Source: Asanoa ishikariensis (GTDB lineage: Bacteria > Actinomycetota > Actinomycetes > Mycobacteriales > Micromonosporaceae). From it: a stretch of 64,000 nt of DNA. The position numbers and the translations under genes were made by a program. The notes under the pieces are model-generated. The model had not been told where the DNA came from. It made no database searches and saw only the letters and a list, made by a program, of their open reading frames with translations. The stretch spans positions 1,178,001 to 1,242,000 of the forward strand of contig NZ_FNQB01000002.1 in the NCBI RefSeq assembly GCF_900107455.1, read 5' to 3'. Positions 1-64,000 of the stretch are shown here, piece after piece (position 1 is the stretch's first letter; each line of letters starts with the position of its first letter).

Positions 1-684
1 GTCGATGACCTGGTCGTCGACCGTGTCGATCGCCGCGCGGCTGTCCGCGAGTCCGGCGTCGATCTGGTCGAACTCGCCGCGAAGCTGTGCGGCCACGGCC
101 TCGTCGACGCCGGCCAGCGCGGTGAGCACCGCCGACATCTTCTGTTCGAGGGCGACGCGGGCCGCCTTGGCCACGTTCTGCTCGACGCGGGTGCTGCCGT
201 TGCTGATCTTGAATGTGATCTTGTCCAGGTCCTGGTAGAGACCCAGCGCCCGGAAATTGGCGCTGGTCAGAGCGTCGCGGTCGCGGGCCTCGAACATGTC
301 GTCCTCCTCGGTGAACCAGGGTTTGGTGCTGCGCTCGTGCGACTGCCGGGTGTTGAAGTGCACGTGCTCGGTGTGCGGACTGGTCCCGGTGTACGGGCGC
401 CACGTGCCCAGCCCCCAGGACCGGCTGGTGATCCGCCGGTTGTAGATCACGTACTGGATGGACTCGTGCCTGATGGCGGCGTTGATGACCTTCGGCACGT
501 CGACCCCGTCGACGTCCATGTCCCAGGCGTCGACGGAACCGTCCTTGTCCGGGTTGTGGTCGGAGTCGGTCTCCTGGTGGGCCGCGTCGCCGATGGTGCC
601 GTCCGAGGTCTTGTCGCGCCGCGGCCAGCGGCTGTTGACCTCGTTGCGGAAGCGGGTCAGGGCGGGGTTCAAGAACCAGGCCAT
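1..684 (-). CDS. M15-like peptidase / endolysin-type protein (C-terminus off the window)
   Basis: Open frame read from ATG at 684 to the window edge (228 codons, no stop), so the C-terminus is missing. Residues 1-125 form a zinc-peptidase-like domain: the SDHN motif at 41-44 (His43), acidic residues in AWDMD at 53-57, and HTEHVHF at 104-110 are the expected metal-ligand pattern of M15-type D,D-/L,D-carboxypeptidases and actinophage endolysins. After residue 125 the chain becomes acidic and helical (EEDDMFEARDRDAL, then Ala-rich heptad-like sequence), probably a stalk or coiled coil. No signal peptide is visible, which fits a phage-type lysin or an imported domain better than a secreted wall enzyme. 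The family call rests on motifs only. Confidence 0.65.
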   Translation of the reverse strand, partial: MAWFLNPALTRFRNEVNSRWPRRDKTSDGTIGDAAHQETDSDHNPDKDGSVDAWDMDVDGVDVPKVINAAIRHESIQYVIYNRRITSRSWGLGTWRPYTGTSPHTEHVHFNTRQSHERSTKPWFTEEDDMFEARDRDALTSANFRALGLYQDLDKITFKISNGSTRVEQNVAKAARVALEQKMSAVLTALAGVDEAVAAQLRGEFDQIDAGLADSRAAIDTVDDQVID

Positions 685-750
685 AGGCCCGAAGCTACCG
701 GTCCACACCGGCCATTCGAATCCCCCGACAGCAGGACAGCGGGACAACCG

Positions 751-1281
751 TCAGCCTTGCCACTCGTCCGCGACCAGCCCGAACACCGCCTCGTCGAGGA
801 ACGCACCGTCCACCCAGGAGTTTTGGCGCAGCGTGCCCTCGCGGCGGAAGCCGACCCGCTCGGCGGCGGCGACCATCGCGGCGTTGTCGGCCAGCGTCTC
901 GAGTTGGAGCCGGTGCAGGCCACGCACCCGGAAGCCGTAGCGGCAGAGCACCCGGACGGTGTCGACGCCCAGCCCGGAGCCGCGGACCGCCGGACGCAGT
1001 GAGATGCCGACGTGGCCCGACCGGTTGTGCAGGTCGATGCCCCAGAGCAGCGCGTCGCCGGCGAGCTCGCCGTCGGCCAGCCGCACGACGCTGAAGATGG
1101 CCGCGTCGGCGCTGGGTGCCGACGGTGTGAACGGGGACTCCGGCAGGCCGGGCGGGATCGGGCGCCAGGCCCGGCCGTCGGCCCGCGACCGGGTCGCGAC
1201 ATCGTCGTAGAGGTCGGCGTGCAGCACCGGCACGTCCTCGTCGTGTCGGGCCCGCAACAGCACCTTCTCGCCACGCAGCAT
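751..1281 (-). CDS. GNAT family N-acetyltransferase (RimJ/RimL-like)
   Basis: 176 residues, the usual size for a RimJ/RimL-type acetyltransferase that transfers acetyl from acetyl-CoA to an amine. The N-terminus GEKVLLRARHDEDVPVL is the typical first strand. RGSGLGVDTVRVL is the acetyl-CoA pyrophosphate-binding turn, and LETLADNAAMVAAAERVGFRREG is the conserved late segment in which residues of the N-x-x-M/S type precede the GF-x-x-EG motif. The substrate cannot be read from sequence. It ends 66 bp from the start of the endolysin-like gene on the same strand and is divergent from gadB (113 bp gap). A TACTAA-like -10 lies about 10 bp before the ATG, so the mRNA may be nearly leaderless. Confidence 0.85.
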   Translation of the reverse strand: MLRGEKVLLRARHDEDVPVLHADLYDDVATRSRADGRAWRPIPPGLPESPFTPSAPSADAAIFSVVRLADGELAGDALLWGIDLHNRSGHVGISLRPAVRGSGLGVDTVRVLCRYGFRVRGLHRLQLETLADNAAMVAAAERVGFRREGTLRQNSWVDGAFLDEAVFGLVADEWQG

Positions 1282-1394
1282 GCGGCGTTAGTACCGGACG
1301 CCGGTGGCCGTGATCAAGCGAGTAACCGAATCCGACATCTTGCGCGAGCCCGGCGCAATAGCCTGAACGGGTCGGATCGCCCCAGGGAGGCCGG

Positions 1395-2786
1395 ATGTCG
1401 CTGTACGCCGGGAAGCCGCCGGAGCCCCGGCCGAGCCACCGGGCCGGCAACGTCGTCGCCACGGTCGCCAACCCGAACTACGGCCGGGAGTTGACGGTGC
1501 CGGTCGCCGCGCTCGGACCCGATCCGGTGCCGGCCGAGGTCGCGTACCAGCTCATCCACGACGAGCTCCTGCTGGACGGCAACGCGGCGCTGAACCTGGC
1601 GACGTTCGTGACCACCTGGATGGAGCCGCAGGCCGGCGTGCTGATGACCGAGTGCGCCGACAAGAACATGATCGACAAGGACGAGTACCCGCTGACCGCC
1701 GAGATCGAGCGGCGGTGCGTGGCGATCCTGGGCGACCTGTGGCACGCGCCCGACCCGGTGGCCACCATCGGCTGCTCGACCACCGGGTCGAGCGAGGCCT
1801 GCATGCTCGCCGGCCTCGCGTTCAAGCGGCGCTGGGCCAAGAACTCGATGGGAGCGCGGCCCAACCTGGTGATGGGCGGCAACGTCCAGGTGTGCTGGGA
1901 GAAGTTCTGCAACTACTGGGAGGTCGAGCCCCGGATGGTCCCGATGGCCGGGGACCGGTTCCACCTGTCGGCGCAGGAAGCGGTGGCCCGCTGCGACGAG
2001 AACACCATCGGCGTGGTCGCGGTGCTGGGTTCCACCTTCGACGGATCGTACGAGCCGGTGGCGGAGATCGCCGCCGCCCTCGACGAGCTCCAAAAGACCC
2101 GCGGCTGGGACATCCCGATCCACGTCGACGGCGCGTCCGGCGGCATGATCGCCCCGTTTCTCGACCCCGATCTGGTCTGGGACTTCCGCCTGCCCAGGGT
2201 CGCCTCGATCAACACCAGCGGGCACAAGTACGGCCTGGTCTACCCCGGCGTCGGCTGGGTGCTCTGGCGGGAGAAGCACCTGCTCCCCGAGGAGTTGATC
2301 TTCAACGTGAACTACCTCGGCGGCAGCATGCCGACCTTCGCGCTCAACTTCTCCAGGCCCGGCGCCGAGGTGATCGCGCAGTACTACATGTTCCTGCGGC
2401 TGGGCCGCGAAGGCTTCCGTGCGGTGCAGCAGGCGTCCCGGGACGTGGCCACCTACCTGTCCGGGAAGATCGCCGACACCGGGGAGTTCCGGTTGGTCAG
2501 CCGGGGCGACGAGCTGCCGGTGTTCGCGTTCACCACGGCGCCCGACGTCACCGCGTACAACGTCTTCGACGTGTCCCGGGCGCTGCGCGAACGCGGCTGG
2601 CTGGTGCCGGCTTACACGTTCCCGAAGAACCGCACCGACCTCGCGGTGCTTCGCGTGGTGGTGCGCAACGGCTTCTCCCACGACATGGCCGACCTGCTGC
2701 TCGACGACCTCGGGAGGGCGTTGCCCGACCTCAAGAAGCAGTCAGGGCCGATCCGCAGCGGCGCCGACGAGTCGTTCCACCACTGA
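1395..2786 (+). CDS. gadB: glutamate decarboxylase
   Basis: 463 residues, full length for the PLP-dependent group II decarboxylases that convert L-glutamate to GABA and CO2, consuming a proton. Visible signatures: substrate region LDGNAALNLATFVTTWMEP (61-79), phosphate-binding GCSTTGSSEA (126-135), HVDGASGG with the PLP-N1 aspartate (243-250), and SGHKYG with the Schiff-base lysine K278. The start has a GGGAGG Shine-Dalgarno 6 bp upstream. The gene is followed 13 bp later by a class-II glutamine amidotransferase, probably co-transcribed, which could feed glutamate into the decarboxylase. No GadC-type glutamate/GABA antiporter is adjacent, so a classical acid-resistance cassette is not evident here. 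Confidence 0.95.
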   Translation: MSLYAGKPPEPRPSHRAGNVVATVANPNYGRELTVPVAALGPDPVPAEVAYQLIHDELLLDGNAALNLATFVTTWMEPQAGVLMTECADKNMIDKDEYPLTAEIERRCVAILGDLWHAPDPVATIGCSTTGSSEACMLAGLAFKRRWAKNSMGARPNLVMGGNVQVCWEKFCNYWEVEPRMVPMAGDRFHLSAQEAVARCDENTIGVVAVLGSTFDGSYEPVAEIAAALDELQKTRGWDIPIHVDGASGGMIAPFLDPDLVWDFRLPRVASINTSGHKYGLVYPGVGWVLWREKHLLPEELIFNVNYLGGSMPTFALNFSRPGAEVIAQYYMFLRLGREGFRAVQQASRDVATYLSGKIADTGEFRLVSRGDELPVFAFTTAPDVTAYNVFDVSRALRERGWLVPAYTFPKNRTDLAVLRVVVRNGFSHDMADLLLDDLGRALPDLKKQSGPIRSGADESFHH

Positions 2787-2799
2787 AGGGACAACAACC

Positions 2800-3636
2800 G
2801 TGTGTCGCTGGCTGGCCTTCTCCGGCTCACCGCTGCTGATCGACGCGTTGCTCTACCGGCCCAAGCATTCTCTGATCGACCAGAGTCAGCACGCCGAGCT
2901 CGGTGCGGAGACGACCAATGGGGACGGATTCGGGCTCGGCTGGTATCCGACCGACCCGGTGGCCAAGCAGACACCCGGCACGTTCCACGGTGTCGGGCCG
3001 GCCTGGAGCAACCGCAACCTGCGTGACCTGGCCGAGCACCTCCGCTCGCCGTTGTTCTTCGCGCATGTGCGGGCCTCGTCCGGCGCGCCTGTGCAGGAGA
3101 CCAACTGCCACCCGTTCCGGCACGATCGCTGGCTCTGGATGCACAACGGCTCGATCCGGGACTTCAGCCGGCTCAAGCGGGACCTGCTGCTGGAGGTGGA
3201 CCCGGAGCTCTACCCGCTGATCGAGGGCAGCACCGACTCGGAGGCGATGTTCTACCTGGCCCTGACGTACGGGCTGCGGGACGACCCGGTCGCGGCGGTG
3301 GAGCGGATGGTCGGGTTCGTCGAGTCGACCGCCGCCCGGCACGGCGTCTCCGACGCGGTGCAGATGACCGTGGCCACCACCGACGGGGAGCGGATCTGGG
3401 CGTTCCGCTACTCGACCGCGCACCAGTCCCGCACGTTGTTCTACTCGCAGACCGTCGACGGCCTGCGTGCCGTGCACCCCGAGGTGGAAGCGCTGCGGCT
3501 GCTCTCGGACCAGGACCGGCTGGTGGTTTCGGAGCCTTTGGGTGTAATGCCGGATGCGTTCAAAGAGGTGCCGGAGTCGAGCTACAGCATCATCTACGAC
3601 GGTCAGGACGAGATGTCCGCCTTCAACCCGCGCTGA
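2800..3636 (+). CDS. class II glutamine amidotransferase (Ntn hydrolase)
   Basis: 278 residues. The start was set at GTG 2800 because the second codon is then Cys (M-C-R-W-L), the N-terminal nucleophile exposed after fMet removal in Ntn-type glutamine amidotransferases. Further family marks are TNGDGFGLGWY (oxyanion region), HVRASSG, and ETNCHPFRHDRWLWMHNGSI, which contains the glutamine-binding asparagine region. It resembles the stand-alone EgtC/YafJ-like group, which hydrolyses glutamine or gamma-glutamyl amides, not the PurF or GlmS enzymes, which carry a second synthase domain. No ergothioneine genes are nearby. It lies 13 bp after gadB, so a glutamine-to-glutamate-to-GABA channel is an attractive but unproven link. 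Confidence 0.85.
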   Translation: MCRWLAFSGSPLLIDALLYRPKHSLIDQSQHAELGAETTNGDGFGLGWYPTDPVAKQTPGTFHGVGPAWSNRNLRDLAEHLRSPLFFAHVRASSGAPVQETNCHPFRHDRWLWMHNGSIRDFSRLKRDLLLEVDPELYPLIEGSTDSEAMFYLALTYGLRDDPVAAVERMVGFVESTAARHGVSDAVQMTVATTDGERIWAFRYSTAHQSRTLFYSQTVDGLRAVHPEVEALRLLSDQDRLVVSEPLGVMPDAFKEVPESSYSIIYDGQDEMSAFNPR

Positions 3637-3690
3637 GCTGGGTTCGCGTACTCGCGAAATGGCCGGCGGATCCGTCATACGCTCGCGATC

Positions 3691-4089
3691 GTGGGGTGGA
3701 AAGAGCTCGCGACCGTGTTCCTGGGCCTGCACTTCGCCTTCGTGGCCTACGTGCTGTTCGGCGGCTTCCTCGCGTGGAAGTGGCCGAAAGCGATCTGGTT
3801 CCATCTGCCCGCGGTCGGGTGGGGCATCGCGCTGATCGGCTTCGGGCTCAACTGCCCGCTGACGTACGCCCAGAACTGGGCGCTCGGTCACGCCGGTGAG
3901 CCTCCGCTGACCCGCGGGTTCGTCGACACCTACATCGAGGGAATCCTCTATCCCGAGCGGTACGTGCACGTCGCCCAGGCGATCTTGGCATTGATCGTGC
4001 TGGTCTCGTACGTGGGCTTCTTCGTGCTGCGGCGCCGCCGGAAGTCCCGCGCCGAGGCAGTCTCGATGCGCGGCCAGCGGGTGTCTTAG
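3691..4089 (+). CDS. DUF2784 family membrane protein
   Basis: 132 residues with about four hydrophobic segments (roughly 8-28, 38-58, a short one near 70, and 95-118) and a basic tail RRRRKSR that should face the cytoplasm. The spacing of conserved residues (GLHFAFVAYVLFGGF, NCPLTYAQNW, YIEGILYP) is that of DUF2784, a small inner-membrane family of unknown function. Starts at GTG 3691, 54 bp after the amidotransferase. The last 4 bp overlap the end of the convergent YbjN-domain gene. No function is assigned. Confidence 0.8.
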   Translation: MGWKELATVFLGLHFAFVAYVLFGGFLAWKWPKAIWFHLPAVGWGIALIGFGLNCPLTYAQNWALGHAGEPPLTRGFVDTYIEGILYPERYVHVAQAILALIVLVSYVGFFVLRRRRKSRAEAVSMRGQRVS

Positions 4090-5642
4090 GGCAGATCCGC
4101 CACGGCCGCCGCGAACGTGGTGCCGGTCGCGATCGCCGCGTTGACCAGGCTGGCCAGTTGGCCGGTCGTCGCGCCGTGCTCCAGGTCAGTGGTCACCTCG
4201 CCGGCCAGCAGCAGGAGGCCTTCGCCGCCGTCGTGCACGTACACCTTGGGCATCAGCTTGTCGTGGTTCCAGGCGTTGCAGAACGCGTAGGCCTCGACCA
4301 GCCGGTTGGCCGGCAGCCGGCGCTCGGCCACCACCCGCACCTGGAGGATCTCCCGGCGCTCGCCCAACCGCTCGAACTGGATGTACGCGCCCGGCCAGCG
4401 GCCGCCGACCATCCCGTCCTCGTCGACCGTGAAGTGGTCGCCCCGGGCGTCCAGCACCTCGATGATCGACTCGAGGGTCAGCGGGCCCAGCGGCGTGTCG
4501 CCAAGCTCGTCGAGCCGGATCGTGCCGCCGCTGACCACGGGCAGCTCGGCCAGCCAGTCGCCGACCAGCCGGGACTGGTGGTCGGTCCCGTTGCGGTTGT
4601 CGAACCGGGCCGCCAGCGTCGCCGCCACGGCCGCGAGCACCGTGCCCAGCTCGCGCACCGAGAGGTCGGCGGCCGGCCGCTCGCCGTGCGTGGGCCGGTG
4701 CACCCGCCGGTCGCCCAGCCCCTCGGCCGTGGCCCGCCGGCAGACCAGCGTGCCGGCCGCCGCGAAGCGCATCGCGGACAGCTCGTCGTACGGGTCGTCC
4801 AGGTCGCCGATGTGGGTGGTGAGCAGGTCGACGCCGCGGCCCGCCAGCCCGGCCAGCGCGCAGAACCGCAGGTGGTCGGCGAGCATCGGGAACGACGACC
4901 GGTCCAGCCGGTGCCCCCGGTAGGCGCGCAGGTGCGCGGTCACCGCCTCGTCGACCCGGCCCAGGTGCAGGTAGGGGATCATCAGCGCGGCCAGCGCCCG
5001 TTCCGGCTGCTCGGGGCAGGAGGTTCCGGCCCGCAGCACGGGTTCGGCCGCGTCCACCGCCGCCTGCCAGTCGCCCCAGGCCGCGTGCAGGAACGCCTGG
5101 TCGGCGGGGTAGCAGGACGGGCAGAAGCCGGCGTCGCCGGGCTGGCCGTCGGAGAACCACTCGCTGTCGCCGACCGCCGGCAGCTCCGCCGTGCAGCGCG
5201 CCAGCCACGCTCTGGCCGCGGGCAGGTCGCCCAGGTGGTCGGCGAGCTCCGCGCGCATCCGGTGGATCGCGAACAGCGGGCGTTGGTCTTCGCGGAACCG
5301 GCGCTCCAGGTCGTCGAGCAGCGCCTCGGCCTCGGCCCGCCCGACGCCGGGCGACGCGCGGAACGTGCCGACCGCCCACAGGTGGTAGTAGCGCAGCAGG
5401 GCCAGCTCGGAGTCCGAGAACAGCAGGGGCTCGCGGTCGGCCGCGGCCCGGCACCACGCGAACAACCCGAGCACCCGGGCCGGCTCGGCGGCGTCGAGGC
5501 AGGCGTCGATCAGGTCGAGCCGCGCCTCGAAGCCGAGCCGCACGTCGCCGGCCCGGTCGGCCGCGGCCACCACGGCGTCGAGCTCGGCCAGCTTGGCGGG
5601 GCCGGGCGGCAGGTCGCGGGCGTCGGAGAGGGCGTCGCTCAC
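4086..5642 (-). CDS. YbjN-domain protein with N-terminal TPR-like helical region
   Basis: 518 residues from GTG 5642. This start is chosen because it overlaps the stop of the upstream YbjN gene in a GTGA (5639-5642), a translational-coupling junction. Residues 1 to about 370 are Ala/Leu-rich helical repeats with a TPR-like rhythm and a cysteine-containing stretch around GFCPSCYPADQAF. The C-terminal ~130 residues form a YbjN domain (type III secretion chaperone-like fold) with the FCNAWNHDKLMPKVYVHD core. That core is clearly paralogous to FCNGWNQDKLWPKAFVHV in the neighbouring gene. YbjN proteins are linked to stress and motility regulation in Gram-negatives; the actinobacterial role is unknown. 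A protein-binding adaptor is the safest reading. Confidence 0.75.
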   Translation of the reverse strand: MSDALSDARDLPPGPAKLAELDAVVAAADRAGDVRLGFEARLDLIDACLDAAEPARVLGLFAWCRAAADREPLLFSDSELALLRYYHLWAVGTFRASPGVGRAEAEALLDDLERRFREDQRPLFAIHRMRAELADHLGDLPAARAWLARCTAELPAVGDSEWFSDGQPGDAGFCPSCYPADQAFLHAAWGDWQAAVDAAEPVLRAGTSCPEQPERALAALMIPYLHLGRVDEAVTAHLRAYRGHRLDRSSFPMLADHLRFCALAGLAGRGVDLLTTHIGDLDDPYDELSAMRFAAAGTLVCRRATAEGLGDRRVHRPTHGERPAADLSVRELGTVLAAVAATLAARFDNRNGTDHQSRLVGDWLAELPVVSGGTIRLDELGDTPLGPLTLESIIEVLDARGDHFTVDEDGMVGGRWPGAYIQFERLGERREILQVRVVAERRLPANRLVEAYAFCNAWNHDKLMPKVYVHDGGEGLLLLAGEVTTDLEHGATTGQLASLVNAAIATGTTFAAAVADLP

Positions 5643-6067
5643 CAGGTCAGCCCTTCCAGCGAGTCGGCGAGCTGGCATCCGCTGCTGATCCCGCAGGCCA
5701 GCAACTGGTCGAGCTGGTAGCTGGTGACGCCGTGATCGAGGTCGGCCACCACCTCTCCGAGGACGCGTACGGTGCCGTCGTCGTTGACGTGCACGAACGC
5801 CTTCGGCCACAGCTTGTCCTGGTTCCAGCCGTTGCAGAACTCGTAGAGCGGCAGCACGTCGTCGATCCCGAAGACCCGGCTGGCCAGCGTGCGGATCTGG
5901 AGGATCTCGCCGGACCGGCCGAGCCGGAAGAAGTAGATGAGGTTGTCGTCCCACCGGCCGACGAGGTCGCCGTCGGCATCCTGGGTGAACGCGTAACCGT
6001 GCCCGTCGAGGATGCCCGCGATCAGCTCGTTGGACAGCGGCAGCAACGTTCCGCCCGGCGACTCCAC
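5639..6067 (-). CDS. YbjN domain-containing protein
   Basis: 142 residues from GTG 6067, essentially a single YbjN domain: ITxxILDGHGYAFTQDADGDLVGRWDDNLIYF is followed by the family core EFCNGWNQDKLWPKAFVHV and DLDHGVTSYQLDQLL. It is the first gene of a two-gene unit and its stop overlaps the start of the larger YbjN/TPR protein by 4 bp. The two YbjN domains align along their length, implying duplication; they may form a heterodimer. It is divergent from ftsK, with an AAGGG-N-CCCTT palindrome pair in the gap. No catalytic residues are recognisable. Confidence 0.8.
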   Translation of the reverse strand: MESPGGTLLPLSNELIAGILDGHGYAFTQDADGDLVGRWDDNLIYFFRLGRSGEILQIRTLASRVFGIDDVLPLYEFCNGWNQDKLWPKAFVHVNDDGTVRVLGEVVADLDHGVTSYQLDQLLACGISSGCQLADSLEGLTW

Positions 6068-6120
6068 GCGAGCGATAGTAGGCGCGCGGCGCGGCGGTCA
6101 GCCAGTGCCGACGAATGTTA

Positions 6121-6164
6121 GGAAGGGACCCTTCCTATGCGGAAAGCGTTAATAAGGGACCCTT
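6121..6164. repeat. paired AAGGG-N-CCCTT palindromes (copy 1)
   Basis: In the divergent gap between ybjN and ftsK, a perfect 15-bp odd palindrome GGAAGGGACCCTTCC (6121-6135) is followed 18 bp later by AAGGGACCCTT (6154-6164). The segment 6139-6164 is the reverse complement, with 2 mismatches in 26, of 12194-12219 between pgsA and cinA. Recurrence in inverted orientation at two intergenic sites marks it as a dispersed element, not a gene-specific operator. Confidence 0.75.
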
Positions 6165-6232
6165 GCTTAAACCTGAGGGGATATCGCGGCGTGGCGCGTG
6201 GCGCGTGACCTGTGGGCCCTTACCGTGAGACC

Positions 6233-8731
6233 ATGCCAGGTCGTGCGACGCAGACCAACCGGCGTCGCACAGCGACGTCGAGCCGGGCGAGCACGACCAC
6301 GCGCGGTCGCACCACCAACACCACCGCGGCGGCCCGGGCCCGCCAGCAGGCCTATCGGCGGCGGCAGCCCAACGGCTTGGGTGTGCTGGTCGGCCGGGCC
6401 GGCGGCGCGCTCTGGATGGGGCTCGCCCACAGCGTCGGCTGGATGGTCCGGGGTCTCGGTCGGCAGGCCGCCACGGCCCGCGAGCTCGACCCTGAGCACC
6501 GTCGCGACGGTGCCGGCCTGTTGCTGCTCGGCCTGGCCATCCTGACCAGTGTCGCGGTGTGGTTCTCCTCGGCCGGCCCCGTCGGCCAGCGGATCGAAGA
6601 CGGCATGCGGCTGTTCATCGGCGCGATCGCCGTCGCGTTGCCGGTGTTGCTGCTGTTCTGGGCGATCCGGCTGATGCGGCCGCTGGTCGAGCCCGAGCAC
6701 CGCGGCCGGGGCCTGGTCGGCTGGGGCTCGGTGCTGATCGCCGCGGCGGCGATCCTGCACATCAGCCAGTCGCCGATCGACACCGCACAGCGCGACCACG
6801 CCGGCGGCCTGGTCGGTGCCGCGGTCGGCTCGGCGCTCGAGCGCGCTTTCACCCAGTGGGTGGCGGTGCCCCTGCTGGTCCTACTGCTGTTCTTCGGCGT
6901 GCTGGTGGTCACCGCGACCCCGATCAGCAAGGTGCCGGAGCGGATCGGGCTGCTGTTCGCGGTGCTGCTCGGCCGGCCGCTGCCGGCCGAGGAGCTGGAT
7001 CCGGAGCCGTTCGACGAGGAAGACGAGCAGCCGGTCGCCCGGCGTAAGCCCGCCCGCCGGCGGCAGGGCACCAAGGTGCTCGGCCTCGGCGACGACGACC
7101 CGCTCGACGTGGACGACGAGGTCATGCACGACACCGTCGCGCTGCCCCGCTCCAAGTCGGGCAAGCCGGTCAAGGTGCCCGCGGTGCGCAAGCAGGCGCC
7201 GCAGCCGCCGGTGCACTCGCCGCTGCCGACCCGGGCCGAGCAGCTCGCGATCGACGCGGTCGAGGGCGCCTACCTGCTGCCTCCCGCCAACCTGCTGCGA
7301 GGCGGCAGCGCGCCGAAGACCCGCAGCAAGGCCAACGACGAGGTGATCGCGGCGCTGACCGGGGTCTTCGAGCAGTTCGACGTCGACGCCGCGGTGACCG
7401 GCTACACCCGCGGCCCGACGGTCACCCGCTACGAGGTGGAGCTCGGCCACGGCGTCAAGGTCGAGCGGATCACGCAGCTTTCCCGCAACATCGCGTACGC
7501 GGTGAAGTCGCCGGACGTGCGGATCCTGAGCCCGATCCCCGGCAAGAGCGCGGTCGGCGTGGAGATCCCCAACTCCGACCGGGAAGACGTGGCGCTCGGC
7601 GACGTGCTGCGCTCGCACGCGGCCACCTCCGACAACCACCCGATGGTGGTCGCGCTCGGCAAGGACATCGAGGGCGGCTACGTGGTGGCCAACCTCGCCA
7701 AGATGCCGCACATCCTGATCGCCGGCGCCACCGGCGCGGGCAAGTCGTCCTGCCTCAACTCGCTGCTGGTCTCGATCCTCAGCCGGGCCACCCCCGACGA
7801 GGTGCGGCTCGTGCTGATCGACCCGAAGCGCGTCGAGATGACCTCCTACGAGGGCATCCCGCACCTGGTCACGCCGATCATCACCAATCCCAAGAAGGCG
7901 GCGGACTCGCTCGACTGGGTCGTGCGCGAGATGGACATGCGCTACGACGACCTGGCTGCCGCCGGTGTACGCCACATCGACGACTACAACCGCAAGGTGC
8001 GGGCCGGACAGATCAAGCCGCCGCCGGGCAGCGAGCGGGAGATCCGGCCTTATCCCTACCTGCTGGTCGTCGTCGACGAGTTGGCCGACCTGATGATGGT
8101 CGCGCCGCGCGACGTCGAGGACTCGGTCGTCCGGATCACCCAGCTCGCCCGGGCCGCCGGCATCCACCTGGTGCTGGCCACCCAGCGCCCGTCCGTCGAC
8201 GTGGTGACCGGCCTGATCAAGGCCAACGTGCCGTCCCGGCTGGCGTTCGCCACCTCGTCGCTGGCCGACTCGCGGGTCATCCTCGACCAGCCCGGTGCGG
8301 AGAAGCTGATCGGCCGGGGCGACGGGCTGTTCCTGCCGATGGGCGCCTCGAAGCCGGTCCGGATCCAGGGCGCCTGGGTCGGCGAGGGCGAGATCGCCGA
8401 CATCGTCAACTTCTGCAAGAAGCAGCGCGAGCCGGAGTTCCGGCCCGACGTGCTGACCAAGGTCGAAGACCCGAAGAAGAAGATCGACGAGGACATCGGC
8501 GACGACCTCGACGTGCTGATCCAGGCGATCGAGCTCGTGGTCACCTCGCAGTTCGGCTCGACCTCGATGCTCCAGCGCAAGCTCCGGGTCGGCTTCGCCA
8601 AGGCGGGCCGACTCATGGACCTCATGGAGACGCGCGGCATCGTCGGGCCGTCCGAGGGTTCGAAGGCGCGCGACGTGCTGGTCAAGCCTGATGAGTTGGA
8701 GGAGGCGCTGGCCGGTCTCCGCGTCGAATGA
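6233..8731 (+). CDS. ftsK: DNA translocase FtsK/SpoIIIE
   Basis: 832 residues from ATG 6233. A very basic Thr/Arg-rich N-terminus precedes about four membrane spans (roughly residues 95-240), an acidic/Pro-rich linker, then the RecA-like motor. Walker A is IAGATGAGKSS, Walker B is PYLLVVVDELADLMM, and the sensor segment is HLVLATQRPSVDVVTG. The C-terminal gamma winged helix (DVLIQAIELVVTSQFGSTSMLQRKLRVGFAKAGRLM) recognises KOPS-type polar sequences. FtsK pumps DNA through the closing division septum and activates XerCD at dif. Its place upstream of rimO-pgsA-clgR matches the mycobacterial order. The 3' end overlaps the convergent small membrane gene by 50 bp. Confidence 0.95.
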   Translation: MPGRATQTNRRRTATSSRASTTTRGRTTNTTAAARARQQAYRRRQPNGLGVLVGRAGGALWMGLAHSVGWMVRGLGRQAATARELDPEHRRDGAGLLLLGLAILTSVAVWFSSAGPVGQRIEDGMRLFIGAIAVALPVLLLFWAIRLMRPLVEPEHRGRGLVGWGSVLIAAAAILHISQSPIDTAQRDHAGGLVGAAVGSALERAFTQWVAVPLLVLLLFFGVLVVTATPISKVPERIGLLFAVLLGRPLPAEELDPEPFDEEDEQPVARRKPARRRQGTKVLGLGDDDPLDVDDEVMHDTVALPRSKSGKPVKVPAVRKQAPQPPVHSPLPTRAEQLAIDAVEGAYLLPPANLLRGGSAPKTRSKANDEVIAALTGVFEQFDVDAAVTGYTRGPTVTRYEVELGHGVKVERITQLSRNIAYAVKSPDVRILSPIPGKSAVGVEIPNSDREDVALGDVLRSHAATSDNHPMVVALGKDIEGGYVVANLAKMPHILIAGATGAGKSSCLNSLLVSILSRATPDEVRLVLIDPKRVEMTSYEGIPHLVTPIITNPKKAADSLDWVVREMDMRYDDLAAAGVRHIDDYNRKVRAGQIKPPPGSEREIRPYPYLLVVVDELADLMMVAPRDVEDSVVRITQLARAAGIHLVLATQRPSVDVVTGLIKANVPSRLAFATSSLADSRVILDQPGAEKLIGRGDGLFLPMGASKPVRIQGAWVGEGEIADIVNFCKKQREPEFRPDVLTKVEDPKKKIDEDIGDDLDVLIQAIELVVTSQFGSTSMLQRKLRVGFAKAGRLMDLMETRGIVGPSEGSKARDVLVKPDELEEALAGLRVE

Positions 8732-8957
8732 CCCGGGCGACCAGCGACGCCGCCGAGACGATGGCCCAGGTGCCCTCCAACAGGAGGAAACCCCAGCTCT
8801 GCTGCGACAGCGCGATCACGGCCAGGATGGCCGAGCCGACAATGTTGAGCACCAGGTAGGGCACGGAGTGGGCGTCCAGCTTCCCGAGCTGCGACGCGGC
8901 GAAGCCCGCGAGGATGAGCAGCGAGCCGATGATCTCGACGATGTCCAAAATATGCAT
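8682..8957 (-). CDS. CBU_0592-type small membrane protein
   Basis: 91 residues from ATG 8957 (MHILDIVEIIGSLLILAGF). Three hydrophobic segments at about 5-22, 30-50 and 54-74, then a basic Arg/Pro tail. The pattern of a first helix beginning with acidic residues (DIVEIIGSLLI), SxPYLxxNIVGSAILAV, and WGFLLLEGTWAIVS in the third helix is that of the CBU_0592 family of unknown function. It is convergent with ftsK and shares 50 bp with the ftsK 3' end. A longer in-frame start at 9032 would add a basic, poorly conserved stretch and is disfavoured. No obvious Shine-Dalgarno. Confidence 0.75.
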   Translation of the reverse strand: MHILDIVEIIGSLLILAGFAASQLGKLDAHSVPYLVLNIVGSAILAVIALSQQSWGFLLLEGTWAIVSAASLVARVIRRGDRPAPPPTHQA

Positions 8958-9127
8958 AGTTTGGTGCGCGCCGTCTTTGCTCGACCGGGTACGGAGCGCC
9001 ACTCGTCCGGGGTGGACGCGGGGTGGCGCCACCGGTTCTAGACCTTAGCGGGTTCATCCACCCGGTGGGATTGGTCACCGCGTGGTTGTTTGACCTCAAC
9101 CAAGGTTCAACATCGAGGATTGATCCC

Positions 9128-10048
9128 GTGCCATTGCTGTTGACCGATGCCGACGTGGCCGCTCGGCTGGACGCGGCCACCGCCGTCGCCGCGATGCGCG
9201 ACGCGCTGGTCGCCGCCCACGAGGGCCGGCTGATCGCACCGCCCCGGGCCAGCGCCGTGCTCGAAGGCGGCCGGCTGGTGATGACCGCGGGCCATCTCGC
9301 CGACGAGTGGTACGGCTTCCGCTCCTACGACACCTTCGGGCACGCCGACGGCGAGCAGCTAGTGGTGCTGCACGACGCCTGCGACGGGCGGATTCGGGCC
9401 ATCGCGGTCGGCGAGGAGATCGGGTCCCGGCGCACCGGAGCCCTCGGCGGCGCGGCCGTCGACCTGCTGGCCCGGCCCGACGCCACCACGATCGGGGTGA
9501 TCGGCTCCGGGCGGCAGGCGTGGACGCAGCTCTGGGCGGCCGCGGCGGTGCGCCCGGTGCGGGCGGTGCGGGTGTTCAGCCGGTCGGCGGCCCGCCGGTC
9601 GGCCTTCGCGGCGCGGGCGCGCGCCGAGTTGGGGATCGCGGCCACGGCCGTCGACTCCGCGGCCGAGGCGGCGCGCGGGCAGGACGTGGTGATCGTCGCC
9701 ACCACCAGCGAGCGGCCGGTGCTGGCAGCGGCCGACCTGGCGCCCGGCGCACACGTCAACCTGGTCGGGTTCAAGCAGCGGGGGCGGGCCGAGTTCGGCT
9801 CGGACGTGCTGGCCCGGGCCGCCCTGATCGCCACCGACTCACCGGCGCAGGCGGTCGCGTACGAGCCGCCGCTGCTCTGTGGGAACCCGGCGGACCTGCG
9901 CTCGCTGGGCGCGGTCGCGGTCGGTGCGGCGCCCGGGCGGGGCTCGGCGGAGGAGGTCACCGTGTTCCTGTCCGTGGGACTGGCGGGCACCGAGGTGTTT
10001 CTGCTCGACCGGGTGGCCGCGCTGCTGACGTCCGCGGACGTGGCGTAA
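9128..10048 (+). CDS. ornithine cyclodeaminase / mu-crystallin family protein
   Basis: 306 residues from GTG 9128; the upstream in-frame extension lacks family similarity. The N-terminal substrate-binding part (LLTDADVAARLDAATAVAAMRDAL ... LVMTAGHL) precedes a Rossmann fold with the dinucleotide turn GVIGSGRQAW, as in bacterial ornithine cyclodeaminases, alanine dehydrogenases of the OCD type and ketimine reductases. The C-terminal motif GAHVNLVGFKQRGRAEF is also typical. The substrate cannot be predicted: family members deaminate ornithine to proline, reduce pyrroline-carboxylates, or make siderophore precursors. It is a single gene between the convergent membrane gene and rimO, 23 bp before rimO. 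Confidence 0.8.
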   Translation: MPLLLTDADVAARLDAATAVAAMRDALVAAHEGRLIAPPRASAVLEGGRLVMTAGHLADEWYGFRSYDTFGHADGEQLVVLHDACDGRIRAIAVGEEIGSRRTGALGGAAVDLLARPDATTIGVIGSGRQAWTQLWAAAAVRPVRAVRVFSRSAARRSAFAARARAELGIAATAVDSAAEAARGQDVVIVATTSERPVLAAADLAPGAHVNLVGFKQRGRAEFGSDVLARAALIATDSPAQAVAYEPPLLCGNPADLRSLGAVAVGAAPGRGSAEEVTVFLSVGLAGTEVFLLDRVAALLTSADVA

Positions 10049-10071
10049 GCACCGCCCGGTACCCTCGTTAG

Positions 10072-11556
10072 GTGTCCGCTTCCTCCTCGACCGATGCCAC
10101 CCGTCGCCGGGTCGCGCTGCTGACCCTGGGCTGCGCCCGCAACGAGGTCGACTCCGAGGAGCTGGCCGCCCGATTGCATGGCGGTGGCTGGGATGTGACC
10201 ACCGACGGCGAGGGTGCCGACGTGGTCCTGGTCAACACCTGCGGTTTCGTCGAGAAGGCCAAGCACGACTCGATCCAGACGCTGCTCGCCGCCGCCGACA
10301 CCGGCGCCAAGGTGGTCGCCGCGGGGTGCATGGCCGAGCGCTACGGCAAGGAGCTGGCCGACAGCCTGCCCGAGGCCGAGGCGATCCTGAGCTTCGACGA
10401 CTACCCCGACATCGCCGCCCGGCTCGACGCGGTGCTGGCCGGTGAGACGATCAGCCCACACGTCCCGCGCGACCGCCGCGAGCTGTTGCCGCTGACCCCC
10501 GTCGAGCGCCGTGCCGCCGCCGTGGTGCAGCCCGGGCACGCGGTCGTCGACGAGCACACCCCGGCCCACCTGCGCACCGTGCTGCGGCGTCGGCTCGACA
10601 CCGGCCCGGTCGCGTCGCTCAAGCTGGCCAGCGGGTGCGACCGGCGGTGCACCTTCTGCGCGATCCCCGCGTTCCGCGGCGCGTTCGTCTCGCGTACCCC
10701 CGACGAGCTGTTGGCCGAGGCCGAGTGGCTGGCCGGCACCGGCGTCCGCGAGCTGGTCCTGGTCAGCGAGAACTCGACTTCCTACGGCAAGGACCTCGGC
10801 GACCAGCGGGCGCTGGAGAAGCTGCTTCCGCAGCTCGCCGCGGTCTCCGGCATCGTCCGGGTGCGGGTGAGCTACCTCCAGCCGGCCGAGACCCGGCCCG
10901 GTCTGGTCGAGGCGATCGCCACCACGCCCGGCGTCGCGCCCTACTTCGACCTGTCGTTCCAGCATTCCAGCGAGCCGGTGCTGCGCCGGATGCGGCGGTT
11001 CGGCTCGACGGAGCGGTTCCTGGAGCTGCTGTCGTCGGCCCGGTCACTGGCGCCGTCGCTCGGAGCCCGGTCGAACTTCATCGTCGGCTTCCCGGGCGAG
11101 ACTCGGGCCGACTTCGACGAGCTGGTCCGGTTCCTCACCGAGGCGCGGCTCGACGCGATCGGCATCTTCGACTACAGCGACGAGGACGGCACCGAGGCGG
11201 CCGGCTTCGCTGACAAGGTCAAGAGCGCCACGATCAAGCGGCGGCTCGACAAGCTGAGCGCGCTGGCCGACGAGCTCTGCTCTCAGCGGGCCGAGGACCG
11301 GCTCGGCAGCACCGTCGAGGTGCTGGTCGACACGATCGAGGACGGCGTGGTCGAGGGCCGCGGCGCACACCAGGCGCCCGAGGTCGACGGCTCCACCACC
11401 CTGGTCGCACCCGAAGACGGCTCGGTCGACCTGGCCGCGCTTCAGCCCGGCGACCTGGTCCGCGCCCGAGTGGTCTCGTCCGAGGGTGTCGACCTCGTGG
11501 CGGTCCCCGTCGAGATGGTGAGCGCGGCTGCGGGCTCCTCGGGGGTCCGCGGGTGA
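10072..11556 (+). CDS. rimO: ribosomal protein S12 methylthiotransferase RimO
   Basis: 494 residues. Radical-SAM methylthiotransferase that adds a methylthio group to the conserved aspartate of ribosomal protein S12. The N-terminal UPF0004 domain has cysteines C21 ([11 protein letters not shown]), C57 (NTCGFV) and C86 (AGCMAER) for the auxiliary cluster. The radical-SAM motif GCDRRCTFC gives C189, C193 and C196, and a C-terminal TRAM domain follows. The NTCGFV and CARNxVDSE signatures separate it from MiaB, which is present elsewhere in the window. GTG start; its final 4 bp overlap the GTG of pgsA (GTGA, 11553-11556), so the two are translationally coupled. Confidence 0.95.
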
Positions 11557-12185
11557 CCGGGGCCTCTGACCCCGCACCGACGACCGTCGCACCCATCCTC
11601 AATGCCGCCAACGGCCTGACCGCACTGCGCCTCCTGCTGGTGCCGGTCTTCGTCGCGCTGGTGGTCACCTCACAGCTCGAGCACACCGGCTGGCGGATCG
11701 CGGCCTGCCTGACGTTCGCGTTCGCCTCGGCGACCGACCTGGTCGACGGCTGGATCGCCCGCCGGTACGGCCTGGTCACCCCGTTCGGCAAGGTCGCCGA
11801 CCCGATCGCCGACAAGGCCCTGACCGGCGCGGCCCTGGTCCTGCTGTCCTGGTACGACGCGCTGCCGTGGTGGGTGACGGTGCTGATCCTGGTCCGCGAG
11901 TGGGGCATCACGCTGATGCGGTTCTGGGTGATCCGCTACGGCGTGATCGCCGCGAGCCGCGGCGGCAAGCTGAAGACCGCACTCCAGATCGTCGCGATCG
12001 CCTGGTACCTGTGGCCCGTCCCGGACGTGGTGCAGCCCGTCGGTCCTTGGATCATGGGCGCGGCCGTCGTGGTCACGGTCGTCACGGGCCTCGACTACGT
12101 CCTCCAGGCGATCCGCATGCGCCGCGCGGCCCGTCCGGCGCCGCCCGCCGACCACCCGGCCGACTCCGCGGACTCGACCGCCTGA
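11553..12185 (+). CDS. pgsA: CDP-diacylglycerol-glycerol-3-phosphate 3-phosphatidyltransferase
   Basis: 210-residue multi-span membrane enzyme of the CDP-alcohol phosphatidyltransferase family. The signature D-G-x2-A-R-x8-G-x3-D-x3-D is visible as [19 protein letters not shown] followed by PIADK. It makes phosphatidylglycerophosphate, the precursor of phosphatidylglycerol and cardiolipin, in the inner leaflet. The start overlaps rimO by 4 bp. The C-terminal tail [15 protein letters not shown] is low complexity. Its position before cinA, clgR and pspA links phospholipid supply to the envelope-stress genes. It could alternatively be a PI-phosphate synthase paralogue, but the gene order favours pgsA. 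Confidence 0.9.
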
Positions 12186-12193
12186 GTGCAAGG

Positions 12194-12235
12194 AAGGGAC
12201 CCTTGTTAACGCTTTCCGCAGCGCAAGGGACCCTT
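12194..12235. repeat. paired AAGGG-N-CCCTT palindromes (copy 2, inverted relative to copy 1)
   Basis: Between pgsA and cinA two AAGGGACCCTT units at 12194-12204 and 12225-12235 are separated by 20 bp containing GTTAACGCTTTCCGC. The left 26 bp match the complement of 6139-6164 at 24 positions. RNA of either strand would fold two short hairpins, so it may act as a weak terminator after pgsA; the dispersed copies argue for a genomic repeat family. Confidence 0.75.
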
Positions 12236-12263
12236 ACTAACGCCGTGTTGGGAGAATCGGTCG

Positions 12264-12773
12264 GTGAGCAACCCGCTGGAGCCCAGTGCGGCCGCGCCTG
12301 CCGTACGACTGCTGGTCGATCGGGGTGAGACCCTGGCCGTCGTGGAGTCGCTGACTGGCGGGCTGCTGGCCGCGACGATCGTCGAGGTGGCCGGGGTGAG
12401 CGCGGTGTTCCGGGGCGGGCTCGTGGTCTACGCGACCGACCTCAAGGCCAGCCTGGCCGGGGTGCCGGCGCCGCTGCTGGCCGCACAGGGCCCGGTCGAC
12501 CCCGACGTCGCCCTGGCTCTCGCGAGCGGGGTCCGCCGGGTCTGCGGCGCTGATTGGGGAGTGGCCACCACCGGGGTGGCCGGGCCGGACCCGCAGGACG
12601 GCAAGCCGGTGGGCCTGGTCTATGTGGCGGTCGTCGGACCGGCCGGCCGCCGGGTCGACGAATTGCGGCTCGACGGTGACCGGGCGGCGATCCGGGCCGG
12701 TGCCGTTTCCCAAGCCCTGGAATCGCTGGTGGCGGTGCTGCGTTCGCCTGTGGCGAACAGTTCGGGGTCCTGA
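12264..12773 (+). CDS. CinA-family nicotinamide-nucleotide amidohydrolase
   Basis: 169 residues, the stand-alone C-terminal CinA/PncC domain that deamidates nicotinamide mononucleotide to nicotinate mononucleotide in pyridine-nucleotide recycling. Family marks are TLAVVESLTGGLLAATI (catalytic Ser/Thr region), YATDLKASLAGV, and GVATTGVAGPDPQDGKPVGLVYVA. The longer competence-type CinA with an N-terminal MoCF domain is not present. Starts at GTG 12264, 78 bp after pgsA, with a repeat element between them. Its last codons contain the palindromic ClgR-type operator that probably controls the next gene. Confidence 0.85.
   Translation: MSNPLEPSAAAPAVRLLVDRGETLAVVESLTGGLLAATIVEVAGVSAVFRGGLVVYATDLKASLAGVPAPLLAAQGPVDPDVALALASGVRRVCGADWGVATTGVAGPDPQDGKPVGLVYVAVVGPAGRRVDELRLDGDRAAIRAGAVSQALESLVAVLRSPVANSSGS
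12742..12758. promoter_or_regulatory. putative ClgR operator (GTTCGC-N5-GCGAAC)
   Basis: A perfect 17-bp palindrome GTTCGCCTGTGGCGAAC sits inside the 3' end of cinA, 174 bp before clgR. It matches the CGC-N5-GCG core known for actinobacterial ClgR sites. Autoregulation of clgR from a promoter within cinA is the likely purpose (inference). Confidence 0.65.
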
Positions 12774-12931
12774 CGGCCCGCGTCCCCGGCGAGTTGCGGA
12801 CAAAAGGGATTTCTGGCACTTGGGGGTCCTCCCCTCACCCGGCGGGGCAGGATGTCGGGGAAGCGGAGAACGAGTACGGTTGCGGGAAGCCTTCGGCGTA
12901 GGTCGGGGCGACGACGGAGGGGGAGGTGCGA

Positions 12932-13459
12932 ATGGTCCTGCTACGTCGGGTGATCGGCGACGCATTGCGCGCACGCAGGCAGGGGCAGCATCGAACCCTG
13001 CGTGAGGTCTCTACGGCCGCCAACGTCAGCCTGGGCTACCTCTCCGAGATCGAGCGGGGGCAGAAAGAGGCCTCCAGCGAGCTCCTCTCGTCGATCTGCG
13101 ACGCCCTCGACACCCAGCTTTCCCAGGTGCTCCGCGAGGCCAGCGACACGCTGGCACTGGCCGAGCAGATGGAGGGTGTGCTGGTGGGAGTCGGTGGCCA
13201 GGAGAAGCCGCCGGAGCTCCAGCCGGCCCGTGTCGTGCCGCCCACGCCGGTGCTGGATCCGGCGAACGCGGCGACTCCCGAGCCCGCCGCTCCGGCCGCG
13301 CTGGCCGGCGCCGCCCGTGCCAAGGCCCCCGTCCGGCAGGTCGCCACCGACGGCAAGGTGTCCGTTTCGGTGCACCAGACCTCGCCGCTCAAGGCCACCC
13401 TGCGGGCCACCCGCAACACCGGCGGTCCGCGTGACCGCGACCGTGTCTTCGCCGCGTGA
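12932..13459 (+). CDS. clgR: ClgR-type helix-turn-helix regulator of Clp protease and envelope stress
   Basis: 175 residues from ATG 12932, which has GGAGG at 12922-12926; GTG 12926 would overlap that site. The N-terminal XRE-type HTH ([11 protein letters not shown] ... [39 protein letters not shown]) is almost invariant in actinobacterial ClgR proteins, which activate clpP/clpC and, in mycobacteria, the pspA operon. The C-terminal half is Pro/Ala-rich and low complexity, a likely flexible or proteolysis-prone tail ending in AA, as expected of a Clp substrate. Together with the palindrome in cinA and the two downstream psp genes, this reproduces the mycobacterial clgR-pspA-pspM arrangement. 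Confidence 0.9.
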
Positions 13460-13590
13460 GCCCCATAGCCGCCGGTTCTTACCGCGCGTACTGTGATCAA
13501 TAGCTGCCAAGGCAGTGACCGGGTGGCGTGCGCCTGAGACGATGGAGCGAGCGCCGTGCCGTCGCAGTGGCGTGACGGCGCAGGACCCAA

Positions 13591-13604
13591 GCCTGCCGGC
13601 AGGC
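13591..13604. promoter_or_regulatory. 14-bp perfect palindrome in the pspA leader
   Basis: GCCTGCCGGCAGGC lies 26 bp before the pspA ATG in the 170-bp clgR-pspA gap. It may be an operator half-site pair or a structured 5' leader. It does not match the CGC-N5-GCG ClgR pattern, so the regulator is unknown. Confidence 0.35.
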
Positions 13605-13629
13605 ACGGACACGAGGGGATAACGCGGAC

Positions 13630-14544
13630 ATGGCGAACCCGTTCGTCAAGGGATGGCGCTACCTGATGGCGCTCTTCGGCGCCAAGATCGACGAGTACGC
13701 CGACCCGAAGGTGCAGATCCAGCAGGCCGTCGAAGACGCGCAGCGGCAGCACCAGGCCCTGGTGCAGCAGGCCGCCGCCGTCATCGGCAACCAGCGCCAG
13801 CTGGAGATGAAGCTGTCCCGCCAGATGTCCGAGGTCGAGAAGCTCGGCTCGATGGCGCGCCAGTCGCTGGTGCTCGCCGACAAGGCCCGCGCCGAGGGCA
13901 ACGAGCCCGAGGCCGGCAAATACGAGCAGACCGCGCAGCAGCTCGCGTCCCAGTTGGTCTCCGCCGAGCAGGGCATGGAAGACCTCAAGAGCCTGCACGA
14001 CCAGGCGATCAACGCCGCCGGCCAGGCCCGCAAGGCCGTCGAGAACAACCAGATGATCCTCCAGCAGAAGCTCGCCGAGCGCACGAAGCTGCTCAGCCAG
14101 CTCGAGCAGGCGCGCATGCAGGAGACCGTCGCGCGTTCGCTGGAGTCGATGTCGTCGCTGACCGCGGCGCCGGGCAACACGCCGTCCTTCGACGAGGTAC
14201 GCGAGCGCATCGAGCGCCGCTACGCCAACGCCATGGGCCGCGCGGAGCTCGCCTCCAACTCGGTCGAGGGCCGGATGATCGAGGTGCAGCGTTCGACGCT
14301 CGACATGGCCGGCGCCGATCGGCTGGAGCAGATCCGGGCGAGCATGGCCGGCGAGAAGCTGGGCAGCGCGTCCGAGCGTCCGGCGGTGGGCGGTGCCAAC
14401 GAGGCCGCCGACGCACAGCAGGGCAACGGCGACAAGGCGGCCAACGACGAGAAGGCCGACGTCGCCGGGATAGCGCGCCTCGACGAGCTGCGCGCGAGCA
14501 TGTCCAAGGACAAGAACCCCGGCGGTTCGAGCGCCGCCGGCTAA
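13630..14544 (+). CDS. pspA: PspA/IM30 family membrane-stress protein
   Basis: 304 residues. PspA/IM30 proteins are ESCRT-III-like peripheral membrane proteins that coat and stabilise damaged membranes. The family start [37 protein letters not shown]-type segment (an amphipathic helix, then the first long helix) is present, followed by about 200 residues of coiled coil rich in Gln, Glu and Lys. The tail from about residue 245 is a low-complexity acidic extension ([21 protein letters not shown]) with two related LDELRASM-type segments. The homologue in M. tuberculosis is the 35-kDa antigen Rv2744c. It is followed 16 bp later by a PspM-like membrane partner, which probably docks it to the membrane. 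Confidence 0.92.
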
Positions 14545-14560
14545 GACCTGGGGGACAGAA

Positions 14561-15346
14561 GTGGCCGACGCGCGGACCCGTTATTTCCGGCGACTCCGCC
14601 GGTTGCGTAGCTCCGCCCGTCGCTGGAGCGTGGCCGGTGCCGGTCTGGCCGGCGCGGCCGCTGTCCTGACTCCCTATGCCGGCCTCGGCCTGCCTGACGC
14701 CGCCTGGGCGGCCGCCGCGGGGGGTTCCCTGGTCCTGGCCGGGTGGCGCTGGGCCGACCTGCGCCGGCTGTCGGCCGAGCCGGCCCCGCCGGCGCCGGAC
14801 CCGGCGCTGGCCGCCGAACGCACCCGCGCCCGTTTCATCGCCGCCGTGGAGTCGGCGCCTGGTGGGCGGTCCGCGTTGGCCGAGGTACGCCGCCAGAAGG
14901 GCCGGTTCGCGCTACGCGGCAGCACCGCGGCGACGGGTTGGGACCGCCTGGACCGAGCGTCGTCGACCTTGAACAGCCTCGCGCCGCGCCTGACCGGCAT
15001 GGGCGGCAGCGCGGTCCTGGAGGCCGCGGTCGCCGAGGACTCCCTGCGCGACCTGGCCCACCGGGTCTCCGGGGTGGAGAAGGCGACGCAGTTGGCCCCG
15101 CCGGACGCCAAGCCGGGCCTGACGGAGGCCCACCGCGACCTGACGCAGCAACTCGACGAGGGCGTGGCGGCCTACGAACGCCTGGTCGCGGCCGCAGCCG
15201 CGTATGTGGCCGAGGACGGCCGCCTAGGCACCACCCACCCGTCGGTCTCCCGCCTCACCGAGGCGAGCGACCTGCTGCGCGGCGTCGCCTCCGGCTTGGC
15301 CGAGCTACGCACCACCACCCCCGATCCCATGCGCGCCGCCTCGTAG
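14561..15346 (+). CDS. PspM-like membrane partner of PspA
   Basis: 261 residues from GTG 14561. A strongly basic N-terminus (RTRYFRRLRRLRSSARR) leads into two hydrophobic segments, about residues 26-45 and 50-64, then a long soluble helical C-terminus rich in Ala, Leu and Arg. The architecture (basic start, paired spans, helical cytoplasmic domain) and the position directly after pspA match the Rv2743c/PspM protein, which tethers and controls PspA. Sequence-level conservation is low in this family, so the call leans on context. A possible three-gene unit is clgR-pspA-pspM. Confidence 0.7.
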   Translation: MADARTRYFRRLRRLRSSARRWSVAGAGLAGAAAVLTPYAGLGLPDAAWAAAAGGSLVLAGWRWADLRRLSAEPAPPAPDPALAAERTRARFIAAVESAPGGRSALAEVRRQKGRFALRGSTAATGWDRLDRASSTLNSLAPRLTGMGGSAVLEAAVAEDSLRDLAHRVSGVEKATQLAPPDAKPGLTEAHRDLTQQLDEGVAAYERLVAAAAAYVAEDGRLGTTHPSVSRLTEASDLLRGVASGLAELRTTTPDPMRAAS

Positions 15347-15418
15347 CTCACGCCCTGCGCCCGGCCTCAGTGCGGGTCGTCGTCTCGTTGCGCCACTCAG
15401 AGGAGAAACCCCCGCGAG

Positions 15419-15487
15419 CCTGGCAGCGACGCGAAGCGAGCGGTGCGCGCGGGAGCGAACGGTCGTGCCCACCGCGGACGCGCGAAA
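15419..15487 (-). repeat. intergenic element, copy A
   Basis: Starts CCTGGCAG and carries GCGGGAGCGAACGGTCGTGC then CCCACCGCGGAC, matching the other four copies at 26995, 47437, 56485 and 62065 of the window. The 21-bp segment 15468-15488 recurs with one mismatch at 15532-15552, directly at the stop codon of nei. Read on the minus strand, the element follows the nei stop, as it does for the copies after DUF349 and malic enzyme. Variable GC-rich stem in the middle (GCGACGCGAAGCGAGCGG). Confidence 0.7.
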
Positions 15488-15551
15488 TGAACGAGCGTTC
15501 GTTTTGGTTGGTATTGAGGGATCAACAGACGCCCACCGCGGACCCGCGAAA

Positions 15552-16349
15552 TCAAAGATCGTTGGGTTTGGGTTGGCAACGAGGGCACCAGTAGGTAACC
15601 CGTTCCCCCTGCTCGGCTTTTTGGATCGCGGTGGCGCAGCGGCGGCAGGGTTGGGCGCGGCGGCCGTAGACGTAGTTGGCGTCGCCCTTGCGCAGTGAGC
15701 CCGTGGTGGTTTGCAACCAGCGCCCCCGGTTGCTGGCCAGCAGGCGTTGGGCGAGCGAGACCATGGCCGGCAGGTCCGGCACCGACCGCACCGGGGTCCA
15801 CGGCCAGACGCCGCGCAGGAACAGCGTTTCCGCCTTGTAGAGGTTGCCGATGCCGGCCAGGTTGCGCTGGTCGAGCAGGGCTTCGGCGATCGCGGTGTCG
15901 GGGTGCGCGGACAGCCGCTCCACCGCCTGCGCCGGGTCCCAGTCGGCACCGAGCAGGTCCGGACCGAGATGGCCGACCAGTTCCGACTCCCGGGCGGTGG
16001 GCACCAGCGTCAGGTCGTGCAGGTGGTAGCCGACCGCGACGGCGTCCGACGTGCGCAGCACCACCCGGATCAGGTGTGCGGGCTTGGCCGCCCAGCGCTC
16101 GCCCGGCGCGTACGCCCGCCAGGCGCCGTCCATCCGCAGGTGCGAGTGCAGGGTGCGGTCGGTGCCCGCCGGGTCGCGCAGGCGCAGCAGCAGGTGCTTG
16201 CCGCGCGCGGTGGACTCCAGCACCCGCCAGCCGGTGAGTTTGGTGGTGGCCAGCCGGGGGATCCGGAAGTCGGACGCGGTCAGCTCACCGCCGCCGATGG
16301 CGCGCTGGAGCGTGCGGGCGGTGTTCCAGACCGTGTCACCTTCGGGCAC
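15552..16349 (-). CDS. nei: Fpg/Nei family DNA glycosylase (endonuclease VIII-like)
   Basis: 265 residues from GTG 16349. This start gives M-P-E-G-D-T-V, in which Pro2, exposed after fMet removal, is the Schiff-base nucleophile and Glu3 the general acid. A longer in-frame start would bury the proline. The middle carries the helix-two-turn-helix DQRNLAGIGNLYKAE with the DNA-binding asparagine. The C-terminal zinc finger is CRRCATAIQ ... YWCPRC. The MPEGDTV rather than MPELPEV start indicates the Nei branch, which removes oxidised pyrimidines. It is last in a minus-strand unit with the SAM hydrolase (27 bp upstream) and a GNAT. Confidence 0.92.
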   Translation of the reverse strand: MPEGDTVWNTARTLQRAIGGGELTASDFRIPRLATTKLTGWRVLESTARGKHLLLRLRDPAGTDRTLHSHLRMDGAWRAYAPGERWAAKPAHLIRVVLRTSDAVAVGYHLHDLTLVPTARESELVGHLGPDLLGADWDPAQAVERLSAHPDTAIAEALLDQRNLAGIGNLYKAETLFLRGVWPWTPVRSVPDLPAMVSLAQRLLASNRGRWLQTTTGSLRKGDANYVYGRRAQPCRRCATAIQKAEQGERVTYWCPRCQPKPNDL

Positions 16350-16376
16350 CCTTCCATCGTGCCGCACCGGTGGTGG

Positions 16377-17165
16377 CTACGGCTCCCGGCGTTCGACAGT
16401 GATCCGCAGCACGTCGCCGGGGTGTACGCCCAGGGTCGCGTCGGCGGGTGCGCCGTTGGCCGCGACCGCGACCATCCCGGCCGAGTCGACGAGCACGACG
16501 AGCGCGCCGGGTGCCGCGTCCGCGAAGGTCTCGCCGATCACCGCGGGCTGGTCCGCGACCCGCACGCCGCCGCCGACGGCCGCCGGCAGGGCGTCGGCTT
16601 TCGCGGCGAGCTGGATGTTGCCGAACCGGTCGACGGAGAGCACCGCCGCCTCCAGCCAGCCTTCGCCGTGGGCCGACTTGGGCTCCGGCAGGCGGACGAG
16701 GCCGGCCGGCTCGATCGCGGGGCCGGCATCGGCCAGCGGTGCTCCGCCGACGAGCCGCGCGGCGACCGGCGCGAAGATGTCGCGGCCGTGGAACGTGCGG
16801 GTCACCACCGGGGCCAGCCAGGCGGGGTTGCGCAGCTCGACCGCCTCGGTGACCCCACCGAGTGCCTCCGCGGCCCAGATCAGCAGGCCGTTGTCCGGAC
16901 CGACGAGCAGGCCGCCCGGGGTGCGCAGGGCGACCGGCCGCCGGGCCGTGCCCACACCCGGGTCCACGACCGCGAGGTGTACGGAGGCCGGCAGGTCACC
17001 GACGGTCTGCGCGAGCACGACGGCGCCCCGGGCGACGTCACCGGGCGGCACCTCGTGGGTGATGTCGATGACGCGGGCGGCCGGCGTGATCTTCGCGATC
17101 GCCCCGTGGCAGGCGGCCACGAAACCGTCGAGCCGGCCGTAGTCAGTGGTGAAACTGATCCACAT
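16377..17165 (-). CDS. SAM hydroxide adenosyltransferase (DUF62 / chlorinase-fluorinase fold)
   Basis: 262 residues. N-terminal motif ISFTTDYGRLDGFVAACHGAI with the conserved Asp, then PGVGTARRPVAL and VGPDNGLL, are the hallmarks of DUF62 proteins. These hydrolyse S-adenosylmethionine to adenosine and methionine using a hydroxide ion. The C-terminal beta-domain has VDRFGNIQL, which carries the FGN segment typical of the hydroxide group. Halogenases of this fold have a halide-binding loop not evident here, so housekeeping SAM hydrolysis is the better call. Start is 3 bp after the stop of the upstream GNAT, suggesting co-translation. Confidence 0.85.
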   Translation of the reverse strand: MWISFTTDYGRLDGFVAACHGAIAKITPAARVIDITHEVPPGDVARGAVVLAQTVGDLPASVHLAVVDPGVGTARRPVALRTPGGLLVGPDNGLLIWAAEALGGVTEAVELRNPAWLAPVVTRTFHGRDIFAPVAARLVGGAPLADAGPAIEPAGLVRLPEPKSAHGEGWLEAAVLSVDRFGNIQLAAKADALPAAVGGGVRVADQPAVIGETFADAAPGALVVLVDSAGMVAVAANGAPADATLGVHPGDVLRITVERREP

Positions 17166-17168
17166 TGG

Positions 17169-17675
17169 TCATTGACCTTCGATCGGCAGCTCGAGGCGGA
17201 GCTCGTCGCGGATGGGGATGCCGTTGTCGGCGACCGTGGGGATGCTCGGCTTCATCCGCCGGGCCCGGTCGACCGCGCCCTGGTCGACGCCGACGATGCG
17301 CAGGCCGCGGCGCTGGTAGAAGTGCAGCGCCCGCAGGTTGTCGTTGGTGGTGACGAGCCAGATCCGGCTCGACCCGGAGGCCCGGGCCTCGGCCACCACG
17401 GCGTCGAGCAGCGCCGTTCCCACGCCTTCGCCGCTGGTGCCGGCCGCGATGCTGACCACCTCGAGAGCGTCGCCGTCGACCCGCCACGACAGTGCGCCCG
17501 CGAACTTGCCGTCGGCGCCGACGGCGACCAGGGCCGGCAGCGTACGCAGGTCGATCGCCTCGTCGTGCGCGACCACGATCGGGCCACCCCAGGTGCGCTG
17601 ATGGAACTCGTCCAGCGCCTCCCGGTCGTCGCCGCTGAAGGACTGGCGGATCTGCCAGCCGGTCGAGGGAAGCAT
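17169..17675 (-). CDS. GNAT family N-acetyltransferase
   Basis: 168 residues from ATG 17675; upstream in-frame sequence overlaps the divergent oxidoreductase. Core GNAT elements: VVAHDEAIDL, ALEVVSIAAGTSGEGVGTALLDAV (the acetyl-CoA-binding turn Q/R-x-x-G-x-G appears as SGEGVGTA), and IWLVTTNDNLRALHFYQRRGLRIV with the late N-x-x-A-x-x-F-Y motif. The final part (VDRARRMKPSIPTVADNGIPIRDELRLEL) is characteristic of a subgroup whose substrate is unknown. First gene of the GNAT-SAM hydrolase-nei unit. Its start is only 18 bp from the divergent luciferase-like gene, so their promoters must overlap. Confidence 0.85.
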   Translation of the reverse strand: MLPSTGWQIRQSFSGDDREALDEFHQRTWGGPIVVAHDEAIDLRTLPALVAVGADGKFAGALSWRVDGDALEVVSIAAGTSGEGVGTALLDAVVAEARASGSSRIWLVTTNDNLRALHFYQRRGLRIVGVDQGAVDRARRMKPSIPTVADNGIPIRDELRLELPIEGQ

Positions 17676-17693
17676 CGGGTTAGGTTGGCACAC

Positions 17694-18617
17694 ATGCGCT
17701 TGTGCATCTTCACCGAACCCCAACTCGGTGCCAGCTACGCCGACCAGGTCAAGGCCGCCCGGACCACGGAGGCAGCCGGTTTCGACGGCTACTTCCGCTC
17801 CGACCACTACCTCACCATGGGCGGCGACGGGCTACCCGGACCGACCGACTCGTGGGTCACGCTGGCCGGTCTGGCCCTGGAGACCTCGACGATCCGGCTC
17901 GGCACTCTCGTCACGTCGGCCACCTTCCGCCACCCGGGACCCCTGGCCATCAGCGTCGCGCAGGTCGACGAGATGAGCGGCGGCCGGATCGAGCTCGGCC
18001 TCGGCGCCGGCTGGTACGACGCCGAGCACCAGGCCTACGCGATTCCGTTCCCGTCGGTCGGTGAGCGGTTCGACCGGCTGACCGAGCAGCTCGAGATCCT
18101 CACGTCGCTGTGGGCGACGCCGGTCGGCGAGCGGTTGAACTACGCGGGCAAGTACTACAGCGTCGTGGACTCGCCGGCCCTGCCGAAGCCCGCCCAGTCG
18201 CCCCGCCCGCCGATCATCATCGGCGGCTCGGGCCCCAAGCGCACGCCTGCGCTGGCGGCGCGCTTCGCGGACGAGTTCAACGTGCCCTTCCGCTCCGCGG
18301 CGGAGGTCTCGCGGATCTACCGAGGGGTCGACGACGCCTGTGTAGTCGCCGGACGCACGGATCTGCCCGTCAAGTCGGCCGCGGTGACCGTCGTGAGTGG
18401 CCGCACCGACGCCGAGGTTCGGGCCCGCTGGGGCACCGACGTCCTGGATACCGACTCGGGCGACGGCGCGGTCATCGGCACGCCGAACAAGATCGTGAAC
18501 GACCTCGGCGCGTACGTGGAAGCGGGCGCGACCCGGCTGTTCCTCCAGATGCGCGACCTGCGCGACATCGACCTGATCGAGCTGATCGCCGCGGAGATCG
18601 CGCCGCAGCTCGCCTGA
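17694..18617 (+). CDS. LLM class F420-dependent oxidoreductase
   Basis: 307 residues, a TIM-barrel of the luciferase-like monooxygenase superfamily. The start MRLCIFTEPQ, SDHYLTM, RLGTLVTSATFRHPG, and SGGRIELGLGAGWYDAEHQAYAI are the conserved segments of the F420-dependent branch abundant in actinobacteria. Substrates range from methylenetetrahydromethanopterin-like compounds to xenobiotics and cannot be predicted here. ATG at 17694, 18 bp from the divergent GNAT start, and no clear Shine-Dalgarno, so it may be leaderless. It is followed by a short hairpin-capable spacer and a convergent membrane protein gene. Confidence 0.88.
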   Translation: MRLCIFTEPQLGASYADQVKAARTTEAAGFDGYFRSDHYLTMGGDGLPGPTDSWVTLAGLALETSTIRLGTLVTSATFRHPGPLAISVAQVDEMSGGRIELGLGAGWYDAEHQAYAIPFPSVGERFDRLTEQLEILTSLWATPVGERLNYAGKYYSVVDSPALPKPAQSPRPPIIIGGSGPKRTPALAARFADEFNVPFRSAAEVSRIYRGVDDACVVAGRTDLPVKSAAVTVVSGRTDAEVRARWGTDVLDTDSGDGAVIGTPNKIVNDLGAYVEAGATRLFLQMRDLRDIDLIELIAAEIAPQLA

Positions 18618-18665
18618 CCGTCACCGCCGGCGTCGCCTCGGGGTTGGGGAGGCGGCGCCGGCGAG

Positions 18666-19934
18666 TTAGTCGGATGTCTGGGAGAGCGCGGTTTCTTCGG
18701 CGTTCTGATCCGCGGTTCGCTCCGTGACCGCCTGGGTGACCGGGCTCGGTTGGCGTGGGCCGGGGCCCCCCGGGGCGTTGGGCAGGACGATGTTGCGGAC
18801 CGTCAGGTAGACCGCGTGCACGGCCAGGACGCGCTCGACCTCGTCGAGGATCGGTGCGAAGAACTGGTGTCGCTGTTCCGCGTCGATCATCGAGGTGACC
18901 GCGAAGTACATACTTCCGAACCCGGCCAGCACCGCGGCGTTCTTCAGCAGCGCGACCGGGACCGCGCGCAGCATCTCCGGCTCCGCGCCGATCCACTGTG
19001 CGGCCGTCTCCTTGGTGACCATCAGGAAACCCAGCAGGACGAAGAAGCTGAACAGGCCGAGCCCGACCACGGCCGCCTGTACGAGTTGGCGCGTCGCCAG
19101 GATGACCAGCAGGTTGGTGATCTGGCCGTTCGTCAGCCGGACCGGCGCGAGCGGCTCGCCATCCGGTGCCACGTCGGCCATGTCCACCATGGACAGCGGC
19201 GTGCGCTTGCAGGCGTGGCTGAGCCGGTCCGGGCGCAGGTCGCGCTCGACCCGGCCGATCTCGTCACGCAGCCGGCCCGCGCTGGCCAGGATGGTGACCG
19301 CCGCGAACAGGGCCAGGACCGCACCGACCCGATCCCAGCCGAGCCGGTGCATCGCCTGCCACAGCTCACCGGTGAAGAAGAAGAACAACGTCACGAACAG
19401 CAGCATCGGCAGCGCCCGCCCCTGCAGTCGCAGGCTGTTGCGCATGTCGTCGATGGCGTGCCGGACGGCGCTGCGCAGCAGGGGCAGCAGGCCGTAGGTG
19501 ACCACGAGATAGCCGCCCGCGGTGGTCGCCACGGCCGCCAGCAGGTACTTGGCCACTCCCTCGCCCGACCACCCGACCTTGAGCGCGGCCAGCGGCACGG
19601 CGGCCAGCAGCACGGCGTACCCGGCGAGCAATGCCCATGCCGTGACCAGCGAGAACCTGGGCATCCGGCGGCTCCAGGCGGCCAGGGCGGGCCAGGCGGC
19701 GAGCGCGGCGATGACGGCCGCGAGCCCGATCAGCTCGTGGGTCCGGCCGCTCGCGCCGGCGGCCAGTGAACCGAACCAGGCGAGGTCGACGAGGGCCACC
19801 ATGGCCAGGTACGGCGCCATGCGGGGGAGCACGTGCCGGCGGAAGTCGTACCCGGCGATCATCTGTGGCACGCCACGCCGGACGAACCAGCGCTCGGTCT
19901 GCCGGACGAGGGCGCGGGATGCGGTGAGCGGCAC
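18666..19934 (-). CDS. polytopic membrane protein of unknown function
   Basis: 422 residues from GTG 19934. About eight to ten hydrophobic segments (for example MAPYLAMVALVDLAWFGSL, LIGLAAVIAALAAWPALAAW, YLLAAVATTAGGYLVVTYG, MLLFVTLFFFFTGELW, VGAVLALFAAVTILA, LVQAAVVGLGLFSFFVLLGFL). A cytoplasmic loop near the centre (RDEIGRVERDLRPDRL) and a soluble C-terminal tail rich in Thr, Pro and Gln follow. Actinobacterial homologues appear only as hypothetical membrane proteins. It is divergent from hpt (64 bp gap). No transporter motif is recognisable. I do not assign a function. Confidence 0.6.
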   Translation of the reverse strand: MPLTASRALVRQTERWFVRRGVPQMIAGYDFRRHVLPRMAPYLAMVALVDLAWFGSLAAGASGRTHELIGLAAVIAALAAWPALAAWSRRMPRFSLVTAWALLAGYAVLLAAVPLAALKVGWSGEGVAKYLLAAVATTAGGYLVVTYGLLPLLRSAVRHAIDDMRNSLRLQGRALPMLLFVTLFFFFTGELWQAMHRLGWDRVGAVLALFAAVTILASAGRLRDEIGRVERDLRPDRLSHACKRTPLSMVDMADVAPDGEPLAPVRLTNGQITNLLVILATRQLVQAAVVGLGLFSFFVLLGFLMVTKETAAQWIGAEPEMLRAVPVALLKNAAVLAGFGSMYFAVTSMIDAEQRHQFFAPILDEVERVLAVHAVYLTVRNIVLPNAPGGPGPRQPSPVTQAVTERTADQNAEETALSQTSD

Positions 19935-19998
19935 GCACTGATGGTGCCAGGCGCGCGTGCGCGGCGCGCGCCCCGCACGTTCGTGTGATGGAGGCTCC

Positions 19999-20628
19999 GT
20001 GGCCAAGTGGGGTAGCTTGTTGCGCGTGGAGCACGCGCACGTGATCGACGACGTGGCCGAGGTCCTCGCGACCGAAGACGAGATCGCCGCCCGTGTGGCC
20101 GAGTTGGCCGCGCGGATCGAAGCGGACTACGCGGGGCGCGACCTGCTCCTGGTGGGAGTGCTCAACGGAGCGGCCACCGTGACGGTCGACCTGGCCCGTG
20201 CCCTGCACCGGCACGTGGAGATCACCTGGATGGGCATCACCTCGTACGGCGCCGGCCAGGGCGGCTCCGGAGCGGTCCGCCTCCGCAAGGACATCGACGT
20301 GGACGTGGCCGGCCGGGACATCCTGATCGTCGACACGGTGATCGACACAGGGCTCACGGCGGCCTGGCTGATGACCAACCTGCGCGCCCGTGGCCCCGCG
20401 TCACTCGAGTTCTTCGGCCTGTTCCGCAAGCCCGGCGCCCAGAACGCGAACATCCGATATGTCGGCTTCGACGTACCGTCCGGAGTGGTCGTCGGGTATG
20501 GCCTCGACTACCAGGGCCGCTACCGCAACCTGCGCTGCTGCGCCCTGCTGGCCCCGCACGTCTACGAGCGGCCGTCAGCAGGCGTTGTCAGCGGCGCACA
20601 GCCGGTCGGCGGCGCGCTCGCCGAGTAG
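19999..20628 (+). CDS. hypoxanthine phosphoribosyltransferase family protein
   Basis: 209 residues from GTG 19999, preceded by GGAGG at 19990-19994; GTG 20026 is an alternative. PRTase fold with LLLVGVLNGAATVTVDLARAL, flexible-loop SYGAGQGGSGAVRLRKDIDVDVAGRDILIVDTVIDTGLT, and the purine-binding end YVGFDVPSGVVVGYGLDYQGRYRNL. The PRPP loop reads VDTVIDTG in place of the usual VEDIIDTG: the catalytic-base Asp is kept, but the preceding acidic pair is D-T not E-D, which could weaken Mg-PRPP binding. It stands alone, outside the usual tilS-hpt-ftsH context, so it is probably a second copy. Overlaps the convergent downstream gene by 54 bp. Confidence 0.8.
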   Translation: MAKWGSLLRVEHAHVIDDVAEVLATEDEIAARVAELAARIEADYAGRDLLLVGVLNGAATVTVDLARALHRHVEITWMGITSYGAGQGGSGAVRLRKDIDVDVAGRDILIVDTVIDTGLTAAWLMTNLRARGPASLEFFGLFRKPGAQNANIRYVGFDVPSGVVVGYGLDYQGRYRNLRCCALLAPHVYERPSAGVVSGAQPVGGALAE

Positions 20629-21426
20629 CCGGACCCGCTCCGGCTCGTCCTGCTCCATCAGGACGAAGCTGACCCGGTCACCCACCCGGACGGCCGCGAT
20701 CATCACGGTCCCTTCGAAGAGCTCGGCACCGTCCTCGCCGACGGTGCGGACCTGCTTGCGGACCAGCCGCGCCTGATCGCCCGCGAAATCCCTGGCCAGC
20801 ACCGTGTACGTCGTAGTGGTGACGCCCGGCCGCTGCTCGCTGGTGGCCTCGCCACCCTGGCGGTCCCATTTCGCACAGGCCGTCGTCACGCGGTCGATGT
20901 CGGCCATGACGCGGGCGCCGAGGCCGGCGGGAAAGCGGCTGCCCTCCGTGAAGACCGGCGGCCCGTCGCCCTCGAGGTTGGCGTGCCGGAACCAGAGGTA
21001 CGACTTGAAGGCCGTGATGTCCAGGCCGGCGTAGGCCGGGCAGTCGTCACCGCCGAACGCCCAGGTGGGGTAGGAGCCTGGCGAGTACCCGACATCGTCG
21101 GTGACCTGGTAGCCGGCACCGACGTCGGCCGGCTGCAGCATGGCCGTCTTGGGGAACAGCGTCGACCCGTCGATGACGGCCGGCTGGGTCGGCGCCGCTG
21201 AGGTCGTGGCCGGAACAGGTTCTGGAGGCGCGGCCGGCGTCGACCGCGTGCCGGTCACCAACCAGCCGGCACCGGCCAGGACGACCAGCACGGCGACGGC
21301 GGCCAACACCGTCGAGCGCCGCTGCGCCCGGGTGCGACCGCGCGAGCGGATCCGGTCGGGCTCGTCCCACGCGACGTCAGGAAGCTCGTGGTCGAGCCGG
21401 CCGGCCAGCTCTTCGAGATCAGCCAC
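20575..21426 (-). CDS. single-span membrane protein coupled to an ECF sigma factor
   Basis: 283 residues. An N-terminal cytoplasmic stretch of about 38 residues with a basic cluster (RIRSRGRTRAQRR) precedes one membrane span (STVLAAVAVLVVLAGAGWLV). A Thr/Pro linker and an extracytoplasmic domain with several cysteines (GDDCPAYAG, TTACAKW, DRLCAADNAC) suggest disulfides. The topology fits a sensor or anti-sigma protein, although no ZAS zinc motif (H-x3-C-x2-C) is seen in the short cytoplasmic part. ATG overlaps the sigma gene end by 8 bp (21419-21426), implying coupled translation and a functional pair. Confidence 0.65.
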   Translation of the reverse strand: MADLEELAGRLDHELPDVAWDEPDRIRSRGRTRAQRRSTVLAAVAVLVVLAGAGWLVTGTRSTPAAPPEPVPATTSAAPTQPAVIDGSTLFPKTAMLQPADVGAGYQVTDDVGYSPGSYPTWAFGGDDCPAYAGLDITAFKSYLWFRHANLEGDGPPVFTEGSRFPAGLGARVMADIDRVTTACAKWDRQGGEATSEQRPGVTTTTYTVLARDFAGDQARLVRKQVRTVGEDGAELFEGTVMIAAVRVGDRVSFVLMEQDEPERVRLLGERAADRLCAADNAC

Positions 21427-21925
21427 GGTTCACCTCCGCCATGTTGTCGTCGCCCAGCAGTTGAGCGAGCGCGACCCGGCCCCGGGACAGCCGGGCCTTC
21501 ACGGTGCCGACCGCCACGTCTGTCTCGGTCGCGATGTCCGCGACGGACAACCCGAGCACGTAGTGCAGCGCGAGCGTTGTCCGCTGGTTGGCCGGCAGTT
21601 GCCGCAACGCGTCGACCAGCGCCACCGTGTCGGGCGTCGGCCCGTCGACCGGTCCGGGCGCACCGTGCCGCACGTACGCCCGCGCCCGGCTCCGCCGCCC
21701 CCGCCAGCGACTGATCGCGATCCGCGCGGCGACCACCCGCACCCACGACTCAGGGTCCGGATAGGTCCCGACGGTCGCCCACCGCTGCCAGGCACGCACG
21801 AACGCCTCCTGCACGACGTCCTGCGCCTCGGCCACGTCGCCGGTGAGCACGTAGACGTAGCCCAGCATCCGCCGCCGACCAGCCCGATAGAACTCGTCGA
21901 AATCCGCCTCGCGCGCGCCGCCCAT
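21419..21925 (-). CDS. SigE-family ECF RNA polymerase sigma factor
   Basis: 168 residues from ATG 21925 with GGAGGGG upstream. Region 2 (FDEFYRAGRRRMLGYVYVLTGDVAEAQDVVQEAFVRAWQRW) holds the -10-recognising helix. Region 4 (LRQLPANQRTTLALHYVLGLSVADIATETDVAVGTVKARLSRGRVAL) is a clear HTH for the -35. The length and the S-x-A-D-I-A-x-E-x-x-x-x-G-T-V-K pattern correspond to the actinobacterial SigE-like ECF group, often encoded with a membrane partner, as here. The target promoters, and probably its own, cannot be deduced from this window. Confidence 0.9.
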   Translation of the reverse strand: MGGAREADFDEFYRAGRRRMLGYVYVLTGDVAEAQDVVQEAFVRAWQRWATVGTYPDPESWVRVVAARIAISRWRGRRSRARAYVRHGAPGPVDGPTPDTVALVDALRQLPANQRTTLALHYVLGLSVADIATETDVAVGTVKARLSRGRVALAQLLGDDNMAEVNRG

Positions 21926-22121
21926 CCACCCCTCCGCCACACCAGATGCGGGATATACGCCCGAGCGGACGAGAAGGTTGCATGGAATCACGCGGGACAA
22001 GAAACCCACATCCCACAGGCGCCCGTAACCACCGGCCGACGCCCGGTTCCGTGCGCGGACCCGCGCACGTCCCCGCTGGCCGCAGGCGCGCCGCGCACGT
22101 CCGCGCCGCGCGCGAGGCGTC

Positions 22122-22340
22122 TCAGTTAGGGCGAACCGACACCGCCCGGTAGGCGAAGCCGTCCTGTTCGCCGGCTTCGGCGACGAAGGTGACCCGTTGC
22201 CCGGCCGACAGCACCCGATAGCCCGGCATCTCAAGCGCGGAGAAATGGGCCCAGCACCCGCCCGGGACGGTCGGGGCGTCGATCACGCCCCAGCCCAGCT
22301 CCTCGTGCCACTCGCGGACGATGCCCTGCTGTGCGCTCAC
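22122..22340 (-). CDS. cold-shock-domain protein
   Basis: 72 residues from GTG 22340, one OB-fold cold-shock domain. GIVREWHEELGWGVIDAPTVPGGCWAHFSAL corresponds to the G-x-V-K-W-F-N-x-x-x-G-[FW]-G-F-I region, with RNP1-like GWGVI and an RNP2-like WAHFS, followed by RVTFVAEAGEQDGFAYRAVSV. It is divergent from standard CspA, having W instead of F in the ligand-binding face. Its GTG overlaps the lhr stop in a GTGA (22337-22340), so it is translated together with the helicase. Probably binds single-stranded nucleic acid. Confidence 0.85.
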   Translation of the reverse strand: MSAQQGIVREWHEELGWGVIDAPTVPGGCWAHFSALEMPGYRVLSAGQRVTFVAEAGEQDGFAYRAVSVRPN

Positions 22341-25300
22341 CCGCGCAATCGTAGGCCGCGCGGTGTCGCGCGGAATCCCGCGGAGGTCAACGCGTCCCGC
22401 AGCGGCGACGCGTGGACGCCCTCGCCGTCGGCGCGTTCGACGGACAGGGCGCCCAAGGCCCCGGTGTGCACCGCGTCGGCCAAGGCCTTCGCGGCTGCGG
22501 CCAGCGCCTCCGTGTCGTCGGTGAAGGAGAGCAGCGTGCGGCCGCCGCGTTCGACGTAGAGGGTCAGGTCGCCACCGACCACGACGACCAGGGCACCCGC
22601 CTTGCGGCCCGCGCGGTGGCCTGTGGCGGGGCCGGGTTGGCTCTCGCCGGAGTCGACCGCGCGGTCGGGCCACGGCAGGGCCGCGCCGTAGGGGTTGGCC
22701 GGGTCGGTCGCGGCCAGGACCAGGGCGAGGCCGCCGCGGGTCCGGCCTCGGCCCGGTGGCTCTTCGACCGCCTCGACGCGGTCGTTGCGGTCGGCGATGG
22801 CACGGAGCCGGTCGACGGCGCCCGGCACCGCGAACTGGGCCGCGCCCAGGCCCTCGACGAAGTAGCCGCGGCGGGCCGCGCCGCGTTCCTCCAGCGCGGC
22901 CAGCACCGGGTAGACCGCGGCGAAGCCGCCCGTCACTCCTTCGGCGGCGGCGACGCCTCGGGTGACCACGCCGTGGCGTTCGAGCAGGACGTCGGCCAGG
23001 GCGGCGGCTCGTCGGGTCGGGTCGGCGTCGCGCTCCGGCAGCCGTGACCAGCGGCCGGCCACCGTCGGCGGGCCGGTGCGGCTCGGCATGACCGCTCGGC
23101 CGCCGGGGCGGCGGTAGCGGGTGCGTGGCGTGCTCGGCCGCGACCGGTGTGCGCCGCCCGCGCCGAGCACGGCGCGCAACGGTGCCAGCGTGTCGTTGGT
23201 GAGGTGGCCCGCCCAGACCAGGTCCCACACGGCGCCGACGAGCTCGGCGTCGTCGGTGGAGCCGACCCGGTCGGAGAGGGTGCGGAAGAACAGCGCCTGG
23301 CCGTCGGACAGGGCGGACAGGACCGCGTCGTGGAGCGGGGTCAGGGCCAGCGCTTCGTCGGGGACCGGCAGCAGGAGGGGCGCCGAGTCGGCGTAGGCCA
23401 GGGTGACCCAGCCGTCGCCCCCGGAGATGGCGCCGCCGCCGGCCCAGATCACCTCGCCGCTGGCGCACAGCTCATCGAGGTAGCCGGGCTGGTAGTCGGC
23501 CACCCGCGCCGGCAGCACGAGACGCTCCAGCGCGGAACCCGGCACGGCCAGGCCCTGTAGCTGCTCGACCGCGGCCTCGACCGCCTCGACGCCGCGGGCC
23601 GACGAGCCGACCTGCTGCCAGCGGGGCAGGAAGGTAGCCAGCACCCGGGGCGGCACCGGCTCGATCTCGCGGCGCAGCGCGGCCAGTGACCGGCGGCGCA
23701 GCATCCGCAGGACCTCGGCGTCGCACCACTCGCTGCCGGCGCCGCCGGGGGAGAACTCGCCCGAGACCACCCGGCCGGTCGCGGCCAGCCGGCGCAGGGA
23801 CTGCTCGACCACGTAGACGCCGAGCCCGAAGCGGGCGGCGGCGGTGATGGCCGCGAACGGCGAGTGCGTGCGGGCGTAGCGGGCCAGCAGGTCACCGAGC
23901 GGGTCGGCGACCGGCTCCAGGTGGGCGGTAGGGATGCCCACTGGCAGTGCGACGCCCAGCGCGTCGCGGTAGCGGCCCGCGTCGTCGATGCCGATGAACC
24001 GGTCCTCGCCGGCGATCCGCACCAACAGCGCTCGCCGCGCCGCGACCAGTTCCGAAGCCCACTCGACCGAGGCACCCCGCGTGGTCAGCTCGGCGGGGGA
24101 GAGGTCGCCGAGCAGCCGGAGCAGCTCGGCCACATCCTCGGCATCGCGTGGGGACCGTTCGGGGGTCAGCCATTGCAACTGTCGCTCGGTCTCGGTGACC
24201 ACCGCGGGCTCTAGCAACTCGCGCAGGTCGACCCGGCCGAGCAGCTCGCCGAGCAGTGCCGAGTCGAGGGCCAGCGCGGCCGCCCGGCGCTCGGCCAGCG
24301 GGGAGTCGCCCTCGTAGAGGAAGGCTCCGACGTAGCCGAACAGCAGCGACCGCGCGAACGGCGACGGCCGCTGGGTCTCGACCTCGACCAGGCGCACCTT
24401 GCGGGCGGCCAGGTCGCGCATCAGGCCGCTCAGCCCGGGCACGTCGAACACGTCCTGCAAGCACTCGCGGGCGGCCTCGAGGGTGATCGGGAAGTCGCCG
24501 TATTCGCGGGCGACGTCGAGTAGCTGCGCCGAGCGCTGCCGCTGCTGCCAGAGCGGCTGGCGGCGGCGCGGGTCGCGGCGAGGCAGCAGCAGCGCCCGGG
24601 CCGCGCACTCGCGGAACCGGGCGGCGAACAGGGCCGACCCGCCGACCGCCTCCTCGACGATCTGGGTGATCTCGTCGGGGTCGAAAGCCACGATGTCGGC
24701 GCCCGGCGGCTCGTCAGCCGTGTCGGGCAGTCGCACGACGATGCCGTCGTCGGAGGGCATCACCTGTGCGTCGACGCCGTAGCGCTCGGCCAGCCGCTGG
24801 CCGACCGCGAGCGCCCACGGGCCGTTGACCCGGGCGCCGAGCACACAGTGGACGGCCATCCGCCAGTCGCCGAGCTCGTCGCGGAACCGCTCGACCACGA
24901 TCGTGCGGTCGTCGGGCAACGAGCGGGTCGCCTCGCGCTGCTCGCGCAGGTAGGCGATCAAGTTGCCGGCCGCCCAGTCGTCGAGCCCGCCGGCTTTGAG
25001 GGCGCCGGTGGCCTCCTCGTCGGACTGCTTGACCAGGGTGCGCAGCCGGGCGCCGATGGCCCGGCCCAGCTCGACCGGCCGGCCGATCTGGTCGCCCTTC
25101 CAGAACGGCATGCGGGCCGCCTGCCCGGGCGCGGGCGAGACCAGCACCCGGTCGGGCGTGATGTCCTCGATGCGCCAGGAGGTCGAGCCGAGCAGGAAGA
25201 CGTCGCCGACCCGGGACTCGTAGACCATCTCCTCGTCGAGCTCGCCGACCCGGGCGGCGCGTTCGGCGCCGGCCAGGAACACACCGAAGAGCCCGCGGTC

Positions 25301-26902
25301 CGGGATCGTGCCGCCGCTGGTCACCGCCAGCCGCTGGGCGCCGGGCCGGCCCGTGAGCTGGTCGGTCGCCCGGTCCCAGACGAGCCGCGGGCGCAGCTCG
25401 GCGAACGCGGTCGACGGGTAGCGGCCCGAGAGCATGTCGAGCACCGCGTGCAGCGCCGACTCGGGTAGCTCGGCGAACGGCGCCGCCCGGCGGACCAGCA
25501 CCGAGAGGTCGCCGACGGCCCACGGGTCGAGCGCCACCATCGCGACTATCTGCTGCGCCAGCACGTCGAGCGGGTTGCGTGGGTAGCGCAGCTCCTCGAT
25601 CGCGCCCTCGCCCATCCGCTCGGCGACCACCGCGCAGGAGACCAGGTCACCGCGGTGCTTGGGGAAGACCACCCCGCGGGACACGGCACCCACCTGGTGG
25701 CCGGCCCGGCCGACCCGCTGCAGCCCCGCGGCCACCGACGGCGGCGCCTCGATCTGGATCACCAGGTCGACCGCGCCCATGTCGATGCCCAGCTCCAGGC
25801 TGGAGGTGGCGACCACGGCCGGCAGCGAACCGGACTTGAGTGCCTCTTCGGTGTTCTTCCGTTCCTCGCGGGAGACGCTGCCGTGGTGGGCCCGGGCGAT
25901 CACCGGCGGTGCGCCGGCGGCCGCGCCGGCCTGCGCCATGATCTCGGCCGGCAGCCGCGCGGCGCCGCCCGCCGCGAGCTCTTCGACCGCCTCGACGGCC
26001 AGCTCGTTGAGCCGGGCGCAGAGCCGCTCGGCGCTGCGTCTGGAGTTGGTGAAGACGATCGTCGACCGGTGCCGGGTGATCAGGTCGTAGACCCGTTCCT
26101 CGACCGCCGGCCAGATCGACGCCCTCCGCGCCGGAGCGCCCAGCTCGTCGTTGCCCGGCTCCTCGACCTCGTCGAGCCGGGTCATGTCTTCGACCGGAAC
26201 CTGGACGCTGACCTCGATCGTCTTGGTCGTGGCCGGCCGCACCACGTCGACCGGATGCGCGCCACCGAGGAACTGCGCGACCTCGTCGACCGGCCGCACG
26301 GTCGCCGAGAGCCCGATCCGCTGGGCCGGCTTGGGCAGCAACTCGTCGAGCCGCTCCAGCGACAGCGCCAGGTGCGCGCCGCGCTTGGTCGCGGCGACCG
26401 CGTGCACCTCGTCGACGATCACCGTCTCGACCCCACGCAGCGAGTCGCGCGCGGCCGAGGTGAGCAGCAGGAACAGCGACTCGGGCGTGGTGATCAGGAT
26501 GTCTGGCGGGGTGCGGGCGAAGGAGCGCCGCTCGTCGGCCGGCGTGTCACCGGTGCGCATGCCGACGGTGATGTCGGGTGGCGGCAGCCCGAGCCGCCCG
26601 GCCGCCTGCCGGATGCCGGTCAGCGGCGCGCGCAGGTTGCGCTCGACGTCGACGGCGAGCGCCTTGAGCGGGCTCACGTAGAGGACGCGGCACCGCTGCT
26701 TGCGCTCGGCCGGCAGCGGCTCGCGGGACAGCTTGTCGAGCGACCAGAGGAACGCGGCCAGCGTCTTGCCGGACCCGGTGGGCGCCACCACCAGCGCGTT
26801 GCGCCCGGCACCCACCGCCTTCCAGGCACCGGCCTGGGCGTCGGTGGGCGCGGCGAAGGCGGCGGCGAACCACTCCCGAGTGGCAGGCCCGAAGCTCTCC
26901 AT
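22337..26902 (-). CDS. lhr: ATP-dependent helicase Lhr
   Basis: 1521 residues from ATG 26902 (MESFGPATREWF), the normal length of large actinobacterial Lhr proteins. SF2 motifs: Walker A VAPTGSGKT (39-47), LYVSPLKALAVDVERNL (Ia), VIVDEVHAV (II), LSATVRPVDEVA (III), VATSSLELGIDMG (V) and QRVGRAGHQ (VI). The winged-helix and Lhr-core domains follow, then a long C-terminal domain. Mycobacterial Lhr is a 3'-5' ssDNA translocase and RNA:DNA helicase induced by DNA damage. The stop overlaps the cold-shock gene by 4 bp. It begins about 90 bp from repeat copy B. Confidence 0.95.
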   Translation of the reverse strand: MESFGPATREWFAAAFAAPTDAQAGAWKAVGAGRNALVVAPTGSGKTLAAFLWSLDKLSREPLPAERKQRCRVLYVSPLKALAVDVERNLRAPLTGIRQAAGRLGLPPPDITVGMRTGDTPADERRSFARTPPDILITTPESLFLLLTSAARDSLRGVETVIVDEVHAVAATKRGAHLALSLERLDELLPKPAQRIGLSATVRPVDEVAQFLGGAHPVDVVRPATTKTIEVSVQVPVEDMTRLDEVEEPGNDELGAPARRASIWPAVEERVYDLITRHRSTIVFTNSRRSAERLCARLNELAVEAVEELAAGGAARLPAEIMAQAGAAAGAPPVIARAHHGSVSREERKNTEEALKSGSLPAVVATSSLELGIDMGAVDLVIQIEAPPSVAAGLQRVGRAGHQVGAVSRGVVFPKHRGDLVSCAVVAERMGEGAIEELRYPRNPLDVLAQQIVAMVALDPWAVGDLSVLVRRAAPFAELPESALHAVLDMLSGRYPSTAFAELRPRLVWDRATDQLTGRPGAQRLAVTSGGTIPDRGLFGVFLAGAERAARVGELDEEMVYESRVGDVFLLGSTSWRIEDITPDRVLVSPAPGQAARMPFWKGDQIGRPVELGRAIGARLRTLVKQSDEEATGALKAGGLDDWAAGNLIAYLREQREATRSLPDDRTIVVERFRDELGDWRMAVHCVLGARVNGPWALAVGQRLAERYGVDAQVMPSDDGIVVRLPDTADEPPGADIVAFDPDEITQIVEEAVGGSALFAARFRECAARALLLPRRDPRRRQPLWQQRQRSAQLLDVAREYGDFPITLEAARECLQDVFDVPGLSGLMRDLAARKVRLVEVETQRPSPFARSLLFGYVGAFLYEGDSPLAERRAAALALDSALLGELLGRVDLRELLEPAVVTETERQLQWLTPERSPRDAEDVAELLRLLGDLSPAELTTRGASVEWASELVAARRALLVRIAGEDRFIGIDDAGRYRDALGVALPVGIPTAHLEPVADPLGDLLARYARTHSPFAAITAAARFGLGVYVVEQSLRRLAATGRVVSGEFSPGGAGSEWCDAEVLRMLRRRSLAALRREIEPVPPRVLATFLPRWQQVGSSARGVEAVEAAVEQLQGLAVPGSALERLVLPARVADYQPGYLDELCASGEVIWAGGGAISGGDGWVTLAYADSAPLLLPVPDEALALTPLHDAVLSALSDGQALFFRTLSDRVGSTDDAELVGAVWDLVWAGHLTNDTLAPLRAVLGAGGAHRSRPSTPRTRYRRPGGRAVMPSRTGPPTVAGRWSRLPERDADPTRRAAALADVLLERHGVVTRGVAAAEGVTGGFAAVYPVLAALEERGAARRGYFVEGLGAAQFAVPGAVDRLRAIADRNDRVEAVEEPPGRGRTRGGLALVLAATDPANPYGAALPWPDRAVDSGESQPGPATGHRAGRKAGALVVVVGGDLTLYVERGGRTLLSFTDDTEALAAAAKALADAVHTGALGALSVERADGEGVHASPLRDALTSAGFRATPRGLRLRG

Positions 26903-26994
26903 CACGTCCACGAGGGCAATCCTGCCCGAGGGGTAAGACACTTTCTAACGGCGCGTGACCAGAACCGGACAAAGAGCCATTAAGGGCTGGTTTT

Positions 26995-27060
26995 CCCGGG
27001 TTTTCGGTGGGCGCGACCGTTGCTCCCGCCTGAGACCGCTCGCTTCGCTTCGCTGCCAGG
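26995..27060 (+). repeat. intergenic element, copy B
   Basis: Runs CCCGGG ... GGTGGGCGCGACCGTTGCTC ... ctgccagg, the same order of blocks as copies A, C, D and E. The middle is a purine/pyrimidine stem-like CGCTCGCTTCGCTTCG. It sits between the lhr 5' end and the 3' end of the PNPOx-GNAT gene; for this copy no plus-strand stop lies immediately upstream. Confidence 0.7.
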
Positions 27061-27086
27061 TCCGCCGCCGGTCGCGCCTTCCTTTA

Positions 27087-28316
27087 TCAGGGGTTGCGCA
27101 GGCGGGAGCGTAGAGCGACTGACGCGGCGGGCCATTCCTCCGCGAGCATCGAGTACTGGACCGTGTCGCGCCAGGAGCCGTCGGGGCGCATGCGGTGGTG
27201 GCGGATGAGGGCCTCGCGGGTGGCGCCCAGGCGGGCGATGGCTGCCTGCGAGCGTTCGTTGCGGATGTCGGTGTGCCAGACCACCCGCTCCGCGCCGAGC
27301 GTTTCGAACGCCCGGGACAGGAGCAGCAGCTTGGCCTCCGTGTTGATGCCCGTGCGCCAGGCCGCCCGGCCCAGGAATGTGTGGCCGATCGCCAGCGACC
27401 GGGCGCCGGGCGCGACCTCGTAGTAAGAGGTCGTGCCGACCACCTCGCCGGTCGCGGCCGAGCGCTGCACCCACGGCACCCGCTCGCCGCGGTGCGCGGC
27501 CGCCAGCGCGTCGGACACGTAAGAGGCCAGTTCCTCGCGGCTCTGGGGCAAGGGCGCGGTCAGATGGCGCCACACCTCGGCGTCGGCGGTGGCTTTGAAC
27601 AGCTCGTCCACATGCGACAGGTCGAGTGGCTCGAGGATTACGTGGGAGCCGACCAGTCGTTCGGGGGAGAGCCACGGCGAGACGGCCGGCCGCAGATAAG
27701 AGGGCATCGGCACCGCCACGCCCGCGTCCGGCTCGGGCACGCCGGCGGTCAGGCGCAGCGGCAGCACGCCGGCCCAGTGCGGGAGGTCCAGGTCGTACTC
27801 CTCCTCGCGTACGCCACCGGTGCGCGTCCGGGCGGAGACCTCGCGCAGCGGCAGCGCCAGCACCGCCGTCTCGGCCAGCTCGCGCTTCGACGGCGGCCGC
27901 GTCTGCGCGGCCCGGCCGGTGCCCAGCTTCTCCACCAGCGCGGTCATCGCGGTCCGCTTCGCCGTCTCGTCGGTGACCAGGGTGGCGACGCCGTGCGCGA
28001 CCACCGACCGGTAGTTGGCGCTGTGGTGGAACTGCGAACGCGCGTAGATCAGCCCGTCGAGCAGCGTGACGGTGACGCAGACCGGCAACCCGTCGTCGCG
28101 CGCCCCGAGCAGCGGTCGGCTGCCGGTCGACCCGTGCAGGTAGAGCGTGTCGCCGACGCGCACGTGCAGGGTCGGCAGGACACGCGGCTCGCCGTCGACC
28201 ACGAACGCCATCGCGCAGTGGTATGCCTCGTCCAGGACGGCATGCACGGTCTCGGCGTCGTAGACCATCCGGTCACGGGCTCGCGTGGCGGTGGTCCGTT
28301 CCGTCGGCGCGTACAT
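27087..28316 (-). CDS. fusion protein: pyridoxamine-phosphate-oxidase-like domain plus GNAT acetyltransferase
   Basis: 409 residues with an excellent Shine-Dalgarno (GGAGGG, 5 bp spacing). Residues about 1-190 are a split-barrel flavin/PNPOx-like domain (AMAFVVDGEPRVLPTLHVRVGDTLYLHGSTGSRPL, then CVTVTLLDGLIYARSQFHHSANYRSVV), of the FMN- or F420-binding type. Residues about 225-405 are a RimJ-like GNAT domain (VILEPLDLSHVDELF ... LGRAAWRTGINTEAKLLLL ... NERSQAAIARLGATREA). It is divergent, with a 40-bp gap, from a MocR-type PLP regulator, which is the classical arrangement for a regulator and its target. The fused acetyltransferase is unusual and might modify the product or the cofactor analogue. 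Confidence 0.85.
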   Translation of the reverse strand: MYAPTERTTATRARDRMVYDAETVHAVLDEAYHCAMAFVVDGEPRVLPTLHVRVGDTLYLHGSTGSRPLLGARDDGLPVCVTVTLLDGLIYARSQFHHSANYRSVVAHGVATLVTDETAKRTAMTALVEKLGTGRAAQTRPPSKRELAETAVLALPLREVSARTRTGGVREEEYDLDLPHWAGVLPLRLTAGVPEPDAGVAVPMPSYLRPAVSPWLSPERLVGSHVILEPLDLSHVDELFKATADAEVWRHLTAPLPQSREELASYVSDALAAAHRGERVPWVQRSAATGEVVGTTSYYEVAPGARSLAIGHTFLGRAAWRTGINTEAKLLLLSRAFETLGAERVVWHTDIRNERSQAAIARLGATREALIRHHRMRPDGSWRDTVQYSMLAEEWPAASVALRSRLRNP

Positions 28317-28371
28317 GATTGCCCTCCCGGTTTTGTTCTAGTACATTATTGAAACTGTGACAGCACATTAT
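28317..28371. promoter_or_regulatory. divergent promoter region with ACATTAT direct repeats
   Basis: Two direct ACATTAT repeats at 28343-28349 and 28365-28371 are 22 bp apart, two helical turns, flanking the GTG of the MocR-type gene. MocR/GabR/PdxR proteins typically bind directly repeated sites in such divergent gaps. AT-rich TTCTAGTACATTATTGAA in an otherwise GC-rich region also suits a -10 for either gene. Assignment is inferential. Confidence 0.45.
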
Positions 28372-29691
28372 CAGATCGTCGGCTCCACGGCGGCAGAGAT
28401 TTCGGCGAGCATCGAGGAGGGCGTGCGCACCGGCGCGCTCGCACCCGGCACGCCGCTGCCACCGGTCCGCGGTCTGGCCGACGGGCTCGGTGTCAGCGCC
28501 GGCACGGCCGCGAAGGCCTACCAGACGCTGCGCTCGCGAGGGGTGATCGAGACCGCGGGCCGCAACGGCACCCGGGTGCGGCCCCGCCCGCCGGTCAGTG
28601 GCGGCCGCGCGGCGCTGGTCGTGCCGCCCCCGGCAGGCACCCTCGACCTGCTCTCCGGCGAGCCCGACCTGCGCCTGCTGCCACCGCTCGGCCCCTACAT
28701 CCGCCGGCTCGCCGATGCCGACCCGGTGGGTTACAACCACGCCGGCACGCACCCCGACCTGGCAGAGGCCGCCGCCGCCCGGTTCGCCGCCGACGGGGTC
28801 GACCCGGCGCACCTCACCGTCACCAGCGGAGCCCTCGACGGCATCGACCGGCTGCTCGCCGCCAACCTGCGCCCCGGCGACAAGGTGGCGGTCGAGGACC
28901 CGGGCTGGGCCGCCGTGATCGACCTGGTCGCCGCGCATGGCCTGGAGGTGGTCGGCGTGCCGGTCGACGACGAGGGGCCGACGCCGTCCGGGACGGACCT
29001 CGCGCTCGCGGCCAGCGCGCGCGCGTTCATCGTGACCAGCCGCGCGCACAACCCGACCGGCGCCGCGGTCACCCGGCGGCGCGCGGCCGACCTGCGGCGG
29101 GTGCTGGCCGAACACCCGGACGTGCTGCTCGTCGAGGACGACCATTCCGCCGAGTTGTCCACGGTGCCGCTGCACACGCTGGCCAAGGCGACCCGCCACT
29201 GGGCGTTCCTGCGCTCGGTGAGCAAGCCCTACGGCCCCGACCTGCGGCTGGCCGTGCTGGCCGGCGACGCGGCGACGATCGCCCGAGTGGCCGGCCGGAT
29301 GCGGCTCGGCTCCGGCTGGGTGTCCACGTTGCTGCAACAGGTGGTCGCCGGCCTCTGGGCGGACCCGGCCGTGGTCGAGCTGGTGGCGACCGCGCGGGAC
29401 AGCTACGAACGACGACGCGGAGCCCTGCGGGCCGCGTTGGACGCGCACGGGTTGCCGAGCCAGGGGCACACCGGCATCAACGTCTGGGTCCCGGTGCGCG
29501 ACGAGACCTCGGTGGTCACCGCACTGCGGGACGCCGGCTACGCGGTCGCTCCGGGCTCGCTCTACCGCCTGGGCGCACCGGCCGGCATCCGGATCACCAT
29601 CAGCCGGCTCGACGACGACCGGATCGAGCCGCTGGCCGCCGCGCTGGCAGCGGCGGCCGGCGGCGCGCAGCCCCGGTCGTTCAGCACCTAG
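28357..29691 (+). CDS. MocR-type transcriptional regulator (GntR HTH plus class I aminotransferase domain)
   Basis: 444 residues. The N-terminal winged helix (IEEGVRTGALAPGTPLPPVRGLADGLGVSAGTAAKAYQTLRSRGVIETAGRNGTRV) is the GntR signature. The rest is a fold-type I aminotransferase with the PLP aspartate/asparagine segment SRAHNPTGAAVTRR, the VEDDHSAEL motif, and SVSKPYGPDLRLAV with the Schiff-base lysine. This is the MocR/PdxR/GabR architecture: PLP or a PLP-amino-acid adduct is the effector. It is divergent from the PNPOx-GNAT fusion, its likely target. The TAG stop lies inside the left 22-bp arm of the MITE-like element, so the native C-terminus may have been altered by insertion. Confidence 0.9.
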   Translation: MTAHYQIVGSTAAEISASIEEGVRTGALAPGTPLPPVRGLADGLGVSAGTAAKAYQTLRSRGVIETAGRNGTRVRPRPPVSGGRAALVVPPPAGTLDLLSGEPDLRLLPPLGPYIRRLADADPVGYNHAGTHPDLAEAAAARFAADGVDPAHLTVTSGALDGIDRLLAANLRPGDKVAVEDPGWAAVIDLVAAHGLEVVGVPVDDEGPTPSGTDLALAASARAFIVTSRAHNPTGAAVTRRRAADLRRVLAEHPDVLLVEDDHSAELSTVPLHTLAKATRHWAFLRSVSKPYGPDLRLAVLAGDAATIARVAGRMRLGSGWVSTLLQQVVAGLWADPAVVELVATARDSYERRRGALRAALDAHGLPSQGHTGINVWVPVRDETSVVTALRDAGYAVAPGSLYRLGAPAGIRITISRLDDDRIEPLAAALAAAAGGAQPRSFST

Positions 29692-29855
29692 GCCCTGTTT
29701 CGTATCTGGAGCCGGGCTGCGGCGGGCCCAGGGGTCGTCTGGCCGCACGGTGCCTTCACCCGGATACAACACCGGTATCCGGATAAAGCCGCCGCACACC
29801 CAGACGACCCCTGGACTCCGCCTCGCCTCGACCCCAGATACGAAACAGGGCCTAG
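29688..29855. mobile_element. MITE-like 168-bp nested palindrome
   Basis: Perfect 22-bp terminal inverted repeats (29688-29709 and 29834-29855), perfect 15-bp inner repeats (CCAGGGGTCGTCTGG at 29728-29742 against 29800-29814), and a central 8-bp stem CCGGATAC/GTATCCGG (29760-29767, 29775-29782) with a 7-nt loop. The ends begin CTAG then GCCCTGTTTCG, so CTAG or TA flanks the core on both sides, the target preferred by many IS5-type elements. No ORF inside. The left end supplies or preserves the stop codon of the MocR-type gene. It could instead serve as a strong bidirectional terminator. Confidence 0.7.
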
Positions 29856-29892
29856 TCGATGAGGACCGGGGCGGATCGGGTAGAAAGGCCGA

Positions 29893-30585
29893 ATGGCGGC
29901 GACCGAACCACCACCCGGGGCAGAACGGTTCATCCCTGACGGGGCACACAGCCTCGACGACCTGAAACGGGCCGCGCCAGGGTGCCGGGGCTGCGAGCTA
30001 TACGCCGACGCGACGCAGGTGGTGTTCGGCCGCGGCGACGCCAAAGCCAAGATCGTGATGGTCGGCGAACAGCCTGGCGACATCGAGGACCAGAAGGGGT
30101 TCCCGTTCGTCGGCCCCGCCGGGCACCTGCTGCGGCGCGCGGTCGACGCGGCCGGCATCGAGGTGCCAGAGATCTACTTGACGAACGCCGTCAAGCACTT
30201 CCGTTTCGTCCAAAGAGGACAGAGGCGCATCCATCAGACGCCGGAGCAGCAGCACATCGTGGCCTGCCGCCCCTGGCTCGTGTCCGAGTTCGCGCTGCTG
30301 CGCCCACGGGTCGTCGTGGTGCTCGGCGCGACCGCCGCGAAGGCCCTGCTCGGACCGTCGTTCCGGGTCACCCGGCAGCGCGGTCAGGTGCTGCCGTGGC
30401 CGGACGCGGCGCAAAACCCCGACGACTTTCGCGTCGCACCGATCGAGGGCGGCGTCGAGGTGCCGCCGGCCAAGCTGGTCGCCACCATCCACCCGTCGGC
30501 CGTGCTCCGCGCCGACGACCAGGACCTCGCCTTCAACGGCCTGGTCGACGACCTGAAGGTGGTGGCGGCTACGGCTCGTCGATGA
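29893..30585 (+). CDS. UdgX-type uracil-DNA glycosylase
   Basis: 230 residues. UDG-superfamily motifs: GEQPGD (58-63, motif A with Gln replacing the family-4 Glu/Asp context), TNAVKHFRF, and HPSAVLR near the C-terminus. The loop RRIHQTP (111-117) with His114 is diagnostic of UdgX, which stays covalently bound to the abasic site after uracil release. Cys31, Cys34 and Cys125 are iron-sulfur ligands; His102, where family 4 has Cys, is the likely fourth (inference). A TAGAAA -10 six bases before the ATG suggests a leaderless mRNA. It lies just after the MITE-like element and overlaps the convergent HAD gene by 17 bp. Confidence 0.88.
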   Translation: MAATEPPPGAERFIPDGAHSLDDLKRAAPGCRGCELYADATQVVFGRGDAKAKIVMVGEQPGDIEDQKGFPFVGPAGHLLRRAVDAAGIEVPEIYLTNAVKHFRFVQRGQRRIHQTPEQQHIVACRPWLVSEFALLRPRVVVVLGATAAKALLGPSFRVTRQRGQVLPWPDAAQNPDDFRVAPIEGGVEVPPAKLVATIHPSAVLRADDQDLAFNGLVDDLKVVAATARR

Positions 30586-31207
30586 GCGAGCGACCCAGCG
30601 CGTACGCCTCGAACAGGTCCGAACCCGCGTAGGTCGCTCCCGCCACGCTCGCCACGTGAGCGTCGGCGTTGACAGCGACCGTGGTCCGGCCGAGGTGCGC
30701 GAACAACGGAACGTCCGAGATGGAGTCCCCGTACGCGACGCACCGCGTCACCTTGTGTCGGGCGCACAGCGAGGAAGCGATCCGCACCTTGTCGGCCGGC
30801 GTCAGAATGCCCAACGGGTCCACCGATGTAACGAACGGCACCGCGGGAAACCGCGACGCCACCACCTCGTCCACACCCTCGTCCAACAGCAGCCGGGCGA
30901 AGAAGTCCGGCGACATGGTGATCACCGCCGACCGTTCGCCACGTCGCCGGATGTCGGCGCACACGTCGCGGATGCCGGTCAACCAGGGGCTGCCGGCGTA
31001 GACGGCCGTGACGATGTCGAGGGTCAGCCCCTGCCAGAGCCGGTGCACACCCCGCGCGAACCCGACCGTGTCGATCGAGCCGGCCACGAACGCGGCCTCC
31101 AGCGCGGCCACCTCCGCGACAGTGCCCGTCGCCCGGCCGATCTGCAGGCTCGCCGAGCTTCCGCGCAGCAACGTGCCGTCCATGTCGAACACGTGCAGGA
31201 CGGTCAC
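30569..31207 (-). CDS. HAD-superfamily (SerB/HAD-IB-like) phosphatase
   Basis: 212 residues from GTG 31207. Motif I FDMDGTLLRG has the nucleophilic Asp and the general acid Asp. Motif II is AVITMSPDFF, where a Thr (or the Ser two residues on) supplies the conserved hydroxyl. A lysine in the ADKVRIA segment and motif III AYGDSISDVPL with the metal-binding aspartates complete the site. The helical cap between motifs I and II is typical of the HAD-IB group (phosphoserine phosphatase and relatives). Substrate unknown. The GTG overlaps the stop of the upstream esterase by 4 bp, so these two are co-translated. Confidence 0.85.
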   Translation of the reverse strand: MTVLHVFDMDGTLLRGSSASLQIGRATGTVAEVAALEAAFVAGSIDTVGFARGVHRLWQGLTLDIVTAVYAGSPWLTGIRDVCADIRRRGERSAVITMSPDFFARLLLDEGVDEVVASRFPAVPFVTSVDPLGILTPADKVRIASSLCARHKVTRCVAYGDSISDVPLFAHLGRTTVAVNADAHVASVAGATYAGSDLFEAYALGRSLIDEP

Positions 31208-31998
31208 AGCAGAAGCTCGCGGGCCGCGGCCAGGAAGCGGTCCTCGGCGGCGGCGGCAGCCGGGTTCGCGTCCCGCATCGTCGGGAAGTCGTGCAACAGA
31301 CCGGCCTCACGCCAATGCCGCACGGGTACGCCCGCGGAAGTCAACCGGGCCACGTAAGCCTCACCCTCGTCGCGCAGCGGATCGTGCTCGGCGGTGACGA
31401 CCAGCGCCGGCGGCAGCCCGTGGAGGTCGGCGACCAACAGGTTGACCGCCGCCGACGCGCGCACCTCGGGGGAGGGCACCCACCAGCCGATCCACTCGCG
31501 GAGCTGGGCGGGGTCGAGGAAGCCGTTGTCGGCCTCGGACACCACGCTCGGCGAGCTCAGCGTCAGATCGGCGTTGGGACAGACCAGCAACTGCGCGAGC
31601 AGGCCGGGCACCCGCAACGCGGCCAGCGCCGCCAACATCCCGCCCGACGAGTCGCCGGCCACCGCCAGCGGCTGACCGGCCAGCGCGGTGAGCACCGCGA
31701 CCGTGTCGTCGACCGCCGCCGGCCACGGGTGCTCGGGCGCGCGCCGATAATCGACCGCCACCACGCGGGCACCGGTCGCCGCGGCGAGGCGGCGTACCTG
31801 CGCGTCGTGTGTCTCCAGATCGCCGATGACGAAGCCGCCGCCGTGCAGATAGACGATCACCGGGGTCGCGTCGGGCTGGTAGACCCGCACCGGCACGCCG
31901 CCGATGCGGCGGTCAACGGTGGGCATCGGTGGGCCGGGCGAACGCCGCGCCGCCCTGGAACGCGCACCGTCCCGCTGTGCGGCGATCTTGTGGTCCAT
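31204..31998 (-). CDS. HSL-family alpha/beta hydrolase (esterase)
   Basis: 264 residues from ATG 31998, with GGTGAGG just before it; ATG 32010 is an alternative. Hormone-sensitive-lipase features: oxyanion YLHGGGFVIGD, nucleophile elbow AGDSSGG, acid residue in ALVVTAEHDPLRDEG, and catalytic His in EAGLLHDFPTM. No signal peptide, so cytoplasmic. Such enzymes hydrolyse short acyl esters. First of a two-gene unit with the HAD phosphatase and 15 bp downstream of the SRPBCC-like gene, so all three may be one transcript. Confidence 0.88.
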   Translation of the reverse strand: MDHKIAAQRDGARSRAARRSPGPPMPTVDRRIGGVPVRVYQPDATPVIVYLHGGGFVIGDLETHDAQVRRLAAATGARVVAVDYRRAPEHPWPAAVDDTVAVLTALAGQPLAVAGDSSGGMLAALAALRVPGLLAQLLVCPNADLTLSSPSVVSEADNGFLDPAQLREWIGWWVPSPEVRASAAVNLLVADLHGLPPALVVTAEHDPLRDEGEAYVARLTSAGVPVRHWREAGLLHDFPTMRDANPAAAAAEDRFLAAARELLL

Positions 31999-32013
31999 CG
32001 CCCTCACCATAGG

Positions 32014-32337
32014 TCAGCCGCCGGTGAAGTTCTCCTCCACCTCGCCATCGAGCTCGGTCAACGCGTGCTCGACGACGGCCGTCAGAGCGGCATCGTCGAG
32101 CCCGTCCGCGGACATCTCCAGCACCGCGAGCGCGCCGCCGCTGGGGATGTCCTCGACCACCAGGTCGGCCCGCCACCCGCCGGCGTCGTCCCGCCAGGTC
32201 GCGAAGAGCCCCGGCGCGGTGGCCGCCGGGCGGTGGTGCAGCGGCTCGGGAAGCCACCCCACACGCGCCGGATCGGTCGCCACGTTGAAGACGACCTCGG
32301 GCTCGGACGAGATGCCGCGTTCGCGTCGCACGCTCAC
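32014..32337 (-). CDS. small SRPBCC-fold protein
   Basis: 107 residues from GTG 32337. MSVRRERGISSEPEVVFNVATDPARVGWLPEPL is the typical first strand and helix of SRPBCC/polyketide-cyclase-like proteins, in which a helix-grip cavity binds a hydrophobic ligand; the ending helix TAVVEHALTELDGEVEENF also fits. At 107 residues it is shorter than the usual ~140, with a reduced central sheet. No catalytic residues assigned. It sits between the deacetylase-glycosyltransferase gene and the esterase. Confidence 0.65.
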   Translation of the reverse strand: MSVRRERGISSEPEVVFNVATDPARVGWLPEPLHHRPAATAPGLFATWRDDAGGWRADLVVEDIPSGGALAVLEMSADGLDDAALTAVVEHALTELDGEVEENFTGG

Positions 32338-32346
32338 AGGACCAGC

Positions 32347-34512
32347 CTAAGCCTCGGCGGCGACCTCGCCGCTGCGTCTGAGGTGCTGCCATTTGAGCAG
32401 GCCACCGGTCAGCGCGGTGGCCGCCGCGTGCACCAGCACCAGGTACATCATCTGGCGATAGACCAACTGCTGTAACGGCAGTGTCCAGAGCGGCCGCAGC
32501 GGTTCGCGGTCGAGCCGGAACGCCAGGATCGCGGTCACCGCCTGGATCACCATCACCACGAGCCAGGCCACCAGCGCCTCGACCCGGTCGAGGAAGAACA
32601 ACCCGTACACGGCCAGGATGTCCAGCACGGGAGCGAAGAGCGGCAGGACCACCGAGAACAGCGCGATGAACGGCAGGCCGCGCCGGCCGAACCGACCTGA
32701 GGCGCCGTGCTCGACCACCGCCCGGCGGTGTCGCCACATCGCCTGCATCGTGCCGTAGCTCCACCGGTAGCGCTGCCGCCAGAGCTGGCCGAGCGTGTCG
32801 GGCGCCTCGGTGCGCGCGACGGCGGTCTCCTCGTAGACGACCCGCCAGCCGGCCCGGTGGATCGCCATCGTCAGGTCGGTGTCCTCGGCGAGGGTGGCCC
32901 GGCTGAGTCCGCCCGCCTCGTGGACCGCCTGCCGGCGGAAACCACCGAGCGCACCCGGGATGGTCGGCATGCAGCGCAGCGTGTCGTAGAGGCGGCGGTC
33001 GAGATTGAAGCCGATCACGTACTCGATGTGCTGCCAGAGACCGATGAGCCGGCGCCGGTTGCCGACCTTGACGTTGCCGGCGACCGCACCCACCCGAGGG
33101 TCGGCGAACGGCTGCACCAGCTTGTGGATCGCGTCGGGCGTGACGACGGTGTCGGCGTCGACCATCACCAACAGGTCGTGCCGGGCCAGCGCGATGCCCG
33201 CGTTGAGCGCGGACGCCTTGCCGCCGCCGGGTACCCGGACGACCCGCACATTGGGCAGGCCGAGCGCCTCCACCTCCTCGGCCGTGCCGTCGTCGGACTC
33301 GTCGTCGATCACCAGGACCTCGATGCCCGGGTGGTTGCCGGTGGCCAGCGTGCGGACCGCGGCGGCGATGGTCCGCCGCTCGTTGTAGGCCGGGACGATC
33401 ACGGTGACCGGCTCGTGGACCTCGGCTCCCCACGACCAGGTTCGCGCGCGGCGCCGGCGGGCGTGCCGCAGAGCGAAACCGAAGAGCACCAGGGTGCGGA
33501 TCAGGGTCAGTGCGCCGACCAGCAGGAGCAGGAACCAGAGGAGCCGGTTGGTGCCGTCGGCCACCTTGACCGCCCAGACCAGCAGTCCGCCGCGGATCTG
33601 GTCGGCCCGGCTGGCCTTTCCAGCCGCCAGGCCCGGCGCCTGGTCGCCGAACGCCCCTTCGACGGTGGTGAAGCGGTAGCCGCGCTGGCGCATCTGTGGG
33701 ATGAACGTGTCCAGCGCCGCCACCGTCTGCGATCGGTCGCCGCCGGCGTCGTGCAGCAGCACCACGGCACCGCGGCCGTCCGGCGGCGTGGAGCTCCGGA
33801 CGATCTGGTCCACACCTGGGCGGGCCCAGTCCCGGCTGTCGGTGTCGTCGAACACCGAGACCATGTTCTGGCCGCCCGCGCCCTGGACCACCGACCAGTG
33901 CTTGTTGTCCAGCGAGTCGACCCCGCTCGAGTACGGCAGCCGCAACAGCGGAGTGGTCACGCCGGCGGCGTACGCGATGGCGGAGCGGGTCTGGCTTATC
34001 TCGAGCCGTTGCCGCCAGCCGTCCATCCCGGCTAGGTCGGGGTGGGTGAACGTGTGCACGCCGACCTCGTGGCCCTCGCGCACCATCCGGTCGACGAACT
34101 CCGGGTGCCGGCTGGTCTGCGAGCCGAGGACGAAGAAGGTGGCCGGCACGCCGTGCTTGTGCAGCACGTCCAACACCTGTGGCGTCCACAGGGGATCAGG
34201 ACCGTCGTCGAAGGTGAGCACGATGGTGCGGTCCGGCACCTGGTGGCTCGCGACCCGTCCCGTTCTGGTGTCGACCACCGGGCCGCCGTCGCGTACCGCC
34301 GCCGGCACCGCGTCCTGCAGTCCCGGCTCGCCCTCGTTGTCGGGCGCGAACCGGGAGTTGGCGTACGCGCCGATGGCGAGCAGGTTGGCCAGCACCAGCG
34401 TGCCGACGCCGGCGATGATCCAGCGGCGCCCGGCGAACCGGGACTTCCGAGGCTCGGGTGTGGCGATGTGCTGCGTGTCGCCGATCTTCTGGCCCTCTCG
34501 CCAGGTCCCCAT
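32347..34512 (-). CDS. bifunctional polysaccharide deacetylase / family 2 glycosyltransferase
   Basis: 721 residues from ATG 34512. An N-terminal span (IIAGVGTLVLANLLAIGAY) anchors an extracytoplasmic NodB deacetylase with TFDDGPDP (metal Asp), HTFTHPDL (His ligands) and LLRLPYSSG. After a second span (LLWFLLLLVGALTLIRTLVLFGF) comes a cytoplasmic GT2 domain: VIVPAYNE, DDESDDGT, MVDADTVV, EDTDL and the QRYRW processivity motif, then three C-terminal spans. The GT2 part resembles NodC/PgaC-type processive beta-glycan synthases. One polypeptide may thus polymerise, extrude and N-deacetylate a GlcNAc-like glycan. The preceding 90-residue membrane protein overlaps it by one base. Confidence 0.9.
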   Translation of the reverse strand: MGTWREGQKIGDTQHIATPEPRKSRFAGRRWIIAGVGTLVLANLLAIGAYANSRFAPDNEGEPGLQDAVPAAVRDGGPVVDTRTGRVASHQVPDRTIVLTFDDGPDPLWTPQVLDVLHKHGVPATFFVLGSQTSRHPEFVDRMVREGHEVGVHTFTHPDLAGMDGWRQRLEISQTRSAIAYAAGVTTPLLRLPYSSGVDSLDNKHWSVVQGAGGQNMVSVFDDTDSRDWARPGVDQIVRSSTPPDGRGAVVLLHDAGGDRSQTVAALDTFIPQMRQRGYRFTTVEGAFGDQAPGLAAGKASRADQIRGGLLVWAVKVADGTNRLLWFLLLLVGALTLIRTLVLFGFALRHARRRRARTWSWGAEVHEPVTVIVPAYNERRTIAAAVRTLATGNHPGIEVLVIDDESDDGTAEEVEALGLPNVRVVRVPGGGKASALNAGIALARHDLLVMVDADTVVTPDAIHKLVQPFADPRVGAVAGNVKVGNRRRLIGLWQHIEYVIGFNLDRRLYDTLRCMPTIPGALGGFRRQAVHEAGGLSRATLAEDTDLTMAIHRAGWRVVYEETAVARTEAPDTLGQLWRQRYRWSYGTMQAMWRHRRAVVEHGASGRFGRRGLPFIALFSVVLPLFAPVLDILAVYGLFFLDRVEALVAWLVVMVIQAVTAILAFRLDREPLRPLWTLPLQQLVYRQMMYLVLVHAAATALTGGLLKWQHLRRSGEVAAEA

Positions 34513-34784
34513 CAGCCGACCACGGCGACCTGGCTGAGCCAGAGCAGAGCCAACAGGACGAGCACGAGCAGCAGCACCGCGTACGCGGTCCAGCGCAATC
34601 GGCGGCCGCGACGGCCGCTGCGGTCGACGAAGATGGCCTGGGTGGCGTCGGGCAGGCGGATCGCCTGGGTGGCGACGTCGGGCTTGTCGGCCCGGCCGCG
34701 CACGGTGCCGCTCGTGGTGGGGCGTGGTGCGTCGTGACGGATCGCGTCGTCGGTGCGCGCGCGACCCACGAATCGATCGGGCAT
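34512..34784 (-). CDS. small single-span membrane protein preceding the glycan synthase
   Basis: 90 residues from ATG 34784 (MPDRFVGRARTDDA). A charged Thr/Arg-rich cytoplasmic N-terminus of about 65 residues with two related segments (ATQAIRLPD and ATQAIFVDR), then a span TAYAVLLLVLVLLALLWLSQV at the very C-terminus. Its stop overlaps the next ATG as TGATG, a tight coupling. Small tail-anchored partners are common beside processive glycan synthases, so an accessory role is inferred. No recognised family. Confidence 0.65.
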   Translation of the reverse strand: MPDRFVGRARTDDAIRHDAPRPTTSGTVRGRADKPDVATQAIRLPDATQAIFVDRSGRRGRRLRWTAYAVLLLVLVLLALLWLSQVAVVG

Positions 34785-34853
34785 GGCGCAAAGCGTAAGT
34801 TTTGTGACCCGTGGCCACATGATCAACAGGGCGAATGTCCGGATAGCCGGAAA

Positions 34854-37442
34854 TCAGGTCGCGAGCGCCTCCGCCACGGCGCGGTCGAGTCCGAGTGCGG
34901 CGCCCTGCCGGCGGGCCTTCTCATAGGTGACGCTGCCGAGGTTGCGGCGCAGCATGACCTCGTCGGGGCCGTCGTCCGGCCACGGCAGCACGTACGCGGC
35001 GAGCCAGGTGGCACCCGAGGGCGTCTGCAGGGCCCCGGCGGCGGAGATCAACCGGACCGCCTGCTCCGGGTCGCCCTGGCGCGCGTCCAGGTCACCGAGG
35101 GCGGCGATGAACAGGGGCGGGCTGTTCGTGTCGCCCTTGCCGTACGCCGCCGAGAGCCCGTCGGCCAGGTAGTCGTGCGCCTCCGCGAAGTCCCCGCGGC
35201 CCATGGAGTTGAGCGCCAGGCTGTAGAGCGCGACCGACGTGCCCAGCGAGTCGTCAGCGAGTTGGGCGGCCACCAGCGCGGCGTGGAACTCGTCGGCGGC
35301 GGTGTCGTGGTTGTCCTCCAGCAGCGCTATCGCGCCCAACCGGCTGTGGTAGATGCTGGCCTGCCAGTCGTCGCCGGTCTGCGCGCTGAGCCGGCTCGCC
35401 TCCTCGATCAGCGGGCGGGCCCGCTCGAAGTCGCGTTGGGTGAGAGCGAGGTGGCCGAGCGGCCCGGCGGCCCGGGCGATGCCCTCCATGTCGCCGACCT
35501 CGCGCAGGATGAGCAGCGCCCGCTCCAGCCGGGGCCCGCCGCGCGCCAGATCGCCGCTGGCCAGCGACATCGTCCCGGCCGAGAGCAGCGCACGGCCGTA
35601 GCCGCGGCGGCTCAGGTACTCGCTCATCTCGAAGATCCTGGTCAGGTAGCGCAGCGCCTCGTCGATGTGGCCGTGCAGCCACCAGAACACCCATATCGCC
35701 TCGGCGAGCCGCAGCGCGGACTCCGGGTCGTGGTGATCCAGGAACCAGCCGATCGCCGCGATCAGGTTGTCGTGCTCGGACTCCAGCCGGTCCAGCATCC
35801 CGGCCTCGGCGAGCCGGCTGAGGCACGGCTCGACGGTGAGCGCGAGGTCCAGGTAGTGCGCCGCGTGCGCGTTGTGCGCCGGCTCCCAGTCGGGCCCGTC
35901 GCGGAGTTGGTCGAGCGCGAACTCCCGGATGCTGTCGAGCATCCGGAACCGCGTCTCGTTCGCCGGCTTGCTCTCCTGCCGGATCAGGCTGCTCTGCACC
36001 AACCCGTCGAGGGCGTCCAGCACGTCGCTGTCGTCCGCGGCGTCCGCACCCAGCGCGCCGACCGTGTCCGCCGCCTCCAGGGTGAAGCCGCCCATGAAGA
36101 CGGCCAGCCGGCGGAACACGGCCTGCTCGCCGGGGTTGAGCAGGTCGTAGCTCCAGCCGACGGTGTCCCGCAGCGTGCGCTGCCGGTCCGGCAGGTCGCG
36201 CGCGCCGCCGGTGAGCAGCTCCAACGGGCGGCCCATCCGCTGCAGGATGGCGGTCGGCGGCAGCACCCGGATCTTCGCCGCCGCGAGCTCGATCGCCAGG
36301 GGCAGGCCCTCCAGCCCCCGGCAGATCTCCACCACCGAGGGCAGGTTCTCGTCGGTCAGCGTGAAGGCGCCGGACGCCGCTCGGGCCCGGTCGACGAACA
36401 GGCGCACCGAGCCGTAGTGGCGTACCGCGTCGAGCGTGATGTCCCGGTCCGGGATAGCCAGCGGCTCCAGCGCGAACGCGTGCTCGCCACTGATCCGCAC
36501 CGGCGAGCGACTGGTCACCAGGGCGGTCACGCCCGCGGCGCCGGCCAGGATGTCGGCGAGCACCGGTGCCGCCTCGGCGACGTGCTCGAAGTTGTCGACC
36601 ACCAACAACATCTGCCGGGTACGCAGGAACGCCACGATGTCGGCCACCGGTCGCCAGGTGCTCGACGTGCGCAGCCCGAGGGCGCGGGCGATCGCGTCGA
36701 CGACGAGCTCGGGCGAGTTGACGGTGGACAGTTCCACGTAGCCGATCCCGTCGGGGAACAGCGGGCGGAGCCGCTCCGCGAGGTCGGTGGCGAGCCGGGT
36801 CTTGCCGACGCCGCCGGGCCCGGTCAGGGTGACCAGCCGGACGTCCTCGTCGGTGAGCAGCTCGGTCAGCGCGGCGATCTCCAGGTCGCGGTCGAACATC
36901 TGGGTACGCGCGACCGGGATGACCGCCGGCGGCGCCGTCTCGGGCGCCGCGCCGCTCTCCTGGAACCGCTCGGTCAGCAGCACCGCGATGTCGTGCTCGA
37001 CGAGCCGGCGCAGCTCACGGGCGTCGGTGAAGCGGCGGAACGAGACGTCGGCGCTCGACTCGATGTCCTCGATGAGCGCTTCCAGCCGGGGGTCGCGCCG
37101 GGGCGCGGGCGTCTTGACGTAGATCAACCGGGGCATGTCTGCGGCCAGCCGGTACTCGTCCTCGATGCCGGAGATCGCGGAGCCGGGCGCGGTCCAGCCG
37201 TAGTCCTCGGCGTACACCCCGACGAAGACGTGGCTCTGGGCGATGTAGGACCGGTAGACGTCGCGAGGCGGGTGCGGCCGAGCACCCTGCTCGAACATCA
37301 CCGGTGCCAGGTGCAGGCGTTCGATGGCCTCGCTGACCGACCTCCGTTCGGTCGCGAGCTCGTCCAGCGTCGAGCTGACGAACACGCGCAGCCGCTGATC
37401 CGGGGTGTGGATCAGCGACGGGGACGGGCTGGGGGTCGACAA
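34854..37442 (-). CDS. DUF4062-STAND ATPase with TPR repeats
   Basis: 862 residues from TTG 37442, with AGGTGG upstream. N-terminal DUF4062 (RLRVFVSSTLDELATERRSV at 17-36, VGVYAEDYGW at 74-83) is a TIR-like fold. Residues about 180-480 are an NB-ARC/STAND NTPase: Walker A GPGGVGKT (208-215), Walker B LLVVDNFEHV (279-288), and the GLPLAI motif (378-383). From about 500 to the end are TPR-like helices with SALRLAEAIW and repeated ALxxLG-type turns. The order effector-switch-sensor resembles both SARP-like ATPase regulators and antiviral STAND proteins. There is no DNA-binding domain, which favours a ligand-triggered enzyme or scaffold. It is alone between a glycan gene and an MFS gene. Confidence 0.85.
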   Translation of the reverse strand: MSTPSPSPSLIHTPDQRLRVFVSSTLDELATERRSVSEAIERLHLAPVMFEQGARPHPPRDVYRSYIAQSHVFVGVYAEDYGWTAPGSAISGIEDEYRLAADMPRLIYVKTPAPRRDPRLEALIEDIESSADVSFRRFTDARELRRLVEHDIAVLLTERFQESGAAPETAPPAVIPVARTQMFDRDLEIAALTELLTDEDVRLVTLTGPGGVGKTRLATDLAERLRPLFPDGIGYVELSTVNSPELVVDAIARALGLRTSSTWRPVADIVAFLRTRQMLLVVDNFEHVAEAAPVLADILAGAAGVTALVTSRSPVRISGEHAFALEPLAIPDRDITLDAVRHYGSVRLFVDRARAASGAFTLTDENLPSVVEICRGLEGLPLAIELAAAKIRVLPPTAILQRMGRPLELLTGGARDLPDRQRTLRDTVGWSYDLLNPGEQAVFRRLAVFMGGFTLEAADTVGALGADAADDSDVLDALDGLVQSSLIRQESKPANETRFRMLDSIREFALDQLRDGPDWEPAHNAHAAHYLDLALTVEPCLSRLAEAGMLDRLESEHDNLIAAIGWFLDHHDPESALRLAEAIWVFWWLHGHIDEALRYLTRIFEMSEYLSRRGYGRALLSAGTMSLASGDLARGGPRLERALLILREVGDMEGIARAAGPLGHLALTQRDFERARPLIEEASRLSAQTGDDWQASIYHSRLGAIALLEDNHDTAADEFHAALVAAQLADDSLGTSVALYSLALNSMGRGDFAEAHDYLADGLSAAYGKGDTNSPPLFIAALGDLDARQGDPEQAVRLISAAGALQTPSGATWLAAYVLPWPDDGPDEVMLRRNLGSVTYEKARRQGAALGLDRAVAEALAT

Positions 37443-37726
37443 GGTTTTTCACCACCTAATTGGGGCAATTGACGTGAAATAGCCTAGCGCCGGGACGGTC
37501 GGATTCGGAGGCCCGTGGTCACTGGTCGTCGGATACCCACCCACTGGCCTGGGCCGGGACCAGGGAGTCTCCCCGGCGTCAACGGACAGCCTCCTGTGCG
37601 TATTCGCGCCCTGGCAGTGGCGCGGCTCACCCTTTGGCCGATCATCTGCGGGGTGTGAGGTGCGCTACAGGTCGTAGCTTCCGGTCGTAAGGCCGAAGTG
37701 TCCACTTAGGCCCTTACGGTGCGGGT

Positions 37727-39076
37727 GTGCCGGCAGTTAGCCTGCCGGTCATGGATGTCGTCGCCGTTCAGCGCCATACCGTCCGGCTGCTGTTCGGCAC
37801 GCAGATCCTCGCCGGCATCGGCACCACGATCGGCATCGCCGTGGGCGCGCTGCTCGCCGCCCGGGTCGGCGGCACCGCCATCTCCGGCCTGGCCTCCAGC
37901 ATGGTGGTCGTCGGCGCGGCGGCGTTGGCCATCCCGATCAGCAAGATCATGACGGGGTACGGGCGGCGGACCGGCCTCGTGGCCGCGTACACCGTCGGCA
38001 TCATCGGGTCTGTCCTGGTCGTGGCGGCGACGGTCGCGGACAGCCTGGCGCTGCTGCTGCTCGGTTTCGCCGCCTTCGGCGGCGGCTCGGCAGCCAACCT
38101 GCAGGCCCGCTACGCCGCGATCGACCTGGCCACGCCGGACCGCCGGGCGCGCCAACTCGCGCTGATCGTGTGGGCGACCACCCTGGGCGCGGTGGCCGCA
38201 CCCAACCTCACCTCGCTGGCCGACAGCGGCGGCCGGAGTTTCGGCCTGCCCGCGCTCGCCGGCCCCTTCGTGGCCAGCGCCGTGGTGTTCGCGGTCGCGG
38301 CTGTTGTGCTCTTCGCGTTCCTGCGGCCCGACCCCCTGCTGACGGCCCGCGCGCTGGCACCGGCATCGGGCGACCCGCGGGCGGCGACGTCCCGCGACGG
38401 CTTCCGCGCCGTCTTCGCCAGCCCGACCGCCCGCCTCGGTGTCGCCGCCGTCGCCGTCGGCCACCTGGTCATGGTCGGTGTGATGTCGATGACCCCGGTG
38501 CACATCGACCAGGAACCCGGGCACGCCGACGCCGACGTGCTGCGCATCGTCGGCCTGGTGCTCAGCGTGCACATCGTCGGCATGTACGCGTTCGCGCCGG
38601 TGGTCGGCTGGCTCGCCGACCGGCTCGGCCGCCGGGTGCTGGTCCTGGTCGGCGCCGGGGTGCTGGTGTTGGCCTGCGCGGTCGCGGGCACCTCGGGCCA
38701 CTCGACCACATGGCTGACCGTCGGTCTGTTCCTGCTCGGCCTCGGCTGGTCCGCGACGATGGTGGCGGGTTCGACACTGCTGTCCGAGTCCGTGGCCCTC
38801 GAGGTCCGGGCCGCGGCTCAGGGCCTCTCGGACACCCTGATGGGTGTGGCGGGGGCGGCCGCGGGAGCGCTCAGCGGGGTAGTCGTCGGCGTGGCTGGTT
38901 ATCCAGTTCTCACTCTGCTCGCGGCTACTGCGGTTGTTCCGCTGGTCGCGCTAGCGTTGCGGCCGTTGCCCGCCGGGCCGGCACCTTCTTCCTCCGGCCC
39001 GGCTGGGCACTCCTCCACCGACGCGGACCTGGTCGGCCCAGAGCTCGCGGGCCGAGACCTGTCCGGCCCCGCCTGA
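37727..39076 (+). CDS. MFS transporter
   Basis: 449 residues from GTG 37727, or 441 from ATG 37751, which lies just after a hairpin. Twelve hydrophobic segments are evident. The cytoplasmic loop between helices 2 and 3 reads GYGRRTG, and the one between helices 8 and 9 is WLADRLGRRVL, the canonical MFS motif-A form. About 45 residues of Ser/Gly/Pro-rich tail end in DLSGPA. The drug-export subgroup is the best guess because of the GWSATMVAGSTLLSE-type segment in helix 11, but no substrate can be claimed. It is convergent with the ABC-2 permease gene, separated by 45 bp. Confidence 0.85.
   Translation: MPAVSLPVMDVVAVQRHTVRLLFGTQILAGIGTTIGIAVGALLAARVGGTAISGLASSMVVVGAAALAIPISKIMTGYGRRTGLVAAYTVGIIGSVLVVAATVADSLALLLLGFAAFGGGSAANLQARYAAIDLATPDRRARQLALIVWATTLGAVAAPNLTSLADSGGRSFGLPALAGPFVASAVVFAVAAVVLFAFLRPDPLLTARALAPASGDPRAATSRDGFRAVFASPTARLGVAAVAVGHLVMVGVMSMTPVHIDQEPGHADADVLRIVGLVLSVHIVGMYAFAPVVGWLADRLGRRVLVLVGAGVLVLACAVAGTSGHSTTWLTVGLFLLGLGWSATMVAGSTLLSESVALEVRAAAQGLSDTLMGVAGAAAGALSGVVVGVAGYPVLTLLAATAVVPLVALALRPLPAGPAPSSSGPAGHSSTDADLVGPELAGRDLSGPA
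37730..37748. promoter_or_regulatory. inverted repeat before the MFS gene
   Basis: CCGGCAG (37730-37736) and CTGCCGG (37742-37748) form a perfect 7-bp stem with a 5-nt loop directly before ATG 37751. A second, imperfect pair, CGTAAGGCC and GGCCCTTACG, lies about 40 bp upstream. The 284-bp gap 37443-37726 otherwise shows no ORF. An operator or start-site hairpin is possible; no regulator is adjacent. Confidence 0.35.
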
Positions 39077-39121
39077 GACAGGCCCCTGCCCCGACCGTTA
39101 CCTGCCCGGCCGGGGCTGTGG

Positions 39122-40117
39122 TCAGGACAGGCGGCGGCGGAGCCACCAGAAGCTGACGATGGCCAGTGCCGCGGCCAGACCGAGGAAGACGGCGGTTTCG
39201 GCCAGTTGCAGCGTCCAGTACTGGCTGTCCGGGTGATAGACCACGTTCTGCCGCAGGCCGAGCGAGCCGACCCATTCGGTGCACGAGCCGCTGGGCAAAT
39301 CTGGGCCACACCGCGTCGGGTCGACCGGCCCCGTGAAGACCTGGCCGGTCGGGGTGATCGGCTGGTTGGTGATCGTCCAGGCATTGGTCACGTCGTTCGG
39401 CTCGACCGCCACGGCGCCACTCCGGTCGATCATCAGCGCGTCCAGGTTGCCCATGTCCAGCGCCGGGGTCTCGTGCGTCGCCGGGGCCAGGTGGGTGCGC
39501 AGCCACAGCGGCATCGCGGCGACCGCGGCCGTGTAGACCGCCAGCGTTCCGGCCATCGCCGGCACGGTGCGGCGGACCAGCATGCCCGCGGTGACGCCCA
39601 GGGTGAAGGCGAAGAGGGCGTACGCGATCGGCACGATGCCCCGGGCGCCGAACACCAGTGGGGTGATCCGGTCGGCCGCCGCGCTGTCGACCCGGCTCGC
39701 CCACGCGGTGACCGCCCAGCTCAGCAGCCCCGTCGCGGCGGCCGTGGCCGCACCGATCAGGCCGAGCTTCGTAGCCAGCCAGCGCGTACGCGTGATCGAC
39801 TGGTTCCAGGCCAGCCGGTGTGTGCCGGCCTCGATCTCGCGGGCGACCAGTGGAGCGCCCCAGAAGATGCCGATCAGCGGTGGTGCCGCGTACATGATGG
39901 CCAGGGTCGTGTAGTAAACAGTGCCGCCGGCACTGTTGTAGAACCGGGTCAGGAAGGCTTCGACGGCGTTGCCGCAGTCGCTCTGGCAGGCGGCGACGCT
40001 GGCGTACAGGTCGGTGATGGTGCCGCGGCTGACGAGCAGCCCGACAGCCAGCATGGCCAGGGCACCGGCGGTCACGACAGCCGGCGTGCGGAACTGGCGC
40101 CAGGTGAACCAGATCAT
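39122..40117 (-). CDS. ABC-2 type transporter permease
   Basis: 331 residues with about six membrane spans. It starts MIWFTWRQFRTPAVVTAGALAML, typical of permeases partnered with YtrB-like ATPases; a cytoplasmic segment REIEAGTHRLAWNQSITRTRWLATKLG precedes the third span, as in Streptomyces ABC-2 exporters. A large extracytoplasmic domain (about residues 215-300) has cysteines in RCGPDLPSGSCTEW. The ATG overlaps the ATPase stop by 4 bp. Third gene of a GntR-ATPase-permease operon; substrates of this class (antibiotics, lantibiotic-like peptides) are not deducible. Confidence 0.88.
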   Translation of the reverse strand: MIWFTWRQFRTPAVVTAGALAMLAVGLLVSRGTITDLYASVAACQSDCGNAVEAFLTRFYNSAGGTVYYTTLAIMYAAPPLIGIFWGAPLVAREIEAGTHRLAWNQSITRTRWLATKLGLIGAATAAATGLLSWAVTAWASRVDSAAADRITPLVFGARGIVPIAYALFAFTLGVTAGMLVRRTVPAMAGTLAVYTAAVAAMPLWLRTHLAPATHETPALDMGNLDALMIDRSGAVAVEPNDVTNAWTITNQPITPTGQVFTGPVDPTRCGPDLPSGSCTEWVGSLGLRQNVVYHPDSQYWTLQLAETAVFLGLAAALAIVSFWWLRRRLS

Positions 40118-41004
40118 CGGGCGGTCTCCAACTCGGGCCGGTGCGCTGCCACGGAGCGCGACAGATAGGCCAGGACGAGGTCTTCGAGGGTGAGCTGTTC
40201 AACGGTCAGCGAGGGGTCCTCGACCGGCACGAGGCTGCGCACGATGAACGTGGACTGCCGCTCGGTGTGGCTGTGCTCGATCGCCTCGGCGCCGGCGGGC
40301 AGGTCGGCGGCGTCGCGACGGGCGCCGGTCAACCGGTAGTGGCTGCCCATGAGCTCGTCGATGTCGCCTGCGACGCGCACCCGGGAGTCGGTCAGCACGA
40401 TCACGTAGTCGCAGACCCGCTCCAGGTCGGACACCAGATGTGAGGAGAGGATCACGCTGGACCGGTGCTCGGCGGTGTGCGCCATCAGGCCGCGCATGAA
40501 CTCGCGCCGGGCGATCGGGTCGAGGCTGGCCACCGGCTCGTCGAGGATGAGCAGCTCGGGCCGCTTCGCCACGGCCATGGTCAGCGCGAGCTGGGCCCGT
40601 TGGCCACCGGAGAGCCGGCCCGCCTTCTGGCTCGGGTCCAGGCCGAGCTCGGCGATCCGCGCGTCGGCCAGCGCCTGATCCCAGCTCGGGTTGGTGCGCG
40701 CGCCGAACCGCAGATGGTCTTTGACGGACAGATTGGCGTACGTGGGTGCGTCCTGCGCCACGAAACCGACCTTGGCGAGCTGGGCCGGGCCGTCGCCGGG
40801 ACGGCCGCCGAGCACGGTGATCCGGCCGGCGGTCGGGGTGAGCATCCCGACGGCGAGCTGGAGCAGGGTCGTCTTGCCGGCACCGTTCGGGCCGACCAGC
40901 CCGACGACGCGGCCGGGCGGGATGTCCAGGGTGCAGTCGGCCAACGCGACGCGCCGCCCGTACCGCTTGGTCAGGCCGTCAGCCTGCAACACCACCTCAG
41001 TCAT
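40114..41004 (-). CDS. ABC transporter ATP-binding protein
   Basis: 296 residues. Walker A GPNGAGKTT, Q-loop VGFVAQDAPTY, signature LSGGQRAQL, Walker B LLILDEPVASLDP, and the H-loop SSHLVSDLERVCDYV are all intact. The N-terminal DGLTKRYGRRVALADCTLDIP is typical of ABC-2/YtrB-type ATPases. C-terminal ~70 residues form a regulatory extension. Four-base overlaps at both ends (ATGA with the GntR gene, ATGA with the permease) show a tightly coupled operon. Confidence 0.95.
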   Translation of the reverse strand: MTEVVLQADGLTKRYGRRVALADCTLDIPPGRVVGLVGPNGAGKTTLLQLAVGMLTPTAGRITVLGGRPGDGPAQLAKVGFVAQDAPTYANLSVKDHLRFGARTNPSWDQALADARIAELGLDPSQKAGRLSGGQRAQLALTMAVAKRPELLILDEPVASLDPIARREFMRGLMAHTAEHRSSVILSSHLVSDLERVCDYVIVLTDSRVRVAGDIDELMGSHYRLTGARRDAADLPAGAEAIEHSHTERQSTFIVRSLVPVEDPSLTVEQLTLEDLVLAYLSRSVAAHRPELETAR

Positions 41005-41387
41005 GCTGACTCCTGTAACTGGATGCGGAAGGTGGTCGCGAACAGCGCCTCGATGCTTTCCGGGTCGAGCCCGGCCGCCTGTGCCCGGCGCAGCCAGGCC
41101 CGCAGCTCCACGCGCAGCGGCTCGACCGCGCCGGCCTCTTCGTTGAGGGTGCGGGCCACGAAGGTGCCGACTCCGGGGCGGGCGGTGACGAGGCCCTCGT
41201 ACTCCAGCTCGCGGTAGGCCTTGAGCACCGTGTTCGGGTTGATCGCGACCTTGGCGACCACGTCTTTGATCGTCGGGAGCCGGTCACCCTCACGCAGCAA
41301 CCCGAGGCGCAGGGCCTGCCGCACCTGCTGGATCAGCTGCATGTAGGGCGCGACGCCGGAGCGACCGTCCAGATGAAACTCGATCAT
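41001..41387 (-). CDS. GntR/YtrA-family transcriptional regulator
   Basis: 128 residues, ATG 41387. Winged-helix domain LRLGLLREGDRLPTIKDVVAKVAINPNTVLKAYRELEYEGLVTARPGVGTFVA, then a short C-terminal helical dimerisation arm, as in YtrA-type regulators that lack a large ligand domain. These usually repress their own ABC-exporter operon and respond to cell-wall-active compounds. The adjacent ATPase and permease genes are its expected targets. An inverted repeat overlapping the -10 lies just upstream. Confidence 0.9.
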   Translation of the reverse strand: MIEFHLDGRSGVAPYMQLIQQVRQALRLGLLREGDRLPTIKDVVAKVAINPNTVLKAYRELEYEGLVTARPGVGTFVARTLNEEAGAVEPLRVELRAWLRRAQAAGLDPESIEALFATTFRIQLQESA

Positions 41388-41400
41388 GGTTACCGCATTT

Positions 41401-41446
41401 CTCTAGTTTCATAGGACTATAGAGCGCGGCCCTTGTGCGGCGTCAA
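41401..41446 (-). promoter_or_regulatory. promoter and operator of the GntR-ABC operon
   Basis: On the minus strand TTGACG (complement of 41441-41446) precedes TATAGT (complement of 41416-41421) by 19 bp, a good SigA-type promoter. CTCTA (41401-41405) and TAGAG (41420-41424) form an inverted repeat across the -10, well placed for repression by the GntR protein. Confidence 0.5.
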
Positions 41447-41534
41447 GGCTCGCGGTGCGCAGGGTTACCTGTGTGTCGGGCTGGCGGCGTACCGTTTCGG
41501 TTCGGACTTTGGTTTCTGAAGGGGTGCTGCGACT

Positions 41535-41735
41535 GTGCGGTTGACGGATTTCTGGACGCGGCTCGAGCAGACGTTCGGGCCGGGGTACGCGGCCAGCATC
41601 GCCGCCGACCAGGTGCTGCCCCAGCTCGGTGGGCGCACCATCGAGCAGGCGTTGGACGCCGGGATCGAGACGGTCGTCGTGTGGCGGGCCGTGGTCGCCG
41701 CCTACCCGGACCGAGTGCCGGCGCGGTTGCACTGA
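41535..41735 (+). CDS. DUF3046 protein
   Basis: 66 residues from GTG 41535. MRLTDFWTRLEQTFGPGYAASIAADQVLPQLGGRTIEQALDAG matches DUF3046, a small actinobacterial family almost always encoded immediately upstream of recA (Rv2738c in M. tuberculosis). The function is unknown; the WRAV motif near the C-terminus is conserved. About 170 bp separate it from recA, containing a LexA-type box and two DnaA-box-like sites. Confidence 0.85.
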   Translation: MRLTDFWTRLEQTFGPGYAASIAADQVLPQLGGRTIEQALDAGIETVVVWRAVVAAYPDRVPARLH

Positions 41736-41770
41736 GCCTTTCGCCTTTGCGGCGTGTCGGCCCGCGCCTA

Positions 41771-41782
41771 GAACACCTGTTC
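41771..41782. promoter_or_regulatory. LexA/SOS box upstream of recA
   Basis: GAACACCTGTTC fits the actinobacterial SOS consensus GAAC-N4-GTTC exactly and lies 125 bp before the recA start, the classic position for LexA control of recA. Confidence 0.8.
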
Positions 41783-41787
41783 GGCTA

Positions 41788-41813
41788 TTGTCCACAGCTG
41801 GCGGTTATCCACA
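41788..41813 (+). promoter_or_regulatory. two tandem DnaA-box-like 9-mers upstream of recA
   Basis: TTGTCCACA (41788-41796) and TTATCCACA (41805-41813) are exact high-affinity DnaA boxes of the actinobacterial and E. coli types, in the same orientation, 8 bp apart, just downstream of the SOS box. An alternative reading is a PafBC-type promoter (TTGTC-N12-TA), which has the same spacing but a poor -10 (TTATCC). Confidence 0.5.
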
Positions 41814-41906
41814 GGCGCGGCACGGCGGCTGTTTTCTGTCATACCCAGCGCCTAGGTTGTCCGCGTGACGAAGAGTTCAAAGATGCCGGCGAAGGCAGGG
41901 GTGGCA

Positions 41907-42959
41907 ATGGCAGCAGTGCCTGATCGGGACAAGGCGCTAGACCTTGCTCTCGCGCAGATTGACAAGCAGTTCGGCAAGGGCTCGGTGATGCGGCTGGGGG
42001 AGCGGCCTGTCATCCAGATGGCGGTGATCCCGACCGGGTCCATCGCACTCGACGTGGCGCTCGGCGTCGGCGGTCTGCCGCGCGGTCGAGTCGTCGAGGT
42101 GTTCGGGCCGGAGTCCTCCGGCAAGACGACCGTGGCGCTGCACGCCGTGGCCAATGCCCAGCGGGCGGGTGGCATCGCGGCGTTCATCGACGCGGAGCAC
42201 GCGCTCGACCCCGACTATGCCAGGGCGCTCGGTGTCGACACCGACGCGCTGCTGGTGTCCCAGCCCGACACCGGTGAGCAGGCGCTCGAGATCGCCGACA
42301 TGCTGATCCGCTCCGGCGCGATCGCCATCATCGTCATCGACTCGGTCGCGGCCCTCGTGCCGCGCGCCGAGATCGAGGGCGAGATGGGCGACAGCCACGT
42401 GGGTCTGCAGGCCCGGCTGATGAGCCAGGCGCTGCGCAAGATCACCGGTATCCTCAACAACTCAGGCACGACCGCGATCTTCATCAACCAGCTCCGCGAG
42501 AAGATCGGCGTGATGTTCGGCAGCCCGGAGACCACGACCGGTGGCCGGGCGCTGAAGTTCTACTCGTCGGTGCGCCTCGACGTGCGACGCATCGAAAGCC
42601 TCAAGGACGGCACCGACGTGGTCGGCAACCGCACCCGCGTCAAGGTCGTGAAGAACAAGGTCGCGGCGCCGTTCAAGCAGGCCGAGTTCGACATCATGTA
42701 CGGCAAGGGCATCTCCCGCGAGGGCTCCCTGATCGACGTGGGCGTCGAGCAGAACATCATCCGCAAGTCCGGCGCGTGGTACACGTACGACGGCGACCAG
42801 CTCGGCCAGGGCAAGGAAAAGGCCCGCGAGTTCCTCAAGGAAAACCCCGACGTAGCCGCCGAGATCGAGAAGAAGATCCTCGAAAAGCTCGGCGTCGGTC
42901 AGGGCGCCGGCGCCGGTGACGCGGCTGGCGGCCTCGAGTTGCCGCCGGTCGACTTCTAA
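41907..42959 (+). CDS. recA: recombinase RecA
   Basis: 350 residues from ATG 41907 ([11 protein letters not shown]), the usual actinobacterial start; AGGCAGGGG lies 6 bp upstream. An upstream GTG at 41865 would add 14 residues. Walker A GPESSGKT is at 67-74, Walker [14 protein letters not shown]1/L2 loops [22 protein letters not shown] and [20 protein letters not shown], and the MAW-adjacent helix are intact. No intein is present, unlike M. tuberculosis RecA. RecA forms the presynaptic filament for homologous recombination and drives LexA self-cleavage. recX follows 14 bp later. The C-terminal tail is rich in Gly/Ala. Confidence 0.97.
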
Positions 42960-42973
42960 CCGGCTGACCGGCG

Positions 42974-44020
42974 ATGGCCGGTCGACGCAGGGGTGCCCGT
43001 TCCGGCCGAGGCTGGGACGCGGCACCGCCACGTCCTAACACCCGCCCGCGCCGCCCCCAACCGGCGCCCGACGGCGAAACCCAGACGGACCCCTCAGCCG
43101 AGTTCCTCTGGCCCGAGGGAGCCGAGACCCTCGGCGACCCTTACGGAGGCCGAGCCGCCGTCCTCGACGACGGTCCCGGATCCACCTCGGCCGCCGAGGG
43201 CTCGGCGTTCGGATTTGGCAGCCGTCGTGTGGGCGGCGGGCAAGGCTTCGGGAGCGGTGACGGCTTGGGCACGGGATCTGACTCGGCTGCGGAGGGCTCG
43301 GCGTTCGGGGGCGGTGGCCGAGGTCGCCGTCGTGCGGGCGGCGGTCAAGGCTTCGGGGGCGGTGACGGGTCGGGCGGTGCTGGCGGTCGGGGGCGGCGCA
43401 GTGGGTTCGGCGCGCCGCGGCGGGTCGTCGCTGAGGGGGAGCCGCCGCCGGCTGACGAGGCGGAGCTGGCGCGGGAGATCTGCCTGCGGCAGCTCGCGGT
43501 GCGCCCACGCACCCGTGCCGAGCTCGCCCGCGCCCTGGCCCGCCGGGGCATCTCGGAGGAGACGGCGTCCGGCGTGCTCGACCGCTACGACGAGGTCGGC
43601 CTGATCGACGACGCCGCGTTCTCGCGCGCCTGGGTGAGCAGTCGCCACGCGGGCCGGGGCCTGGCCCGCCGAGCGCTGGCCAACGAGCTACGCAAACACG
43701 GGGTCGACGCCGACACCGCCGGCGCAGCCCTCGAACAACTAGACGACTCGACCGAGGCCGAAACCGCACGCACCCTGGTCGACCGCAAACTCCGCACGGT
43801 CCGCGGCGACCCCGAACAGGTCTTCCGCAGGCTGGTAGGCATGCTGGCCCGCAAGGGCTACGCCCCGGGCGTGGCCATCCGCGCGGTCAAGGACGCCCTG
43901 GCAGCACAGAGCGCCGAGGCCGCGGAGTTCGTGGAGCAGGTCGACGTCGACGCCCTGACCGAGGCCCAATCGGCGATGGAAGCCGACGCCGACCTCACCC
44001 GCCCGACCGACCAGGACTGA
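42974..44020 (+). CDS. recX: RecX regulatory protein with long low-complexity N-terminus
   Basis: 348 residues, about twice the usual size. The RecX domain starts near residue 163 (AELAREICLRQLAVRPRTRAELARALARRGISEETASGVLDRYDEVGLIDDAAF) and runs to about 310; it inhibits RecA filament extension. Residues 1-160 are disordered Gly/Arg/Ser-rich sequence with two related segments (SAAEGSAFG at 72-80 and 105-113, each followed by GGGQGFG-type repeats), pointing to an internal duplication. The basic Gly-rich composition suggests nucleic-acid contact or phase separation. Located 14 bp after recA, so co-expressed under the SOS box. Confidence 0.9.
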   Translation: MAGRRRGARSGRGWDAAPPRPNTRPRRPQPAPDGETQTDPSAEFLWPEGAETLGDPYGGRAAVLDDGPGSTSAAEGSAFGFGSRRVGGGQGFGSGDGLGTGSDSAAEGSAFGGGGRGRRRAGGGQGFGGGDGSGGAGGRGRRSGFGAPRRVVAEGEPPPADEAELAREICLRQLAVRPRTRAELARALARRGISEETASGVLDRYDEVGLIDDAAFSRAWVSSRHAGRGLARRALANELRKHGVDADTAGAALEQLDDSTEAETARTLVDRKLRTVRGDPEQVFRRLVGMLARKGYAPGVAIRAVKDALAAQSAEAAEFVEQVDVDALTEAQSAMEADADLTRPTDQD

Positions 44021-44601
44021 CTACTGCACCACCGGGGCCGGAGCCGAACTCATCGGTCGGCTCGGCCGTCGGTGGGTGCCGGGCTGATGCGGCGCGGTCA
44101 GCGTTAGCAAGGCGCGCCGCCGCTGCGCGGCGCTATGGCCGTGTCGCTGCGGGCCCGTGTCGCGGCGGGCCCGCGGCGCGGCGGGCCGGCCGGCCGGAAC
44201 GACGTGGCTACCCAGGCCTGCTGACAGGCCAGTTGCTGAGCACAGGCCGTTGCCGGCGGGCCAGGATCAGCCCGTCAACCAGCGGACCACTCAACACAGC
44301 TCTTCGACCTGAGAACTCCGACGCCGGTGCTACTTGACGGTCTCGGACTCTCGGCGCGGATGCCAGGGGGTGCCCTCGGCCTCGCCCGGCGCGTAGTCGA
44401 CCGCACGGTCATCGCTGCGCCGGCACCGGCGGCGAGGGCGGGAGCCAACCAATCCGCCGACTACCGGCGCTGAACGCATGGCCGAGTGCTGCTGACCAGC
44501 CCCGGCTCCAGGTCGATCCCACCGGCGACCCCTGCACATGATCGTGCGGCTCGTCAGGTCAAGCCCGACGCGTCGTGCGGCTAGCAGCGCACGATCACTG
44601 G
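44021..44601. other. 580-bp intergenic region, no convincing gene
   Basis: No open frame with coding character was found. The first 150 bp are GC-rich with hairpin potential (GCGCCGCCGCTGCGCGGCGC near 44114). The right end has a perfect 10-bp inverted repeat TGATCGTGCG/CGCACGATCA (44539-44548, 44588-44597) just beyond the Nudix stop, probably a terminator-like structure for that convergent gene. Confidence 0.5.
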
Positions 44602-45072
44602 TCACACCGCGAGCCAAGCCTCCGCGAAGGGCGTCAGCGCCAGCGCCAGGCACCGCGCCTGATGTGCCGGCAGCGGCGGCACCTCCGCCGGATCGAACCA
44701 ACCAACCGCCACCGACTCGTCGTCGTTGACGTGCGCGACCCCCGACACGAGACGACAACGCACGCCGACCGCGACCCAGTACACCTGATCCCCGTTGGGC
44801 CCCACCGACAGCGGCAGGGACTCCACGGCCAGCAACCGCTCGACCGCCACCTCGACTCCGGCCTCTTCACGCACCTCACGGATGGCCCCGGCCGCCGGCT
44901 GTTCGCCCGGCTCGAGACAGCCGGTCGTCAGCGCCCACTCCCCGGTATCCGACCGTCGCACAAGGAGCACCCGCCCACCCTCGTCCAACACGACCGCGAT
45001 GACGCCAACGAGCGGAAGCGGTGCGCGACCGACCGCAGCACGCAACGCGACGACGAAGTCCGGTATGGCCAC
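44602..45072 (-). CDS. Nudix hydrolase
   Basis: 156 residues. The Nudix box is GCLEPGEQPAAGAIREVREEAGV, matching G-x5-E-x7-R-E-U-x-E-E-x-G-U with all metal-binding glutamates. The N-terminus (PLPLVGVIAVVLDEGGRVLLVRRSDTGEWALTTG) is the typical first strand of MutT/NADH-pyrophosphatase-like enzymes. Substrate (oxidised nucleotides, dinucleoside polyphosphates or sugar-nucleotides) is not deducible; the short length without extra domains suggests a MutT-like hydrolase. Convergent with recX across a 581-bp gap. Confidence 0.9.
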   Translation of the reverse strand: MAIPDFVVALRAAVGRAPLPLVGVIAVVLDEGGRVLLVRRSDTGEWALTTGCLEPGEQPAAGAIREVREEAGVEVAVERLLAVESLPLSVGPNGDQVYWVAVGVRCRLVSGVAHVNDDESVAVGWFDPAEVPPLPAHQARCLALALTPFAEAWLAV

Positions 45073-45629
45073 CAGGGCACGCTAACGACCGACCTCAACG
45101 GTGACTGTGGACCGTGGCTATGGCACCATCGGGTATCCACGTTGCGCGACCGCGCGACTACCGACACGCCACGTGGATGCTGTTGGCAACTTTAGTTACG
45201 GTTCGAAGCGTGTTGAGCAGGTGGTGAGCGCATCCGTGCCCTATGTCCCTCGCCCAGCCGGATCATGAGTCCTTGACCGAACGGCCCCTCGCGACCTAGC
45301 CTCGCGTTACAGATTGGATCGCCCGACCATCGCAGGCTAAGCGCACAACATAGATCGCGTAACAAGACGGCATCACTTTTGGCCAGCTACCCGGCCACAT
45401 ACCCCGTTTTCGGACAGGCCGGTCCGATGACGAGGTGATAGCAGCAGCGGCCAACCGGCGGCGCAGAGGCGCACCGTCGGTCGGCTTGACACGGCCACAG
45501 CCGCCTCGGTCGGGCGTCCGTACAGCCGCGCTCAGAGCGGGAGGGATACCCCCTCCCTTGCGCCGGACCGGTGAATGGAGGCGTCATGACCGGGCGACAC
45601 CGGCGATGCCGCGGTAGGGACGTCCTCGC
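45073..45629. other. 557-bp intergenic region upstream of rny
   Basis: No supported gene. The region is less GC-rich than its neighbours. It contains an inverted repeat ATCCACG/CGTGGAT around 45135-45177 and, 70 bp before rny, a hairpin GGGAGGG(ATACC)CCCTCCC at 45539-45557 that could stall transcription or structure the rny leader. TTGACA at 45486-45491 may be a -35, but no matching -10 was found. Confidence 0.4.
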
Positions 45630-47405
45630 ATGAGCCCACTCGACGTCGTACTCCTCTCCGCGGTCATTCTTCTCGCCGCCGCCGTCCTGGTCGGTCTCGT
45701 GCTGGGTGCCCGCGCGCTGCGCCGGCTCAACACCCAGCCCATCGGACCCACGCCGGAAGACCCCAGCTACACCGCCGAGCGCGAGCGGCACGAACAGTCG
45801 CTGGCGACGCTGCGCACCAAGGCCGAAGAAGTCAGCACCACCGTCGACACCGCGAAGTCCGCTGCCGCCGCCGCGCGCGCCGAGGCCGCCGCCTCCAAGG
45901 CCGAAGCGTCCTCCGCCCGGGCCGAGGCGCGCCGGGTGCTCGACACCGCCCGCGCCGAGGCCGACACCGTTCTGGAGCGCGCGCACAAGCAGGCCGAGCA
46001 GGACGCGGAACAACTACGCGCCGCCGCCCGCCGCAGCGGTGAACGCGAAGCCGCCATGGTCGCCGCCACCACCAAGGAGCACGCCGCCGACGTCGAGCGG
46101 CGCGCGGCCCGGATGGACGAGCGGGAGCGGCTGCACAGCGAAGAGGTCGAGCGGCTCACCGAGCGGGAACGCCGGCTCACCGCCGCCACCGCGGAGCTCA
46201 CCGAACGCGGCCAGGGGCTGACCGCCCGCGAGGTCGCGATCGCCGAGGCCGAGGAGCAGCGCCGCCGGGAGCTCGAGCGGGTCGCCAACCTGACCGCCGA
46301 GGTCGCCCGCACCGAGCTCATCGAGTCGATCGAGGTGCAGGCCAAGCGCGAGGCGGCGATCCTGGTCCGCGACATCGAGGCCGACGCCCGCTCGACCGGT
46401 GAGCAGCGTGCCCGGCACATCGTGGTCGAGGCGATCCAGCGGGTCGCCAGCGAGCAGACCGCCGAGAGCGTCGTCAGCGTGCTGCACCTGCCGGGCGACG
46501 AGATGAAGGGCCGGATCATCGGCCGCGAGGGCCGCAACATCCGGGCGTTCGAGTCGGTCACCGGCGTCAACCTGATCATCGACGACACACCCGAGGCCGT
46601 ACTCCTGTCGTGCTTCGACCCGGTCCGCCGCGAAATCGGCCGGCTCACCCTGGAGAAGCTGGTCCTCGACGGCCGGATCCACCCGCACCGCATCGAGGAG
46701 GTCTTCGAGTCCGCCAAGCAGGAGGTCGAACGCCTCTGCCAGCGGGCCGCCGAGGACGCCCTCGTCGAGGTCGGCATCACCGAGATCCACCCGGAGCTGG
46801 TCACGCTGCTCGGCCGGTTGCGCTACCGCACCAGCTACGGGCAGAACGTGCTCAAGCACCTGGTCGAAACAGCGCACATCGCCGGCATCATGGCCGCGGA
46901 GCTACGCCTGGACGCACCGCTGATCAAGCGCGGAGCCTTCCTGCACGACATCGGCAAGGCACTCACGCACGAGGTCGAAGGCAGCCACGCCCTGATCGGC
47001 GCCGACCTGGCCCGCAAATACGGCGAGTCCGACGAGGTAGTGCACGCGATCGAGGCACACCACAACGAAGTCCAGCCGCAGACCATCGAAGCGGTACTCA
47101 CCCAGGCCTCCGACGCCTGCTCCGGCGGCCGCCCCGGCGCGCGCCGCGAAAGCCTGGAGGCCTACGTCAAGCGCCTCGAGCGCATCGAGGAGATCGCGGG
47201 CGGCAAGACCGGCGTCGAGAAGGTCTTCGCGATGCAGGCAGGCCGCGAGATCCGCGTCATGGTCAAGCCCGACGACGTCGACGACATCGGCGCCGCCGTC
47301 CTCGCCCGCGACGTCGCCAAGCAAATCGAAGAAGAACTCACCTACCCCGGCCAGATCAGGGTGACGGTCGTGCGCGAGTCGCGGGTTACCGAGATCGCCA
47401 GGTAA
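45630..47405 (+). CDS. rny: ribonuclease Y
   Basis: 591 residues. N-terminal span (VVLLSAVILLAAAVLVGLVLGA) anchors the protein. A coiled coil of about 220 residues (Glu/Arg/Ala-rich, from residue ~45) follows, then a KH domain (GDEMKGRIIGREGRNIRAFESVTGVNLIIDDTPEAV with the GRxGRN loop) and an HD domain with HDIGKALTHEVEGSH and EAHHNEV. Endoribonuclease that initiates mRNA decay at the membrane. In actinobacteria with this gene it often lies near recA/miaB. The stop is followed, 30 bp on, by intergenic element copy C. Confidence 0.95.
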   Translation: MSPLDVVLLSAVILLAAAVLVGLVLGARALRRLNTQPIGPTPEDPSYTAERERHEQSLATLRTKAEEVSTTVDTAKSAAAAARAEAAASKAEASSARAEARRVLDTARAEADTVLERAHKQAEQDAEQLRAAARRSGEREAAMVAATTKEHAADVERRAARMDERERLHSEEVERLTERERRLTAATAELTERGQGLTAREVAIAEAEEQRRRELERVANLTAEVARTELIESIEVQAKREAAILVRDIEADARSTGEQRARHIVVEAIQRVASEQTAESVVSVLHLPGDEMKGRIIGREGRNIRAFESVTGVNLIIDDTPEAVLLSCFDPVRREIGRLTLEKLVLDGRIHPHRIEEVFESAKQEVERLCQRAAEDALVEVGITEIHPELVTLLGRLRYRTSYGQNVLKHLVETAHIAGIMAAELRLDAPLIKRGAFLHDIGKALTHEVEGSHALIGADLARKYGESDEVVHAIEAHHNEVQPQTIEAVLTQASDACSGGRPGARRESLEAYVKRLERIEEIAGGKTGVEKVFAMQAGREIRVMVKPDDVDDIGAAVLARDVAKQIEEELTYPGQIRVTVVRESRVTEIAR

Positions 47406-47436
47406 GGGATCAACCCAACCCTTTAGAAGCTGTGCT

Positions 47437-47515
47437 CCCGGGTTCGTCGGGGGCACGACCGTCGCTCCCGCCGGGGACCGGCCGAGGGCCAAACCCGGGC
47501 CCTCGCCCTGCCAGG
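47437..47515 (+). repeat. intergenic element, copy C
   Basis: CCCGGGTTCG ... GGGGCACGACCGTCGCTCCC ... CTGCCAGG. Between the blocks is a variable perfect stem CGAGGGCC/GGCCCTCG around AAACCC. It begins 32 bp after the rny stop, in the orientation expected if it acts downstream of rny. Confidence 0.7.
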
Positions 47516-47710
47516 CCCGCGAAACGCATTCCCAAAGCCGCAAGGCCACGCCTGGCGCTACGAAGCGGCTTACTGCGTCGACCAGGTGGCGGTCACCAGC
47601 AACGGCTCGGCCCGGAACTGTCTCGCTCGGGATCGGCCCGTCGCGTACCGTCGCCGATTGTTTCCCGCCGGGAGCCCTCGGCGGAGTCCCGGATCGAGAG
47701 CAGGTTTGTG

Positions 47711-48091
47711 ATGGCGGCTCGGATCAGTGAGCTCGTGCTCAGTTGCCGCGAACCTGAGGTGCTGGCGCGGTTCTGGTGCGAGGTCCTGGACTTCGTCGTG
47801 CTCGATCGCGAGGACGACGGCTCGGTGGAGATCGGGCCGCGGGAAGGGTTCGGTGGTGCGCAGCCGACGATCATCCTCAGTCGCCAGGACGAGCCGGTGA
47901 AGGGGACATCCCGGCTGCACATCGACGTGAACCCCACCGACCGCGATCAGGACGCCGAGCTCGAACGATTGCTGGGGCTCGGTGCGCGCCCGGCCGACGT
48001 CGGTCAGACGGGTGACGAGCCTTGGCATGTCCTGGCCGACCCCGAAGGCAACGAGTTCTGCCTGCTCAAGGCCCGGCTCAACCCACTCTGA
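47711..48091 (+). CDS. VOC/glyoxalase-fold protein
   Basis: 126 residues from ATG 47711 (GTG 47708 also possible). MAARISELVLSCREPEVLARFWCEVLDFVVLDREDDGSVEI and the second half LHIDVNPTDRDQDAELERLLGLGARPADVGQTGDEPWHVLADPEGNEFCLLK give the paired beta-alpha-beta-beta-beta units of the VOC fold. Divergent metal ligands make the activity (glyoxalase-like, resistance or epimerase) unpredictable. Stands alone between rny and the convergent glutamate transporter. Confidence 0.85.
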   Translation: MAARISELVLSCREPEVLARFWCEVLDFVVLDREDDGSVEIGPREGFGGAQPTIILSRQDEPVKGTSRLHIDVNPTDRDQDAELERLLGLGARPADVGQTGDEPWHVLADPEGNEFCLLKARLNPL

Positions 48092-48136
48092 CGCAACGCG
48101 CGAGGGTGCGGGCTCGACCCGCACCCCGACCGAGGC

Positions 48137-49012
48137 TTACGCGCCCGCGGCCGCGCCGCCGCCGCCCATGGCCGCGCCTGGGTCGATGGCGCGGGGCCTG
48201 ATGCCGCGGCGTTGGCTGCGGCGGTCCAGATAGTTGGCCAGCGAGGTCAGGGCGAAGTTCACGATGATGTAGATGACCGCCACCACGATCGCCGCCGCGA
48301 CCACGTTGCCGTAGTTGGCCGACAGGACGTTGACGCCCAGTTGGAGCAGTTCCGGGTACGAGACGATGTAACCCAGCGCGGTGTCCTTCAGCAGCACCAC
48401 GAGCTGGCTGACGATCACCGGGAGCATCGCGCGGGCCGCCTGGGGGACCAGGATGTGCCGCATCACGAGGCTCTTGCGCATGCCGACCGCGTACGCCGCC
48501 TCGGATTGGCCCCTCGGCACCGAGTAGACACCGGCGCGGAATGCCTCTGCCAGCACCGATCCGTTGTAGAGGGTCAGGCCGATGACCACGGACCAGAACG
48601 GCGGGACGGGCTTCTGGATCAGGAACGGCACGCCGTACGAGATGAAGAAGATCATCAGGAGCAGCGGGACCGCGCGGAAGAACTCGACCACGATGCCGGC
48701 CGGGACGCTGATCCAGCGGTGTTCCGAGAGGCGGCCGACGGAGAAGATCAGGCCGAACGCCAGCGCGAACACCATCGCCGTCGCGGCCGCCTTCAGCGTG
48801 CCCTCGATGCCCGGGATGATGAAGTTGTTCCAGGTGGCCGCCTTGAGGAACGGCTCCCAGAGGATCGCCGCGAACTGGCCCTTCTCGTCGAACTTGCGGT
48901 AGACCCAGTAGAGCACCGCGAGGATCAGCAGACCGAAGACGACGGTCAGAGCCAGGTTGCGAATCCGAGCCCGCGGGCCGGGGTGGTCGTAGAGAACCGG
49001 GTTGCCGCTCAA
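48137..49012 (-). CDS. gluD: glutamate ABC transporter permease GluD
   Basis: 291 residues from TTG 49012, which overlaps the gluC stop as TTGA (49009-49012). Polar-amino-acid permease with a TM1 (LALTVVFGLLILAVLYWVYRKFD), the EFFRAVPLLLMIFFISYG segment, and the EAA loop EAFRAGVYSVPRGQSEAAYAVGMRKSLVMRHILVPQAARAMLP that docks the ATPase. The C-terminal tail MGGGGAAAGA is low complexity. The order gluA-gluB-gluC-gluD on the minus strand is that of the Corynebacterium glutamate uptake operon; the substrate is inferred from this. Confidence 0.88.
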   Translation of the reverse strand: MSGNPVLYDHPGPRARIRNLALTVVFGLLILAVLYWVYRKFDEKGQFAAILWEPFLKAATWNNFIIPGIEGTLKAAATAMVFALAFGLIFSVGRLSEHRWISVPAGIVVEFFRAVPLLLMIFFISYGVPFLIQKPVPPFWSVVIGLTLYNGSVLAEAFRAGVYSVPRGQSEAAYAVGMRKSLVMRHILVPQAARAMLPVIVSQLVVLLKDTALGYIVSYPELLQLGVNVLSANYGNVVAAAIVVAVIYIIVNFALTSLANYLDRRSQRRGIRPRAIDPGAAMGGGGAAAGA

Positions 49013-49683
49013 CGCTTCACCGCCAGTCGGTTGGCCAGCCAGCCGAACAGGTAGCCGACGGGGATCAGCACGGCAGCGAACGTGCCGGCGAAGACCAAGA
49101 AGATCAGGATGACCTGGTCACCGTTGTCGTTGATCAGCTGCTTCATGATGTTGCTGGCTTCGAGCAGGCCGATCGTGCCGACGATGGTGGTGTTCTTGCA
49201 GAGCGCGATCAGCACGCTCCCCAGTGGCGCGATCACCGCGCGGGCGGCCTGGGGGAGCACCACGATCCGCAGGGTCTGCGAGAACGTCAGTCCGATGGCC
49301 CGCGCCGCCTCGGCCTGGCCGGCGGGCACCGTGTTGATGCCCGAGCGCAGCGCCTCGCAGACGAACGCGGCCGTGTAGACCGAGAGGCCGATCACGCCGA
49401 GCCAGAAGTTGTTGAGGTCGATGTCGTCACTCAACGAGATGCTCAGGGTGGCGTACAGGCCGAAGTAGCAGAAGAAGATGATCAGCGTGAGCGGGGTGTT
49501 TCGGAAGATGTTGACCCACGCGGCGCCGAACCAGCGCAGCACCGGCACCGGCGAGACTCGCATCGCGGCGAGCAGTACGCCGAGGACCAGGGCCAGCACC
49601 GCCGACGCACCGGTCATCTTGAGGATCCACATGAACCCCGACACGTACATGTCGAAGTTGGCGGGATCGCTGAACACGGGCAC
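49009..49683 (-). CDS. gluC: glutamate ABC transporter permease GluC
   Basis: 224 residues from GTG 49683. Membrane segments WILKMTGASAVLALVLGVLLAAMR, INIFRNTPLTLIIFFCYFGLY-like and VILIFLVFAGTFAAVLIPVGYLFGWL flank the EAA motif EALRSGINTVPAGQAEAARAIGLTFSQTLRIVVLPQA. Partner of GluD in the translocation pore. It follows a strong intercistronic hairpin, which probably lowers permease expression relative to the binding protein. Confidence 0.88.
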   Translation of the reverse strand: MPVFSDPANFDMYVSGFMWILKMTGASAVLALVLGVLLAAMRVSPVPVLRWFGAAWVNIFRNTPLTLIIFFCYFGLYATLSISLSDDIDLNNFWLGVIGLSVYTAAFVCEALRSGINTVPAGQAEAARAIGLTFSQTLRIVVLPQAARAVIAPLGSVLIALCKNTTIVGTIGLLEASNIMKQLINDNGDQVILIFLVFAGTFAAVLIPVGYLFGWLANRLAVKR

Positions 49684-49719
49684 GCCCCGCTCCTCCCTCT
49701 TCTGGCTCTTACCGCGTAC

Positions 49720-49749
49720 GGGGCCGGCGGCGTGTCCGCCGCCGGCCCC
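49720..49749 (-). terminator. strong intercistronic hairpin between gluB and gluC
   Basis: GGGGCCGGCGGCG (49720-49732) and CGCCGCCGGCCCC (49737-49749) form a perfect 13-bp stem with a 4-nt TGTC loop, 13 bp beyond the gluB stop and without a U-tract. Such hairpins in ABC operons stabilise the upstream binding-protein mRNA and attenuate the permease genes. Confidence 0.7.
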
Positions 49750-49761
49750 GCGCGTCGCGCG

Positions 49762-50640
49762 TCAGGCGCAGTTGGTCAGCTTGCTGGTGTCGAGCTCCGG
49801 AGCCGCGGTGCCGCTCGCGCCGAGGGTCTTGTCCCACGCCGCCTTGTAGGAACCGTCGGTCGCGGCGGCCTTCAAGATCTCGTTGATCTTGTCGCAGCCG
49901 GCCTTGTCGTCCTTCTTGAGGCCGATGCCGTAGGGCTCCTCGGAGAAGGGCTTGCCGACGACCTTGAACTTGCCGGCGTACTGCGACTGCGACGCGTAGC
50001 CCGCGAGGATGATGTCGTCGGTGGTCACCGCGTCGACCTGGTTGCCGGCCAGCGCCGTGATGCACTTCGAGTACGAGTCGAAGAGCTGCAGCTTCGCGTC
50101 CTTGTAGTTCTCCTGGATCCGCTTGGCCGGGGTCGAGCCGGTCACCGAGCAGACCTTCTTGCCGGCGAGCTGCTCCGGCGCGGTGATCGTCGAGGCGGAC
50201 GGCACGAGCAGGTCCTGGCCGGCGATGAAGTACGGCCCGCCGAAGTTGACCTTCGTCTTGCGCTCGTCGTTGATGGTGTAGGTCGCGATCACCAGGTCGA
50301 CGGTGCCCTGCTGGATGTAGGGCTCGCGGTTGGCCGACACCGTGGTCACGTACTGGATGCCGGACTCCTGCAGGCCGAGGCCCTTGGCGATGATCTTCGC
50401 GATCTCGATGTCGAAGCCCTCGTAAGCGGTGCCGGTCTGCAGGCCGAGACCCGGCTGGTCGGCCTTGACGCCGATCTTCAGCGAGCCAGACGATGCCTTA
50501 CCGACCACGCCGGTGGCGGTGTTGCCCGAGCCCGAGCCGGTGCCAGTGCCGGTGCCACTGCCGTCGTCGCTGCCACAGGCTGCCATCGTCAGCGCGAGCA
50601 CGGCGGCCGCGGCGGTGGCCGCAACGCGCGTCATCCGCAT
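49762..50640 (-). CDS. gluB: glutamate-binding lipoprotein GluB
   Basis: 292 residues from ATG 50640 with AAGGAG upstream. Lipoprotein signal MRMTRVAATAAAAVLALTMAACGSD with lipobox cysteine at about 22, then a Gly/Thr/Ser linker (GSGTGTGTGSGSG). The SBP family 3 fold includes LKIGVKADQPGLG, YEGFDIEIAKIIAKGLG, QGTVDLVIATYTINDERKTKVNFGGPY, and TGSTPAKRIQ. It captures glutamate/glutamine outside the membrane and delivers it to GluCD. Five cysteines, some near the C-terminus (KAGCDKINEILKAA, LTNCA), could form a disulfide. Second gene of gluABCD. Confidence 0.92.
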   Translation of the reverse strand: MRMTRVAATAAAAVLALTMAACGSDDGSGTGTGTGSGSGNTATGVVGKASSGSLKIGVKADQPGLGLQTGTAYEGFDIEIAKIIAKGLGLQESGIQYVTTVSANREPYIQQGTVDLVIATYTINDERKTKVNFGGPYFIAGQDLLVPSASTITAPEQLAGKKVCSVTGSTPAKRIQENYKDAKLQLFDSYSKCITALAGNQVDAVTTDDIILAGYASQSQYAGKFKVVGKPFSEEPYGIGLKKDDKAGCDKINEILKAAATDGSYKAAWDKTLGASGTAAPELDTSKLTNCA

Positions 50641-50728
50641 GTACTTCTCCTTCTTGTGAAGGAGACCCGGCGCCGGTGCGGCCGGATCCCTTGGTGTGCA
50701 GGATCGTGATTTCGCAGAACGTGTGAGG

Positions 50729-51487
50729 TCAGTGCGTAAGGATCTTGGAAAGAAAGTCCTTGGCCCGGTCACTGCGCGGGTTGGCGAAGAACTCGCCAGG
50801 TTCGGCCTGCTCGACGAGCTGACCGTCGGCCATGAATACCACGCGGTTGGCCGCATGCCGCGCGAAACCCATCTCATGGGTGACGACGACCATCGTCATG
50901 CCGTCACGGGCGAGGGACGTCATGACGTCGAGGACCTCGCCGACCATTTCGGGGTCGAGGGCGCTGGTCGGCTCGTCGAAGAGCATCGCCTTGGGCTGCA
51001 TCGCCAGCGCTCGCGCGATCGCCGCGCGCTGCTGCTGGCCGCCGGAGAGCTGGGCCGGGTATTTGTCGGCCTGGTTGGCGATGCCAACCCGTTCGAGCAG
51101 CGCGAGCCCGCGCTTGCGTGCCTCTTCCGGCTTTTCCTTGCGCACCTTGATCGGACCCAGGGTCACGTTCTGCAGGATCGTCTTGTGCGCGAAGAGGTTG
51201 AAGGACTGGAACACCATGCCCACGTCGCTGCGCAGGCGCGCCAGTGCGCGGCCCTCGGCGGGCAGCGTGTTGCCGTCGAACGTGATCTGACCGGAGTTGA
51301 TGGTCTCCAGTCGGTTGATCGCGCGACAGAGGGTCGACTTGCCCGAACCCGACGGTCCGATCACGACAACTACTTCGCCACGTCCGACCGACAGGTCGAC
51401 GTCGCGTAGAACGTGCAGGTCGCCGAAGAACTTGTTGACCTTGTCGAGCACGATCAGCGGCTCCTGCGACGCGTTACTCGCGACCAT
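50729..51487 (-). CDS. gluA: glutamate ABC transporter ATP-binding protein GluA
   Basis: 252 residues, ATG 51487 preceded by GAGGGAGGGG. Walker [11 protein letters not shown]-loop [11 protein letters not shown], signature LSGGQQQRA, Walker [15 protein letters not shown] and H-loop [10 protein letters not shown] are all intact, of the polar-amino-acid (HisP/GlnQ) class. It is the promoter-proximal gene of gluABCD; 88 bp separate it from gluB, with no obvious hairpin there. Confidence 0.93.
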
Positions 51488-51607
51488 CGACCCCTCCCTC
51501 TGGATGCAGCCACTCTAAGGGTGACGATGTGCCAGGACGGGTCTCGAACGGTCACGGAGCGGTAACGCGGCAGACGTGCGTGCCCGCAGGCAGGCACGAT
51601 CATTGGT

Positions 51608-52111
51608 ATGGCGATCCCTCCGGTCTTCCCGGTTCAGGGCTCCGCGATGTGGAACTGGTTCGCGGAGGAGCCCCTGACACCTTCCGTGGTCATGCGCGCA
51701 CTAAGCGTCGTCACTGGTTGTGCTGTCGTTCCATTGGGTGACGACGACCCTCCGGGTGACGCGGTGCTCTGCGACGTGTGGCTCGGCGTCGGCGAGTTTC
51801 CCGTCTCCATCGACTGCTACGCGCCACCGTTCGAGGTGGCCGAGCCGGCCGCCGCGGCCGAGGTCGCGGCCCTGCTGCGGCGCCGGGTGCTGCTGGCCGA
51901 CGACACCCTGATCCCCGACCGGCACATACTGGCGACCAGCGACGGCACGCTGCGACCCGTACACGTGGACGTGGTGGAGACCGACGACGGCGAAGCCCGG
52001 ACCAACGTGCGGTTGTGCACGGGCCACGACCCGTGGTGCCTCCGCCAGCGGGTGCCCTGCCAGCAGTCGCGGTGGACCCCCGACCGGGTGGTCCCGGGCC
52101 TGGCCGCCTGA
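51608..52111 (+). CDS. conserved protein of unknown function
   Basis: 167 residues from ATG 51608. Mixed alpha/beta composition, no signal or span. Features seen: an acidic start to the middle domain ([38 protein letters not shown]), an Ala/Glu/Leu-rich helix ([20 protein letters not shown]), and a C-terminal pair of cysteines in [20 protein letters not shown]. Codon bias is coding-like. It precedes miaB by 29 bp. It resembles no family I can name with confidence. Confidence 0.55.
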
Positions 52112-52140
52112 CCTTTCCAGGCGGCTACCCTGTAGGGGTC

Positions 52141-53628
52141 ATGACTACTACAGCGGGCCCTCGCACGTACCAGGTGCGCACATACGGCTGCCAGATGAAC
52201 GTGCACGACTCCGAGCGGATCTCCGGCCTGCTCGAGGCGGCGGGCTACGTCCGCGCCGAGGCGGATGACGCCGACGTGGTGGTCTTCAACACCTGTGCCG
52301 TCCGGGAAAACGCCGACAACCGCCTCTACGGCAACCTCGGCCACCTGCGCCCGACCAAGATCCGCCGGCCCGACATGCAGATCGCGGTCGGCGGCTGCCT
52401 CGCCCAGAAGGACCGCGGCGAGATCGTCAAGAAGGCGCCCTGGGTCGACGTCGTCTTCGGCACCCACAACATCGGCTCGCTGCCGACGATGCTGGAGCGT
52501 GCCCGGCACAACGCCGAGGCCGAGGTCGAGATCCTCGAGTCGCTCGAGGTCTTCCCGTCGACGCTGCCGGCCCGGCGCGAGTCGACGTACGCCGGCTGGG
52601 TCTCGATCTCGGTGGGCTGCAACAACACCTGCACCTTCTGCATCGTGCCGTCGCTGCGCGGCAAGGAGAAGGACCGGCGGCCTGGGGAGATCCTGGCCGA
52701 GGTCGAGGCGCTGGTCGCCGAGGGTGTGCTGGAGGTGACGCTGCTCGGGCAGAACGTCAACTCCTACGGCGTCGAGTTCGGCGACAAGCTGGCGTTCGGC
52801 AAGCTGCTGCGTTCCACGGGGTCGATCGAGGGCCTGGAGCGGGTTCGGTTCACCAGCCCGCACCCCAAGGACTTCACCGACGACGTGATCGCCGCGATGG
52901 CCGAGACGCCCAACGTCTGCCACTCGCTGCACATGCCGTTGCAGTCGGGCTCCGACGCGATCCTGAAGGCGATGCGCCGGTCCTACCGCCAGGAGCGTTA
53001 CCTCGGGATCATCGACAAGGTACGCGCGGCGATGCCCGATGCGGCGATCACCACCGACATCATCGTGGGCTTCCCGGGCGAGACCGAGGACGACTTCGCG
53101 CGCACCCTCGACGTGGTGCGGCAGGCCCGGTTCTCCAGCGCGTTCACCTTCCAGTACTCGCCGCGTCCCGGCACCCCGGCGGCCACAATGGAGGATCAGA
53201 TCCCCAAGGCCGTGGTGCAGGAGCGTTACGAGCGGCTGATGGTGGCAGTCGAGGAGACCACCTGGGCGGAGAACAAGGCGCTGGTCGGCTCGACCGTCGA
53301 GGTGCTCGTCGCAGTCGGTGAGGGCCGCAAGGACGAGCGCACCGGGCGGATGTCCGGCCGGGCCCGCGACGGGCGGCTCGTGCACTTCGCGACCGGTTCG
53401 CTGGAGGGCATCCGGCCCGGCGACGTCATCGAGACCGTGGTCAGCTACGCCGCGCCGCACCACCTCAACGCCGACGGTGCGCCGTTGTCGCACCGCCGCA
53501 CCCGCGCGGGTGACGCGTTCGAGGCCGGTCGGGCGACCCGCACGCCGGGCGTCAGCCTGGGCATGCCTTCCGTGGGTCGGCCTCCGATCCAGCCGCTTCC
53601 GGCGGAATCGGCCTGCGCCGCGCAGTGA
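52141..53628 (+). CDS. miaB: tRNA-2-methylthio-N6-dimethylallyladenosine synthase
   Basis: 495 residues. Radical-SAM methylthiotransferase converting i6A37 to ms2i6A37 in tRNAs reading UNN codons. UPF0004 cysteines C17 (YGCQMN), C52 (NTCAVRENA) and C86 (GGCLAQK), radical-SAM GCNNTCTFC (C160, C164, C167), then TRAM. The TYGCQMN start and NTCAVRE motifs separate it from RimO. A TACCCT -10 sits 10 bp before the ATG and no Shine-Dalgarno is seen, so it may be leaderless. It works with miaA about 5 kb downstream. C-terminal ~40 residues are low complexity. Confidence 0.95.
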
Positions 53629-53757
53629 CCGTCTCGACCGGGTCTGCCAGGCCCGCCGTTGCGGTATTTCCGTTCAAGTGCGGAGGTGTGCGCCCGGGGC
53701 CAGTCGTTTCCAGGGCGGCGGCGGGCCGTTGGCTACCCGCCGCCGCGGTTCTGGGAT

Positions 53758-55353
53758 TCAGCAGGTGGTGCCGTTCAGTGCGACCGCGCCCGGTGCGGCC
53801 GCCGTGCCGTTGGCGGTGAAGCCGACGGTCACCGACGCGCCCGGGGCGAGCGCCGGGGACCAGGTCGGTGCCGCCGCGGTGATGGTCGTGCCGGACTGGG
53901 TGACCGTAGCGTTCCAGCCGCTGCCCAGCGTGACGCCCGACGGCCAGGTCCAGGTCACCCGCCAGGGGTTGGCCGGAGCGCTGCCGCGGTTGGTCACGGT
54001 GAGCTCGCCCTGGAAGCCGCCCTGCCAGGAGTTCGTCGAGCGGTAGGTGGCGTCGCAGTCACCCTGCGGCGCCGGGGTCGTGGGGCCGGTGGTCGGTCCG
54101 GTAGTCGGCCCAGTGGTTGGCCCGCCGCCGGTCGGCGCGATCAGATAGGGCGAGATGATCGACTGTTTCGCCTGGTTGATCGTCGTCCAGTCGTCATTGG
54201 CGATGCCGCCCGTGTCACCGGAGTTGGGGTTCCACGACCAGTAGGTGAACGACATCCCGCCCGTGCCACTGCCCAGATAGGACATCAGGTTGGTGAGCCA
54301 GACGCGGTCCTTGGGGTCGGCGAGCGTGGTGCCGAACTCGCCCAGCATGATCGGGGCGGTGTTCTGCTTGAACAGGTAACCCCAGTACTTGTCCCAGATC
54401 GCCGGCAGGTTGGCCGGGTAGTTCGGCGCGTCGAACCAGCTCTGGTGGTAGACGGAGATCGCGTAGTCGTGCGGCGAGTACACCAGCCGGTTGGCCACCG
54501 ACAGCCGCACCGGGAACTGGCCGGCCTTGCTCAGGTTGCCGCCCCACCAACCGCAGTCCTCGTCGTTGCTGGTGTCGCCATCCCACACATTGGACAGTCC
54601 GCCGCTCGGGCAGCTCACGCCCTCGACGAAGATCAACCAGTTGGGCTGCACGCCGAGGATCGCGTTGCCGGCCCGCTCGGCGGCCAGCCGCCAGTCACGG
54701 TTGGTGTCGCCGCAGCCCCAGCAGGCTCCGGTCGCCGCCGGGTTGGTGCCCTCGGCGTGCGGCTCGTTGTGCAGGTCGGCACCGATGACGGTCGGGTTGT
54801 TGGCATAGCGCTGGGCGAGCATCCGCCAGTCGCTGATCCAGGTGCTCTCCGGCACCGCGGCCGTGTACCAGAGCGCCGTCTGCTGCGCGCTCGTCGGCCG
54901 GTGCCGGTCGAGGATCACCCGCATGCCCTTGCTGCCGGCGTACGCGATGACCTTGTCGAGGATCTGCAGTGGTGAGTTGCCGACCAGGTCGGGGTTGACG
55001 AAGTCGTTGATGCCGGTGGCGGTCGCGCCGGCCTTGAGAGCGTCGTTGGAATAGGGGATGCGCAGCGTGTTGTAACCGAGGTTGGCCATCGTGTCGACCT
55101 GGCCACGCCACGGGTTGCTCGACCACAGGCCGTGGAAGGTCCTGTTGTCGGTCTCCATGCCGAACCAGTTGATCCCGGTGAGCCGCACGGTCGCACCGGT
55201 GCTGTCGACGATCTTGTTGCCGCTCGTGCGGAGGTAACCGGTGCCGGTCCCGGCCGCTCGTGCCGGCGCGCTCGTCAGCGCGACTCCGACGAGGACGGTC
55301 GCGGCCGCGACCACGATCGCGGCGAGCGCGCCGCGGACAGGTTTGCGTTGCAT
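53758..55353 (-). CDS. secreted GH5 endoglucanase with C-terminal CBM2
   Basis: 531 residues from ATG 55353, chosen because GGAG lies 9 bp upstream; ATG 55368 is possible. Signal peptide (basic start, AALAAIVVAAATVLVGVALTSAPARA, cleavage after ARA). The GH5 barrel has LTGINWFGMET, the acid/base Glu in DLHNEPHAE, SPHDYAISVYHQSWF, and the nucleophile Glu in IMLGEFGTT. A GPTT(GPTT)n linker joins a family 2 cellulose-binding module with paired cysteines (GDCDATYRSTNSW ... LNGTTC). It hydrolyses cellulose or mannan outside the cell. No CebR-type palindrome was found in the promoter. Confidence 0.93.
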   Translation of the reverse strand: MQRKPVRGALAAIVVAAATVLVGVALTSAPARAAGTGTGYLRTSGNKIVDSTGATVRLTGINWFGMETDNRTFHGLWSSNPWRGQVDTMANLGYNTLRIPYSNDALKAGATATGINDFVNPDLVGNSPLQILDKVIAYAGSKGMRVILDRHRPTSAQQTALWYTAAVPESTWISDWRMLAQRYANNPTVIGADLHNEPHAEGTNPAATGACWGCGDTNRDWRLAAERAGNAILGVQPNWLIFVEGVSCPSGGLSNVWDGDTSNDEDCGWWGGNLSKAGQFPVRLSVANRLVYSPHDYAISVYHQSWFDAPNYPANLPAIWDKYWGYLFKQNTAPIMLGEFGTTLADPKDRVWLTNLMSYLGSGTGGMSFTYWSWNPNSGDTGGIANDDWTTINQAKQSIISPYLIAPTGGGPTTGPTTGPTTGPTTPAPQGDCDATYRSTNSWQGGFQGELTVTNRGSAPANPWRVTWTWPSGVTLGSGWNATVTQSGTTITAAAPTWSPALAPGASVTVGFTANGTAAAPGAVALNGTTC

Positions 55354-55490
55354 GTGCCAGGGCTCCATTTCACGGGGGTACGAAGTCCGCGCGCGCCGTC
55401 ATAGGCGCCTCTCTCGCGGTGCGTGCCCTGGCTCCGCCGCCCATTGTGATAGCGATCGATGCGTCTGGTCAAGGGTTGTACGATCCCCAG

Positions 55491-56351
55491 GTGCAAGATC
55501 CAGGCTGCCCGTGCGTGATCTGCGGTGGTGTCCGCCGCGGCCGTGACACGGAAACCATCGCGACCGTCGAGAAGCACGGTTGGTGCTCGCTGCTGGTGCC
55601 GGGCACGGTCGACTTCGCGTACACGGTCGGCCTCTGGCACTCCTTCCAGATCCCCGAGATCGTGATGTTCGGCCTGGCCGGCGAACACATGCAGCTATGG
55701 CTCAACACCTGCGTGGAACGCCTGCGCGACATCGGCTGGCCGGCTGCCGAAGCGCCGTTCACCGGGGTCATCGAGGGCCACGAGACGATGCTGCGCCCGG
55801 TCGACGAGTCCTGGCGGGACGCCCTGTTCGGCACCGCGTACCGGTTCTACGGCGGCTGGTCCGTCCCGATCTGGCAGCTCGTCTGGCCCGACGGCGCGGG
55901 CCGCTGGCCATGGAACGACGAGGCGACGGTGAGCAGCCGCACCCGGCAGGCGTTCGGCTGGCTGCCGGTATCAGCGCATCCCGCCGGAAGCTGGCGCCTG
56001 GTCGGCACGTTCGGCAACGACTTCCCGTTGCCGGCCGAACCGGACAGTTGGGCTCTGAGCACCCGCTCGCTGCTGGCCGGGGAGACCTCGCCGGCTCTGG
56101 TCGCCTTCGACGACGGCACGTTCGACGTCCTCGACGCCCGTGGCTACGCGGCCGACGACCTGTGCCTGGCCTACCTGGGTCACACCGTCGAACGGCATCC
56201 GTCGCTGAGCGCGTTCGCGGACCTGCCCGCCGGACACGTCGCCACCCTCGCCAAAGACGGCGCTTGGCAACGCGCATCGTTGTCGGATCCGCAGCGCACG
56301 GAGAGCACTGCCGCCTGGCGCGCCAGCCAACCGCTACGTGTCACCGGTTGA
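55491..56351 (+). CDS. DUF4262 protein
   Basis: 286 residues from GTG 55491, with a TACGAT -10 just before it (possibly leaderless). The first ~135 residues carry DUF4262 signatures: CPCVICGG at the start with its cysteines, HGWCSLLV, FAYTVGLWHSFQIPEIVMFGL, and the CVERLRDIGWPA helix. The remainder is a less conserved domain ending in RATxSLSDPQRTESTAAWR-type sequence. The paired cysteines suggest a metal site. The role is unknown. Divergent from the GH5 gene (137 bp) and convergent with DUF349. Confidence 0.75.
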   Translation: MQDPGCPCVICGGVRRGRDTETIATVEKHGWCSLLVPGTVDFAYTVGLWHSFQIPEIVMFGLAGEHMQLWLNTCVERLRDIGWPAAEAPFTGVIEGHETMLRPVDESWRDALFGTAYRFYGGWSVPIWQLVWPDGAGRWPWNDEATVSSRTRQAFGWLPVSAHPAGSWRLVGTFGNDFPLPAEPDSWALSTRSLLAGETSPALVAFDDGTFDVLDARGYAADDLCLAYLGHTVERHPSLSAFADLPAGHVATLAKDGAWQRASLSDPQRTESTAAWRASQPLRVTG

Positions 56352-56484
56352 CGCACCGCGCTGGCGGGCCACGGTTCCGTGCCGCTGAGTCGTAACTCAT
56401 GCACGGAGTGTGCCAGCCACCACCGACAATTCTTGTCGGTCAGCGCGGCCACGTGACAGACCCGGGCTGTTATCCCACCGCGGA

Positions 56485-56561
56485 CCTGGCAGGGACGGGC
56501 CCCCTCGGGGCCCGGCCCGTTCTCCGGCGGGAGCAACGGTCCGGACCACCGCGAACCCGGG
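56485..56561 (-). repeat. intergenic element, copy D
   Basis: CCTGGCAG ... perfect stem GGGCCCC(CTC)GGGGCCC ... CGGCGGGAGCAACGGTCC ... CCCGGG. The 39 bp ending at CCCGGGAC are identical to copy E. Directly adjacent (56559-56578) is an 8-bp perfect stem GGGACAGA/TCTGTCCC with a 4-nt loop, 8 bp beyond the DUF349 stop: a convergent terminator plus the repeat. Confidence 0.7.
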
Positions 56562-56578
56562 ACAGAGGTTTCTGTCCC
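56559..56578. terminator. hairpin between convergent DUF4262 and DUF349 genes
   Basis: GGGACAGA (56559-56566) pairs with TCTGTCCC (56571-56578) across GGTT. It is followed by TTTA on the plus strand and lies 8 bp past the DUF349 stop on the minus strand, so it can serve both genes. Confidence 0.6.
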
Positions 56579-56586
56579 TTTAGGAG

Positions 56587-57795
56587 CTAACTGGCTTGTT
56601 CGGCCAGGTTGAGGAACTGCCTCTTCTGGTTGAGGGCGTTCTCGGCCTCGCGGATGCGCTTGCTGTCGCCGGCGTTGCGGGCGCGTTCGAGGCGCTGCTC
56701 GGCCTCGGCGACCTGCTCGCGCATCTGGACCAGCAGTGGGTTGGCGGACGGCTCGGTGCGGCGCCACGCGGAGTCCATCGCGAGCCGGACCTTCTCCTCC
56801 ACCGCGCGGATGCGCCGGTCGAGCTTGCTGGCGTCGTCACGGCCGACCCGGCCCGCGTCGTGCCACTGGCCCTGGATCTCGCGGAGCTTCGCCTGCGCGG
56901 CCCGCGGGTCGGTGTCGACGTCGAGCGACTCGGCCTCGGTGACCAGCGCCTGCTTGCGCTCGAGGTTGCCGCGCTGCTCGGCGTCGCGGGCGGTGAACAC
57001 GGAGCTGCGGTTGGTGAAGAAGGCGTCCTGTGCGGCGCGGAACCTCTCCCAGAGGCGCTGCTCGGCCTCCTTCGAGGCACGCGGCGCCGCCTTCCACTCC
57101 GTCATCAGGTCCTTGAGCCGGGCGGCGGTGGGGCCCCAGTCGGTCGACTCCTGCAGCGTCTCGGCCTCCGTGACCAGGTCTTCCTTGGTCGTCTGGGCCT
57201 GCTTGCGCTGCGCGTCGAGGGTCGCGAAGTGCGCGCCGCGGCGGCGGGTGAAGCCGTCCCGGGCGGCGGCGAAACGCTTCCACAGCTCGCCGTCGGACTT
57301 CTTGTCGACGCCGCGGATGGTCTTCCACTCGTCGAGGATCTCCTTGAGCCGGTCGCCGGCGGACTTCCAGCCGGTGGACTCAGCGGCGATCTTCTCGGCC
57401 TCTTCGACGAGCTGGGTCTTGCGGACCAGCGCCTCGGCACGGGCGGTCTCCCGCGCGGCGCGGGCCTCGCCGGCCTTCGTCTCGGCGGACTCGGCCAGCT
57501 TGTCGAGCCGGGCGATGAGCCCGTCGATGTCGCCGACCACGTGTGCTTCCGGCAGCGACGCCCGGATGCGGCGGATCGTGGCGAGGGAGTGTGCCGCGTC
57601 GGCCGCGCCAGAGCCCATCCGGGCCTGGACGAGGTCGACCTCGGTGACCACGTCGGCGAAGCGCCGGGCGAAGTGGGCCAGGCCCTCCTCAGGCGACCCG
57701 GCCTGCCAGGAGCCCACGACCCGCTCCCCGTCGGCCGTCTTGACGTAAACCGTGCCCTCCGCGTCCACGCGTCCGAAGGCCGTCCAGTCGCTCAT
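56587..57795 (-). CDS. DUF349 repeat protein
   Basis: 402 residues from ATG 57795 (MSDWTAFGRVDAEGTVYV). The N-terminal ~60 residues form a small beta domain with VVGSWQAGSPEEGL. It is followed by long helical repeats with the DUF349 pattern W-K-x-A-(G/P) (TGWKSAGDRLKEILDEWKTI, TDWGPTAARLKDLMTEWKAAP, DTDPRAAQAKLREIQGQWHDAG), three copies about 75 residues apart, each with a following LWxRFxxAxDxF segment. Mostly coiled coil. Homologue of Rv2731, always near miaA/miaB in actinobacteria; the function is unknown, with links to ribosome or RNA proposed elsewhere. Divergent from the LigB-like gene (200 bp). Confidence 0.85.
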   Translation of the reverse strand: MSDWTAFGRVDAEGTVYVKTADGERVVGSWQAGSPEEGLAHFARRFADVVTEVDLVQARMGSGAADAAHSLATIRRIRASLPEAHVVGDIDGLIARLDKLAESAETKAGEARAARETARAEALVRKTQLVEEAEKIAAESTGWKSAGDRLKEILDEWKTIRGVDKKSDGELWKRFAAARDGFTRRRGAHFATLDAQRKQAQTTKEDLVTEAETLQESTDWGPTAARLKDLMTEWKAAPRASKEAEQRLWERFRAAQDAFFTNRSSVFTARDAEQRGNLERKQALVTEAESLDVDTDPRAAQAKLREIQGQWHDAGRVGRDDASKLDRRIRAVEEKVRLAMDSAWRRTEPSANPLLVQMREQVAEAEQRLERARNAGDSKRIREAENALNQKRQFLNLAEQAS

Positions 57796-57995
57796 CTGCC
57801 CATCCTCGTTCGTCCGACTCCGTCTGGAATGCAAGGAATGCACCCTTCCGGCGTCGCCATAGCGCAGTATTGTTACCGCTGCATTGTCACAGGTCCCACC
57901 CCGTCCGCGTCGAGCGCCTATTGGCGACCGTGACCATACGGAGACCGGGGCGGGAATCAGGCGGGCACGGACCGCACCCCCGATACCGTTATGCC

Positions 57996-58715
57996 GTGAC
58001 CCTCGTAGCTGTCGCGGTCTGTCCTCATCCGCCCATGATCGTCCCAGAGGTGGCCGGTGGCGCCGCCGCTGAACTCGACGACCTGCGTTCCGCCTGCGCG
58101 AGCGCGGTCACGACGCTGGGCCAGGCCGGTGCGCGGCAGATCGTGGTGTTCGGTGCCGATTCGGCCATGACGTCCTATGACCCGCCCCAGCGCGGTTCCC
58201 TGCGCCCGTGGGGCGTCGACCTCGACGTGTCGCTCGGCCCGCACGACCCGCTGGAGAGCCACGAGTTGCCGTTGAGCCTGGTGATCGGCGCGTGGCTGTT
58301 GCGGCAACACCCGCCACAACAGCCCGTCATGGTCAACATGCAGGGCATCGCGGCGGACGCGTCGGCGGATGCCTGCCGGAATTTCGGGGAGTGCTGCGCC
58401 CCCGACGGCCCGTGGGGTCTGCTCGTGATGGGCGACGGGTCCGCGTCGCGCGGTGTGAAGTCGCCCGGGTACGACGATCCGCGCGCGGAGCCCTACGACG
58501 ACGCACTGGCGTCGGCGCTGGCCTCGGTCGACCTTTCCGTCCTGCACGGCCTCGACCCGGTCGTCTCGGCGGAGCTGGGCGTGGCCGGGCGCCCGGCGTT
58601 CCAGGCGTTGGCCGGAGCGGTGGGCGCGGCCGGCGGAACCTGGCAGGGCGACCTGTCCTACTACGGCGCGCCCTACGGCGTCGGGTACTTCGTCGCCAGT
58701 TGGCAACGCTCATGA
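57996..58715 (+). CDS. class III extradiol dioxygenase LigB-like protein
   Basis: 239 residues from GTG 57996. VAVCPHPPMIVPEVAGG near the start has the conserved His-Pro-Pro of the LigB fold; VVFGADSAMT, PLSLVIGAWLL and LLVMGDGSASRGVKSPGY follow. It is a Rv2728c-type protein found directly upstream of miaA in many actinobacteria, so a housekeeping or RNA-modification-linked role is more likely than aromatic ring cleavage. Its TGA overlaps the miaA ATG in ATGA (58712-58715). Confidence 0.8.
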   Translation: MTLVAVAVCPHPPMIVPEVAGGAAAELDDLRSACASAVTTLGQAGARQIVVFGADSAMTSYDPPQRGSLRPWGVDLDVSLGPHDPLESHELPLSLVIGAWLLRQHPPQQPVMVNMQGIAADASADACRNFGECCAPDGPWGLLVMGDGSASRGVKSPGYDDPRAEPYDDALASALASVDLSVLHGLDPVVSAELGVAGRPAFQALAGAVGAAGGTWQGDLSYYGAPYGVGYFVASWQRS

Positions 58716-59629
58716 CCGTGATCGCCGTGGTCGGACCGACCGCCGCGGGCAAGACCGCGCTCAGCCTCGCGCTGGCCGAGGAGCTCGGCGGCGAGGTGGT
58801 CAACGCCGACTCCATGCAGCTCTACCGCGGCCTCGACATCGGCACCGCCAAGGTGCCGGTGGGCGAGCGCCGCGGGGTCCCGCACCACGTACTCGACATC
58901 TGGCCCGTCACGGAGCCCGCGAGCGTGGCCGAGTACCAACGGCTGGCCCGGGCGGCGATCGACGACATCCAGGCCCGGGGCAAGGTGCCGCTGCTGGTCG
59001 GCGGCTCAGGCCTCTACGTGCGGGCGGTCCTGGAGGAGTTCGACTTCCCGGGTACGGACGCCGCCCTGCGCGCGTCCCTGGAAGCGGAGCTGGCCGAGGT
59101 CGGTGCGCTGGCCCTGCACGAGCGGCTGCGGGCGGCCGACCCGGTAGCGGCGTCGCGAATCCTGCCGACCAACGGCCGCCGGATCGTCAGGGCCCTCGAG
59201 GTGATCACCCTCACCGGCCAGCCGTTCGCGGCCGCCCTGCCGTCCGCGCCGGTGCCGTTTTATCCCTCTGTGCAGATTGGGGTCGATGTGGCCGGCCCTA
59301 CGCTCGACGAACGGGTGGCCACGCGGGTGTCGGCCATGTGGTCGGCCGGCCTGATCCCGGAGACGCGCGACCTGGTCGCGGAGGGCCTGCGCGAGGGCCG
59401 CACGGCGAGCCGCGCGCTCGGATACCAGCAGGTCCTGGCGTTTCTGGCGGGGGAGTGCACCGAACAGGAGGCGCACGACGAGACGATCCGGGCAACCCGC
59501 CGCTTCGTACGCCGCCAGCGCACCTGGTTCCGCCGCGACCCCCGGATCGCCTGGCTCGACGGCGCGGATCCTGCGCTGGCCACCATGGCGCTGCACGCGG
59601 TCCACGCGGAGTGCGCGGGTGCGCCATGA
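58712..59629 (+). CDS. miaA: tRNA dimethylallyltransferase
   Basis: 305 residues. P-loop GPTAAGKT (8-15), substrate motif NADSMQLYRGLDIGTAKV, DIW...ASVAEYQ, GGSGLYVRAVL and NGRRIVRALEV are the canonical MiaA segments. It transfers a dimethylallyl group to A37 of tRNAs that read UNN codons, the substrate then used by MiaB. The ATG overlaps the LigB-like stop. Its TGA is embedded in ATGATGG, so ribosomes could reinitiate toward dapF. Confidence 0.95.
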   Translation: MTVIAVVGPTAAGKTALSLALAEELGGEVVNADSMQLYRGLDIGTAKVPVGERRGVPHHVLDIWPVTEPASVAEYQRLARAAIDDIQARGKVPLLVGGSGLYVRAVLEEFDFPGTDAALRASLEAELAEVGALALHERLRAADPVAASRILPTNGRRIVRALEVITLTGQPFAAALPSAPVPFYPSVQIGVDVAGPTLDERVATRVSAMWSAGLIPETRDLVAEGLREGRTASRALGYQQVLAFLAGECTEQEAHDETIRATRRFVRRQRTWFRRDPRIAWLDGADPALATMALHAVHAECAGAP

Positions 59630-59673
59630 TGGTCGGCGTATCTGTTGGGGGGCGGCTCGACAAGGGGGCAGTG

Positions 59674-60849
59674 GTGCGGTTCGTCAAGGGGCATGGCACC
59701 GGCAACGACTTCGTGATCCTCCCGGACCCGGACGGCGTTCTGGCGCTGACACCGGAGACGGTGGCGGCACTCTGCGACCGCCGCTTCGGGATCGGCGCCG
59801 ACGGCGTCCTACGGGTGGTCCGCACGGCCAAACACCCCCACGCGGTCGACCTGGCCGGCGAGGCCGAGTGGTTCATGGACTACTGGAACGCCGACGGCTC
59901 CATCGCCGAGATGTGCGGCAACGGCGTACGCGTCTTCGCCCGCTTCCTGGCCGCCGAGGCTCTGGTCGAGGGAGCGACGTTCCCGATCGCCACCCGCGCG
60001 GGCGTGGTCCAGGCCACGGTCACCCCGGACGCTGTCTCGGTCGTCCTCCCGCTCCCGCGCGTAGGCGCGGGCTCCACGGCCACGATCGGCGGCCTGACCT
60101 TCACCGGCACGTCGGTCGACGTCGGCAACCCACACCTGGTGTGCGCGCTCCCGTCCGGCATGTCCCTGGGCGATCTGGACCTGACCAGCGCACCGGCGTA
60201 CGACCCGGCGGCCTTCCCCACCGGCGTCAACGTCGAGTTCGTAGTGCCCGGCGCCACCGAAGCAGCCACCTTCGGCCACATCGCCGTAGACCGCCGCCCA
60301 GGCCCGGACCACGGCCACATCGCAGTGGACTCGCCGCCGGCCGATGGCCCGGACCGGGGCCACATCGCAGTGGACTCGCCGCCGGCCGACGGTCCGGATC
60401 GCGGTCATATCGCGGTGGACTCGCCGCCGACGGACGGCCCGGCCCGGGGTCACATCGCGATGGACGCCCTGCCGGCTGACCGGCGGGAGCAGGGTCACAT
60501 CGCCGTCGACTCGCCGCCACCGACCCAGCCGGACCGGGGCCACATCGCCGTCGACCGCCGCGGCGGGGAGTTCGGCCACATCGCGGTCGACAAGCGCCCG
60601 GTCCCGGTAGGCGTGGACGCCCACGTGGCGATGCGCGTCTACGAGCGCGGCTCAGGCGAAACCCTGTCCTGCGGCTCAGGCGCGATCGCGGTAGCAGCAG
60701 TCGCCCTACGCGACGCAGGCAAGCAAACAGGCGTCGTGGCAGTAGACCTACCGGGCGGCCGCCTAACGGTCGCCTTCGACGGCGAAACCTGCGTCTTCAC
60801 AGGCCCAGCCGTCCTAGTAGCCACAGGCGAAACCCTCCCCACCACGTAA
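59674..60849 (+). CDS. dapF: diaminopimelate epimerase with tandem-repeat insertion
   Basis: 391 residues from GTG 59674 (MRFVKGHGTGNDFV, SD AAGGGGG); ATG 59626 would add 16 residues. The enzyme interconverts LL- and meso-diaminopimelate for lysine and peptidoglycan. Catalytic Cys81 is in AEMCGNGVR and Cys333 in ETLSCGSGA; GNPHLVC is also present. DapF is normally about 275-290 residues. The excess comes from residues 196-313, where the segment just before HVAMRVYERG is expanded into eight GHIAVD/GHIAMD repeats at residues 201, 214, 229, 244, 259, 274, 289 and 301, mostly 15 residues apart with SPPADGPDR-like linkers (60274-60612). The frame is open throughout, so the gene looks functional. 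Confidence 0.92.
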   Translation: MRFVKGHGTGNDFVILPDPDGVLALTPETVAALCDRRFGIGADGVLRVVRTAKHPHAVDLAGEAEWFMDYWNADGSIAEMCGNGVRVFARFLAAEALVEGATFPIATRAGVVQATVTPDAVSVVLPLPRVGAGSTATIGGLTFTGTSVDVGNPHLVCALPSGMSLGDLDLTSAPAYDPAAFPTGVNVEFVVPGATEAATFGHIAVDRRPGPDHGHIAVDSPPADGPDRGHIAVDSPPADGPDRGHIAVDSPPTDGPARGHIAMDALPADRREQGHIAVDSPPPTQPDRGHIAVDRRGGEFGHIAVDKRPVPVGVDAHVAMRVYERGSGETLSCGSGAIAVAAVALRDAGKQTGVVAVDLPGGRLTVAFDGETCVFTGPAVLVATGETLPTT

Positions 60850-61089
60850 CCGCGAGCCACCGCCCCACTCCACCGGCACCCTCAACCCGAGGCGCCGAGC
60901 CGGAGCGGGCGGACCATGGCCGCACCCACATGGCGACTTCGGGCCCGACCGATCCCGCCCGCCAACACACCGACCGACCACACGCCGGCCGACCCTGCCC
61001 GCACGCCGCCTCCACCCACCGGCGCTAGGGCTGCGGGACAGCTACCGAGCCCGAAGCGTCGCCCGCCAGCCGGCGCGCGAGCGCGGCGA

Positions 61090-61740
61090 TAAAACGGAGA
61101 CGCCCAAGGCGTTGCCAGTTCGAGCCGGCGCGGAGACAGGGCGCCAGCATGCGGAGGCGCGGTCGGAGGCGTTGCCAGTTCACGCTGGCGTGAGCGGGGC
61201 GGCGGCGGATTTCGGAGGCGCTGTCCGAGGCGTTGCCAGTTAGGGGCGTCTTGGACGGGCTGCTCGGCCGCTGGTGCGGTGGCCGGCGGTGCCGTCGGTG
61301 GCGCGGGCTGGACCGCGGCGACCAGCGGCAAGCGGAAACCGCCCGAGGCGTTGCCAACGCGAGCCGGTGTGGGCGAGCCGGCGTCATGCGGAGACACCGC
61401 CTGCGGCGTTGCCAACTCGGGCAGCGTGGGTGGGGCGGCGGTATGCGGAGCCACTGCCCGCGGCGTTGCCAGTTCGGCCGGGTGTGGGCGGAGCGCCGGT
61501 ATTCGGAGACACAGTCTGCGGCGTTGCCGGCTCGAGCAGTAGCGGGCAGGAACGGGCATGCGGAGGGACTGGCTGCGGCGTTGCCAGTTCGAGCCGGCGT
61601 GGGCAGGCCGCAGTAAGCGACAACCGCCCGAGGCGTTGCCAACGCGAGCCAGCGTGGGCAAGCGCTGGCAGATTGAAACACCGGCCAAAGCGTGCCAGCG
61701 CCAGCCACTGTGTAGGCGGGCCGCTGGAAGCGGCGCCGCG
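61090..61740. repeat. degenerate tandem array, 55-61 bp period
   Basis: CGTTGCC cores occur at 61111, 61171, 61232, 61350, 61408, 61465, 61523, 61579 and 61634, with a decayed one at 61691 and probably one lost near 61291. Units share ATGCGGAGACAC ... GCGGCGTTGCCAGTTCGAGC ... CGTGGGC. The period is often not a multiple of 3 (spacings 61, 58, 58, 56, 55), so any long frames here shift at every unit and are not coding. It occupies most of the 1.3-kb dapF-malic enzyme gap; the stretches 60850-61089 and 61741-61893 have no recognised features. Confidence 0.75.
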
Positions 61741-61893
61741 CCCATCTCGCCGACGCATAGGCGAGCGGTGCGGCGGCAGTCGTCCGCACCGCGGACAAGC
61801 CGACAGTCAACGCACGTCAGCCACCGCGAAGATCAGCCAATGGACTGTGCCCGACAAACCCGGAATCGGAGTCGACCAACCCCGCCTAGGTCA

Positions 61894-61976
61894 GGGCGGG
61901 GGAGGATGTCGTGCGCAAAGCCATAAGAGGCGCGCCCTTTGCGCCTAGGCACTGCGCACGACATCCTCCCCCGCCC
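61894..61976. repeat. 83-bp perfect inverted repeat (24-bp arms)
   Basis: Perfect 24-bp arms (61894-61917 and 61953-61976; key bases GGGCGGGGGAGG ... GTGCGCA) enclose a 35-nt loop that itself holds AGGCGC/GCGCCT (61928-61933, 61941-61946). No ORF or T-tract. It could be a MITE remnant or a strong structural terminator in the dapF-malic gap. Confidence 0.7.
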
Positions 61977-62064
61977 AAGACCGCAACCAAAAGCCCAACC
62001 GACACCCTGTCAGACGAACAGCAACCGGTCGTGGGACGGCCCAAAACGCGCAACCACCCAACGA

Positions 62065-62154
62065 CCCGGCAGAGCCGGCGGAAAAGAGGCCGTGACCAAC
62101 GACGGACATGGACGGCCCGGCGGGAGCAACGGTCCGGACCACCGCGAACCCGGG
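62065..62154 (-). repeat. intergenic element, copy E
   Basis: CCCGGCAG, a stem GGCCGT/ACGGCC, then the 39-bp block identical to copy D ending CCCGGGAC. It ends 2 bp from the malic enzyme stop (62157), in the same gene-relative orientation as copies A, C and D. Confidence 0.7.
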
Positions 62155-62156
62155 AC

Positions 62157-63584
62157 CTAGGGCGCAGAAGTATCAACAGCGGCAATAGCCGCACTGCTCT
62201 GGGCCGCAGCCCGCACAGCAGCGGCAACCGCGACCGCCACCCGAGCGTCGAACACGCTGGGCACGATCACCGTTGGGTTGATTTTGTCCTCGCCGACCAC
62301 GTCCGCGATGGCGCGGGCCGCCGCGATGGCCATCTCCTCGGTGAACTCCTCGGCGTGGGCGTCGAGCATGCCGCGGAACACCCCGGGGAAGGCCAACACG
62401 TTGTTGATCTGGTTCGGCTGGTCGGAGCGGCCAGTCGCGACCACGGCAGCGTGCTTGCGGGCCTCGCGCGGGTCGACCTCCGGGTCGGGGTTGGCCAGCG
62501 CGAACACGATCGAGTTCTCGGCCATCGCCGCGATGTCGTCGCCGGTGAGCAGGTTGGGCGCGCTGACGCCGATGAAGACGTCGGCACCGCGCAAGGCCCC
62601 GGAAAGAGAACCCTGGTAGCTGTCGCGGTTGGTGTGCTCGACCAGCCACTGCCACGAGGCCGGCAGGTCCTTCAAGCCGGCATGCAGCACCCCGGGCCGG
62701 TCGTACGCGATGATGTCGCCCACGCCCTGGCGGAGCAGCAGCTTCATGATCGCGGTCCCGGCCGCGCCGGCGCCGCTGACGACGACTCGGACGTCCTGCA
62801 TCCGCTTGCCGACGACGCGCAGCGCGTTGGTGAGGGCGGCCAGCACGCAGATCGCCGTACCGTGCTGATCGTCGTGGAAGACCGGAATGTCCAGAAGCTC
62901 GCGGAGCCGCTCCTCGATCTCGAAGCAGCGCGGGGCAGCGATGTCCTCCAGGTTGATGCCGCCATAAGCCGGCGCGATCGCCTGGACGATCCGCACGATC
63001 TCGTCGGTGTCCTGGGTGTCGAGCACGACCGGCCAGGCGTCGACCCCGCCGAAGCGCTTGAACAGGGCGGCCTTGCCCTCCATCACGGGCAGCGACGCGG
63101 CGGGTCCGAGGTTGCCCAGGCCCAGCACCGCCGAACCGTCGGTCACGACCGCGACCGTGTTGCGCTTGATCGTCAGTCGGCGGGCGTCGGCCGGGTTCTC
63201 CGCGATCGCGAGACAAACCCTGGCGACACCCGGCGTGTACGCGCGGGAAAGCTCGTCCCGGTTCCGCAACGCCACCTTCGGCGTCACCTCGATCTTGCCG
63301 CCGAGGTGGAGCAGGAACGTCCGGTCCGAGACCTTGCGGACGTCGACCCCGTCGAGCGCCTCGAGGGCCTTGACCACCGAGTCGGCGTGGGTTGCGTCGG
63401 CTGTGTCACAGGTGAGGTCGACGATCACCATCGTGGGGTCTGAGTCGACGACGTCGAGCGCCGTCACGATGGCGCCCGCCTCCCCGACGCAGGTGGTCAG
63501 TCGGCCGATCGCCGACGCATCGGCGACCACCCCGATCCGGATCGTGATCGAAAAGCCGGCACTGGGCAGGCGTGTCGTCGCCAC
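62157..63584 (-). CDS. NAD-dependent malic enzyme with N-terminal ACT domain
   Basis: 475 residues from GTG 63584, with GGAGG 5 bp upstream; the upstream in-frame extension is basic and unconserved. Residues about 1-85 are an ACT-like domain (ITIRIGVVADASAIGRLTTCVGEAGAIVTALDVVDSD), probably allosteric. The catalytic part has NRDELSRAYTPGVARVC, KRNTVAVVTDGSAVLGLGNLGP, PVFHDDQHGTAICVLAAL (metal-binding Asp residues) and the Rossmann VVVSGAGAAGTAIMKLLL. It decarboxylates malate to pyruvate, supplying NADH or NADPH. Convergent with dapF across the repeat-rich gap and divergent from hflX (151 bp). Confidence 0.93.
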   Translation of the reverse strand: MATTRLPSAGFSITIRIGVVADASAIGRLTTCVGEAGAIVTALDVVDSDPTMVIVDLTCDTADATHADSVVKALEALDGVDVRKVSDRTFLLHLGGKIEVTPKVALRNRDELSRAYTPGVARVCLAIAENPADARRLTIKRNTVAVVTDGSAVLGLGNLGPAASLPVMEGKAALFKRFGGVDAWPVVLDTQDTDEIVRIVQAIAPAYGGINLEDIAAPRCFEIEERLRELLDIPVFHDDQHGTAICVLAALTNALRVVGKRMQDVRVVVSGAGAAGTAIMKLLLRQGVGDIIAYDRPGVLHAGLKDLPASWQWLVEHTNRDSYQGSLSGALRGADVFIGVSAPNLLTGDDIAAMAENSIVFALANPDPEVDPREARKHAAVVATGRSDQPNQINNVLAFPGVFRGMLDAHAEEFTEEMAIAAARAIADVVGEDKINPTVIVPSVFDARVAVAVAAAVRAAAQSSAAIAAVDTSAP

Positions 63585-63735
63585 GTGGTCCTCCGTCGTC
63601 CTACGGCGCGGGCCACGGCGCCCACGCCGTAGCGCATTCTTGCCCACGTCGGTGCAGGTCGGCCAACCGCCTGCGCGATTTGTGGATGCGCTCGCGCCGC
63701 AGGCGTGTCACGATCGGTGTTCAAGGAGGATTGTT

Positions 63736-64000
63736 TTGCGCACATTCCACACTGTGGATGATCTTGCTGACATCGAACCCACGACCGGCGAGTTGGAGCT
63801 GGAAGACCGACACGCCATGCGACGTGTCGCAGGTCTCTCCACCGAGCTCACCGACATCACCGAGGTCGAATACCGCCAGCTCCGGCTCGAACGGGTCGTC
63901 CTGGTCGGTGTCTGGACCGAAGGCACCGTGACCGACGCCGACAACTCCCTGATCGAGCTCGCGGCGTTGGCCGAGACGGCGGGCTCCCAGGTGCTCGAAG
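63736..64000 (+). CDS. hflX: GTPase HflX (N-terminal part)
   Basis: 88 codons from TTG 63736 to the window edge. The TTG is preceded by AAGGAGGA at 63723-63730 with ideal spacing; the next candidate, GTG 63754, is too far from it. EVEYRQLRLERVVLVGVWTEGTVTDADNSLIELAALAETAGSQVLE is the characteristic HflX N-terminal domain, which precedes the GTPase domain (off the window). HflX splits stalled ribosomes after heat or antibiotic stress. The location directly downstream of dapF/malic enzyme fits the actinobacterial order. The hairpin CGCCTGC/GCAGGCG (63668-63705) lies in the leader. Confidence 0.88.
   Translation, partial: MRTFHTVDDLADIEPTTGELELEDRHAMRRVAGLSTELTDITEVEYRQLRLERVVLVGVWTEGTVTDADNSLIELAALAETAGSQVLE

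Follow-up and report, generated by a model that had tools for sequence, protein, structure and literature searches.

The stretch of Asanoa ishikariensis DNA analysed here (64,000 nucleotides, hereafter the window) carries on its forward strand a gene for diaminopimelate epimerase, DapF, whose coding sequence is interrupted in frame by an array of short repeats. DapF, an essential cell-wall enzyme in this genus of soil bacteria, supplies the meso-DAP needed for peptidoglycan and lysine and is generally regarded as a compact, stand-alone enzyme. The features relevant to the analysis are the following, with residues numbered from the GTG start.

59674–60849, forward: dapF, diaminopimelate epimerase, 391 residues, GTG start, identified by TIGR00652, PF01678 and a fold match to 5m47
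59914–59916, forward: codon of the first catalytic cysteine (residue 81, CGNG), invariant in the 93-row DapF alignment
60250–60618, forward: expanded beta-hairpin turn (residues 193–315) between predicted strands 186–192 and 316–324, a turn that is short in relatives
60274–60591, forward: array of eight GHIAVD/GHIAMD units (residues 201–306, 106 residues), delimited by motif reading, Tandem Repeats Finder and a DNA motif scan
60292–60312, forward: first, distinctive linker, RRPGPDH
60448–60465, forward: variant unit GHIAMD
60556–60573, forward: penultimate linker, RRGGEF
60592–60621, forward: post-array segment, KRPVPVGVDA
60670–60672, forward: codon of the second catalytic cysteine (residue 333, SCGSG), invariant in the 93-row DapF alignment

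As a DapF, the Asanoa protein is an ordinary member of its family. It scores 204.5 bits against the TIGR00652 profile, well above the equivalog cut-off of 114.65, and 162.7 bits against PF01678 (Pfam DAP_epimerase), and its gene is the only DapF-matching locus found in this genome (G000 below). Translation could alternatively begin at an in-frame ATG at 59626, which overlaps the stop codon of miaA. C81, N186, E324–R325 and C333 are invariant across 93 aligned DapF rows, made up of 87 of the 91 fetched non-Asanoa loci and six Asanoa loci; residues 81 and 333 are the catalytic cysteines of the family, and N186 and E324–R325 are presumably substrate-binding or active-site residues, by analogy with H. 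influenzae DapF. The preliminary description of this DNA had reported that the frame and both cysteine motifs were intact, which is the case (CGNG at 81, SCGSG at 333), and the epimerase probably stays active. The protein has 391 residues, against roughly 255–298 in most relatives compared and 274–275 in E. coli DapF, which has no array.

The dapF gene is preceded by miaA and, in the five Asanoa genomes compared for it (G000, G001, G002, G003 and G005), followed by a convergent malic enzyme gene, beyond which, in G005, lies a gene for a GTPase with HflX-type domains. Upstream of miaA, an ORF at 57870–58715 (forward) has no Pfam match at E up to 0.001; its stretch VAVCPHPPMIVPEV is reminiscent of class III extradiol dioxygenase-like proteins. 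Elsewhere in the window a 21-bp tandem repeat of about four copies, with 64% matches, occupies 45850–45934. Between dapF and the malic enzyme gene, the intergenic region contains a tandem array of its own in all four Asanoa genomes examined, with a different unit each time:

Window, 61107–61660: units of 57–61 bp
Locus L095, 4339–4881: units of 80 bp
Locus L097, 4399–4555: units of 52 bp
Locus L096, 3874–4041: units of 61 bp

All five exact copies of GGCGTTGCCARYTC in the G000 genome lie within this intergenic region.

The in-frame GHIAVD/GHIAMD block noted earlier within dapF is confirmed, and comprises seven GHIAVD units and one GHIAMD unit that begin at residues 201, 214, 229, 244, 259, 274, 289 and 301, with spacings of 13, 15, 15, 15, 15, 15 and 12 residues. 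At the DNA level Tandem Repeats Finder detects a repeat with a 45-bp period at 60274–60561 (score 273), and a scan of both strands for the motif with up to two mismatches gives eight matches in the window, compared with a mean of 0.67 in shuffled sequence. The units at either end are flanked by recognisable sequences. The first linker reads RRPGPDx in five of the six Asanoa genomes and RRPAPDF in the sixth; the penultimate linker is identical as protein in five of six, its unit being missing from G005; and the ten residues separating the last motif from HVAMRVYERG read KRPxPxGVDA in all six. The first linker and the post-array segment each have a pN/pS of 0.22, about that of the core.

Comparison with relatives confines the array to one genus. 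It is present in an open frame in all six Asanoa genomes, each time in the only DapF-matching locus found (in three of them two match rows represent two halves of one locus), with 8 units in G000, 10 in G001, 10 in G002, 12 in G003, 8 in G004 and 6 in G005, 54 in total. The possibility of an artefact or a decayed gene, raised in the preliminary description, is excluded by the in-frame arrays of the other five genomes. The variant GHIAMD unit has its best match in unit 7 of G002, and it and the SPPPTQPDR unit that follows are reciprocal best matches between G000 and G002, so that some units can be traced between species. In G005 a 114-bp block is repeated 2.2 times with 96% matches, a recent duplication from which copy number is probably still changing. 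A scan of a contig collection gave 161 pattern matches and three relatives, all three of them Asanoa dapF (A. siamensis, A. hainanensis and A. iriomotensis); these are assemblies already counted among the six and add no evidence.

In the wider family, DapF was matched in 146 of 150 genomes searched (the six Asanoa included), and the array is absent from all 60 readable non-Asanoa DapFs, which represent 40 genera (61 loci were fetched, from 41 of the other 43 genera, L068 being unread). When 66 residues of the array were used as a query on 298 genomes of the order, 20 genomes matched at E ≤0.01, none of them, apart from G000 itself, below 9.3e-4. Across the phylum, DapF was found in 266 of 296 genomes, with spans of 768–939 nt among the matches listed, and no insert occurs at the array site in 36 readable DapFs out of 39 fetched, a set made up of the 30 top-scoring loci and nine others of longer span. 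In a quick tree of array-free DapF sequences (66 rows) Asanoa forms one clade with support 99. The hairpin turn itself varies in length among the DapFs of the family and is somewhat long already, and in another genus (G006, locus L058) the same turn carries a small independent repeat, EGSAGVP EGSAGVP DGAGGAP, given which the turn seems to be a permissive site. The conserved motif array appears to be new for a DapF: in agreement with the earlier statement that no such insertion was known, the titles and abstract openings listed from the open-licence literature contain no report of a GHIAVD array in DapF, and the entries listed on enzymes with repeated motifs and on the genomes of Asanoa include nothing relevant.

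Purifying selection on the motif is much stronger than on the DapF core as a whole, although the silent sites are well diverged. All 54 units read GHIA[V/M]D and 52 are exact GHIAVD, spelled by 28 distinct DNA 18-mers, and not one unit in the six genomes is decayed. Over all 1431 pairs of units pS is 0.548 and pN 0.0066, giving a pN/pS of 0.012, a ratio stated without a P value, as the pairs are non-independent; the corresponding core values are 0.32 for the first 190 codons and 0.26 for the 66 codons from HVAMRV. Within the 33 fifteen-residue units the motif (0.0185) is much more conserved than the linkers (0.58), as in a linear-motif array. All four third bases are used for each of the glycine, alanine and valine codons of the motif, and since third bases are thus free, the constraint acts on the protein. 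In the same 33 units motif pS is 0.51 within genomes and 0.55 between them, values close enough to show that the identity of the units does not derive from recent copying or gene conversion. The proposal that the array had expanded with its protein sequence kept is therefore borne out (pN/pS 0.012 at pS 0.55). Between genomes, pS is 0.57 for the first unit, 0.65 for the third-last, 0.35 for the penultimate and 0.26 for the last, with no amino-acid change in the motif at any of these positions. Constancy at one position is in itself not rare, as all six genomes likewise agree in protein sequence in 65 of 246 six-codon core windows; what is unusual is constancy across 52 of 54 units (54 of 54 with Met allowed for Val) inside a fast-changing segment.

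Codon usage distinguishes the arrays from the cores. T-ending codons account for 92 of 746 codons in the arrays and 35 of 1708 in the cores, and the array has the higher proportion in every one of the six genomes (Fisher p from 1.5e-10 to 0.018). Rare-codon use as a property of the array was nevertheless rejected: the neighbours are also T-richer (40 of 497 codons in the malic enzyme gene and 53 of 474 in the miaA ORF, counted from a point that is probably ahead of its real start codon), and the unusual bias therefore lies in the dapF core. The motif DNA is more diverse than redrawn codons in four of the six genomes, the exceptions being G000 and G004.

In the predicted structure the array forms a loop on an otherwise normal DapF. 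As described in PMC12039745, the active site of DapF lies in a cleft that separates two pseudosymmetric domains, and the AlphaFold2 model built on 93 sequences has two such alpha/beta domains. It reaches pLDDT of at least 90 for 262 of 391 residues, with a pTM of 0.74 and core blocks mostly at 92–98, and its best Foldseek match is C. glutamicum DapF (5m47; E 4.3e-30, TMt 0.87). The array blocks, covered by only six sequences, have pLDDT of 30–43 and no secondary structure, residues 202–302 being nearly all below 50. The C. glutamicum enzyme (5m47, 5h2g, 5h2y) shares fold, catalytic cysteines and conserved residues with Asanoa DapF, but has only a few residues between the aligned segments at the hairpin where Asanoa has the array. 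The core is thus predicted to fold normally, with the array as a flexible and probably disordered loop leaving the hairpin turn, between predicted strands 186–192 and 316–324; the model is silent on whether the array becomes ordered upon binding. The invariant N186 opens the first strand of the hairpin and E324–R325 close the second, and since these residues lie at one end of the hairpin, the array would lie at the opposite end, presumably away from the active site. The location inside the catalytic domain given in the preliminary description therefore holds for the linear sequence, but the model puts the array in a hairpin turn, probably at the end away from the active-site residues. The extra beta-sheet that had been envisaged is absent from the good model; within units 2 and 3, a short strand each at IAV (pLDDT about 26–32) appeared only in an earlier, discarded model built on 20 sequences, which had a mean pLDDT of 50.6, was poor throughout its second half and was replaced. 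The array has no match among PDB sequences at E up to 10, and in an array-only Pfam search only Ntox47, DUF6897 and CHAP appeared, all below threshold and taken as chance.

As the origin of the motif, duplication of the strand preceding the second catalytic cysteine, the source suggested earlier, is not supported: the best GHIAVD match lies there in only 3 of 66 DapFs. In 53 of 66 it lies instead at the C-terminal GxVAVD strand, but this match ranks only 19th among 720 permutations, and the C-terminal strand as a possible source of the motif is a lead, not a result. Two further candidates were rejected. For duplication of the native turn and strand as a unit, a pattern count places the best alignment at the hairpin in only 4 of 60 DapFs (median z 0.3). 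The other is borrowing of GHIAVD from ribosomal protein S4. Exact codings of the motif outside dapF (1, 1, 2, 2, 1 and 1 in G000 to G005) are at about chance level by a rough estimate. The motif does occur once in an rpsD-like ORF in two genomes examined (L098 and L099; HGHIAVDGRKVDRPSY), near chance; this ORF is presumably rpsD, encoding ribosomal protein S4.

Taken together, we consider the best reading, with a probability of roughly one half, to be that the array is a selected, multivalent docking module carried by a probably working epimerase. An Asanoa ancestor would have had a short, already variable DapF hairpin turn that gained a proline-rich segment, and this segment would then have multiplied into a series of GHIAVD motifs, six residues each, with interior linkers free to change and distinctive end units that are recognisable in all or nearly all species. 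The loop would present 6–12 copies of one short segment for docking, most likely to a partner protein that pairs with each GHIAVD through beta-strand addition, and may thereby recruit DapF multivalently, for example to DAP-using or cell-wall assembly. The retention of the array in an open frame in six of six Asanoa genomes, with 54 of 54 units intact, the contrast in pN/pS between motif (0.012), linkers (0.58) and core (0.26–0.32), and the predicted disorder of the array on a confidently modelled core all argue for docking. Arrays of short linear motifs in disordered regions are known as ‘stickers and spacers’, and the Asanoa array resembles them in its identical short motifs and its variable proline-rich or charged linkers; it differs in lying inside the hairpin of a metabolic enzyme, in the near-perfect identity of its motifs and in its distinctive end units. 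A precedent for partner binding by DapF is the solved E. coli RppH–DapF complex (6d13), in which DapF serves as a protein partner besides catalysis; a like role is proposed here for Asanoa.

Several observations weigh against docking. The few neighbouring genes examined (miaA, malic enzyme, HflX-type GTPase) suggest no partner. Redundant ligands would be expected to leave some decayed copies; their absence speaks rather for a role in structure or self-pairing. Constancy at a single position is, as calibrated above, common in DapF; the lower silent divergence of the last unit (pS 0.26) means that the units are not equally old evidence; and all 54 come from one genus and hence are non-independent.

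The main rival, which we regard as possible but on balance doubtful, is homotypic assembly, in which GHIAVD strands pair within a chain, across the dimer or between dimers to give oligomers, filaments or condensates, the proline-rich linkers loop out and the distinctive end units act as caps. Conservation of every unit while copy number is free would suit such pairing, as each strand must match its neighbours, and the distinctive end linkers could be such caps, yet constraint on the first and post-array linkers does not exceed that on the core (pN/pS 0.22 for both). In favour, the motif is unharmed by linkers that range in length between 6 and 17 residues, but variable length together with the lack of large hydrophobic residues sets the linkers apart from those of classic solenoids. 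The resemblance of the motif to the C-terminal GxVAVD strand of DapF (53 of 66, rank 19 of 720) and the short IAV strands of units 2 and 3 in the discarded low-confidence model hint at strand formation, against which stand the strand-free array of the good model and the lack of any PDB sequence match at E up to 10. Functional-amyloid and beta-solenoid proteins have repeated strand-like segments and possible caps; the Asanoa array differs from them in its irregular spacing (12–23 residues), unlike that of a regular coil, in having no strands in the good model and in its lack of a sequence match. A stronger version, that the array is a new repeat domain whose 6–12 capped GHIAVD strands pair across DapF molecules into a reversible filament or condensate, appears unlikely; if true, the His and Asp residues of all the strands would line one face, where a metal or a common ligand might bind.

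Neutral slippage in a permissive loop, with the motif kept by chance or by turnover from intact copies, would accord with the variable length of the turn across the family and the repeat in G006 (L058), with the tandem arrays in the neighbouring intergenic region of four genomes examined, and with varying copy number including the recent 114-bp duplication in G005. It is strongly disfavoured, and very improbable, given a motif pN/pS of 0.012 at high silent divergence, which in the fifteen-residue units is nearly as large within as between genomes. A peptide precursor, in which DapF would carry units destined for release or modification as multi-core peptides, is less credible still. Multi-core precursors do contain numerous copies of a short core separated by spacers that vary, much like this array, but no modifying enzyme is found among the few neighbouring genes examined, and the array lies within an enzyme that has to fold its core around it.

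We give hardly any credence to selection of the repeat as DNA or RNA (a binding site or structure) with the protein repeat as a by-product: the 45-bp periodicity would fit, but third positions vary through all four codons of glycine, alanine and valine, there are no inverted repeats of at least 20 bases in 60200–60660, and the DNA motif with the following CCGCC occurs only in dapF in this genome. An in-frame mobile element is equally far-fetched. Rickettsia palindromic elements, as described in PMC10969869, are likewise in-frame, repeat-bearing insertions in a metabolic gene, and the Asanoa array is indeed an in-frame repeat insertion in a housekeeping gene. Unlike those elements, it is found at no other locus (seven DNA-pattern matches in the genome, all in dapF) and the interval 60200–60660 contains no inverted-repeat pair of at least 20 bases; moreover, it occupies the same site in six species whose DapFs form one clade in the quick tree. 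Such an origin is excluded for the present copies, and only the very first insert could qualify. An assembly or sequencing artefact or gene decay is refuted by the agreement of six assemblies, including G001 (one contig) and G005 (three), with frame and catalytic residues intact.

An array kept under selection in this way points to a second function of DapF, either docking or self-assembly, in an enzyme of cell-wall and lysine synthesis. Its repeated, easily synthesised peptide offers a handle for finding a partner or an assembly state, and the array marks the DapF hairpin turn as a site that is permissive for sequence insertion.
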